A stretch of DNA of 36,247 nt, from positions 1 through 36,247 of IMG/VR virus record IMGVR_UViG_3300011114_000528; one strand, written 5' to 3'. Below, piece after piece: positions 1 to 36,247 of this stretch (its first letter is position 1; the number at the start of each line of letters is the position of its first letter). The notes below the pieces were generated by a model. It searched no databases and had not been told where the DNA came from. It worked only from the letters and a program-made list of their open reading frames with translations. Made by a program: the position numbers and the translations under genes. Source of the stretch: a virus.

Positions 1-493
1 GGTTCATCAGCATCGCCATCTGCGCCTTCAATTCATCCAATTCAAGTCGCGTCTGCTCAAGGTCCGAACTGTTTTGCGTTTGGTTCTTGCGAGCAAGAAA
101 CGCCCTTGCGAGTTCGCGCAAGCCCGCCGCACCCATGCCGACCTTCTGGACCTGAGAGTCTGAAGCGGTTGCGACTTGTTCGACGGTCTGAAACTTGAGT
201 ATCTGAAGTTCAGCCATTTGCCGGTCGTTGAATTCTTCCGGCGCGGCCTTGTGCCACGCCTCCAAAGGGGTGCCGATCAACGACCCATCGCTGTTTTTCA
301 TCTGGTAATACAGCCATTGCCTCGGGAATCGTTCCTTGTGATCTTCGCGCACAGGCTGATCGATTTCGGTGGTCTTGTCCCCAGGTATCATGATGCGAAC
401 AAACGGCACGCCCTCGTAGGGTTTGCGATCATTCTCATAAAACTCAACGTGCAGGTGTGAGTCTGAATTGCTGATGTCGCTATCAAGTGCCAT
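1..493 (-). CDS. Virion-module protein with C-terminal coiled coil, 3'-truncated copy
   Basis: This is the same gene as the complete one at 35611-36138, cut by the left contig edge after about 164 codons. The start at 493 is chosen because an AGGAGA ribosome site lies just upstream and MALDSD begins the conserved protein. An upstream in-frame ATG exists but has no such site. It differs from the intact copy by one residue, Ala for Val, in the segment LEAW versus LEVW. Its function is not recognised. It lies between fibre-like genes and the head-tail adaptor gene, so a structural or assembly role is inferred from position only. Confidence 0.75.
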   Translation of the reverse strand, partial: MALDSDISNSDSHLHVEFYENDRKPYEGVPFVRIMIPGDKTTEIDQPVREDHKERFPRQWLYYQMKNSDGSLIGTPLEAWHKAAPEEFNDRQMAELQILKFQTVEQVATASDSQVQKVGMGAAGLRELARAFLARKNQTQNSSDLEQTRLELDELKAQMAMLMN

Positions 494-602
494 CGTCTTC
501 TCCTGTGGGGATTTAAGTTTTGGTGCCGTTGATGCTGTACCACATTGCATTCGTTACCGCGAAAAAGATGCTTGTGTGATCTTTGGCGATAGAAGCGGAT
601 GT
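1..602. repeat. Left copy of divergent terminal redundancy
   Basis: This segment matches 35646-36247 base for base at a fixed offset of 35645, with no indels and 16 substitutions by my count (positions 128, 158, 164, 200, 236, 239, 242, 258, 263, 265, 269, 287, 392, 395, 452, 476). Fifteen are synonymous in the minus-strand gene and one changes Ala to Val. Gene order runs on correctly if the two copies are merged, so the contig probably closes into a circle or a circularly permuted genome. The divergence argues against an exact direct terminal repeat and for two strain haplotypes meeting at the join. Confidence 0.9.
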
Positions 603-878
603 GGTTTGATTCACCGTTGTGGCGGCTTCGTATGGATAAACCTTGATCGCGCTTGCGCCGGAATTTGCAACGTAGATTGTCGCGCCCATTTGTGTGGGCG
701 GCAATTTAACGCCAGTCCCGGCGGCTGCGGTATCAATTGAATTGTAGATGTGCGTCAGTTGCAAAGCATTGGCTCTCGTAGATCCCGTTGCGGTCAGCCC
801 GTCCACGCCGTCGCCGCAAATGGCGACCGTCATCAGTTGAGCTGCACCCGCACCCAGAACCCGCGAGGGAATAGTCAT
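513..878 (-). CDS. Putative virion fibre/decoration protein, paralogue 2
   Basis: A 121-residue protein opening TIPSRVL, a clear paralogue of the gene just upstream (878-1237). The two share the IPSRVL start, an ICGDG motif near residue 25, ATGST, ALQL, GTGV-LPPT and a VYP motif, roughly 40-45% of positions by eye. Small beta-rich, Ala/Thr/Gly-rich proteins of this kind lie next to capsid genes in many podovirus-like phages. A head-fibre or surface role is inferred, not shown. The start at 878 overlaps the TAA of the upstream gene (TAATG), and no Shine-Dalgarno is visible, so translation is probably coupled. A longer start at 902 would intrude into the paralogue. Confidence 0.75.
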   Translation of the reverse strand: MTIPSRVLGAGAAQLMTVAICGDGVDGLTATGSTRANALQLTHIYNSIDTAAAGTGVKLPPTQMGATIYVANSGASAIKVYPYEAATTVNQTTSASIAKDHTSIFFAVTNAMWYSINGTKT

Positions 879-1237
879 TACGCAGTAAGAACCGACGCCC
901 AAGTGGTCGCGCTGGTGGCGAACAGAATGACCGTCTTTGCTGTTGCAACCGAAAGCGTAGAAGCCGCGGCGTTAATGGTTGATCCTGATTTCGGATAAAC
1001 GGTGATCGTCTGCCCCGAATCATTGCGGATGCCGATCATTGCACCTGCTTCGGTCGGCGGCAGAATAACGCCGGTGCCGGAAGATGAAGTTGTGATTGTG
1101 TTCCAGACTGCAGACAGTTGAAGAGCGTCTGCAATCGTGCTGCCGGTAGCAACCAAAGCGGTCGCGCCGTCACCGCAGATGCTGATAGTCGCCAGCGGGG
1201 AATTGCCAGAAGCAAGAACTCGTGAAGGAATAGCCAT
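878..1237 (-). CDS. Putative virion fibre/decoration protein, paralogue 1
   Basis: A 119-residue protein starting AIPSRVL. The start at 1237 is supported by an AGGAG site seven bases upstream, inside the end of the methyltransferase gene. An ATG at 1270 would overlap that gene and lacks a site. No signal peptide, membrane segment or catalytic motif is visible. Composition is rich in Ala, Thr, Ser and Gly, as expected for a beta-structured capsid-surface or fibre protein. It is followed without a gap by its paralogue. The pair suggests a tandem duplication followed by divergence, perhaps to give two versions of one surface component. Confidence 0.78.
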   Translation of the reverse strand: MAIPSRVLASGNSPLATISICGDGATALVATGSTIADALQLSAVWNTITTSSSGTGVILPPTEAGAMIGIRNDSGQTITVYPKSGSTINAAASTLSVATAKTVILFATSATTWASVLTA

Positions 1238-1238
1238 T

Positions 1239-2543
1239 TTACTGCTCCTTTTTGATATAAAAGACTGCATTTTGCTGATCGTGATTTGACCAGATCAATT
1301 CATAACCGGCTAGTTTATCCAGCCACCAATGGTACGGAAACACCGATAAATGCAGCGGTTGACCGATCAATGCGCCCATGTTATCAGGCACAAGGCTGAT
1401 CTGGAAGAATGCTGAATCAACGCATTCCATGATGTTTTTTATCACGGAATCAACGTTTTCAGGCGAAATGTGTTCCATCACATCGGTGCAAAATCCAATG
1501 TCTCCGGTGATGTGAATGGGCTTTGTCAGATCCGCAATCGTCAGAGGGAATTTGACATCTTTATCAAGGCAATTTTCTGAGAAATCCACCAGCTTCATGT
1601 TGGCGCCGGTCAGCTCTTGAATGCGTTTCGCACCTCGACCCGTCCCGCAGCCAAAGTCTACAACAACGGTTCTTGCCTTTATTCCGGTGACTTTGGCAAA
1701 TGTTTCCGCTATCAGTTCGCCGGGAGCGGTATCCCGATACGCCGGAATGGACCACATTTTCCGGTACTTTTCATCCTCGGCCATTGGCGCCGAATTGCGC
1801 CGCATCTCGTTGACGACTTCCTTTATAAGACCATCGCCATCGACCGTGATGATGCAATCCAGATCAATCAGGTTATTGCAGACTGAAGGGAACAGCTCGG
1901 CCTGCCGCGCCATCGTCAGAGAGCTGGTGAATACTTTCCCTCCGATTGTGACCTTGCACAGCACATCGTGATCGTTTAGCGGCTGACGGTAAGCGTGACC
2001 CATCGTCTGACGGTGAGAGGAGTCATAGCCGAACAGGTGGAGCTTGCGGTAGCCGAGCGTGTACGCCAGGCACATCGACGACAACCCGACCGTGGTGCCG
2101 CCCCCGATCAAGGCGTATTCGTCCTTGTATTCAGGCAGGTGGTTTTCCAGCCCTTCAATGGCCGGGTGCCAGGTTGTAATCTCGCCCCCGATCGCTTCAA
2201 AGAGCGTCGGATGGCATTGCGAGGAAATCAGATATTTTTCTGCTTTCCCGATCAAATCAATGTTTTCTGCCCGAGCGTCAAGGATGACCTGATATTCCGG
2301 CACGATCCCGTAACGGTTAAGAAACTTTGCCGCTCCATTGAGCGCGAAAATCGACTGTCCTAATGATCGACGTTTTTCGATCATTGGCAGAAAATCAGCA
2401 ACAGAAGGACCGCCGCCCACAAGGATCGCGTGACCATCATGGGCGGGGACCTGTGAGACCCAACGCGCACAGGATCTTGAATTTAGTCCGACATTGCCAA
2501 AGATCTCGGCATCGTCGGTGTTGCAAATGATTTCAATATCCAT
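1239..2543 (-). CDS. DUF115 (MptE-like) domain fused to a class I SAM methyltransferase
   Basis: A 434-residue two-domain protein. Residues about 35-240 resemble DUF115/6-hydroxymethylpterin pyrophosphokinase MptE-like proteins, a fold also related to motility accessory factors that handle sugars: LVGGGPS at 41-47, a VILDARAEN segment near 86, and FGYDSSH at 171. Residues about 255-434 form a Rossmann methyltransferase with the SAM loop VDFGCGTGRG at 295-304 and DVMEH at 354-358. The ribosome site is weak. It sits inside the virion operon between a decoration-like gene and the fibre paralogues. A role in modifying a virion or cell-surface glycan is an inference; the substrate is unknown. Confidence 0.85.
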   Translation of the reverse strand: MDIEIICNTDDAEIFGNVGLNSRSCARWVSQVPAHDGHAILVGGGPSVADFLPMIEKRRSLGQSIFALNGAAKFLNRYGIVPEYQVILDARAENIDLIGKAEKYLISSQCHPTLFEAIGGEITTWHPAIEGLENHLPEYKDEYALIGGGTTVGLSSMCLAYTLGYRKLHLFGYDSSHRQTMGHAYRQPLNDHDVLCKVTIGGKVFTSSLTMARQAELFPSVCNNLIDLDCIITVDGDGLIKEVVNEMRRNSAPMAEDEKYRKMWSIPAYRDTAPGELIAETFAKVTGIKARTVVVDFGCGTGRGAKRIQELTGANMKLVDFSENCLDKDVKFPLTIADLTKPIHITGDIGFCTDVMEHISPENVDSVIKNIMECVDSAFFQISLVPDNMGALIGQPLHLSVFPYHWWLDKLAGYELIWSNHDQQNAVFYIKKEQ

Positions 2544-2591
2544 GCGAGATTGCGAGCCAGAGCGTCCCCCGACCCGCTTTCCTTTCGTTGA

Positions 2592-3125
2592 TTAAGTGAT
2601 GCGGCCTTGCAGATGCGGTCGGTTCATCACCACATTCACCGTGGTAGTTGCCGAGGCAACCGTTGCGGCATTTGCGGTACGGGCGCCGAGAATCTCTTTG
2701 CCCGAACCCGTTGCACCGACTTTACCCGTCGATTTCACACCGACCGCAACGGTCGCCGCAAAATTAGACGAAGTAGATTTCGCGCAAACCGCAGTACCTT
2801 CGATCTGATACCAGCCAAAAGAACCGGCAAGATTCGCAGACATTGCAACCGCAACCGGGCGAGCCTGGTTGGAAGTCGTTGCAGCAAGGGTCGTCTGATA
2901 GGTAGTGCCGTCGTAGGTGACCAGCGAACCTATAGTCGTGCCTGCTACGCCGACCAGCAGGATGAACTCACCTGCGCCATAAGTCGGATCGAAAGCGCGT
3001 TCGACCTGACCCAAGACCGCCGGAGGAGTCGGGATTGCACTCGTTCCGTTGGCCATCGTTACGCCAGCATCAGTCACCGCAATTTGCAGAAGACCGGCTT
3101 TGTTATCGTCAAAAGTGTATGCCAT
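2592..3125 (-). CDS. Putative capsid decoration/structural protein
   Basis: A 177-residue protein encoded immediately after the major capsid exon 2, with a GGAG site before the ATG at 3125. It is rich in Ala, Thr, Val and Gly with alternating hydrophobics, suggesting an all-beta virion protein. There is no signal peptide, membrane segment or enzyme motif. A capsid-cementing or decoration role is the usual function of a gene in this slot but is inferred from position. The stop at 2592 is followed by a 48-base gap before the methyltransferase gene. Confidence 0.75.
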   Translation of the reverse strand: MAYTFDDNKAGLLQIAVTDAGVTMANGTSAIPTPPAVLGQVERAFDPTYGAGEFILLVGVAGTTIGSLVTYDGTTYQTTLAATTSNQARPVAVAMSANLAGSFGWYQIEGTAVCAKSTSSNFAATVAVGVKSTGKVGATGSGKEILGARTANAATVASATTTVNVVMNRPHLQGRIT

Positions 3126-3137
3126 TTTATGTCTCCG

Positions 3138-4058
3138 TTAGGCGATCAGCACGCCGCAGAACTGCGGCCCGCTGGAAGTCAGATTGCCCGCCCAGCCGAC
3201 CAATTTCACGACGGCGTCTTGGTTAATGGCTTGACGTTCGCCACCGATCGGGACGAAATTCCGGTCAGCGTGCGGCCTGAACATCATGTACTTGGTGTTC
3301 AAGAACCACATGTGATTAGCGGTCGCGGCAGAGCCGATACCACCATCAAGCACCACATCGGATGCCATGCCCGCGCCGTAGTATTTCAGCGAAGCGAATC
3401 CAGCCCCGGCAGTAGAGCTGCCCGAGTCGGAAATGCGCTGAATCGACTGAAGCGATTGCAGGTACAGACGATAGTAGTTGTTGTCGGCGACGATCAAATC
3501 CGGCTTGTCCGTTCCGCGAATCAACTGAACCGCAAGCGAGTCCATGTACTGCTGGATGTTGGATGCAGTAACAGCCGAGCCACCATCGGTGGTGCCCGAA
3601 TACTTAACCGAACGCCAGAACGAGAACGTAGCGCGGTTAATGCCGCCGTAAGTTCCGGTGCTAGGTGCGTCAGGAACAGCCGCGCCGAGGCCGGTGATGT
3701 TCTTGCCGCTGTTGCCGGTTCCATCAAGATAGATGTCCGAACCGATACGGTTAGCCAGTTGCGCCTCGGCAACGTTCATCCGACCGTCAAGCAGGTCAAT
3801 GATCGCTTCCTTGCCGCTGTTCTGGATCATTTCCAGACCGCTGATGGAAATGGCAGAAGCGTACTGGGTGATCGAGAACTGAGCAGCCGAAATCGGGCTG
3901 TTCTGGCTGACGTTCAGCACTTCATAACCCGAGTAAGAGTTCGTGTTATTCGTCGTGCTGTCGTTGTACATAATTTCCTGAAGGATGACGTTACCGCCGG
4001 AAAACGTTTTAACGTTCCCGCGTTCCTTCAAGCGCCGCAGAAGTGCATTGTTGTTTGT
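3138..4058 (-). CDS. Major capsid protein, exon 2 (codons 28-333); joins 4753..4833
   Basis: This exon encodes the bulk of the phage major capsid protein, starting in sense with TNNNALLRRLKERGN, the conserved arm that normally follows LADNV in this family. The family also shows GGNVILQEIMYND and later GGERQAI. An in-frame ATG at 4103 would give a 321-residue product, but its first 15 residues are unlike the family, because they are translated intron. The boundary at 4058 is set by the family alignment I know and by the required terminal G of a group I intron at 4059. The spliced product is 333 residues, a usual length for this capsid family. Confidence 0.9.
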   Translation of the reverse strand, partial: TNNNALLRRLKERGNVKTFSGGNVILQEIMYNDSTTNNTNSYSGYEVLNVSQNSPISAAQFSITQYASAISISGLEMIQNSGKEAIIDLLDGRMNVAEAQLANRIGSDIYLDGTGNSGKNITGLGAAVPDAPSTGTYGGINRATFSFWRSVKYSGTTDGGSAVTASNIQQYMDSLAVQLIRGTDKPDLIVADNNYYRLYLQSLQSIQRISDSGSSTAGAGFASLKYYGAGMASDVVLDGGIGSAATANHMWFLNTKYMMFRPHADRNFVPIGGERQAINQDAVVKLVGWAGNLTSSGPQFCGVLIA

Positions 4059-4752
4059 CCTGGTGTTACGTTTCGGCTCTTTATCCGAAACCTGCACATT
4101 CATTTTATGTGCAGAGCAGACTATCTCATCGCAAGTTTTTCGCTAACTTGGTGGCGCTAATTTTTGCGCCATGACCTTTCGGCCTTCCAAGCTGCGCCAA
4201 TCTACGCTTCATGTTGCTTTCCGCGCTAGGCCGGTAGCCGTTCGCTACTCTTGCCGCTGCTGCCTTTGCTGGAGCATCCGGGGGTGGTCTGAAAGACAAT
4301 TCATTGTCATTTAACAACAAACCTTGCACCCGATAATGCTTCATCCAAGACAACTCGCGCTCGCGTTTTTCAATCACCGAAACTTCTGCTGGCATTGTTT
4401 CAAGAACCTTCATCTGAAACTGTCCAGCGTGATCGTTCCACGCTTCCTGCAACCTTTTAGAACTATGCTTACCGGCTTTTAATAAACTTCGATGCTCTCG
4501 CATCCTTTTGCCAGGTCTTCCTGCTGTGCAGCCTATATAAGCCGCGCCGGTACTTGCATCTTCTAAACCGTAGATTGTCACCATTTGGGATTCCCCTCTG
4601 TGGATAATACTTGCGCTCCGCGCTCGTGGGGTTCAGCTTCCGCATCGCCCTAGTCGTTACACCTTCAGCGCCCTTTTAACTGCGCCGCTTGGCTCGGTAT
4701 TGGCATCTCAGCTTTTTACCGAATTCACGGAGTTTTATAACGTCTATTGTTA
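4059..4752 (-). ncRNA. Group I self-splicing intron in the major capsid gene
   Basis: A 694-nt intron in phase 0 between Val27 and Thr28 of the capsid protein. In the minus-strand RNA, 5' exon AACGUU (4758-4753) pairs with guide GACGUU (4744-4739) as P1, giving the required U.G pair at the splice site. GACUA (4655-4651) pairs with UAGUC (4123-4119) as P7. CGCAAG (4615-4610) pairs with CUUGCG (4135-4130) as P8. CUGCACAU/AUGUGCAG (4114-4092) forms P9 and GUUUCGG/CCGAAAC (4091-4070) a second 3' hairpin. The last intron base is G. A stop codon UAA follows codon 27 directly, so splicing is needed for capsid synthesis. P3-P6 were not resolved by eye, and the subgroup is not assigned. Confidence 0.93.
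4126..4584 (-). CDS. GIY-YIG homing endonuclease (intron-encoded)
   Basis: A 152-residue protein in the loop of intron stem P8. The N-terminal GIY-YIG nuclease domain shows TIYG at residues 3-6, AYIG at 15-18, a basic GKRMREH segment, and a catalytic-type Glu in VIEKRERELSW. The C-terminal half is basic and ends with a NUMOD3-like AKISATKLAKNLR segment typical of DNA-binding tails of intron endonucleases. The last codons overlap the 3' strand of P8, so the ORF is embedded in the ribozyme fold. A GAGGGG site lies before the ATG. The expected target is the uninterrupted capsid gene at the codon 27/28 junction. Confidence 0.93.
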   Translation of the reverse strand: MVTIYGLEDASTGAAYIGCTAGRPGKRMREHRSLLKAGKHSSKRLQEAWNDHAGQFQMKVLETMPAEVSVIEKRERELSWMKHYRVQGLLLNDNELSFRPPPDAPAKAAAARVANGYRPSAESNMKRRLAQLGRPKGHGAKISATKLAKNLR

Positions 4753-4833
4753 AACGTTGTCGGCCAGCTCACCGGTGCGACTTTGGATATTCGTCGCAAT
4801 GATGTCGCTGATCGAGCTATTGGCGAAGGCCAT
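4753..4833 (-). CDS. Major capsid protein, exon 1 (codons 1-27); joins 3138..4058
   Basis: The first 27 codons of the capsid protein (MAFANSSISDIIA through GELADNV). This N-terminus is characteristic of the capsid family continued in exon 2. An AGGAG site lies eight bases before the ATG at 4833. The next in-frame codon after GTT is TAA, inside the intron, so this stretch alone would be a 27-residue peptide. That is too short for ordinary gene calling, and it would be missed. The scaffold gene ends 20 bases upstream, in the normal scaffold-capsid order. Confidence 0.9.
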
Positions 4834-4853
4834 TTTTTAGCTCCTAAAAGTTA

Positions 4854-5849
4854 TCAGAGTCGTTCGCTCATGGAATCAAACTGCTCAGCCAGGAGAGAAC
4901 GTCGATCTTGCGCTTTGGTAGTCGTGACCGCGCCGGGTGTGGAGCTTTTCACGCTAACCGCTGCCGCCCGAGCCGATTTAGCAGCTTTATTCGCTGCTGC
5001 CCTTTTCTGTGCGTCAACCTCGGCTTGTTGGCTCTGTTGAACGGCTTCAAAAAGGTTCGGATCAAGGCGTACTGCCTTTTCGTATGCATCTTGCAGGTCA
5101 GTCGCAACGCCGCTCTGTAGGAGCTGGATCATTACTGGCCGAGCTTCTTCAAAATGCTCAACCTTTTGGGAAAACTGGTTAATTTCCCCAAGTAAAGCAG
5201 AATTCTGTGCTTGCTCTTGTTGCTGTTTCCAACCGTTTATTTCACCGCGAACCGAATTTAATTCGTTTTGAAGGCTATAAACCATTGGATCCACAGGCGT
5301 TTGCTGTGGCAAACCCTGCACTTGGCCCAAATTTACACCGTACTGCTGAGCAAGTCTACTAAAAAGTTGCAATTTTTGTTCAGGTGTGCTGTATCGCAGG
5401 GCGTGGTCGGCCTCCAGCAAGGCTTTTACCGCTCTCGGGGGGTCAATGCCCAACCCCCGAATCGTTTGCATGTAGGGCTGAACAGCCTCCTGCATCTGGT
5501 CGGCAAACTGGGCTTTTGACTTCAGCGGCTCAAGCCCCGCCTTCATCTGTTCTTCGCGGGTCCAGGCGTATTCCTTCAGCCGGTCGTCGGCGGTCTGCCA
5601 GGCTTCGTGGTAATCCTTTTTCCAGCTTGCCGGAGGGCGTTTCCAGACGGGTTCCTCTGCCGGTTCCTGCTCCGGCTCTGCTTGCGCTTTGGGCGATGCG
5701 AATTTCCCCGCTTCGTCGCGGGGTCGCTCGGCGGTGTTGGCCTGCGCCGGTTGCGGCGCGGCCTCTGCCTCGTCAAATTGTTGAGACAGCAATTCACGCC
5801 TTGCGTCAGCGTTTTCAACCGGAACGATGGAATTAAGATCTTCTGCCAT
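4854..5849 (-). CDS. Putative scaffolding protein
   Basis: A 331-residue hydrophilic protein, rich in Gln, Ala, Glu and Lys, with long predicted helices and no membrane or catalytic motifs. The N-terminal third is low-complexity and acidic (RDEAGKF, then alternating Pro/Glu segments). The central and C-terminal parts look coiled-coil, ending in a basic/Ser-rich tail with LLAEQFDSMSERL. Notably LLSQQFDEAE near residue 20 resembles the LLAEQFD at the C-terminus. Position directly before the capsid gene, size and composition match phage scaffolding proteins that guide procapsid assembly. This is an inference from context and composition rather than from a conserved motif. Confidence 0.8.
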   Translation of the reverse strand: MAEDLNSIVPVENADARRELLSQQFDEAEAAPQPAQANTAERPRDEAGKFASPKAQAEPEQEPAEEPVWKRPPASWKKDYHEAWQTADDRLKEYAWTREEQMKAGLEPLKSKAQFADQMQEAVQPYMQTIRGLGIDPPRAVKALLEADHALRYSTPEQKLQLFSRLAQQYGVNLGQVQGLPQQTPVDPMVYSLQNELNSVRGEINGWKQQQEQAQNSALLGEINQFSQKVEHFEEARPVMIQLLQSGVATDLQDAYEKAVRLDPNLFEAVQQSQQAEVDAQKRAAANKAAKSARAAAVSVKSSTPGAVTTTKAQDRRSLLAEQFDSMSERL

Positions 5850-5873
5850 TTTGATTCTCCCTGTGGGGGTGGA

Positions 5874-6209
5874 TTATCTGCGGGTGAAACGAATTTCTTC
5901 TCTGAGCTTGTGCAAAATCTTGTTGGCTTCCTTGTGCGTCATGTTCGCCAGTTGCGCCCGCAAGACCTCCTTGCGCGTGTCTTTTACTGGCGCAGGTGCC
6001 TTGTTTTCCATCGATTCGTTGCCGATCTCAATGCAATTGTGTTCGCGCAAGTGTTCTCGATGCTGACGCCTGCCGGTAATCATTGACCCGTCAACCATTG
6101 ATTGATAGGGCTGAATGTCGCCCATGATGTAATGCGCCTGCGGCTCGGGGTCGTAGTTGCCGACCTCGATCGCCTCACCATTGATGTATATCCAGCGTTT
6201 TCTAGTCAT
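5874..6209 (-). CDS. Conserved phage protein of unknown function
   Basis: A 111-residue protein starting TRKRWIYINGEAIEV, followed by an MGDIQPYQSMVDG segment and HREHLREHNCIEIGNE. The C-terminal half is basic and helical. The segment with 'phage-typical' MGDI-PY-SM and HREHL motifs is familiar from podovirus packaging and head regions, but I know of no assigned function. The start at 6209 overlaps the TGA of the preceding gene by ATGA, so translation is coupled. It lies between the repeat protein and the scaffold. A head-assembly role is possible. Confidence 0.75.
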   Translation of the reverse strand: MTRKRWIYINGEAIEVGNYDPEPQAHYIMGDIQPYQSMVDGSMITGRRQHREHLREHNCIEIGNESMENKAPAPVKDTRKEVLRAQLANMTHKEANKILHKLREEIRFTRR

Positions 6210-6868
6210 AGCAATGCGAGCACTTCCTCGTCGTCCATTTCGATATGCTCGGTTAAGAGCGCCTCAACCCTTGAAATATCCCGCATCAATTTGTCAAAAT
6301 CAATTTGACGGACTGTCGGGGCGGTTTGCTGCCCTCGGGCTTTGGTTTTGACAAACGGGGCGACGATTTCCTCGGCAATTTCTGGCTTGCCTTCGACAAT
6401 CCGCTCGTAGAGGTCAATGATTTCGCGCTTGCGCTTTTCTTTCTTTTCGCGCTCGTCGGCCCACCGCTTCTTTTTATAGTCGCCGTCGTGCGTATCGTCG
6501 ATGATAATGATCGGCGGCGTGTAGACGGTAACGGTCCCGGCGCTTCCGGTAGCGTCAACCCCAACAAGCGCAGCAGTTGAAGCCAGAGTGACATTGCCCA
6601 CCGCTGCGGTGGCTGCGGCGCCGGAGAGCGCGACGGTGACGCTGACGCCTTCATTACCGACCGCTCCGGTCGCTTGGACGCCGGTAATGGATAGGGTGAG
6701 GCCTGGTGCAACGGTTCCGGCTGCGCCGGTTCCGGCAACGCCGGTAAGGGCATTACTTTGGGACAGCCCGAGGTTGCCGACCGATCCGGTCCCGGCAACG
6801 CCGGTGACGGGGAGACTGTCCCAGAGAGCAGCGTCCCAAGTTCCGGTGTCCCATGCGCCCTGTGCCAT
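6206..6868 (-). CDS. Structural-type protein with five 20-residue repeats
   Basis: A 220-residue protein. After an N-terminal WDTGTWDAALWD motif it carries five consecutive 20-residue repeats (residues 19-118) on the pattern (L/V)xGVxATGAVGxVxxxxx, followed by an abrupt change to a charged helical C-terminus (KKKRWADEREKKEKRK, residues about 128-220). The WDxGTWDxxxW motif recurs in the tail-hub gene at 33126-34700. The repeats probably form a regular beta structure exposed on the virion. Function is not recognised. It overlaps its downstream neighbour by ATGA and follows the 151-residue protein within the head-gene cluster. Confidence 0.75.
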   Translation of the reverse strand: MAQGAWDTGTWDAALWDSLPVTGVAGTGSVGNLGLSQSNALTGVAGTGAAGTVAPGLTLSITGVQATGAVGNEGVSVTVALSGAAATAAVGNVTLASTAALVGVDATGSAGTVTVYTPPIIIIDDTHDGDYKKKRWADEREKKEKRKREIIDLYERIVEGKPEIAEEIVAPFVKTKARGQQTAPTVRQIDFDKLMRDISRVEALLTEHIEMDDEEVLALL

Positions 6869-6871
6869 TTA

Positions 6872-7327
6872 TCAGGCAATTCGGATCAGCGCGTTCGTCG
6901 CGTCGCTGGTTGGCATCGTCAACGTAAAAGTACCCGCTGTAATGGTCTGACTGCCGAACGTGTGGACGCTGATCGCCTTGTTGCTTTGGGTTGAGTTGTA
7001 GACCAGTACCGCGTCGAACGCGGTCGTCAGGGTCACAGTCGTGTAGGTGAAGCTCGCGCTCGGTGTCCAGTAGCCCGTCGTGCCGCTTGTAGTGGGCGCT
7101 GTGGCGTTTGTCACCGTTACGCCGCCTGCACTATAGCCAGATCCCGAAACCTCGCCTGTGGCGCTGTAGGCGGTCGTGGAGGCATTTACTGTGGCGCTCG
7201 CCAGATACAAAGCGGCTTTCAGCGTGTCGGCTCCGGTTCCGGCCCGAATGACCGTGGTCCCGAGCGCGTGAATGCCTGACAGTATCTCTCCTTTAAAGCT
7301 GGTGCACATTGCCTGGGTGTTAGCCAT
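6872..7327 (-). CDS. Putative virion structural protein
   Basis: A 151-residue Thr/Ala/Gly/Ser-rich protein with a conserved-looking start (MCTSFKGEILSGIHAL) and beta-strand alternation throughout, including a Tyr-Ser-Ala-Thr-Gly-Glu-Val segment and a C-terminal TLTMPTSDATNALIRIA. Such proteins commonly lie just after the portal in podovirus-like genomes. No enzyme motif, signal peptide or membrane helix is present. The start at 7327 has a GGAGG site eight bases upstream and overlaps the end of the small gene before it by eight bases. Role in the head or connector is inferred from location. Confidence 0.75.
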   Translation of the reverse strand: MANTQAMCTSFKGEILSGIHALGTTVIRAGTGADTLKAALYLASATVNASTTAYSATGEVSGSGYSAGGVTVTNATAPTTSGTTGYWTPSASFTYTTVTLTTAFDAVLVYNSTQSNKAISVHTFGSQTITAGTFTLTMPTSDATNALIRIA

Positions 7328-7514
7328 TGAATCCTCCGATTTCAGAAATTGATACCGCTGCCCGTTTGAGGCTCACATGCGCTGACCTGTGAACAAGTTC
7401 CCCGGCCAGCCAGTATTCGACCCAGACGGTGCTTTCATTGTCGTTGTCCAAACCTCCCTCGCGCTTCTCAAGCAGGGAGTCGTCCATCGTGCCCTTCGTG
7501 GTGGTCACGATCAT
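7320..7514 (-). CDS. Small hypothetical protein after the portal
   Basis: A 64-residue protein with a central WVEYWLAGELVHRSAHVSL segment. It is coupled to the portal gene by an ATGA overlap at its start (7514) and overlaps the next gene by eight bases at its end, an arrangement that favours a real gene. There are no recognisable domains. The length and acidic/amphipathic character would suit a small accessory of the head assembly region, but nothing specific can be said. Confidence 0.65.
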   Translation of the reverse strand: MIVTTTKGTMDDSLLEKREGGLDNDNESTVWVEYWLAGELVHRSAHVSLKRAAVSISEIGGFNG

Positions 7515-9802
7515 TGCGTCATCACCTCGACGCCCGCCGCCCGACCGTCAGGCCCGCGCACAATCCGTTTCGGTGCCGCCAGCATCTGCATCATCCCGCC
7601 CATCTGGTTCATGGTCTGGTCATGCCGCCCGAGCATCGCGTCGTGCATCCCCGCCATGCGGTCGATCGCCACTTTTACATGGTCGCCCAACTCGGCGGTG
7701 ATCTTCTCGGATGCGGCCTGCTGTGCCTCGATCGCCGGAATGTCCAGCCCCGGATTGGCCCCGATTCGGGCGACCATGATTTTCGTCGCCGCCTCAAGCT
7801 CGGTTTTCCAGCGGTTGAACTGTTCCTCGGATTGGAGTTTCTGCTGTGCCATCGCCGCTTCGTATTGCTGGCGCTGCGCCTCGGTCTGTGCTGCGGCTTG
7901 AGCTTTCATCTGCTCAATCTGCACCTCGGCCTGAATCTTCGCTTGCTGGATCTGGGCATCGAACTGCGCTTTGGCCTGCGCCGCCTGAATATCGGCCTGC
8001 GCCCGAGCTTGGTCGGATGCTTGCTGCGCTTGCAGTTTCATTATCTCCGGGTCAGGACGCGGCTGTTGCGGTTGCGCCTGTTTCTCTTTTAGCTGGTCCA
8101 GCGCAGCGTCCAGAGCGCCTTCCATCGGTTTTGCTTGTTTGAACGCGCCAATACCAAACTTCATCACCTCAATCAGCATCGGCGTGATCTCCGGGCTGGC
8201 TTGGGCGACCGGCAAGGCTTCCCGCAAGAACCCGCCGAATGCCTGGATGAACTCCATCCGGTCGCGCTTCATTTGCTGATCGTCTAGTTGCACAAGAGAA
8301 TCGGCGGCGACCTCGATCCGGAAACTCCGCAGCGGGTTGTCGCCCATCAGTTGCAAGGCCTCGGGGATGAGCTGCTGGTCAGCCGGTTGCATCTGCTGGG
8401 CGGCGGCGTACATCAGGATCGTCTGCGGCTGGAACTTCGTGCAAATGATTTGCGCCTTCAGGCGCAGCAGCTCGGTGGCAAACATCGCCACATCTTCCTG
8501 CATCGAGCGGAGCCGGATGCTGGCGTATTGGCCCTTGATCTGCTGCGCGGTCGCCGTTTCGCTCGCCATCGAAGATCCGCGAATGATGTCCGACAGGCCG
8601 GTGATCTCGTATATCTGGTTCTTGATTTCGGTTCGTGCCCGATAGCATTGGAGCAACGCATCGGCAAGCGTGTCCAGCGGGAGCAAGTCGATGCTGCCCT
8701 TCAGACCGCCCTTCTCACCGAACGCCATCCATTTGTCGACCGGGATCAAGGCGTTATTCTCGCCCTCGGTCATCAGGCGCTGAAGTGCTGGCTGGCTGGC
8801 ATCGTAGACGCCGCGCACCCGGAGCGCCTTGACCAGACCATCGATTCGGTCGGAGAGAATGTCCAGTTCGACCGCTTGGTCCTGATAAAGCACAAAGTCA
8901 GGGACCGGCACCAGGGTGTCGCTGGTCATGGTCGCATACAGGGGGCGAGTGCAGGGCCAGAACCCTTCCAGATCCAGCGGGTCGTCCCGCTCGTCGATGA
9001 TCTCCGGCATGTTCTTGCTGAACCAGTAGACCTTGCCGGATTCCTTGTCCCAGAGTTCGCAGATCTTGGCGCGGGTGTGTTCCTTCGTCGATTGCCCGTA
9101 GGTTTTGAGCGTGTCAGGACCGGCATCAAACGGAATGTTTTTGCCGACCTTCTCGCCGAACCGCTCGATCAGGGACTCTCGGGTCATGTAGACCCACCGC
9201 CAGACACAGGTCACCTCCTCCCAGGTTCGTGCAACAGAATGCCCGAAATCTTTCCAATGAACGTAGTCGGTCGGGGCGCACTCGTACTCGATTTCCTCTT
9301 GCGGCTCGACCTCTCCCGCAGTCGCGTCGGTCTGCATTCCTTCTTCAGGCTCGTCAACGTCCTCGGTGATTTCCAGCCCGTCCTCGGGGATTTCCTGATT
9401 GCGAACGTGCGGCTCGTACCGCACCCAAGCAACGCCGCGCCCGCCGAGGAACCGATCCTCGACGCAATGCTTCATCGTGGCGCGGAAGTCGGGATAATGC
9501 TCGACTTCAAAGTCCAGCGCCCGCTCGATCAGTTGGGAGGCGACCCGGCCCACAGGGTCGTTGTCACCGAAACGGCGGGAAACGTCGGCCTTCGGCAGGC
9601 GAGCGTAGACCGCCGGAATGAGCGTCTGGACGTTTGACCAGAGAATGTTGAACTTCGCGGTTTCGCTGGTATTGGAACTGCGATTGTCATCCCGATACCG
9701 CTTGATGATCTTTTGCGTGCGGGCTTCCCACTTCTTGAAGTCGCCGTCATAGGTGGCGACGGTGTTCAGCCATTTCTGGACGCCTGTGCTGGTTGGTTCC
9801 AT
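7511..9802 (-). CDS. Portal protein (P22-like)
   Basis: A 763-residue portal protein forming the dodecameric DNA channel at the capsid vertex. The N-terminal part (WLNTVATYDGDFKKWEARTQ, then a basic RYRDDNR segment and NILWSNVQTLIPAVYARLPK) is typical of podovirus portals. It is longer than most because of a C-terminal extension from about residue 590, rich in Gln and Ala with heptad-like helices (QIQQAKIQAEVQIEQMKAQ), as in the P22-type barrel that reaches into the capsid. It follows the terminase genes after four small ORFs and is preceded without a gap by the 141-residue gene. Confidence 0.92.
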   Translation of the reverse strand: MEPTSTGVQKWLNTVATYDGDFKKWEARTQKIIKRYRDDNRSSNTSETAKFNILWSNVQTLIPAVYARLPKADVSRRFGDNDPVGRVASQLIERALDFEVEHYPDFRATMKHCVEDRFLGGRGVAWVRYEPHVRNQEIPEDGLEITEDVDEPEEGMQTDATAGEVEPQEEIEYECAPTDYVHWKDFGHSVARTWEEVTCVWRWVYMTRESLIERFGEKVGKNIPFDAGPDTLKTYGQSTKEHTRAKICELWDKESGKVYWFSKNMPEIIDERDDPLDLEGFWPCTRPLYATMTSDTLVPVPDFVLYQDQAVELDILSDRIDGLVKALRVRGVYDASQPALQRLMTEGENNALIPVDKWMAFGEKGGLKGSIDLLPLDTLADALLQCYRARTEIKNQIYEITGLSDIIRGSSMASETATAQQIKGQYASIRLRSMQEDVAMFATELLRLKAQIICTKFQPQTILMYAAAQQMQPADQQLIPEALQLMGDNPLRSFRIEVAADSLVQLDDQQMKRDRMEFIQAFGGFLREALPVAQASPEITPMLIEVMKFGIGAFKQAKPMEGALDAALDQLKEKQAQPQQPRPDPEIMKLQAQQASDQARAQADIQAAQAKAQFDAQIQQAKIQAEVQIEQMKAQAAAQTEAQRQQYEAAMAQQKLQSEEQFNRWKTELEAATKIMVARIGANPGLDIPAIEAQQAASEKITAELGDHVKVAIDRMAGMHDAMLGRHDQTMNQMGGMMQMLAAPKRIVRGPDGRAAGVEVMTQ

Positions 9803-10228
9803 TTATTTTTGCCTTAATGTCATTTTTAACCAATCTGCTTGTGTTGCTCCAACTGCATCGGGATTTGTTCCTGTTGCCCGCATGTAATGTTCTTTCCATG
9901 CAGTCGGATGATCCGCAGATTTCAACATTTCCCCGTTTGATGTTGACGAAGGCCAATGATACTTATTGTTATCGTAAGGATCTGGCTGCGGTCTGATCCC
10001 CGCTTCCCATGCCTTTCTGTAATCATAATTGGCTGTTTTGCTGAGATCGGGTGTTTCTCCGTAGCTTTTAACAAACTCCGAATACCAAGGTGAATTTTTA
10101 ATTTCTCGCTGAAAACTTATTTCTTTTCCTTGCGCGGCGATGTTCGGGTTCATGGTTGCCGGTCGTTGCGCCGCATCCAGCTCCTGCTGATAGCGCAGCG
10201 CGGCGGCTATGCGGTCTGCATCAGCCAC
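9803..10228 (-). CDS. Conserved phage protein of unknown function
   Basis: A 141-residue soluble protein. The central and C-terminal parts contain WYSEFVKSYGETPDL, NYDYRKAWEAG and YHWPSSTSNGEMLKSADH motifs. I recognise these from small proteins beside terminase or portal genes in other phages, but no function has been attached to them. Its stop abuts the portal ATG and its start overlaps the preceding gene by eight bases, so it belongs to the packaging/portal operon. There is no signal peptide or membrane segment. Confidence 0.72.
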   Translation of the reverse strand: MADADRIAAALRYQQELDAAQRPATMNPNIAAQGKEISFQREIKNSPWYSEFVKSYGETPDLSKTANYDYRKAWEAGIRPQPDPYDNNKYHWPSSTSNGEMLKSADHPTAWKEHYMRATGTNPDAVGATQADWLKMTLRQK

Positions 10229-10511
10229 GATTGCGCCCTGAAATGGCTCGCGCCTTAGCCTGCGCGTCCTCTTTGCTTGATGCGCCCCACGCCTTCAGCG
10301 CAAGCGCCAAGCGGGTCGGCTTGCCGTCCTTCTCCATCGGCCCCGGCATGTTGCCCATCCGGGCGAGAAACGAGGCACGCCGAGGGTTGTCGCCAGCTTT
10401 GACCGGCGGCTTGAGCGTCCCGCCAGTCTCGGCCTTGTAGGAGGCGCGGCCTTTGGCGTTCAGGCCACCGGCAGCGTTCTTTCCTTCCTTGCGAGTCCAG
10501 GCGGCGGTCAT
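10221..10511 (-). CDS. DUF6321-like small phage protein
   Basis: A 96-residue basic protein with the pattern AWTRKEGKN-GGLNAKGRASYKAE, then GDNPRRASFLARMGNMPGP and a C-terminal LALKAWGASS segment. This matches a small, widespread phage family (DUF6321 as I recall it) of unknown function found in the packaging region of podoviruses. It overlaps its neighbours on both sides by ATGA-like junctions. The many Lys/Arg residues suggest nucleic-acid contact, which is an inference only. Confidence 0.75.
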   Translation of the reverse strand: MTAAWTRKEGKNAAGGLNAKGRASYKAETGGTLKPPVKAGDNPRRASFLARMGNMPGPMEKDGKPTRLALALKAWGASSKEDAQAKARAISGRNRG

Positions 10512-10666
10512 TTCTTCTTCTCGGGCTTTGCGGTCTTTGCCGACTCGCGGAAAGCGGCAGCAGTCGGTGCACCGGGTGAGCCGGGCTTACGCATCTGCTC
10601 GCCCGAGCCTGCTTTGATGCGCTCCTGCTTGGCTAAGATATTGGCGTAAAGACCGGCCTTGTTCAT
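10508..10666 (-). CDS. Small conserved basic phage protein
   Basis: A 52-residue protein (MNKAGLYANILAKQERI, then GSGEQMRKPGSPGAPTAAAF). This glycine/lysine-rich sequence is a very widespread small phage protein of unknown function and often travels with the DUF6321-like gene found here immediately downstream. The start at 10666 is chosen from this family pattern and from its ATGA-type overlap with the previous gene. A longer reading from 10723 would add 19 unrelated residues. Confidence 0.75.
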   Translation of the reverse strand: MNKAGLYANILAKQERIKAGSGEQMRKPGSPGAPTAAAFRESAKTAKPEKKK

Positions 10667-10974
10667 GCCGAGAATATCCCGACCGCGACAACGGTGGCAC
10701 CGGCTCCGGTGGTAATTTTCCAAGCGCCGGACGCCGATACCGCGTTGACCTCGACCGAATAGACTCCGGGAACGTTGGTGGCTGCGCCGGTGAGCAACAC
10801 GATTGAGGTGCTGCCATCAATTAGGGTCACGCCCGAGGAAGCGGCCGTCACCACCGAAATGATAAGCCGGTGCACATAGTCACCGACAGCGCCTGTGCCG
10901 CCCAGAACCTGAGCGGTCTGTGAAGCTGCAACGGTTTCATACTGATAGCGATAAGGATTGGATACGCCGCTCAT
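10663..10974 (-). CDS. Putative beta-rich virion protein
   Basis: A 103-residue protein with strong beta alternation: YRYQYETVAASQTAQVLG, then a GAVGDYVHRLIISV strand and ITTGAGATVVAVGIF at the end. It resembles short fibre or decoration-type proteins encoded near terminase genes in podovirus-like phages, but no firm family can be named from sequence alone. It overlaps both the terminase large subunit gene upstream and the small basic gene downstream by four bases, fixing it in the packaging operon. Confidence 0.7.
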   Translation of the reverse strand: MSGVSNPYRYQYETVAASQTAQVLGGTGAVGDYVHRLIISVVTAASSGVTLIDGSTSIVLLTGAATNVPGVYSVEVNAVSASGAWKITTGAGATVVAVGIFSA

Positions 10975-12308
10975 AGTCTGCTGCTCCTAGATGATTTGTG
11001 GGTTGCCCACATGTCGTTGAGGGTTACGGTGTTCTCGGGTCCGACCATCAGCGGTCGGTGCGTGTCGGGTGCTTTGGCTCTCGGCTCAATGCGCCAGGCA
11101 ACAGCCAGCATCCTCATGGCGTCTGCGGGATGGCTCGTCCAGTCATGTCTTGGGGTCTGCCTGAAGGCTTTCTTGTCCTCGTCATATTCGCGCTGGTATT
11201 GGCGCAGCGCCTCGATGCCATCGAAGCAGCGATCGGCATCAAACCATGCTTGAGGGAGCATCTGGCGCACCGCTTGGATGCCGTCCTGCACGCCGAGGTC
11301 GGGGACGATTGCCATGTTGTTGATGCCCAGATGCTCGGCCATCTGCTCGATGATCGACTTGCCGCCCGAGGCGAGCGTCTTGGCGCGGGCGTCGTGCGGG
11401 AGGTAGTGCTTGCCGTACTTGTAAGGCTTGGACCTGACCACCGCGCCAAGTTCGTTGATGTTGGCCCCGCTGACCGCGTAATAATCGATAACGTGGATCT
11501 CGTTGCGGATGACCTGATACCACCAGATCGCGGTGTCGTCGCGGTATCCCAGATCCCACGCCGTGTGCACCGGCACCTCGGGCTGGTAATCAACCTGACA
11601 GATCCGGCCCTCTTCGGTGGCTTCTCGCAGCTCCTCGCCGTAGAACGCCCCTAGAATCGCGGCCTCGAATGAGCATTCATATTCCTGATCGTACTGGTCC
11701 TTGCTCAGTTGGGCGCGAGCGGCAGACAGTTCGCTGTCAGGCAGCAGGCCCGACTTGCTGGCAGGCAGCTCAAGTAGGAACCACTCGTCCTTTAGCCTGC
11801 TGGCTGTGGACCTGATGTCCCAGAACTGATTTTTGCCTTTTGGCGTACCACCGAACACGGCCCATCCCTGCCGGTCGGAGAGCGCAGGACGGATCACGTT
11901 ACCCCAGACGCTCGGCTTGAAGTCCCCGAATTCGTCCATGTAAATGCCGGAGAATCCGAGTCCACGAATGGCGTCGGCATTGTCGGCGCCGAACAGCCGG
12001 ATCTTGGAGCCGTTGACGAGCGTCACGGTGAGTTCTGCTTCGTTGCTGTCGGCTGCGATGGGCAACGAGTAGTGCTTGAGGTAGTCCCAGACGACTGATT
12101 TAGCCTGGCTGCGAAACGGGGCGACGAACCCGTAGAGCGGCATCGGATCTCGTGACATGACCGCAGCTCGAATGATGTCGTTGATCGCGGCGACGGTCTT
12201 TCCTGCGCGACGGTGCGCGACGAGGCACGCCCATCTCTGCGTGCGGTTGTGGAATGACCTGAACGCTTTGCGGGGCGCATAAGGGATTTCTATTTCTCGG
12301 ACTGCCAT
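10971..12308 (-). CDS. terL: Terminase large subunit
   Basis: A 445-residue DNA-packaging motor and nuclease. The ATPase has a Walker A-type AHRRAGKT at residues 31-38, Walker B GIYMDEF at 121-127, and a coupling GGTPKGKNQ at 154-161. The C-terminal RNase H-like nuclease begins around HTAWDLGYRDDT at 249-260, with Asp253 and the Asp258/259 pair as candidate metal ligands, and a later acidic HPADAMRML segment. It overlaps the small subunit gene by 19 bases. The enzyme cuts and translocates DNA through the portal encoded about 1.2 kb downstream. Confidence 0.95.
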   Translation of the reverse strand: MAVREIEIPYAPRKAFRSFHNRTQRWACLVAHRRAGKTVAAINDIIRAAVMSRDPMPLYGFVAPFRSQAKSVVWDYLKHYSLPIAADSNEAELTVTLVNGSKIRLFGADNADAIRGLGFSGIYMDEFGDFKPSVWGNVIRPALSDRQGWAVFGGTPKGKNQFWDIRSTASRLKDEWFLLELPASKSGLLPDSELSAARAQLSKDQYDQEYECSFEAAILGAFYGEELREATEEGRICQVDYQPEVPVHTAWDLGYRDDTAIWWYQVIRNEIHVIDYYAVSGANINELGAVVRSKPYKYGKHYLPHDARAKTLASGGKSIIEQMAEHLGINNMAIVPDLGVQDGIQAVRQMLPQAWFDADRCFDGIEALRQYQREYDEDKKAFRQTPRHDWTSHPADAMRMLAVAWRIEPRAKAPDTHRPLMVGPENTVTLNDMWATHKSSRSSRL

Positions 12309-12592
12309 GTGATCTTGAGTTCTTGAGGGCCACCGTCGGCACCGGTGACTTCAGTCCTTGCGAGTTTCGGAACGTGATACTCAAGCAGGTCGGAAAAACA
12401 CTTAAAGGCGGCTGCTGGCCCTTGATCGGCGGCGATCTCGTCAAGCCAGCCCTGCAAGCGGTCTGCGTTGCCGTCAACAAAGCGAGCGATGGCCTCTTTC
12501 GCGGCGATGGTCGTTTTGTTCTGCAATCCTTTGGGGCGACCAGCTCCGGGCCTTTTGTCACCTTTTTTAAAATGGCCTGAGTTAGCAGTCAC
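12290..12592 (-). CDS. terS: Terminase small subunit-like protein
   Basis: A 100-residue basic protein starting with a GDKRPGAGRPKGLQNKTT segment, the usual lead into small terminase or DUF5681-type DNA-binding proteins, followed by helical AAKEAIARFVDGN and WLDEIAADQGP. It is located directly before the large subunit and overlaps it, the standard arrangement. It would recognise viral DNA and deliver it to the large subunit. The assignment rests on this N-terminal pattern and on context, with the exact family uncertain. Confidence 0.85.
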   Translation of the reverse strand: MTANSGHFKKGDKRPGAGRPKGLQNKTTIAAKEAIARFVDGNADRLQGWLDEIAADQGPAAAFKCFSDLLEYHVPKLARTEVTGADGGPQELKITWQSEK

Positions 12593-12769
12593 TTAGGTAT
12601 CATCTTTGCTATTCGGCATACGTTTCATGGCCTCGGCAAGCCGTTTTCCTTTGTCGGCTTGGTTGTATTCCTTTGCAACCTTAACCGGCACGCCGACTTT
12701 CTTGGCAAACTTGGGGTCGTGAGCGGCGGCAGCCATCATGCGAGCTTGGGCGGGGGAGTGCGAGGGCAT
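12593..12769 (-). CDS. Small conserved phage protein
   Basis: A 58-residue protein (SPAQARMMAAAAHDPKFAKK followed by VGVPVKVAKEYNQADKGKR). The pattern of a Ser-Pro-Ala-Gln lead, an alanine run and a VAKE(Y/F)-AD motif is familiar from small proteins near terminase genes of podoviruses. Its function is unknown. The start overlaps the stop of the previous gene as TAATG, and its stop sits one base before the terminase small subunit start, so it is clearly part of the operon. Confidence 0.72.
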   Translation of the reverse strand: MPSHSPAQARMMAAAAHDPKFAKKVGVPVKVAKEYNQADKGKRLAEAMKRMPNSKDDT

Positions 12770-13143
12770 TATTTCAGGAACCTCAGTTTGTAAAGGGTTG
12801 AGTCGATCAGGGAAGCAATTTCGTCAACGAGGTTCTGGAGCTGCGTGTCCTCGGGAAGATGTGCGCGGTAGTCCTTGACGAACTCTTTTATCTTGGTGAG
12901 GTACTTGGTTGGATCGGTATCGGCGTGAAAGGTGTTCGGATAATCGCGGATAACCTCGTAGGAGCCTTGAAAGGCTTCGGCCCAGGCATCGGTGAGGTCG
13001 ATGATTTGGTGATAGTAATCATTGAGTGCGGAATGCGCCGAGAAGGAAGGCGTTTGCAGGTGCATGAAATGGGCGTTCGTCCCGCTGTGGAACAGGACGG
13101 AAACGAAAGTTGCGGCATCTGCGTTAAAGGATTTTCCGGCCAT
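12769..13143 (-). CDS. Helical, Dps/ferritin-like phage protein (tentative)
   Basis: A 124-residue all-helical protein. The segment LFHSGTNAHFMHLQTPSFSAHSALNDYYHQIIDLTD has His and acidic residues spaced like the N-terminal helices of Dps/ferritin-like proteins and of a DUF5856-type phage family. The C-terminal half is a further pair of helices. If it is Dps-like it could protect or coat DNA, but the usual metal ligands cannot be confirmed by eye. It lies between the nuclease-like gene and the terminase region and ends in a TAATG overlap with the 58-residue gene. Confidence 0.6.
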   Translation of the reverse strand: MAGKSFNADAATFVSVLFHSGTNAHFMHLQTPSFSAHSALNDYYHQIIDLTDAWAEAFQGSYEVIRDYPNTFHADTDPTKYLTKIKEFVKDYRAHLPEDTQLQNLVDEIASLIDSTLYKLRFLK

Positions 13144-13173
13144 TTATTGCCCCAATTCGCCAATAATTCCAGA

Positions 13174-13497
13174 CTATTCCGAAATTTTCGCGTCGTCAAG
13201 TGCTGATTTACAGGCGCGGGATTGTTCAGCCATTAGGCGAACCGTGGTGATGACGCCCTCCAAATCCCGAACAAGGGCGCGGCATCCTTTCCAGCCCGAG
13301 ATGAAGGCAATCTGGTCGCCAGTCTCTTTGCCTTTGGGCATTTTGACCTCAACGAGCCAGGTGATCCCGCCGATGGAGACGAGCAGGTCGGGGACGCCCT
13401 TTCCCAAACTTGCAAGGCTTAAAACCGAGCATCCGAGCTTGCGAAAGGCGGCGACGGTGGAGGTGTGGTTTGTATCGGTACGGGCGGCTCTTCTCAT
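13174..13497 (-). CDS. VRR-NUC/PD-(D/E)XK-type nuclease
   Basis: A 107-residue protein with the compact fold motif of VRR-NUC or Holliday-resolvase-like nucleases: a Thr/Ala helix (HTSTVAAFRKLGCSV), then GKGVPDLLV (metal-binding Asp) and TWLVEVKMP (Glu-Val-Lys), followed by a GWKGC segment. The start at 13497 overlaps the TGA of the PP-loop gene upstream (ATGA). Small nucleases of this type accompany phage replication genes and can cut branched DNA. Whether it acts with the neighbouring PP-loop protein is unknown. Confidence 0.8.
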   Translation of the reverse strand: MRRAARTDTNHTSTVAAFRKLGCSVLSLASLGKGVPDLLVSIGGITWLVEVKMPKGKETGDQIAFISGWKGCRALVRDLEGVITTVRLMAEQSRACKSALDDAKISE

Positions 13498-14294
13498 ACA
13501 CCGCACATGCCTTCGCATTCCATATCGAACATGCTCATTTGTCCGGCTTCCTCTGCGGTCCTTAAATCCACTTCTGAAAGCGGCTTACAGGAGCGGTGCA
13601 TGTACTGCGTTCCGCGCATTCCGCGTGCTGTCTCACGAATAATTTCGTCAATCGCCAATGCGTCGGCCCATGATTCAGGGTCTGCTTTGATCGCTCGCCA
13701 TTCCTTATCAGAGTGAAACGGACAACCGATGCAGGAGGATTTCGGCGGTTGTGGATAACCTTTCTTTGCCATCCATTTCAAGCAATCATTCCGGCTCATT
13801 TCTTTCTCGATCAGAGGGAATCGGTTCTCACTCCACCGCTCGGTTGATGGCTTCATCCGGCTCGCTTCGTCGGTGCTGATTCCGATCCATGTCGAACACG
13901 AACCGACCGGAATCCGTTTCCGCGCCTGATAGCCAAGCAGACGCCGCTTTTCCTTGTTAAGCGGACCAATCTTGTATTCAGCCGTGCATTGCCGACGCCC
14001 CATTGCGCGGTCACCGTTCGGCATCTGGATGTGCCACGGGATCGACGCAAACCGCCCCCCCGTGCTTTTCTGCTTCCGTATTGTGTCCTCGCGCAGACTC
14101 CCTTTCGTCACGCGATGAACGGGGAAAGGCAATTTCTTTTCCAGCCAAGCGAGCCATTCATAGACCTTGCGAGGTTCCCATTGCGTGTCCGCAAATATCG
14201 CCGCATCCGGCATCGGCCCGATCTCGCCATGCGCCGCCATCAAAGCCAGCGTTGAAGACTGGACCCCTGCACCAAGTGAAAGTATATTCATCAT
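13494..14294 (-). CDS. PAPS-reductase-like PP-loop (adenine nucleotide alpha-hydrolase) protein
   Basis: A 266-residue protein starting with the PP-loop variant SLGAGVQSSTLALMA, followed by AIFADTQWEP and RVTKGSLRED. This is the pattern of phage-encoded PAPS reductase/DndC-like ATP pyrophosphatases. A SSCIGCPFHSDKEW motif near residue 190 and a Cys-rich C-terminus (MECEGMCGV) may bind metal. The true substrate is unknown: nucleotide or DNA sulfur chemistry is suggested by family resemblance only, and a true PAPS reductase would show a different C-terminal cysteine motif. It is followed in an ATGA overlap by a nuclease-like gene. It begins just after an intergenic palindrome array. Confidence 0.82.
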   Translation of the reverse strand: MMNILSLGAGVQSSTLALMAAHGEIGPMPDAAIFADTQWEPRKVYEWLAWLEKKLPFPVHRVTKGSLREDTIRKQKSTGGRFASIPWHIQMPNGDRAMGRRQCTAEYKIGPLNKEKRRLLGYQARKRIPVGSCSTWIGISTDEASRMKPSTERWSENRFPLIEKEMSRNDCLKWMAKKGYPQPPKSSCIGCPFHSDKEWRAIKADPESWADALAIDEIIRETARGMRGTQYMHRSCKPLSEVDLRTAEEAGQMSMFDMECEGMCGV

Positions 14295-14446
14295 TGAGAA
14301 TCATTCCTATCTGTAAAGTGTCGGACACGTGTCCGGGAAACAGGAAACCGGACATGTCCCCCCGGACACATGTCCGGGACAGACAGGGTCGGTTTTCCTA
14401 CTGGGTTGTCCTGTCTGTCCATGTCCGAAAACAGGGGGGTAGTGTC
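14295..14446. promoter_or_regulatory. Array of GGACA/TGTCC palindromes (candidate origin or operators)
   Basis: The 152-bp gap between the prim-pol and PP-loop genes is dense with GGACA/TGTCC half-sites, about a dozen including one just inside the prim-pol end. Perfect palindromes are CGGACACGTGTCCG (14322-14335) and GGACATGTCC (14350-14359). CCCGGACA-CA-TGTCCGGG lies at 14361-14378. An 11-bp inverted repeat, GGACAGACAGG (14377-14387) with CCTGTCTGTCC (14410-14420), can form a hairpin. No clear sigma70 promoter was seen. The array resembles iteron-like initiator sites or multiple operators; adjacency to the primase favours an origin, without proof. Confidence 0.75.
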
Positions 14447-16414
14447 CTATTTAGAACTTTCGGTGTCCGGTCCAGCAACGACAAAAAACACATTATTTTC
14501 GACCCGAATAAGGTTATTTTTCTGCGCCCAAGCCAGCGACCGGGACCATGCTTTTGCTTTGGTATCGGCGGCTTTATCGGACCCGAGATCGGCAAAAAAT
14601 GCCTTTTTAGCGTCCGCGACGGTGGTGCCCATTTGGGCTGCGCGGAGGAATTTGCCGTAGTTGGAATCCTGTCTGGCGTTGACTGCGGCAACCAGCGCGT
14701 GCACTTGGTTGGTGTAGATGGCGGCAAGCGAGGTTACCTCGTCCCCGTCCTCGTCGTGTTCGAGAACGTGCCGGATGCATTGGAAATTGAGATTTTCTAT
14801 TTTGTCCCCGTCCTTTTGTTTCAGGCACTCCATTGTGGCGATCGGATCTTCTTTTTCCTTGAAAACGCCGAACAGGAAGTCGAGGTCGGCGATAAAGGCG
14901 CTGGAGCCTCTAGGACGCTCGTTGGTGCTGTGGCCGGTGTGATGGATGAGGAGGACGGTGCAGGCGAACCGGGCGCGGATCTGTTCGCCCAGAGAGCGCA
15001 GGTAGCCTGCGGCCTCCTCGCGTTTGTTCTCGTCCCCGGCGAAGGTCTGGGAGAGGGTATCAACGACGACCATTCGCGGCTCGATGCCGAGGTTAATGAT
15101 GGCCGTCTGGACCGCGAGTACGCTGTCGGGGTCGCCGAGGTTGACGGCAACCGGGCAGACGTAAAAGGGGATGGAGCCGATCGCCAGTTTCCGGTCGAGG
15201 TGCCAGGCTCGGATGCGGTTCCAAAGTCCGGCGCCGCCTTCGGCTGCGATGTAAACGACCGCGCCCGCTCTAGTCTTGCGCTCAAGCCACGGGAGGCCGT
15301 GGGCCATGTGAAGGCCGAAATCGAGGGCGATGAAGGATTTGTAGGTGCCAGAGGCTCCGAAAAACATCCCGATCGCGTTGTCGGGGATAACGTGTTTGAC
15401 CAGCCATTTGAGGCCGGAAGCGCGATCGCGGAGCTGGTCGAGGTTGAGGATCAGGCCGTCAGCCTTGACGGGTTCGCTGAACCGGGCGAGGGTCATCGGG
15501 TTGACCCACCCAACCGCCTGAGCGCGGGAGAATAGGGTCTTGATGGTCACGCCCGCCTGCCGGTTACGCCCGAACGACACCCACTTGGCCCGCTGCGCCT
15601 TGTGATCGAACTTCGGGCTGGTCTGGGACCAGTCCACCCAGACTTGGTAAGCGGCATCGCCCAGGCCGGTGGCGTGAAGGGCCATCCCCGCCTCAATCCA
15701 TTGGTGATAGTCGTCGGAGTCGAGGTGGGTGAGGGCGTCAGCGGCCTCGCGGAGCTGGACGGGGAGGGTGATTACGCCGAGGTTGGGCCCGGAGGGGGCG
15801 GCAGAGTCGCCCAGAGGTTCCACGAGCATCCGGGCAAGCCATACGGGAGCCTGTGCGGGCATGAATCCTTGCAGTACGTCCAGACCATCGTCCCAAGCAT
15901 ATCGCCGCCCAGAATGGTGGATAGAGGGTTCTGCCACGATGTAGCCGTTGGCCTTGATGTCGATGCCGGGGCCGAGCTTGCCGCGCACGCGGGGGATGGC
16001 GGCGGGGTCGATTCTAACGAGGTAATGGCAGCCGTTGCCGGTTCGCTGCGTGGGTGTTTCGGGCAGCTCTCCGTTCTCGGTGATGAGTTGCTCCCAGGTG
16101 AGGTGGCCCATGTTCCGAGTATCGACATCGAGGGCCACGCAGCCCGAGTCGCCCATTGCCAGGCCAATATTGGCTTGGGGCCATTTAGACCACCAGCCCC
16201 GGATGGTCATCTCGTCCGAGCTGGCGTCCTGTGCACCGTGTGGCGTGAGGGGATGCTTGGCAGGCGACCGGCAGTCCTTGTCCCCGCAGGAACACATCCC
16301 GCCTTTGATCGTGTGCAGGGGGAGTACGCGAAAGCCGCGCTCCGCGTATTTGAGGGCTGCATCGATCAGCACCTTCGGGTGGATCTCGATCACGGTGTTC
16401 GTCTCGTCAGTCAT
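14447..16414 (-). CDS. Bifunctional primase-polymerase / RepA-type helicase
   Basis: A 655-residue replication protein. Residues about 15-195 form a prim-pol domain: a CSCGDKDC zinc-type cluster at 41-48, the DVD metal motif at 96-98, GNGCHYLV with His130, and the IDIKANGYIVAEPS strand. Residues about 230-300 (DDYHQWIEAGMALHA) look like a PriCT-2 linker domain. From 340 an RecA-like ATPase follows, with Walker A GASGTYKS at 353-360 and Walker B MVVVDT at 448-453, then LIHHTGHS. It should prime and unwind viral DNA. No DNA polymerase gene is present, so host polymerase is expected to finish synthesis. It overlaps the sigma-like gene by eight bases. Confidence 0.9.
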   Translation of the reverse strand: MTDETNTVIEIHPKVLIDAALKYAERGFRVLPLHTIKGGMCSCGDKDCRSPAKHPLTPHGAQDASSDEMTIRGWWSKWPQANIGLAMGDSGCVALDVDTRNMGHLTWEQLITENGELPETPTQRTGNGCHYLVRIDPAAIPRVRGKLGPGIDIKANGYIVAEPSIHHSGRRYAWDDGLDVLQGFMPAQAPVWLARMLVEPLGDSAAPSGPNLGVITLPVQLREAADALTHLDSDDYHQWIEAGMALHATGLGDAAYQVWVDWSQTSPKFDHKAQRAKWVSFGRNRQAGVTIKTLFSRAQAVGWVNPMTLARFSEPVKADGLILNLDQLRDRASGLKWLVKHVIPDNAIGMFFGASGTYKSFIALDFGLHMAHGLPWLERKTRAGAVVYIAAEGGAGLWNRIRAWHLDRKLAIGSIPFYVCPVAVNLGDPDSVLAVQTAIINLGIEPRMVVVDTLSQTFAGDENKREEAAGYLRSLGEQIRARFACTVLLIHHTGHSTNERPRGSSAFIADLDFLFGVFKEKEDPIATMECLKQKDGDKIENLNFQCIRHVLEHDEDGDEVTSLAAIYTNQVHALVAAVNARQDSNYGKFLRAAQMGTTVADAKKAFFADLGSDKAADTKAKAWSRSLAWAQKNNLIRVENNVFFVVAGPDTESSK

Positions 16415-17024
16415 CGAGCGTTGCTCCGTATTTGTTTATTTTAATCAACCCGGATTTGTTTAGATGTCCGTGTTTGGCCGGATCGCGTAATTTCCGTAAC
16501 GCGGTGGCCTCAATCTGTCGCACCCGCTCTTGTGTGACGTTCATTTTTTTCCCGGCCTCCTTATATGTTTCGTCATTTTGAAATCGGTTGATAAGAACCT
16601 CTTTTTCACGCGGCCTGATTGTATTGAGCAGGTCGTCCACTAATTGATTGGTTTCGCGCTCAAGCAGATGGTCCTCGGGGCTGGGCAGATAGTCCATCTG
16701 CCGGCGCTGCTCGAGCAGGTGGTGCACAAGATCCGCATCGATTTCGCGCTGACCGGAATTGCGGTGCAATTTGATCGTGAGCTGCTGTTCTGTCCAGAGG
16801 TCGGTGGGTGCTGCGCCGAGCACCTCCATCGCCATCTTTGCTTCTTTTGAGAACTCACCGGAATCAAGCAGCGGGGCGAGGCGCATGGATACCAGCCCGT
16901 TCATCCTGCCGGATGTCACGCCCATCGCACGCTCGAATGCCGCGACGGTCGGGTAGCCCTGCTCCTCGATGGCGTTCAGCAGGAGGTTGTTTCGGATGCT
17001 GACCTTAATTCGGTAAGGTTTCAT
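16407..17024 (-). CDS. XRE-type HTH fused to sigma-70 region 4
   Basis: A 205-residue transcription factor. The N-terminal about 80 residues (NLLLNAIEEQGYPTVAAFERAMGV, then EVLGAAPTDLWT) look like an XRE/Cro-type domain. Residues about 135-190 are a sigma-70 region 4: TIRPREKEVLINRFQ, then TYKEAGKKMNVTQERVRQIE with the helix-turn-helix that recognises -35 elements. Regions 2 and 3 are missing, so it is probably an adaptor or activator rather than a complete sigma factor. It starts four bases inside the HTH gene at the head of this operon and likely controls phage transcription. Confidence 0.85.
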   Translation of the reverse strand: MKPYRIKVSIRNNLLLNAIEEQGYPTVAAFERAMGVTSGRMNGLVSMRLAPLLDSGEFSKEAKMAMEVLGAAPTDLWTEQQLTIKLHRNSGQREIDADLVHHLLEQRRQMDYLPSPEDHLLERETNQLVDDLLNTIRPREKEVLINRFQNDETYKEAGKKMNVTQERVRQIEATALRKLRDPAKHGHLNKSGLIKINKYGATLDD

Positions 17025-17194
17025 TTGACCGCCTTCCTGCGCCGCTTCTCCTCGGCCTTGAATACGTCGTCAAAAACAACCACGTTTCGACCGGCAAGCG
17101 GTAGCGTCGTGATCTTGCCCGCTCGGGCCAGTTTCCAGAGCCATTGCCGGGTGATGCCCAGTCGGGCAGCGGCAGCGTTCATTGATAGATACAT
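17021..17194 (-). CDS. Small helix-turn-helix DNA-binding protein
   Basis: A 57-residue protein, first in the minus-strand operon. MNAAAARLGITRQWLWKLARAG is a winged-HTH/AlpA-excisionase-like recognition segment, followed by ITTLPLAGRNVVVF and a basic tail. The start at 17194 has AAGGAAA upstream and lies downstream of the promoter. A reading from 17230 would start upstream of the expected transcription start. It is well placed to regulate the divergent promoters, where a 16-bp motif is repeated. A repressor, activator or excisionase-like role cannot be distinguished by sequence. Confidence 0.78.
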   Translation of the reverse strand: MYLSMNAAAARLGITRQWLWKLARAGKITTLPLAGRNVVVFDDVFKAEEKRRRKAVK

Positions 17195-17207
17195 GGTGCG
17201 TTTCCTT

Positions 17208-17223
17208 GTTGACAAGTTGCAAA
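17208..17223. promoter_or_regulatory. Left copy of duplicated 16-bp motif
   Basis: GTTGACAAGTTGCAAA here and GTTGACATGATGCAAA at 17288-17303 agree at 14 of 16 positions in the same orientation. This copy lies in the leader between the minus-strand promoter and the HTH gene; the other overlaps the plus-strand -35. Such placement fits an operator pair for a phage regulator such as the adjacent HTH protein. Chance similarity of -35-like sequence is an alternative. Confidence 0.55.
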
Positions 17224-17228
17224 CGCGC

Positions 17229-17257
17229 ACTCTAGACTACGCCCTGTCAAGTGTCAA
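17229..17257 (-). promoter_or_regulatory. Minus-strand sigma70-like promoter
   Basis: Read on the minus strand: -35 TTGACA (17257-17252), a 17-base spacer, then TAGAGT (17234-17229). Transcription would begin near 17222 and run into the HTH gene at 17194, with ribosome site AAGGAAA. The -35 is perfect and the -10 matches at four of six positions. A TGTCAA direct repeat overlaps the -35. Confidence 0.6.
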
Positions 17258-17287
17258 ACAAAGTATTTAGGGGGGGATAAAATAATT

Positions 17288-17303
17288 GTTGACATGATGC
17301 AAA
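17288..17303. promoter_or_regulatory. Right copy of duplicated 16-bp motif
   Basis: GTTGACATGATGCAAA overlaps the plus-strand -35 element. Together with 17208-17223 it makes a direct repeat 80 bp apart. A protein bound here would block or activate the early promoter directly. Confidence 0.55.
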
Positions 17304-17317
17304 TAGTCCATTATTGT
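17289..17317 (+). promoter_or_regulatory. Plus-strand sigma70-like promoter (early operon)
   Basis: -35 TTGACA (17289-17294), a 17-base spacer, and -10 TATTGT (17312-17317). It faces the early operon, whose first gene starts at 17363 after an AGGAG site. It is preceded by an AT-rich AAAATAATTG. With the minus-strand promoter about 32 bp away back-to-back, this region is the divergent control hub of the genome. Confidence 0.68.
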
Positions 17318-17362
17318 CCGTTCTGTACCAGCAGCACCCAACCAACCGATCAGGAGAAGAAA

Positions 17363-17542
17363 ATGCAAACAGTTCACTTCATACAGTCGCACAAGTCGTT
17401 AGTGCTTTGGCAGCGCGACCACTACTCCTACGAAATACAAGACCGCAAGACTGGCAAGATTTTGGCAAGGCCGGAGTCTTTTGAATTGGCTCTTGCCAAG
17501 TTCTACGAAATCCGCGACGCAGCTGAGCAGGTGGCAGCATGA
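17363..17542 (+). CDS. Small hypothetical protein, first early gene
   Basis: A 59-residue protein with a beta-rich HYSYEIQDRKTGKILARPES centre and a helical LALAKFYEIRDAAEQVAA end. The ATG at 17363 follows AGGAGAAGAAA. An upstream in-frame ATG at 17294 falls inside the promoter and cannot be used. No family is recognised. As first gene of the early unit it may be an early takeover or regulatory protein, which is speculation. It overlaps the next gene by ATGA. Confidence 0.7.
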   Translation: MQTVHFIQSHKSLVLWQRDHYSYEIQDRKTGKILARPESFELALAKFYEIRDAAEQVAA

Positions 17543-17910
17543 CCGCCGAACGGTGCATGTGCGGAGCCACCGACTGCCCGAGGTGTTTCCCTGACAGTTG
17601 GGACACACCGGAACCGACGCACCGCCAGTTAGAGCTGGCCCTTGAGGAAGTGATCGAGTGCGTCATGGATCACGGTCAGTACCCGGCGAACGGGTACGTG
17701 CGCTTCGATCTGTACGATTTTCTGTACGAACACCGCGATCCTTCCTACGCATATGAAATGTACGTTGCCAGCATGTCGTCAAACACCCAAGCATTTGAAA
17801 ACCGCATCGAGCGGGAAAGAAAGAAGGTCGAGGAAATGCTTGTCGATTACCTTTCGGACTCGGACATCGTGGCCGACCGCGCATCCGAAATTGCAGCGGA
17901 GGAAAAATGA
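17539..17910 (+). CDS. Hypothetical early protein with N-terminal Cys cluster
   Basis: A 123-residue protein whose N-terminus (CMCGATDCPRCFP) is a short zinc-ribbon-like cysteine cluster, followed by a charged helical protein with YVRFDLYDFLYEH and ERIERERKKVEEML-like helices. The cysteine start is common to small phage proteins of proteobacterial phages but has no assigned role. It overlaps both neighbours by ATGA and lies upstream of the recombination module. Confidence 0.7.
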   Translation: MTAERCMCGATDCPRCFPDSWDTPEPTHRQLELALEEVIECVMDHGQYPANGYVRFDLYDFLYEHRDPSYAYEMYVASMSSNTQAFENRIERERKKVEEMLVDYLSDSDIVADRASEIAAEEK

Positions 17911-17990
17911 GCATCTCAGAGGTTTGTTCTTACGCTTGCGCCATCGGCGCGGTGATTTGTTTCTCAATCCTTATATGGAGTAAAAAATAA
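17907..17990 (+). CDS. Tiny single-TM protein
   Basis: A 27-residue ORF with ACAIGAVICFSILIW as a single membrane helix and a Lys-Lys end. Evidence that it is real: GGAGG directly upstream, ATGA overlap with the previous gene, and TAATG overlap with the ATPase gene. A function cannot be assigned; tiny TM proteins in phage early regions are often inhibitors or regulators. It could also serve just to couple translation to the ATPase gene. Confidence 0.55.
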   Translation: MSISEVCSYACAIGAVICFSILIWSKK

Positions 17991-18730
17991 TGGCGATCGA
18001 TCTTAAAGCAATAAAGAGGAACAAGGACATCCTTCCCCCGAGGATCATGCTGTACGGCCCTCACGGGCTAGGGAAAACAACATTCGGTGCAGGCGCACCG
18101 GCCCCGATCTTCATCCTGACCGAGGACGGTCTGGGCCAGCTTGAGGTCGAGCACTTCCCTCTGGCAAAGAGTTTTGATGAAGTGCAGGACGCGCTCAAAG
18201 CCCTGCAAGGCGACCACGACTATCAGACGGTCGTGATCGACAGCCTCGACTGGCTCGACAACCTTATATGGGAAACCATCAACGCAAAATACGACGCGAA
18301 GGATCTTGCTTACGGCAAGGGCGCGGTCATCGCTGCGGATTTTTGGCGCAAGGTGCTGGACGGTTTGAACAGCTTGAGAGCAAAGGGCATGGCGGTCATC
18401 ATGCTGGCGCATTGCGAGATCAAGCGGTTTGACTCACCCGAGGTCGAGCCTTACGAGCGTTACCAGCCGAAGCTCCAGGCACGATCGTCAGCGTTGGTGC
18501 AGGAGTGGGCCGACTGCGTATTTTTCGCAAACTACAAGACGATCGTGAAATCCTCAGATGTCGGATTTAATCAGAAAGTAACGCGAGGGATAACAACAGG
18601 CGAGCGTCTGATGTACACCGCCGAACGTCCGGCTTATCTCGCAAAGAACCGTTACTCGCTGCCGGATGCTCTGCCGCTGGACTGGCAAGCGTTTGTCGCG
18701 GCGATGTCGGCACCCGCAGTACAGAAGTAA
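17990..18730 (+). CDS. Sak4-like RecA-type ATPase (recombination)
   Basis: A 246-residue single-domain ATPase. Walker A GPHGLGKTT is at 23-31 and Walker B TVVIDSLD near 75. The following DKxN-like segments and MAVIMLAHC give a RecA-like core without a helicase zinc or N-terminal domain. The family (AAA_24/Sak4) promotes single-strand annealing recombination in phages lacking other recombinases. It is followed by a DUF669 protein and a PD-(D/E)XK nuclease, the usual three-gene phage recombination module. A TAATG start couples it to the tiny TM ORF. Confidence 0.88.
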   Translation: MAIDLKAIKRNKDILPPRIMLYGPHGLGKTTFGAGAPAPIFILTEDGLGQLEVEHFPLAKSFDEVQDALKALQGDHDYQTVVIDSLDWLDNLIWETINAKYDAKDLAYGKGAVIAADFWRKVLDGLNSLRAKGMAVIMLAHCEIKRFDSPEVEPYERYQPKLQARSSALVQEWADCVFFANYKTIVKSSDVGFNQKVTRGITTGERLMYTAERPAYLAKNRYSLPDALPLDWQAFVAAMSAPAVQK

Positions 18731-18758
18731 AACCAACCAAACCAAAGGAAATAGCATC

Positions 18759-19241
18759 ATGGCAAATCTTAAAGCGTTGCAAATGCCGGAAACCGTGGAA
18801 CCGCAGCAGAACTTCTCGGCGCTGGAGCCGGGTCGGTATGAGGTCATCGTCACCGACAGCGAACTCAAGGACACGAAGGCCGGGACCGGCCAATACTTGC
18901 AGTTGACCTTTGAGGTCGTTGGGAACTCGGCGAAGGGGCGCAAGCTCTGGACCCGCCTCAACGTCAGCAATCCCAACAAGACCGCCGAGGAGATCGCGTA
19001 CAGGGAATTGGCTGCGATCTGCCAGTCGACCGGCGTGGCGTGGCCCCTTGACGACTCGGAGGATCTACACAACATCCCGCTGATGGTCGATGTGGTGCAG
19101 GAGCGCAACCCGGTCAACGACACGATGACGAACCGGATCAAGGGCTACGCCCCGAGCAACCTGGCGCTGGATCTGCCCGAGGCGTTGCGGCCTACGCCGA
19201 AACCTGCCGGCGCAGCTCGTCAGCCGTGGGCTAAAAAGTAA
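18759..19241 (+). CDS. DUF669-type single-strand-DNA-associated protein
   Basis: A 160-residue protein with a FSALEPGRYEVIVTDSELKD segment, GQYLQLTFEVV, GRKLWTRLNVSNPN and a C-terminal Pro/Ala-rich basic tail (PTPKPAGAARQPWAKK). This is the DUF669 pattern, an OB-fold-like protein found next to Sak4-type recombinases and thought to bind single-stranded DNA. The start at 18759 follows AAAGGAAATAG; an upstream ATG gives a basic unrelated extension. It overlaps the nuclease gene by TAATG. Confidence 0.85.
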   Translation: MANLKALQMPETVEPQQNFSALEPGRYEVIVTDSELKDTKAGTGQYLQLTFEVVGNSAKGRKLWTRLNVSNPNKTAEEIAYRELAAICQSTGVAWPLDDSEDLHNIPLMVDVVQERNPVNDTMTNRIKGYAPSNLALDLPEALRPTPKPAGAARQPWAKK

Positions 19242-20362
19242 TGACCGCGCTGCCTGAGCGTCAAAACTCAACCGCCGCCGCGATCTTTAGTCAGTACGAG
19301 AAGAGCGCGGAGGCGGGGCAGCGCCCCCACCTCGGGGCGTCTGAATTGGGCCACGAGTGCGAGCGGTACTTGTGGCTCAGTTTCCGGTGGGCAAAGCAGC
19401 CCGACTTTGACGGTCGGATGTTGCGGTTGTTTGAGTCAGGCCAACTCGCAGAGCCGCGCCTGATCGCCAACCTGCGAGCGATTGGGGTGGAAGTATCAGA
19501 CCGCGACGAGAAGGGCCAACAATGGCGATTTAGCGCGGTTGGCGGGCATGTGGGCGGGAGCATGGACGGCGCTGCTCTGGGATTGCCGGAAGCACCGAAG
19601 ACCTGGCATGTTCTTGAATTCAAGACCGCGAACGCCAAGAGTTTTGCCGCAATGGTAAAAAAAGGGGTAAAGGAGTCCAAGCCGCAGCACTACGCGCAGA
19701 TGACACTTTACATGGGATGGGCCGGTCTGGACAGGGCCATGTATCTAGTGGTTAACAAGGACACGGACGACATCCACAGCGAGCGCATCGAGTTTGACAG
19801 GAAAGAGTTTGACCGGCTGTATGACCGGGCGCACCGGATTGTGACGGGGAATGAGCCTGCAATCACGCTCGGTGAGAATGCGGAGTATTTCTCCTGTAAA
19901 TACTGCCGGTTCAAGGACCAATGCTACGAAACGGAAGCACCGCAGGTTAATTGCCGCACTTGCGCCCACTCGACGCCCGAGCTGGACGGCGATGGGAAAT
20001 GGAGCTGCGCCGAGCATAAGAAGGATTTGACGGTGCCGGAGCAGCGCAAGGGGTGCCGGGACCACCGCCACATCCCGGTGCTTCTGGGCCGGTTTGCCGA
20101 GCTGGTAGATGCGAACGAGAATAACTTGCTGACATACCGGAACAAGATTACAAACAAGGAATTCCAGCAGCCGGTTTATTCTAGTCAGGAAATCACCGAC
20201 TGCCAGGACAAGGCAATGCTCGGCGATGATCTGGCGACTGCTCTAAAAATTGAGTTTGACGCTACTGTTAGTTGCGGTTCTGGGTTTGATGACATGCCGG
20301 ATGACCTCCCGTGGGAAGGGCCGGTCATTGTAAAAAAACCTAAAGAGAGGGCAGCGAAATGA
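19241..20362 (+). CDS. PD-(D/E)XK exonuclease with probable Fe-S cluster
   Basis: A 373-residue Cas4/RecB-type nuclease. Catalytic core: Asp109 in GGSMDGA, Glu126-Phe-Lys128 in HVLEFKTA, and Gln152 in YAQMTLYM. Cys40 in LGHEC with Cys219, Cys222 and Cys228 (CKYCRFKDQC) makes the four-cysteine pattern of Cas4/AddB Fe-S nucleases. A further cysteine-rich part follows (NCRTCAHST, WSCAEHKK, GCRDHRH). It should resect DNA ends for the adjacent annealing system. The tail ends KKPKERAAK. It overlaps the next gene by ATGA. Confidence 0.88.
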   Translation: MTALPERQNSTAAAIFSQYEKSAEAGQRPHLGASELGHECERYLWLSFRWAKQPDFDGRMLRLFESGQLAEPRLIANLRAIGVEVSDRDEKGQQWRFSAVGGHVGGSMDGAALGLPEAPKTWHVLEFKTANAKSFAAMVKKGVKESKPQHYAQMTLYMGWAGLDRAMYLVVNKDTDDIHSERIEFDRKEFDRLYDRAHRIVTGNEPAITLGENAEYFSCKYCRFKDQCYETEAPQVNCRTCAHSTPELDGDGKWSCAEHKKDLTVPEQRKGCRDHRHIPVLLGRFAELVDANENNLLTYRNKITNKEFQQPVYSSQEITDCQDKAMLGDDLATALKIEFDATVSCGSGFDDMPDDLPWEGPVIVKKPKERAAK

Positions 20363-20541
20363 ACTTACTAAATCGTTTCTTGTGGCACTACTGGTGGGGG
20401 CAGTCTCAGTACCTCCAGCAACGCCTTGAGGAAATCGAGGCAGAAGAAAATAACTTGATCGAGGACCGCAAGAAGGTCCGGGCGCGGCTGATGAAGGCCG
20501 ACGCAAAGGTGGTTACCTACGCACAAATTGGGGAGAGATGA
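20359..20541 (+). CDS. Small coiled-coil protein
   Basis: A 60-residue protein with an aromatic N-terminus (FLWHYWWGQ) and a heptad-like helical rest (YLQQRLEEIEAEENNLIEDRKKV). Overlap with the nuclease gene by ATGA suggests translation coupling. No function is known. Confidence 0.65.
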   Translation: MNLLNRFLWHYWWGQSQYLQQRLEEIEAEENNLIEDRKKVRARLMKADAKVVTYAQIGER

Positions 20542-20542
20542 G

Positions 20543-20746
20543 ATGAGCGAGAAAGACGGAGGACCGGCGTACCCGAGCGAGTATTCGTTGCGGACCAATC
20601 AGGGCATGACCCTGCGCGACTGGTTTGCGGGGAAGGCTCTTAGCGGGATCACACGCATGCTTAACGATCCGATGATTCCGGCATCGGCTTGCGCACAGAT
20701 GGCGTATCACCTTGCCGACGAAATGTTAAAGGAGCGTGCGAAATGA
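20543..20746 (+). CDS. Small conserved phage early protein
   Basis: A 67-residue protein. GGPAYPSE followed by GMTLRDWFAGKAL and AYHLADEMLKER is a recurring pattern in small phage and prophage proteins of proteobacteria. The start at 20543 follows GGGAGAG; a TTG at 20528 is less likely. Function unknown. Confidence 0.7.
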   Translation: MSEKDGGPAYPSEYSLRTNQGMTLRDWFAGKALSGITRMLNDPMIPASACAQMAYHLADEMLKERAK

Positions 20747-21168
20747 GCGCCGAGCCGGTGGCGAAAGTGGTTCGCAACGAAGTTGACAACGGCTTTATAT
20801 TGCAATGGGAGCCGCTGTTTGATTGGGGGCAGTTGCAAGGCGGAGAACGTCTCTACGCCTCATCCCCCGCCCAAGCCCGAGCGCTGGCGATACAGGAGGC
20901 GGCGAGGGTGTGCGAGGAATGGGGCAACGCAAAGGTCGCCAAGTGGTCCGGTACTGAACTGGAGACAAATGCAAAGTCTCGCGCTTGGGATGGTCTGCAA
21001 TACGCCGCTGCTATCCGCGCCCTGTCCTCGCCGCCGAGCGTGACGCAGGAGTGGGTACGGGAGCGCGTAGAAGAAACATTTGGTAAGAACAACGCATTCC
21101 GCGCCGAAGATGCCGTCCTCGCCACCCTCGCGGCGCTTGGCATTGCCGTTGAAGGAGCCGCCAAATGA
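20743..21168 (+). CDS. Hypothetical early protein
   Basis: A 141-residue protein. Starts at 20743 (ATGA overlap) rather than 20689, where the reading would run inside the previous gene. N-terminal half is beta-rich (VVRNEVDNGFILQWE), the centre has EAARVCEEWGNAK and YAAAIRAL, like other phage early-region proteins with AARVCEE-type helices. No known role; spacing and overlap place it in the operon. Confidence 0.68.
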   Translation: MSAEPVAKVVRNEVDNGFILQWEPLFDWGQLQGGERLYASSPAQARALAIQEAARVCEEWGNAKVAKWSGTELETNAKSRAWDGLQYAAAIRALSSPPSVTQEWVRERVEETFGKNNAFRAEDAVLATLAALGIAVEGAAK

Positions 21169-21329
21169 GCATTGACATCCGCTTTGGAACGCTGCTGCGT
21201 ATTGGGCTGTATGCGGCTATCGGAGGGATTCTCGCCACCGCTGGACTGACTATCTATTCATGGCAACTTTACGCTGTACTGATCTGCGTAGGGCTTGCGA
21301 TTGAGTCTGCGAAACTGGAGGGCAAATGA
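21165..21329 (+). CDS. Small two-TM membrane protein
   Basis: A 54-residue protein with two hydrophobic stretches (IGLYAAIGGILATAGLTIY and YAVLICVGLAIE). Overlaps its upstream and downstream neighbours by ATGA on both sides, strong support for a translated gene. Location in the inner membrane and a function during infection are inferred. Confidence 0.65.
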   Translation: MSIDIRFGTLLRIGLYAAIGGILATAGLTIYSWQLYAVLICVGLAIESAKLEGK

Positions 21330-21766
21330 ACGAACGAAAGACGCCGGAGACGGATGCAATGGTTTTTGATGCGATCGTTCCTCACGCCACAGGCGATTGG
21401 CATGTCAAAGCTATCCGATACGACTTCGCCTGCAACCTTGAACGCGAGAACGCCGCCCTTCGCGAAGAACTCGCGCAGCTGCGGGAAGAGGTCGAATCGG
21501 CTAAGTACCGCGCCGTCAAGTATCAGGTCGAGCGCAATACGCTAGTCGTGGAGAACTCAAACCTTCGGGCAGAGGTCGAGGGGATGCGGGAGAACGATGC
21601 AAGGTATCGGCAAGTGCAGCGAATGATTCGTGTCGGCACAGATGCCGCAACGGGGCGCAGGTTGCTGCGGATCGAGATTGAACCGCCGGGAGTGGACCTG
21701 CTTAAAGGATCAATCGTCGGCCACCTCGACGCCGCCATCGACGCAGCACGCAAGGATGCGAAATGA
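21326..21766 (+). CDS. Coiled-coil early protein
   Basis: A 146-residue protein beginning with the common phage lead KTPETDAM and containing an extended heptad region (ENAALREELAQLREEVESAK), then a C-terminal domain with RRLLRIEIEPPG. No catalytic motif was found. Proteins with TPETD followed by coiled coils are frequent in phage early regions. Function is unknown. Confidence 0.7.
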   Translation: MNERKTPETDAMVFDAIVPHATGDWHVKAIRYDFACNLERENAALREELAQLREEVESAKYRAVKYQVERNTLVVENSNLRAEVEGMRENDARYRQVQRMIRVGTDAATGRRLLRIEIEPPGVDLLKGSIVGHLDAAIDAARKDAK

Positions 21767-22044
21767 AAACCGCGTGCGAGGAAGTCATGACCATGTGCGC
21801 CGATGATGATGCTTGGTTCAACCGTGAATTAAAACCATGCCCGTTCTGTGGATCGGCTGCGACCATGTTCACGATGCCGGAGGGAAGCGGTAGCGATGGC
21901 AGCATGTACGTTGAATGTGATAACGGGCTTTGCCGTGCTTCTAGTGCACTTATTTACCCGTTGAAAGATGATGTAAAGCACATTCTTGTTGAGCGATGGA
22001 ACCGGAGGCCAGTCGAAGCAAAGATTGAGGACAAAACAAAATGA
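21763..22044 (+). CDS. Lar-like zinc-ribbon protein
   Basis: A 93-residue protein with ELKPCPFCGSAA, then a second CDNGLC pair and ERWNRR, the pattern of the Lar (restriction-alleviation) family. In its namesake system Lar modulates type I restriction; most phage members are untested. The zinc site is formed by CPFC and the CDNGLC cysteines. A counter-restriction role is plausible from family name and early location. Confidence 0.78.
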   Translation: MKTACEEVMTMCADDDAWFNRELKPCPFCGSAATMFTMPEGSGSDGSMYVECDNGLCRASSALIYPLKDDVKHILVERWNRRPVEAKIEDKTK

Positions 22045-22505
22045 ACATAGTCGCAACATGCCGACATCACGTTAAGCCTGATGATTGCCTTTACCCCGAG
22101 TGCAGGGAACTCGCATCATTGCGAATCGAATGCGAAGAACGCCGAAAAGATGAGATTAACCTTACTGAAAAGGTAATCCCAAACTTACGCGAGCGCATAT
22201 CAAAACTCGAAGGTTCGGTCAACACGCTGGAAAGCGAGTGCAATCAACTCAACGACTTGTGCATCAAGCAGATCGAGCAAATAGACAATCTCGCCAGCAT
22301 GTGCAGACGCCTATCGTATTCGGTCAAACGATCGGGCAATGACAAGTTAGCGCACGAGTGCGTTGTATTGCTCAAGAAATACGATCTTGGCGGATCGGTA
22401 TTGCGCAACATGGAAGGACCGGCGGAACTGTGCCCGAAACCTGCGCCCGGATTTGTAATAGATACGCGTGGTGTACTGGTAAAAGGAGAGATCGATGAGC
22501 ACTGA
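22041..22505 (+). CDS. Coiled-coil protein with His/Cys cluster
   Basis: A 154-residue protein starting with CRHHVKPDDCLYPEC, a possible zinc site, followed by a long helical region (LRERISKLEGSVNTLESE) and a C-terminal domain with GFVIDTRGVLV. Function unknown. Its end overlaps the next gene by 11 bases. Confidence 0.66.
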   Translation: MNIVATCRHHVKPDDCLYPECRELASLRIECEERRKDEINLTEKVIPNLRERISKLEGSVNTLESECNQLNDLCIKQIEQIDNLASMCRRLSYSVKRSGNDKLAHECVVLLKKYDLGGSVLRNMEGPAELCPKPAPGFVIDTRGVLVKGEIDEH

Positions 22506-22707
22506 CGCGGTAGCGGCGATGCGGGCGGCAAAAGAATACTTTGACGACATTGAATCTGACCGGGCCGACGAACTTTCTATGATGCTCGACGCCGCGATCA
22601 AGGCCGCGCAGCCAGAATACATGTGTCCGAACTGCGTGAGTCCGTGGAAGTGCAATGGTCCGCACATCCCAGAACATACGATCAAGGCCGCGCAGGAGGA
22701 CGCATGA
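22495..22707 (+). CDS. Small zinc-binding-type protein
   Basis: A 70-residue protein, helical N-terminus (AAMRAAKEYFDDIESD) and a C-terminal CPNC-SPWKC-GPHIP segment that could bind zinc. AAAAGGAGAG lies upstream of its ATG. Function unknown. Confidence 0.65.
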   Translation: MSTDAVAAMRAAKEYFDDIESDRADELSMMLDAAIKAAQPEYMCPNCVSPWKCNGPHIPEHTIKAAQEDA

Positions 22708-22946
22708 CCCCCGCCGAGAGGTTGGCGCAGAGGTTGGAAGGTGATGCGTATTCGCTGCCGAGCACGTGGAAAGTTGGCGACTCGCCGGAATGGGATCATG
22801 TCAATTCCTGCACCGAAGCCGCCGCCCTTATCCGACGCCTCGCGGCTGCGCTGTCGGATGTCTACTCAAACGAATATATCTTTGTACAAGATCATCTTGA
22901 GGCGTCCCACGCCGAGGCGCTGCGGAATGTGAAGGAGGAAGAATGA
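22704..22946 (+). CDS. Small hypothetical early protein
   Basis: An 80-residue protein (PAERLAQRLEGDAYSLPSTW, then CTEAAALIRRLAAAL). The start at 22704 overlaps the previous stop by ATGA; the longer 22623 reading lies within the other gene. AAALIRRLAAAL-type helices recur in phage early genes with unknown roles. Confidence 0.62.
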   Translation: MTPAERLAQRLEGDAYSLPSTWKVGDSPEWDHVNSCTEAAALIRRLAAALSDVYSNEYIFVQDHLEASHAEALRNVKEEE

Positions 22947-23134
22947 ATATAAATTCGGTGGACGAGTATGAACAAGCGCATTCGACTGGCTGGCACCGGG
23001 GCTTTGCGGCGGGGTTCGCATGTGCCGCTGTTGTTGCTCTGGCTACTGTGTTTTGCCTTCTTGCTTACGGCACTTTTGATAAACCAGCACCGCAACCACA
23101 AATGAAGGGTACTAAAAATGAAAAAGCTCGTTGA
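22943..23134 (+). CDS. Small membrane-anchored protein
   Basis: A 63-residue protein with a single membrane segment (FACAAVVALATVFCLLAYG) preceded by a short soluble N-terminus and a basic tail. It overlaps the next gene by 17 bases. Function unknown. Confidence 0.6.
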   Translation: MNINSVDEYEQAHSTGWHRGFAAGFACAAVVALATVFCLLAYGTFDKPAPQPQMKGTKNEKAR

Positions 23135-23375
23135 ACAAGTTGATGGCGAAGGTCTTGAGGCGTTGCTCGGAGAGCAAGTCACATTCTTTTGTGCGAACTA
23201 CATCTACACAGGAAAATTGATAGGTGTAAACGAAACGTGTGTACTCCTGTCCGATCCAAAAATCGTTTATGAGACTGGTGCCTTTACGGAGAAAGGCTGG
23301 AAGGACGCCCAGGCAGTCTGCCCTGAACTCTATATCCAAACAGCCTCGATTGAGGCGTTTGGTATCGTCAAATGA
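23118..23375 (+). CDS. Small conserved phage protein
   Basis: An 85-residue protein with LLGEQVTFFCANYIYTGKL, then a LLSDPKIVYETGAF segment. This combination, an NYIY-GKL-GV core followed by IVYETG, is familiar from many phages, where it is of unknown function. Overlaps the preceding gene by 17 bases and the next by ATGA. Confidence 0.68.
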   Translation: MKKLVEQVDGEGLEALLGEQVTFFCANYIYTGKLIGVNETCVLLSDPKIVYETGAFTEKGWKDAQAVCPELYIQTASIEAFGIVK

Positions 23376-23599
23376 AGTCGGCGAAGCAGAAGATTCGTTC
23401 GGGGTCGTGGTCGGGGTTGTGGGCGCGTTCGGGGTCGGGGTCGGGGTCGTGGTCGGGGGCGCGGTCGGGGTCGCGTTCGCGTTCGTGGTCGCGGGCGGGG
23501 TCGGGGTCGCGTTCGCGTTCGTGGTCGCGGGAGTGGGAGAGGTCGGGGTCGGGGTCGTGTTCGTGTTCGTGGTCGTGGTCGGGGTCGGGGTCGGAATAA
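23372..23599 (+). CDS. Ser-X dipeptide repeat protein from G-rich hexanucleotide tract
   Basis: A 75-residue ORF starting MKSAKQK and then, from residue 10, almost pure alternation of Ser with Gly, Trp, Arg, Ala or Cys. The DNA is a degenerate TCG-NGG or TCG-CGT hexamer array. All other frames across the tract are open too, so length alone is not evidence; support comes from the ATGA start, the TAATG link to the next gene, and the resemblance to low-complexity Ser/Gly repeat proteins seen after the IVYETG protein in other phages. Function unknown; no signal peptide. Confidence 0.55.
   Translation: MKSAKQKIRSGSWSGLWARSGSGSGSWSGARSGSRSRSWSRAGSGSRSRSWSREWERSGSGSCSCSWSWSGSGSE
23399..23593 (+). 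repeat. Degenerate G-rich hexanucleotide array
   Basis: A tract built from TCGGGG, TCGTGG and TCGCGT-like hexamers. A segment at 23431-23459 has three GGGG runs separated by two bases and a fourth run of five, a candidate G-quadruplex on the plus strand. The array carries the Ser-X codons of the ORF above. Confidence 0.8.
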
Positions 23600-23808
23600 T
23601 GCACCCAAACGCCCGACCGGGAAACCGTAACGCTCGACGCAACGAGGCATCACGTTCAAAAGAATGCACATGCTGCGCGAAGCACCAGCGACCCGACCAT
23701 TTCTACTTAACCAAATACAGGACGCTCTCATCATGGTGCAAAGACTGCCTGAAAGACGCAAGAAAACTAAGCGCGTGGAAAGCCAAGTTGTTGAAGACGT
23801 ATGTCTGA
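23599..23808 (+). CDS. Small zinc-cluster protein (HNH-like cysteine pattern)
   Basis: A 69-residue protein, very basic N-terminus, then CTCCAKHQRPDHFYLTKYRT, LSSWCKDCLKDARK. Two CxxC-type pairs suggest one zinc site. The pattern is shared with small phage proteins related to the N-terminal half of HNH/His-Me finger proteins, but no full nuclease motif is present. The start is TAATG-linked to the repeat gene. Confidence 0.68.
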   Translation: MHPNARPGNRNARRNEASRSKECTCCAKHQRPDHFYLTKYRTLSSWCKDCLKDARKLSAWKAKLLKTYV

Positions 23809-23966
23809 TTGCCCGAAATGCCCTTGACCGTATCAGCGAGCTTGAACGTGCGTTAGCCCGCAGCCGGCGCTACCAGGCTCGGGTGCAGAAGTACCGCACG
23901 ACATGCCCGAAATGCGGATCCACTAAAAAGCAAAAGGAGTGCAAGAAATGCATCGTATTAAATTAG
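23733..23966 (+). CDS. Small protein with C-terminal zinc ribbon
   Basis: A 77-residue reading ending in TTCPKCGSTKKQKECKKC, a zinc-ribbon tail, preceded by a helical ALDRISELERALARS segment. The start is uncertain: ATG at 23733 has a loosely placed AGGA, ATG at 23664 is also open, and both lie inside the preceding gene by an unusually large overlap. Treat the N-terminus as unsettled. Confidence 0.5.
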   Translation: MVQRLPERRKKTKRVESQVVEDVCLIARNALDRISELERALARSRRYQARVQKYRTTCPKCGSTKKQKECKKCIVLN

Positions 23967-24262
23967 CGGCAGGGCTGAACCTTGCATCGGACGGTGAGTG
24001 CTTTACCCCAACGCTGACACCCGAGAGCAAGAAAAAGTGGATTGCCGACCACGATCTGTTCGTCGCCAACGGAAGGACGTTTGCGTTAGTCGATACGTTC
24101 AACTGCGTCTACTTTATGGACTGCATAACCGGCAGCTTGTACCAGTTTGGCGAGTGCCTGACATCGACCGAACTGAAGTACAACGATTTCCGGCGCGACA
24201 ATGACCGGGCAGCGAAGATCCTGATGGCCGTTCAAAAGGTGAACCATGCAAACGCTCGCTGA
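23948..24262 (+). CDS. Hypothetical early protein
   Basis: A 104-residue protein starting at 23948 after AAGGAG (23935-23939). Contains ESKKKWIADHDLFVANGRTF, CVYFMDCITGSLYQFG and NDFRRDNDRAAKI. No recognised family. Soluble. Confidence 0.66.
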   Translation: MHRIKLAAGLNLASDGECFTPTLTPESKKKWIADHDLFVANGRTFALVDTFNCVYFMDCITGSLYQFGECLTSTELKYNDFRRDNDRAAKILMAVQKVNHANAR

Positions 24263-24410
24263 AGCCTGTCTGTCCTACGCCCAATGTGATGACTACCACA
24301 TCACCGCCGACCTGTTGACGCGAGCGGGTAAGCGGCTCATTGAGCTTGAGGCTGAGTGCGATCGACTGCGGGCGCAGTTGTTCGAGGCCCATACGACGTT
24401 CAAGCTATGA
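24246..24410 (+). CDS. Small helical protein
   Basis: A 54-residue protein, helical throughout (SYAQCDDYHITADLLTRAG, then LIELEAECDRLRAQLFEAH). Its start overlaps the end of the preceding gene by 17 bases, and its stop overlaps the next ATG by ATGA, supporting a real gene. Function unknown. Confidence 0.58.
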   Translation: MQTLAEACLSYAQCDDYHITADLLTRAGKRLIELEAECDRLRAQLFEAHTTFKL

Positions 24411-24952
24411 CACTCCTCGGCGAGACACCGTACACAAACTGTTTTGTCCGAAACGAATTCCTGTTTGACGAAAAGCGGGGTCACGGCGAGTTCACGCCAG
24501 CGGTTGTCTTTGCGTTCAGAGCGGAACCAGCGCGTGTGCCGATGTTTCAGGTCATGCTTGACAGCGGCGCACAATGGGCGCGAGTCCCGATTCACATGAT
24601 TTGCAGCAAGCCCTGCGCCCCGCTGCCGATCGAGCAGTCGTCCTGGTGGGACAGCTACGGGTACGAGTTCACCGTTATCGCGCTGCCGTTCCTCAAAGGT
24701 CATGCGGTGACAGCTCTGGGCAGGGACGGTCAGATCCGCAAAGGGAAGTATCTATTCACGGTAGACTGGATGAAGACCGGCTGGTCCGAGGTGCCGGATC
24801 AGCACAAGAATCATCATGTGCTCGCGCTTGAGTCGGGGGCGTGGATCGCGTACCCGAATAACAGGCTGGTGTGGCAAGACCCGTCTTGGATCACACCGGC
24901 GCCGAACCGGGAGTGGCAAACGCCCACCCGAACGTATTCGGTCGAAGGGTAA
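24407..24952 (+). CDS. Hypothetical protein, last early gene
   Basis: A 181-residue protein with VVFAFRAEPARVPMFQVML, PIHMICSKPC, WDSYGYEFTVI and KGKYLFTVDWM segments; mixed alpha-beta and Trp-rich near the end (NRLVWQDPSWITP). The ATGA overlap fixes the start at 24407. A conserved phage protein of unknown function. It ends against the terminator of the opposing operon. Confidence 0.72.
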   Translation: MTLLGETPYTNCFVRNEFLFDEKRGHGEFTPAVVFAFRAEPARVPMFQVMLDSGAQWARVPIHMICSKPCAPLPIEQSSWWDSYGYEFTVIALPFLKGHAVTALGRDGQIRKGKYLFTVDWMKTGWSEVPDQHKNHHVLALESGAWIAYPNNRLVWQDPSWITPAPNREWQTPTRTYSVEG

Positions 24953-24978
24953 AAAAGAACCCCCGCGCAAGGCGGGGG
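24952..24978 (-). terminator. Rho-independent terminator of the late operon
   Basis: CCCCCGC (24960-24966) pairs with GCGGGGG (24972-24978) across five bases. On the minus strand the hairpin is followed by TTCTTTTTT, a classical intrinsic terminator after the endolysin gene. A second perfect 7-bp hairpin (24987-25004) lies just upstream in the same direction. No T-run follows on the plus strand. Confidence 0.8.
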
Positions 24979-25011
24979 GAAGGGAGTACCGATGGCGATC
25001 GGTAAGTCAGT

Positions 25012-25440
25012 TTAAGCGAACGCTCGAGTTCCTGCGCGATCAATAATCAGGGCTGATTTCCGGGGCGCCGCCGTAGGCAGGTTGGGGATACTCAGATGGG
25101 TCCATCTATCAAATTCCCGAATGATCTGGTCATACTCTAACCCGGAAGTCATTACAGCCCTTACAACCTGATCCGGGGTCATCCCAGGCACTCTCAGGTC
25201 AGCCGCACAGCCTAGCCTATGTTGGCTCTTGTCAGAGCTTCCTACGGCATCGTTCACGGCCTTGCTGCGAAAAGCAGAATTAACCATGATCGGTCTGCCT
25301 CCTAACCTGTCTTTCACCAGTTCAAGGAACACAGCCAACCGCCTGAGATTCTCGATCTCCCCCGCATTAGGGGTGTTGTCCAGCGACCGATGATCTGTGA
25401 CGGTGAGTTCCTCAAGAGTGAAATGATTACTTAGGTTCAT
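25012..25440 (-). CDS. M15-family peptidoglycan endopeptidase (endolysin)
   Basis: A 142-residue cell-wall peptidase. The M15_3-type zinc site is visible: HRLGCAADL supplies His and Asp, and WTHLSIP the later His; an SAFRS segment precedes them. There is no signal peptide, so it depends on the holin for release. It closes the lysis cassette and the operon. Related enzymes cleave peptide cross-links of Gram-negative murein. Confidence 0.9.
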   Translation of the reverse strand: MNLSNHFTLEELTVTDHRSLDNTPNAGEIENLRRLAVFLELVKDRLGGRPIMVNSAFRSKAVNDAVGSSDKSQHRLGCAADLRVPGMTPDQVVRAVMTSGLEYDQIIREFDRWTHLSIPNLPTAAPRKSALIIDRAGTRAFA

Positions 25441-25465
25441 GGCGATTCAGCAATTGGAATCATGG

Positions 25466-25921
25466 TTACCCTTTCAATTCAAAACTTAAATTTTTGTGAC
25501 GGGGGTATTGCACAACACGCTCCCCTTCAGGGCATTTGTATTTGATGGTCGCCAGCAAAGTCGCTTTGCCGCTGGCAATTTTTTCTTTTCTCACCATCGT
25601 GAGTTCGTATGTAAACGTGTCAATCTCTGGGCCTGCTGGCCCGCTAAACTTACTGGCGGTGGTGGTCGCCTCATGCACCATACCAGCCGCATCACGAATG
25701 CTTGGGGTAAAACTCTCGACCGAGCAGTCGTCGCGTTTCTTAATTCTTGCAACCGTGACAGTAATGGGTTTTCCAGCATCTGCCACAATTTTGAAATTCT
25801 CTGGAGACCATTCAATGATGGCCCTGTCAAACCAGCCAAACTTGTCAGCAAGCGTGTAACTTCCGCCTAGTGCGGCAACACTTGCGGCAACGGCTCCAAT
25901 AACTTTAGTGAGGTCAATCAT
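25466..25921 (-). CDS. N-terminally anchored protein of the lysis region
   Basis: A 151-residue protein starting at 25921 (MIDLTKV) with a membrane or signal-anchor segment (VIGAVAASVAALGGSYTLA) and a beta-rich domain (ITVTVARIKKRDDCSV, then FTYELTMVRKEK). It lies between the holin and endolysin genes. A spanin-like or periplasmic lysis role is possible, but no lipobox or coiled coil supports this. A longer reading from 26029 overlaps the holin and is unlikely. Confidence 0.68.
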   Translation of the reverse strand: MIDLTKVIGAVAASVAALGGSYTLADKFGWFDRAIIEWSPENFKIVADAGKPITVTVARIKKRDDCSVESFTPSIRDAAGMVHEATTTASKFSGPAGPEIDTFTYELTMVRKEKIASGKATLLATIKYKCPEGERVVQYPRHKNLSFELKG

Positions 25922-25953
25922 TACATTCCCAGTAATTTTTTGACAAATCAAGA

Positions 25954-26349
25954 TTATTTTTTCTTCATACCTATGATTTTTTCTAGCGTTCTGCCGCCAA
26001 AGTAAAAACTCATTATCAACATGCCCCATTGCCCTAGAAGCTCGACATAGGACTCATTCGCGTTATGCCCAAAAGAACTCATCATCGCAAATACAAAATA
26101 ACCGGACAAAATTGCAATCAACGCCAGAGGACGAATGTTTTTGGATAGCCAAGAATCGCTACCCATATCCGCTTTTAACCTGTCGGTCAATTCGTGCTGC
26201 TCAGCAACTTCAGCATTAAGCTGGGCAAGCTCTCCGTTCTGTTGCATCTCCAACAGCTTCAGTTTTGCCTGCTCCGCTTGAGCCGGGTCAGGGAAGAACT
26301 TATCGACCAGCTTGCTGCCAATGTCTAGGATTGCACCAAGAGGGAACAT
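25954..26349 (-). CDS. Holin, 3TM family
   Basis: A 131-residue protein of the Holin_3TMs type: N-terminal amphipathic GAILDIGSKLVDKFFPDPAQ, the AKLKLLEMQQNGELAQL helix, then SWLSKNIRPLALIAILSGYF and a further hydrophobic segment GMLIMSFYFGGRTLEKIIG. It should permeabilise the inner membrane to release the endolysin encoded next but one. Confidence 0.85.
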   Translation of the reverse strand: MFPLGAILDIGSKLVDKFFPDPAQAEQAKLKLLEMQQNGELAQLNAEVAEQHELTDRLKADMGSDSWLSKNIRPLALIAILSGYFVFAMMSSFGHNANESYVELLGQWGMLIMSFYFGGRTLEKIIGMKKK

Positions 26350-26359
26350 TGCTAGTCTC

Positions 26360-26881
26360 CTAGAAATTACCGCCCACAGGATTCAACACCCCGGCTGGAG
26401 CGTCGGTAATAATTTTTGCCCCCGGCTTGATATGTCCGTTTGTCCAAGGTGACTCGTTGATCGGGCCATAGCAGGATGCGAGCTGCACCCCGTTGACCAG
26501 TTTTGCTTGCTTGTCGCAAATGAAGGACCACTGGTTCGACATCCCGGAATCTTTGCCAAGTGTGAAGGTTCTCTGCACAAGTGGCGCAACCGCCCAGCTT
26601 GGCGCTTGTGGCGCTTCGCTTACGGTACTAAAAAGGCTCCAGACTTTGCCCGGAGGAGCATCGCAGGAGTTATTCATCAGCGCAGGATTGGCTACGCTAC
26701 GCCCCGTCAGAACAGGACAGATTGCCATCCCCTCCTGAAATACCTTGCCCTTGACCGTGATCGTTTTGCCGGTAGGAGTAGACCCACTAGCCGCACACAG
26801 CGCATATTCCCCGTTGCAGATCATGATGGGGGCGGCAACGGTGTTAGTGCAGAACAAGGCAAGTACGAGTACTTTTTTCAT
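26360..26881 (-). CDS. Exported six-cysteine protein
   Basis: A 173-residue protein with an apparent Sec signal peptide (KKVLVLALFCTNTVA, cleavage near residue 17). The mature part holds six cysteines (22, 29, 55, 73, 122, 137), enough for three disulfides, so the protein is likely periplasmic or outer. No domain is recognised. It sits in the lysis cassette between an XhlA-like small protein and the holin, and could be an envelope accessory. Confidence 0.75.
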   Translation of the reverse strand: MKKVLVLALFCTNTVAAPIMICNGEYALCAASGSTPTGKTITVKGKVFQEGMAICPVLTGRSVANPALMNNSCDAPPGKVWSLFSTVSEAPQAPSWAVAPLVQRTFTLGKDSGMSNQWSFICDKQAKLVNGVQLASCYGPINESPWTNGHIKPGAKIITDAPAGVLNPVGGNF

Positions 26882-26890
26882 GGCTTTCCT

Positions 26891-27058
26891 TTAATGCACT
26901 TTAAGGACGATTCCAAGCAGCAGCAAGATGATCGCACCGGCAGAACCCACCAGAACTGTTTCCATCCTTTTTATCCGCAGGATGGTTTCCTTCCACCGTT
27001 CCGCGCAGACCTGCTCATGGATGGAGAATGCTTTGTCGAGTTCGTTAAGGTCTGACAT
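26891..27058 (-). CDS. Small XhlA/holin-like membrane protein
   Basis: A 55-residue protein, N-terminal amphipathic (KAFSIHEQVCAERWKETIL) and one C-terminal membrane helix (VGSAGAIILLLLGIVL). This layout is that of XhlA-like hemolysin/holin accessories. It is too short for standard gene prediction. It probably assists the 3TM holin. Confidence 0.66.
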   Translation of the reverse strand: MSDLNELDKAFSIHEQVCAERWKETILRIKRMETVLVGSAGAIILLLLGIVLKVH

Positions 27059-27061
27059 TTC

Positions 27062-27292
27062 TCATTCCGTTTTCTGCTCTGCAAGAACTATCTCAGGCAT
27101 CGCATTCATCATTGCAATAACTTTGCCAATCGCTTCCGCTTCTGCGGCGTGTGCCACAGAGAGATTTTCGTGTTCACCTTGAATACCCGTCAGTCCCGAC
27201 AGGGTTACTCGATTACCAGACAGCAGGAATTCATCCTTGCCGACTCGCGTGAGAATTCCATCTTGTGATAAATCAACGCTACGGATTTCCAT
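27062..27292 (-). CDS. Small hypothetical protein
   Basis: A 76-residue acidic protein, GAGGAAA ribosome site, with an LSLSG-like beta start and an AEAEAIGKVIAMMNAMPEIV helix. It follows the tail-fibre gene. A fibre chaperone or assembly role is conceivable from location but has no sequence support. Confidence 0.62.
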   Translation of the reverse strand: MEIRSVDLSQDGILTRVGKDEFLLSGNRVTLSGLTGIQGEHENLSVAHAAEAEAIGKVIAMMNAMPEIVLAEQKTE

Positions 27293-27306
27293 GATTTCCT
27301 CTTTGT

Positions 27307-28383
27307 TTAATAGTATTCGTCAACGCAGATAAATCCGCTTCCACCGACAGCACCCGCGCCGCCGTTGGTTCCCGCTGCTCCGGCAGTCCCGCCCGCGCCC
27401 ACGGTGTAGGTGTAGGTAGCGGCAGGAGTGGAAATAGTGATCTCCGCGTACTCGCCCTCGCCGCCGCCCCCTGCAATTCCAACCGCAGACGCACTAGCAA
27501 ACGCGACGTTATTTGTGGGCGCTCCACCGCTCGCGCCGCCGCCGCTGTTGGCAACGCCGATGTTTCCCGCGCCAGATGAAACGGCGGCGCTCGACGTTTT
27601 CCCGCCGCCGGTCCCGCCACCCGCGCCGCCAAAGACGTTGACGTTTGTTGCTGTCGCGTAATAGGAGTGGGCTGGAGAGCCGGGAGCACCGGAAATACGC
27701 AAGGACGCAGTACCCGAACCCGCTGTTCCTCCTGCGCCGCCCACTAGAGCCGCCGCGCCGCTTCCTGCCGTACTAGGCGATCCGCCGTTGGCGTTAATGC
27801 TGTTAAACGTAGTGGTCCCCCCGGCAGCGCCGTTTGTCGCGTTGTTGGATGAATCGGCCCCACCCGCAGATCCCCCGCCGCCACCCTTCATCCGCACCAC
27901 AATCCTGCGGCAGTTGGCGGGAGTGGTGTAGGTAGCAGCAGTCCCGGTCAGGAAGACTTGCCGAGTGGGAACGGAAAGGGTAGAGGCTCCACCTGATCCT
28001 GCGACTGTGGTTGTCGCACTCAGCGTGCCGGTTACTGCGAGGCCGGTCGATGCAATGTCCAAGACCTTCGCACCGTTTATTGCAAACCCATCGTTATTCG
28101 CGCCGATCCGGTACAGGCCGGTGCCGGTGTCGGTGGATAGGTAGATCCCCGGTGCAGCAACCGTACCCGCAGCGAAGTTTGACGCCACGGCTGCGCTCAT
28201 GCCTTGAGCGAACGGGATCTTCGCGGTCGTAGTGGTCTGCCCGTCTTTCGTGATCGCAGTCGATAGGCCGGTCCCCAGGTCAGCAGTCAGCGCATTGAAC
28301 GCAGTCGAGGAGATGACCGTTCCGGTGACTACCGGCTGGCCCGATGTGTTTATGTTGAATGTGCCGCTGCCGTTGTAGCTCAT
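27307..28383 (-). CDS. Tail fibre protein with glycine-rich C-terminal domain
   Basis: A 358-residue virion protein. The N-terminal half is fibre-like (TGTLSATTTVAGSGG-type repeats, GLYRIGANN) and the C-terminal half from about residue 165 is a very glycine-rich domain (KGGGGGSAGGAD, GGAGGTGGGK, GGGGEGEYAEITIS) as in phage receptor-binding tips that pack into polyglycine helices. It should contact the host receptor. It overlaps the ejection gene upstream by ATGA. The high-G repeats may be variable between strains. Confidence 0.85.
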   Translation of the reverse strand: MSYNGSGTFNINTSGQPVVTGTVISSTAFNALTADLGTGLSTAITKDGQTTTTAKIPFAQGMSAAVASNFAAGTVAAPGIYLSTDTGTGLYRIGANNDGFAINGAKVLDIASTGLAVTGTLSATTTVAGSGGASTLSVPTRQVFLTGTAATYTTPANCRRIVVRMKGGGGGSAGGADSSNNATNGAAGGTTTFNSINANGGSPSTAGSGAAALVGGAGGTAGSGTASLRISGAPGSPAHSYYATATNVNVFGGAGGGTGGGKTSSAAVSSGAGNIGVANSGGGASGGAPTNNVAFASASAVGIAGGGGEGEYAEITISTPAATYTYTVGAGGTAGAAGTNGGAGAVGGSGFICVDEYY

Positions 28384-30347
28384 TGTTGAGTTCCTAATTT
28401 GTTGACAATTTGACCAGAAACACCACCCGTAAAGGCTGCGCGAGTCGCCGCATTAGCATTCAACGCTTTAATCAATTGATCCACATTTTGCAGATTACCT
28501 TTTGCCTCTGAGCCTTTGCTCATCAACATTTTGGCAAGTTCGTTTCTTGTTGTTTCTGGAAGTGCAACACTATTCCATGACTTGCCAACAGATTTTGCTG
28601 CTTCAACCAAATTGCCGGTGATTCCACTTTTTGCAGCTTGAGCGGCATCTAGCAACGCCTGATTATCAAGATCTCCGGCGGCATACAGCCGCCCCGCTGT
28701 TTGTGATCCTCGGCCAGTAGCTTCAAGGGCTTTCAATTGCCCTTCTTTTGCAATTTCTGCGGAAAATTTACGGTAATCATTGCCAAATATTTCGCGCAAT
28801 TTGTCGCTGGTTGCGGGTTCCTTCCACATCTTCAGCAATGATGTTTGCCCGGCCTCGGTGCCGACCTTATCACGCAGGGATTGCAATGCACCAACACGGA
28901 ATGCTTCAAGTTCGCTTGCGCTCATTCCTTTGGTTAATTCTGCAACCTTTAACGAATCCACCTTCATGGAGGTTCGTCCTGTTTCAATTGCAGTCTTTAA
29001 TTCCGCAGGACCGGCAAACGCATCCCGAGCCAATTTGTATATGGAATTTCCTGTTTGATCTTTTGGCGAAAGATCATCCATTTTTTGCGTAAGAGAAGTC
29101 CTTAAATTGTCATAAGCGCGGCTTTGTGGGGACGCTTTGAAGTTAGGCTTTTCGCTTTCGGCAAGTTGCCACAATGTTTTTTTCATTGTGTCTATTGCAT
29201 CAAAAGGAACATCATCCCCCACTTTTAACGTCGATAAATCAATGGGCACTTTACCTTCCGTTCGTGCCAGTTTTTCAGCCGCTTTATGGGCCTCTGGCGC
29301 TCTTTGCAGAAGGTTATACAAGTCTTTATCAACCCGAACAGAAACGCCCTCTAAAGCGTCGTATAAAGGCGCAGCGTTTGCTTTTTGTGTTGATTCCAAA
29401 GCGTCTAGAGTTGCGGTATAGCCTTTTCCTTTGGTGCCAAGTGCGTCATCGGCAGCGGTCATAATCCGACCGGCTCGGCCAGACTGTCGTCCTCTAATCA
29501 ACTGCTCTACAGTATCTTTAGTTTTTCCCGGAAGGGTTGCCAAAACATCCAGCAATTGTTTAGGAGCTTGCCCAGAAACATCCGCAATAGTGGCTTCCGG
29601 TCCGAATCGTTCAATGCGGGCCGCAGCTCGTCCTGCTGGTGTGCTGAGTGCGCCTGATTGCGTGAATACAGATCCTTCCGGTGCGCCGCGCATCAATGCT
29701 TCAGCGAGTTTAGCGGTTGCAGCATTTTGGGCTAATTGTGGCGAATATCTTTGGGCAACATTGCTAACAACAGCACCGCCAGCACCTAATGCGCCTTGTC
29801 CCGCACCACCTAAAGCCGCGCCACCCGCGCCGCCTTTTGCTATGTCAGCAACAACGCCCCCTAAATCTTTTGCTGTTGATTCGCCTGCTCCGCTTATTGC
29901 GCCCTGAATCCCGCCCACTCTGGCCGCTTGTAAAACCTTTGGCAACATCCCGACCGCAACAGGAGCAGCAGACGCAGCTCCCCCGCCTAGCATCATGGTC
30001 GGTGCCGCAGTCATGGCGCTGGTGGTTGCTGCGGTTACAGGGTAATACTTGCGAAATTGTTCCGTTGCTCCGCGAATGTAATCGCGTACATCTTTGTACT
30101 TTCCAAATGGCGAGGCAACAGCACCAGCCAACTCGTCTAAGAAACCAAAGGTCGGACCCTGCAAGGCATTTATTGCGCCCTGTACGCTTGATCCGATCGG
30201 CATTCCACCAATAGAAATATCGGCACGCCGACCGGCCTGCATGGAGGGAGATTCTTGATCTTTACCAGTAACCAACACAAAACCTTCCGGCAATTTCGGT
30301 TGATTTTGTTGCTCTGTTACCAATTCAAACCCTTCCGGTAAAGGCAT
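28380..30347 (-). CDS. Large internal/ejection virion protein
   Basis: A 655-residue protein. Start at 30347 (MPLPEG) is chosen because AGGGAG precedes it directly and because the longer start at 30371 would overlap the previous gene. Two LPEGF-LV motifs near residues 3 and 20 recall podovirus internal/ejection proteins. A long hydrophobic, glycine/alanine-rich segment (VLGGAGQGALGAGGAVV region) and helical remainder would fit insertion into the host envelope. No lytic transglycosylase motif was seen. Confidence 0.75.
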   Translation of the reverse strand: MPLPEGFELVTEQQNQPKLPEGFVLVTGKDQESPSMQAGRRADISIGGMPIGSSVQGAINALQGPTFGFLDELAGAVASPFGKYKDVRDYIRGATEQFRKYYPVTAATTSAMTAAPTMMLGGGAASAAPVAVGMLPKVLQAARVGGIQGAISGAGESTAKDLGGVVADIAKGGAGGAALGGAGQGALGAGGAVVSNVAQRYSPQLAQNAATAKLAEALMRGAPEGSVFTQSGALSTPAGRAAARIERFGPEATIADVSGQAPKQLLDVLATLPGKTKDTVEQLIRGRQSGRAGRIMTAADDALGTKGKGYTATLDALESTQKANAAPLYDALEGVSVRVDKDLYNLLQRAPEAHKAAEKLARTEGKVPIDLSTLKVGDDVPFDAIDTMKKTLWQLAESEKPNFKASPQSRAYDNLRTSLTQKMDDLSPKDQTGNSIYKLARDAFAGPAELKTAIETGRTSMKVDSLKVAELTKGMSASELEAFRVGALQSLRDKVGTEAGQTSLLKMWKEPATSDKLREIFGNDYRKFSAEIAKEGQLKALEATGRGSQTAGRLYAAGDLDNQALLDAAQAAKSGITGNLVEAAKSVGKSWNSVALPETTRNELAKMLMSKGSEAKGNLQNVDQLIKALNANAATRAAFTGGVSGQIVNKLGTQQ

Positions 30348-30349
30348 CT

Positions 30350-31822
30350 TTATCTCCCTGCCGGTTGCCAAGTATTCCCACCATCGGTAGATATTCTTTC
30401 TTCTCCTGTGGTGGGATTTCTTGCTCGTATTTGTGATGCCGCATTTTGTTGTTGCGGCATTCTTTGCATACCTGGACCCGATTGAACTTTAAGTGCGTTA
30501 ATTGCGGTTTGCCTGTTTGCCGTTTTTTGTTTAATTACTTCTGGCGAATCACCCAACTGAGGAAAGTATTGTTTTTGTGCGCTAGCAAATTCAGACGGCG
30601 CAATTGAAGCGCCAGATTCTTGGCGCAAAATGGCGTTTACAAAATTTCGTTGTGCTTGTTCAACTTGTTGCTGTGCAGGTGATGCCGCTAAATTAGCAAT
30701 CGTTTCAAGACCCCCACCAATAACCGGCACCCCACCCGCGTAAGATTTTATTAAACTCGGAATTATTTCTCCTTTTTTTCCTACAGAATTAATAATTTGA
30801 TCTGCTTCACCGGCTCTTGATGCAAAGCCGGTTGCTTTTCCTTGAAATTCTGTTAAAGGTTTTCCACCTTGAAGCGGCATTCCTGAAGTTGTCATAACAG
30901 GAGTCGCAACGCCTGTTTTGGGATTAAATGCAACAGCGCCGCCTTCTGTTTCTTGGAAAGACATAGATGGATTTTCAGCTTGCCATTTGCTCAAATTAAA
31001 CTGCTGAATGCTTACGCCAAGCCGCTGTGCCTCGCGTCTGTCTTGCGCTTGTTGTGCGGCAGAAAGATTGTTAAACGCCCTGTCTGCAAGTGCTTGCGAT
31101 TGCGCTAATGTGGCTTTCGTATCAGGCGACATGGTGCGTTCTATTGGTTGTGGATTTTGTTCAAATCCAGTACGCGGAATCATTGAGCCGCCAATATTAG
31201 CAAGCTCTGTTTTCGGTCCTTGTTGACCGCCGAGCCTGAATGTCGCCTCTGGATTCGGGGAGTTCATATCAACAAAGCCAACACGCTTACCACCTTCGGG
31301 CGTCGGCAATTCTACTTTTTCCCATTTTGACGCTTTGGGCAAAGAGGCCGTCAACAATGCACCACCAGCGCCTTGCACCATCGGATTTACAGAACTCATT
31401 GAAAGCTCTAGCGCACGAGCCATGTCAGGCGCTTTGGCAGGGATAGCGGGTCGTCCCGGCCCGACACCTTCGCCGCCCATAAAGCCTTCGCCGCTCGGAA
31501 CAGGTATTTCTGCTTGGCCCGGCGTTCCTTTCAAAGCCTCAATAAATTGCTTTCCTTGTTCAGAAGATTGAGTTCTGAATTGCTCCCCCAACGCCTTCTT
31601 CTCCTCGGAAATATCTCTTTGTGCCTTCCCGCCCATGTACATCTGGAGTGCTTTGGCGATACCTGAGAGCGGCGAGATCGGTGCCTCGATGCCCTGATAG
31701 CTGGAACGCTCGATGGGCTGGAAGGCTTGCTGCTGCATGATCTCGGCCATCTTCTGCCGCCGAGCGAGTTCCTCAAGCTGCGTCTGATACGGATTTGCGA
31801 TGTTAAAACTGACATCAGCCAT
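30350..31822 (-). CDS. Putative internal/ejection virion protein
   Basis: A 490-residue helical, Gln/Ala-rich protein beginning ADVSFNIANPYQTQLEELAR and with coiled-coil potential. Its slot between tail hub and fibre matches internal-capsid or ejection proteins of podoviruses, but no named domain was found. Confidence 0.72.
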   Translation of the reverse strand: MADVSFNIANPYQTQLEELARRQKMAEIMQQQAFQPIERSSYQGIEAPISPLSGIAKALQMYMGGKAQRDISEEKKALGEQFRTQSSEQGKQFIEALKGTPGQAEIPVPSGEGFMGGEGVGPGRPAIPAKAPDMARALELSMSSVNPMVQGAGGALLTASLPKASKWEKVELPTPEGGKRVGFVDMNSPNPEATFRLGGQQGPKTELANIGGSMIPRTGFEQNPQPIERTMSPDTKATLAQSQALADRAFNNLSAAQQAQDRREAQRLGVSIQQFNLSKWQAENPSMSFQETEGGAVAFNPKTGVATPVMTTSGMPLQGGKPLTEFQGKATGFASRAGEADQIINSVGKKGEIIPSLIKSYAGGVPVIGGGLETIANLAASPAQQQVEQAQRNFVNAILRQESGASIAPSEFASAQKQYFPQLGDSPEVIKQKTANRQTAINALKVQSGPGMQRMPQQQNAASQIRARNPTTGEERISTDGGNTWQPAGR

Positions 31823-31832
31823 TCTTTTCCCC

Positions 31833-32735
31833 TTAACCCGGTCTCATGCCGAAAGCCATTGCGCCAGATCCCAACAAATCGTAAAGCCCTTTATTGGCCG
31901 CATTAACGTTTGCAGATTGAATCCCATAACTCTGCATCCCTGCCTGCCCCCCCGCTTGCGCTCCGGCAAAGACGGGCGCAGGCGCAATGTTCGTCGGCTG
32001 ATACCCTTGAAACTGCGGCATCTGGATCTGTGAGCCACCCATGAGGCCAATGATCTCATTAAGCGGCTGGCCCCGCAGTTGTAGCTGCTGCCCGAGTGCC
32101 TGCTGCTGCGCGGTGTTTCCGAATTGAGCGCCTGCGAGCTGCTGGTTAAATCCTTGAGCATTCGCCGAGGTGTCCAGTCCGATCCCCTGCAATGCCGCCT
32201 GCGTTAGCAGATCGTTCTGCTGATAGCCCTGCGAGCGTTTGGCGTTCTCATAAGCCTCGCCGCCAGGCACCAGACCTTGATTGGCAAGCCGCTGCTCGGT
32301 TGCTTTTGATTGTTGCTCGAGCATGGGCTGCAATCGGGACAGAATGGCCTGCTGTCCGGTCATCCCTGCATTGACCGGCATTTTGGCGATCCCGCTCGTA
32401 TCAAGCGAGGTCTGGATGGGCGGGAGATTGGGGTCAAACGCCGAGCCGAGGACATTCTGCGCGGTGCCTATGCCTTGCAGTCCCAAATCGGCAAGGTTTC
32501 TTTGTACCTTTTGCTGCGCCTCAAGCGTCCCTTGAGCCTCCGGGTTCAGACTCTGGGTAATGGTCGGCTGATCGCCTTCACCAAAACTGACCGTCTGGCT
32601 TCCGAGAGGACCGTACACATTCGGATTATTGAACCGACCTTGCAGGCGAGCGGTCGCCTCATTCGCTGCGCCTTGCTCGCGGGCAGCTCCGGCATAGTCA
32701 GGCGTTGCAGGTGGCGAGGGTGAGTCTTTGCCCAT
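31833..32735 (-). CDS. Putative internal/ejection virion protein, Gln-rich
   Basis: A 300-residue protein with a TPDYAGAAREQGAANEA lead that I recognise from podovirus-like virion proteins, rich in Gln, Gly and Asn (GNTAQQQALGQQLQL). Start at 32735 follows AGGAGA. Likely part of the ejected protein set; sequence gives no mechanism. Confidence 0.75.
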   Translation of the reverse strand: MGKDSPSPPATPDYAGAAREQGAANEATARLQGRFNNPNVYGPLGSQTVSFGEGDQPTITQSLNPEAQGTLEAQQKVQRNLADLGLQGIGTAQNVLGSAFDPNLPPIQTSLDTSGIAKMPVNAGMTGQQAILSRLQPMLEQQSKATEQRLANQGLVPGGEAYENAKRSQGYQQNDLLTQAALQGIGLDTSANAQGFNQQLAGAQFGNTAQQQALGQQLQLRGQPLNEIIGLMGGSQIQMPQFQGYQPTNIAPAPVFAGAQAGGQAGMQSYGIQSANVNAANKGLYDLLGSGAMAFGMRPG

Positions 32736-33141
32736 ATCTTTCTCCTAGAAACCGACACGCATCGCGTGTCATTGTGTACAAAACAAGATCACCTTCGGGC
32801 CTCGCGTCCTTGATTCGTCCCTCTTCAGCAAAGCCCATTTTTCTGACCAGTTTGATGCTTTCCTCATTATCCGACCCAACCGGGACAATAATCTTTTCAA
32901 CCTGCGCGACGTTGAACGGGTAATCAAATATCGCCGCTAGATAAGCAGGTGTCATTTTGCCTTCGACCGCAATGTGGCACCAGATGCTCTGATGATTCCA
33001 GTTTTCATAGATAACGCCCGCCACCATCTCCCCGTCACACTCCAGCCCGATCGCCTGAGAACGCTCCTCAAAATACCCTCCCCGAATGCGTCGGGCGACC
33101 CAATGGCCGACCTTCGCCCCGTTGACTATATTCCGGCCCAT
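32698..33141 (-). CDS. GNAT-like acetyltransferase-type virion-module protein
   Basis: A 147-residue protein of GNAT-like layout: VAGVIYENW strand, IFDYPFNVAQVEKIIVPVG, then SIKLVRKMGFAEEGRI and GDLVLYTM. Related proteins occur in this slot of T7-like and other podoviruses, sometimes as internal virion proteins. Whether it retains catalysis is unclear. It overlaps the tail-hub gene by 16 bases and runs into the next gene by 38. Confidence 0.75.
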   Translation of the reverse strand: MGRNIVNGAKVGHWVARRIRGGYFEERSQAIGLECDGEMVAGVIYENWNHQSIWCHIAVEGKMTPAYLAAIFDYPFNVAQVEKIIVPVGSDNEESIKLVRKMGFAEEGRIKDARPEGDLVLYTMTRDACRFLGERYGQRLTLATCNA

Positions 33142-34700
33142 CCGGTTTGATAGACCACATCAGTTGATGCCCATTCTATTTCCAGCCCGCTACTCGCGCT
33201 GGTCAACAAGATCGCCCCGCAATAGCCCAATCCGGTGATGCCCTGCCAGTTGTTCGTGATCTGCAAACCAGCGCCCCAATTGGATACGTCCCAAGTGCCA
33301 ACGTCCCAAAGACCGACCGAACTGGGCGAGAAGGCCAGAGGCGCGGCGTTGTTCTGAACGTCAAAATCTACGTTAATGCCGACAGAAATGGCGGGAGTTC
33401 CGTTTGTAAAGATGCTCGGCCTGGCGCGGGTAAAGTATTTCTTTACTCCGCGAGAGCCTAAATAATTAAACGCTTGCAGCGCATTTGCCGAGATATTTAC
33501 GCTGTTGTCGGCATAAGAATCGTCCCATGCTTTACCTACAAATCCGTTCCCGCCGAAATACGGATCATCTCCGTAGTCTTCCCAGACGTTCGCTTCCCAC
33601 CCGGTGAACTGGCACCAGCTTTTCGTGATGGTGTTCATGCAATATTGCTGCTGCTGCGACCCGTCAGCAACAGGGACATTTATCCAAACTGCGGTTCGCT
33701 TGGCGTTGTAATAAACCTGCCAGCCGACTGAGGCGTGGGTTCCACCGTAGGCGGTGGTCGCAGCCGTTATAGCGCCCTGAATCTTGTTTGAGAGAGCGAC
33801 CCGAGGATCAAGCCTTGAGGATTGAAGGCTCTGCGCCATCGGCATCAGGCCGTCGTAGGTAAGGATCAGCAGATCCCCGCCCCACTTGAGCATGGCTCGT
33901 TTGGAAATAGGGCTGCCGAGCTTCCAGACGCCCGCCAGCGCCCAAGTAGCATCGCTTGCAGGGTCGGTGCCTCGGTAGACAATCACCTCGCCGTTGGACG
34001 TTACAAAGGCCAGATTGTCGTCGACACCGTAGCCCGCATCGATCGTCCAGGTATCCAGATCCACAAGATGCCCGCCGAATTTGGCGATGGAACTGAGGTC
34101 GAGGGATTGCGCCGCGCCGCCGACCGCGCTGGTCGGGAGATACCAGGCTTTCAGCGTGTCCTTTTGGATGAACCATACCCGGTTCTTGAAAAGGGTCACA
34201 TTGTCCAGCGTGGTCGTGGTCACGCCGGTGATAGCCGGAGTGGACGCATTATCTACGGCAGTCCAAGTTGTACCGTCATAAAGGAGAGGCTTATCTACTC
34301 CATTGACCGCGTAGAGGTAATTACCGCCCGTTGTAGCGACGTTTGTGTATTCCCAGATGGCATTAGTCAGGCCGCTGACAACGGCAGCACCTACGGCCCC
34401 GCCTGCGGTCACATCGTAGATCGACAGGGACGGCGTGCCAACGACCGCGAACAGTTTGTTTGTTGCGCCACCCGAGTACGAAAAAAGGCTCTGGGCCTGC
34501 CCTGTGAACCCCGTCGCCCATCGGCTATAGCCGCCTCGCAGAACGCAGTTGCTGACCGTCGGGAAGTAGTTGATTAGCGTCACCGCGTCCATCGGCTCCA
34601 TGTTGGCGAGGGAATCGCGTGCGTTCCAGCCGCCGACAGGTGCCGGAATCGACTGCACATTCGCAGCCGTTCGTTGAACCATCTGGTTAGGGCGGGCCAT
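33126..34700 (-). CDS. Tail hub / DNA-stabilisation protein (P22 gp10 or tail tube B-like)
   Basis: A 524-residue beta-rich protein starting with APVGGWNARDSLANM, typical of podovirus tail-hub/DNA-plug proteins, with repeated propeller-like strands (LFAVVGTPSLSIYDVT, YLYAVNGVDKPLLYDG). A WDVGTWDVSNW motif recurs near its C-terminus. It follows the adaptor gene by one base. I cannot tell gp10-type from tail-tube-B-type by eye. Confidence 0.82.
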   Translation of the reverse strand: MARPNQMVQRTAANVQSIPAPVGGWNARDSLANMEPMDAVTLINYFPTVSNCVLRGGYSRWATGFTGQAQSLFSYSGGATNKLFAVVGTPSLSIYDVTAGGAVGAAVVSGLTNAIWEYTNVATTGGNYLYAVNGVDKPLLYDGTTWTAVDNASTPAITGVTTTTLDNVTLFKNRVWFIQKDTLKAWYLPTSAVGGAAQSLDLSSIAKFGGHLVDLDTWTIDAGYGVDDNLAFVTSNGEVIVYRGTDPASDATWALAGVWKLGSPISKRAMLKWGGDLLILTYDGLMPMAQSLQSSRLDPRVALSNKIQGAITAATTAYGGTHASVGWQVYYNAKRTAVWINVPVADGSQQQQYCMNTITKSWCQFTGWEANVWEDYGDDPYFGGNGFVGKAWDDSYADNSVNISANALQAFNYLGSRGVKKYFTRARPSIFTNGTPAISVGINVDFDVQNNAAPLAFSPSSVGLWDVGTWDVSNWGAGLQITNNWQGITGLGYCGAILLTSASSGLEIEWASTDVVYQTGWAGI

Positions 34701-34701
34701 G

Positions 34702-35610
34702 TCAGTTGCCGTAGCCTGAATCAGGAATGTTGTCGTAGCCGATCAAGACGGTGCCTGGGCGAGGTGCGAACGACAGGTTCGCGCTGGACATGTCAAGCGC
34801 AAGAGCCGCCTCGTATTCCTCAAGGTAATTCCGATACATGGCTGTGGTGTCAAAGCCCTTCGCCTCAAAATACTTGAGCTTTGTATTGAGAACCATCAAC
34901 CGCGAGGGATAAATGGTCGTGTCGGTGTCGACGGTGAAGGATAGTTTTACCGCACCATTGGCGGCGTTCGCCCATCCGTTGCTGCGATACTCAAACCCGA
35001 GATATTCAGCGTTTGAGAACCCCGGCCAGATCTGAAAGTAACCCCCAAACAAACGCCACCGAACTCGCGGCCCGGTCGAGATGTAGCCCGAGAGCAGCCA
35101 TTCCCATTGCTGTGCGTCCTCTGGGCCTAGCATTTCCCAATGTTTATCCTTATCCCACATCGTGCGCGGAATCAGAGCCTCGTAGTCGGCGGGCAAGTCG
35201 TAGCGCATCTTTTGAAAGTAGACCGTCGCAGCAGATCCACCCGCCGCGCTGAAGTCGGCGTTCATCGTGACCTGCGTTCCCGAATCAACGCTTGCAATAA
35301 AGCAGTTCTGATTGATGCCGGTGCCGATCGCCTGATAGGTCGTGTCCAGACCTGTGGTGCTTGGAATGCCTGTGATGACCCGGCTGGCCGTTGTCCAGTT
35401 GCCGGTCGTGGTCAAAAATTCAGTATAAAACTGATTCTGCTTGGTCAGGGCTTGCCACGGATGCTTGCGGAGCAGCTCGTAGCCGCTCGCATTCATCAGG
35501 GCGAGGATCTGGATAACGTCCTGATTCGTGTTCCCCGCCACATACGTCGGCGTTGAAACGCCCAGCTCGTTCGTGACTTGCTGGACGAGTTGCAGCATCG
35601 TGTAAGACAT
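34702..35610 (-). CDS. Head-tail adaptor protein (tail tube A-like)
   Basis: A 302-residue protein: MLQLVQQVTNELGV and then LMNASGYELLRKHPW at the N-terminus, a RYDLPADYEALIPRTMWD core and a C-terminal YEAALALDM segment, the pattern of podovirus adaptor/tail-tube-A proteins that attach beneath the portal. It lies between the coiled-coil gene and the tail hub, as expected. Confidence 0.82.
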   Translation of the reverse strand: MSYTMLQLVQQVTNELGVSTPTYVAGNTNQDVIQILALMNASGYELLRKHPWQALTKQNQFYTEFLTTTGNWTTASRVITGIPSTTGLDTTYQAIGTGINQNCFIASVDSGTQVTMNADFSAAGGSAATVYFQKMRYDLPADYEALIPRTMWDKDKHWEMLGPEDAQQWEWLLSGYISTGPRVRWRLFGGYFQIWPGFSNAEYLGFEYRSNGWANAANGAVKLSFTVDTDTTIYPSRLMVLNTKLKYFEAKGFDTTAMYRNYLEEYEAALALDMSSANLSFAPRPGTVLIGYDNIPDSGYGN

Positions 35611-36138
35611 TTACGCCTCTTTGGGTGGCCTGCCGGGTTTGCGCTGGTTCATCAGCATCGCCATCTGCGCCTTCAATTCATCCAATTCAAGTCGCGTCTG
35701 CTCAAGGTCCGAACTGTTTTGCGTTTGGTTCTTGCGAGCAAGAAACGCCCTTGCGAGTTCGCGCAAGCCCGCTGCACCCATGCCGACCTTCTGGACCTGA
35801 GAATCTGAGGCGGTTGCGACTTGTTCGACGGTCTGAAACTTGAGGATCTGAAGTTCAGCCATTTGCCGGTCGTTGAATTCCTCGGGTGCGGCCTTGTGCC
35901 ACACCTCTAGAGGAGTGCCGATCAACGACCCGTCGCTGTTTTTCATCTGGTAATACAGCCATTGCCTCGGGAATCGTTCCTTGTGATCTTCGCGCACAGG
36001 CTGATCGATTTCGGTGGTCTTGTCCCCAGGTATCATTATCCGAACAAACGGCACGCCCTCGTAGGGTTTGCGATCATTCTCATAAAACTCAACGTGAAGG
36101 TGTGAGTCTGAATTGCTGATATCGCTATCAAGTGCCAT
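35611..36138 (-). CDS. Virion-module protein with C-terminal coiled coil
   Basis: The complete 175-residue version of the gene truncated at 1-493. The N-terminal part is beta-rich (VPFVRIMIPGDKTTEI, RFPRQWLYYQMKN), then ELQILKFQTVEQVATASD, and a C-terminal coiled coil ending in RKPGRPPKEA. The start at 36138 follows AGGAGA. The final GRP motif suggests DNA contact. Function unknown; it lies just before the head-tail adaptor. Confidence 0.8.
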   Translation of the reverse strand: MALDSDISNSDSHLHVEFYENDRKPYEGVPFVRIMIPGDKTTEIDQPVREDHKERFPRQWLYYQMKNSDGSLIGTPLEVWHKAAPEEFNDRQMAELQILKFQTVEQVATASDSQVQKVGMGAAGLRELARAFLARKNQTQNSSDLEQTRLELDELKAQMAMLMNQRKPGRPPKEA

Positions 36139-36247
36139 CGTCTTCTCCTGTGGGGATTTAAGTTTTGGTGCCGTTGATGCTGTACCACATTGCATTCGTT
36201 ACCGCGAAAAAGATGCTTGTGTGATCTTTGGCGATAGAAGCGGATGT
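35646..36247. repeat. Right copy of divergent terminal redundancy
   Basis: Same locus as 1-602, with 16 substitutions. This copy contains the full 3' end of the coiled-coil gene, while the left copy continues into the fibre-like paralogues. Merging them gives one uninterrupted late operon. Confidence 0.9.
36158..36247 (-). CDS. Fragment: 3' end of fibre-like paralogue 2
   Basis: The last 29 codons and stop of the gene complete at 513-878, cut by the right contig edge. The bases are identical to 513-602, so it adds no new gene and simply marks the contig overlap. Confidence 0.85.
   Translation of the reverse strand, partial: TSASIAKDHTSIFFAVTNAMWYSINGTKT

Follow-up and report, generated by a model that had tools for sequence, protein, structure and literature searches.

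A probable mobile group I intron carrying a GIY-YIG endonuclease gene interrupts the major capsid gene of an uncultured phage

The window, meaning the whole 36,247-nt stretch of viral DNA analysed here (IMG/VR record IMGVR_UViG_3300011114_000528), carries a major capsid gene in two parts, and all features of the window described below lie on its minus strand. Exon 1 (4753..4833) has 27 codons, MAFANSSISDIIATNIQSRTGELADNV, with an AGGAG ahead of it at 4845-4841 and AACGTT as its last six bases. Exon 2 (3138..4058) has 306 codons plus a stop, and was identified as a major head protein by its match to phrog_9953 (E 2.4e-98). The first codon of exon 2 aligns with position 29 of this profile, and the ~28 profile residues that are absent at its start match the length of exon 1. 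Between the exons lies a group I intron of 694 nt (4059..4752); its first base is the U that follows the U.G pair of the splice site, and its last is a G.

A preliminary description of this DNA had placed a 694-nt insertion between capsid codons 27 and 28. This was borne out by intronless relatives such as L002, in which the exon 1 and exon 2 sequences are contiguous at exactly that codon. Intronless alleles, found by protein search and with a degenerate pattern, join codon 27 directly to codon 28, and 694 nt is the exact difference between them and the window. Splicing at the predicted exon-exon junction, GACAACGTT-ACAAACAAC (peptide GELADNV-TNNNALL), would yield a product of 333 aa, the same length as the L002 major capsid protein, whose predicted model matches HK97-fold capsids. 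As modelled from this intronless homologue, and by the phrog_9953 match, the predicted spliced product is a member of the HK97-fold major capsid proteins. A UAA directly follows codon 27 of exon 1, as had also been described, so that unspliced RNA gives only a 27-residue peptide. A single capsid match was found within the 36-kb record, which is possibly incomplete, and a second capsid gene could lie outside it. No named phage gave a megablast match to window positions 1-25000. Metagenome-assembled bins of six capsid relatives (L153-L158) are labelled Lysobacterales, Armatimonadetes, Chloroflexota, Acidithiobacillales and Pseudomonadota; because these labels are mutually discordant, no host is claimed.

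The insertion contains the P3-P7 pseudoknotted core together with P4, P6 and P8. P1 is formed by the last exon 1 bases (AACGUU) and the internal guide sequence GACGUU (4739..4744), which make a six-pair helix ending in the U.G. P3 pairs CUCCGUG (4726..4732) with CGCGGAG (4616..4622), P7 pairs GACUA (4651..4655) with UAGUC (4119..4123), and P8 pairs CGCAAG (4610..4615) with CUUGCG (4130..4135). The P9 hairpin (CUGCACAU/AUGUGCAG, 4092..4114) forms in the window, and inspection by eye shows it in relatives as well; it lies outside the pair count given below. The P9.1 hairpin (UUUCGG/CCGAAA) occupies 4071..4090. The preliminary description had listed the same P1, P7, P8 and P9 pairings and a final G, and all of these were found in the window.

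Pairing was counted for P1, P3, P4, P6a, P7, P8 and P9.1 as drawn on the window, that is, for 42 pairs in 28 homologous introns or 1176 cells. In these aligned sequences the pairing of the proposed helices exceeds chance, because 95.8% of the cells form standard pairs, compared with 34.7-41.0% in all controls in which the partners were slid by 1-3 columns. The slide control keeps the relatedness of the rows; a shuffle control does not provide a probability, because the rows are related. Changes on both sides were seen in 29 of the 42 pairs, exon-guide pairs among them. P1 is 100% paired, with double changes in five of its six pairs and the U.G in 28/28 introns. P3 and P9.1 are likewise 100% paired (double changes in 4/7 and 4/6 pairs, respectively), P7 is 99.3% paired, P8 is 93.5% paired with double changes in 6/6 pairs, and P6a has 92.9% of its cells paired; the core formed by P3, P4, P6a, P7 and P8 shows covariation. 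P4 is the weakest helix (85.1% of cells paired) and aligns poorly in some of the 28 homologues; its weakness is at least partly due to the aligner misplacing P4 in distant members. The 28 nt between the 5' strand of P7 and the 3' strand of P3 contain a further stem that covaries by eye (for example GGUGG/CCACC, GGCAG/CUGCC and GAUGG/CCAUC) and stands outside the formal count, the aligner having misplaced it. Extra P7.1/P7.2 stems at this place are a feature of subgroup IA, to which the intron, with its putative extra stem, probably belongs. A P10 pairing with the 3' exon was also looked for, and no convincing pairing was found.

The preliminary description had proposed a search with the Rfam group I model. 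The default gathering scan of the window gave no match. At a relaxed threshold, RF00028 matches 4762-4610 over the full model length at 23.7 bits (E-value 0.0012 when 1 kb is searched and 0.043 for the whole window), which is below the gathering score of 50 bits. That score is a cut-off set by curators for searches and does not describe the mechanism. It is exceeded by homologues that sit at the same codon and share the core, with 63.7 bits for L139 and 72 bits for the ORF-less L301. The match in the window ends before the ORF in P8 without reaching the true 3' half, and the weak score is likely due to this ORF stopping the model match. A score below gathering is also what might be seen in a dead or trans-acting relic, a ribozyme that no longer splices in a phage that is defective or reliant on another capsid gene. 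We consider such a relic very improbable, since the window retains every helix of the catalytic core, L081 has an almost identical intron, exon and intron are still constrained, and a second capsid gene was not found in the record.

The end of exon 1 differs between occupied and empty alleles. Among 154 empty ones, Val27 has A as its third base in 61, G in 61, C in 24 and T in 8. The last exon base is thus U in 8/154 empty alleles versus 36/36 occupied ones (Fisher p 2e-31), the occupied loci in this test being taken from the endonuclease search only, because the occupied-site pattern scan itself requires AACGTT. P1 needs this U at the exon end for the U.G pair. L144, L145 and L146 have the intron shifted by one codon towards the 3' end of the gene, with a guide sequence altered to fit the exon bases found there (GUGUCU/GGACAC in L144 and GUCUCU/GGAGAC in L145). 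The terminal G is present in every homologue examined, and the base preceding it is variable.

Exon 1 has a pN/pS of 0.078 among 17 close intron-bearing alleles and of 0.30 over all 34 intron-bearing alleles, distant ones included. This persisting purifying selection bears on a different explanation, according to which a free-standing endonuclease gene split the capsid gene and translation of the capsid now skips exon 1, starting at an in-frame ATG near the end of the intron (4103). An open frame does lead from this ATG into exon 2 in the window (ORF 3138-4103), but a Shine-Dalgarno sequence is not evident ahead of it, and L015, L050, L053, L089 and L096 have a stop three codons upstream of exon 2 and no start codon after that stop. 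Together with the selection on exon 1 and the covariation of the ribozyme core and of the exon-guide pairing, this makes a start at 4103 highly unlikely. An intein or a translational bypass element could also account for an insertion with an endonuclease in a conserved gene. Both are contradicted by frame and stop, as the length of 694 nt cannot be divided by three and the insertion opens with UAA, and the RNA structure covaries; we give them a negligible chance. The known translational bypass in phage T4 gene 60 spans about 50 nt.

The ORF in the P8 loop (4126..4584) encodes 152 aa and, as the preliminary description had it, sits between the P8 strands; it overlaps the 3' strand of P8 with its last codons and ends within J8/7. 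The protein matches Pfam PF01541 at 25 bits (cut-off 22.6). A 20-member endonuclease profile searched against the PDB found only the I-TevI catalytic domain (1MK0, E 3.7e-12), and the predicted fold matches I-TevI with a TM of 0.88 on the target. Residues Y5, R27, H31, H40, E77 and N92 are invariant and correspond to the I-TevI active site. By family, as judged from sequence and predicted fold, the ORF product is an I-TevI-like GIY-YIG homing endonuclease. The group I intron in td of phage T4, whose host gene encodes thymidylate synthase, also opens with UAA after the exon. The window intron resembles td/I-TevI in this UAA opening and in a GIY-YIG endonuclease of the I-TevI catalytic fold, and likely also in homing. 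The linker and DNA-binding part are longer in I-TevI, whereas the window endonuclease has a C-terminal part that ends in a conserved KRRLAQLGxPKGHGAKISATK motif.

Upstream of the ORF, a three-pair hairpin (GGG-GAAU-CCC, 4587..4596) covers the endonuclease Shine-Dalgarno region. It is paired in 84/84 cells across 28 sequences, with compensatory changes in two of its three pairs, a modest signal given that there are three pairs only. T4 introns hold back endonuclease translation by such a hairpin, and the analogy suggests that the hairpin here may limit translation of the endonuclease.

The occupied-site pattern finds this insertion in 75 contigs, and there are at least 120 empty sites. In 64 of the 75 contigs the downstream capsid exon 2 is readable, and the other 11 run off the contig end. 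Among the 64, an endonuclease is present in 59, none was detected in 4, and 1 is cut before this could be judged. Three relatives (L132, L138 and L135) have capsid exons 91-96% identical to those of the window and an endonuclease only 46-50% identical, and the endonucleases of other relatives are ~78-92% identical to that of the window. This patchy occupancy and the mismatch between intron and exon divergence fit mobility or horizontal replacement of the intron.

We are highly confident that the single major-capsid gene detected in the record is split by a mobile group I intron, that its splicing would yield the 333-aa capsid, and that its endonuclease would drive homing. Splicing, cleavage activity and homing themselves are what we infer from the sequences, as follows. 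The pre-mRNA would fold into the ribozyme, which would use guanosine to cut after the exon 1 U that forms the U.G in P1, and exon 1 would then be joined to exon 2 after the terminal G to give the capsid reading frame. The GIY-YIG endonuclease would be translated from unspliced RNA and would cut capsid alleles that lack the intron at the conserved site encoding DNV-TNNNAL; repair by recombination would copy the intron and flanking exon bases into the cut allele. The proposal in the preliminary description of a mobile group I intron with a P8 GIY-YIG endonuclease, on whose splicing capsid expression would depend, is well supported at this level.

The preliminary description had also called a capsid gene an unusual host for such an intron, and this was partly right. 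Mycobacteriophage LittleE has an intron in its major capsid gene, the splicing of which was shown by RT-PCR and protein N-terminal sequencing (PMC3706429). As cited in the LittleE paper, lactococcal phage Tuc2009 has a group I intron in its capsid gene and is in that respect like the window (PMC3706429). In LittleE, as in the window, the major capsid gene holds a probable group I intron that contains an endonuclease gene, the exon ends in U, the intron ends in G, and intronless relatives exist (PMC3706429). The LittleE intron is 819 bp and has an HNH/LAGLIDADG-like ORF on the opposite strand (PMC3706429), whereas the window ORF is GIY-YIG, on the same strand and in P8. The LittleE phage and its host are unrelated to the window phage. 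With capsid-gene introns already known, and common in relatives of the window phage, the window element represents one more insertion site of an ordinary mobile group I intron. As a case that is well documented and backed by RNA structure, it adds to the examples of an essential, abundant phage structural protein that would depend on an RNA enzyme.

Further insertions were surveyed in 349 partly redundant capsid loci, with loci overlapping between searches. When exons are joined at U/G boundaries, the conserved protein sequence is regained near L002 positions 53, 61, 66, 68, 71, 72, 83, 108, 145 and 151, and by eye there are further insertion positions near L002 105 and 309. These site counts are approximate, with some boundaries ambiguous and those of L144 and L104/L161 set by eye. 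The Rfam gathering threshold is exceeded at several additional sites (L089, L182, L206, L332, L257, L349 and L144). The L144 capsid gene has three Rfam-detected group I introns (2766-3528, 3683-3933 and 4076-4294, with 31.9, 41.9 and 50.1 bits), and L104/L300 has three insertions in one capsid gene. A second intron type, shorter and ORF-less, was found at L081:2507-2738 and also in L170, L257, L193, L195, L104 and L161. It gave no Rfam match where scanned, and it has P1, P3 and P7 pairing, with P3 and P7 strands that covary. Besides its window-like intron, L081 has one more insertion at codon 151.

From this survey it is likely that, in this group of uncultured phages, the capsid gene is a hotspot for group I introns, with about 10 or more positions, at least two intron types and up to three introns per gene. 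If this is so, the structural protein made in the largest amount would require several self-splicing events in series. What looks new is this multi-position, multi-type interruption of the capsid gene in uncultured relatives, outside the window; a literature search, with most subscription papers beyond its reach, found no precedent for capsid genes with several group I introns. The intronless, intron-bearing and multi-intron relatives allow tests of the splicing efficiency that is required, of whether splicing times late expression and of the spread of homing through capsid genes. In L136, a second capsid insertion of 1027 nt (2156-3182, approximate) lies nine bases upstream of the L083 insertion site; by eye, its core is group I-like, and its opposite strand carries an apparent zinc-finger/HNH-like ORF.
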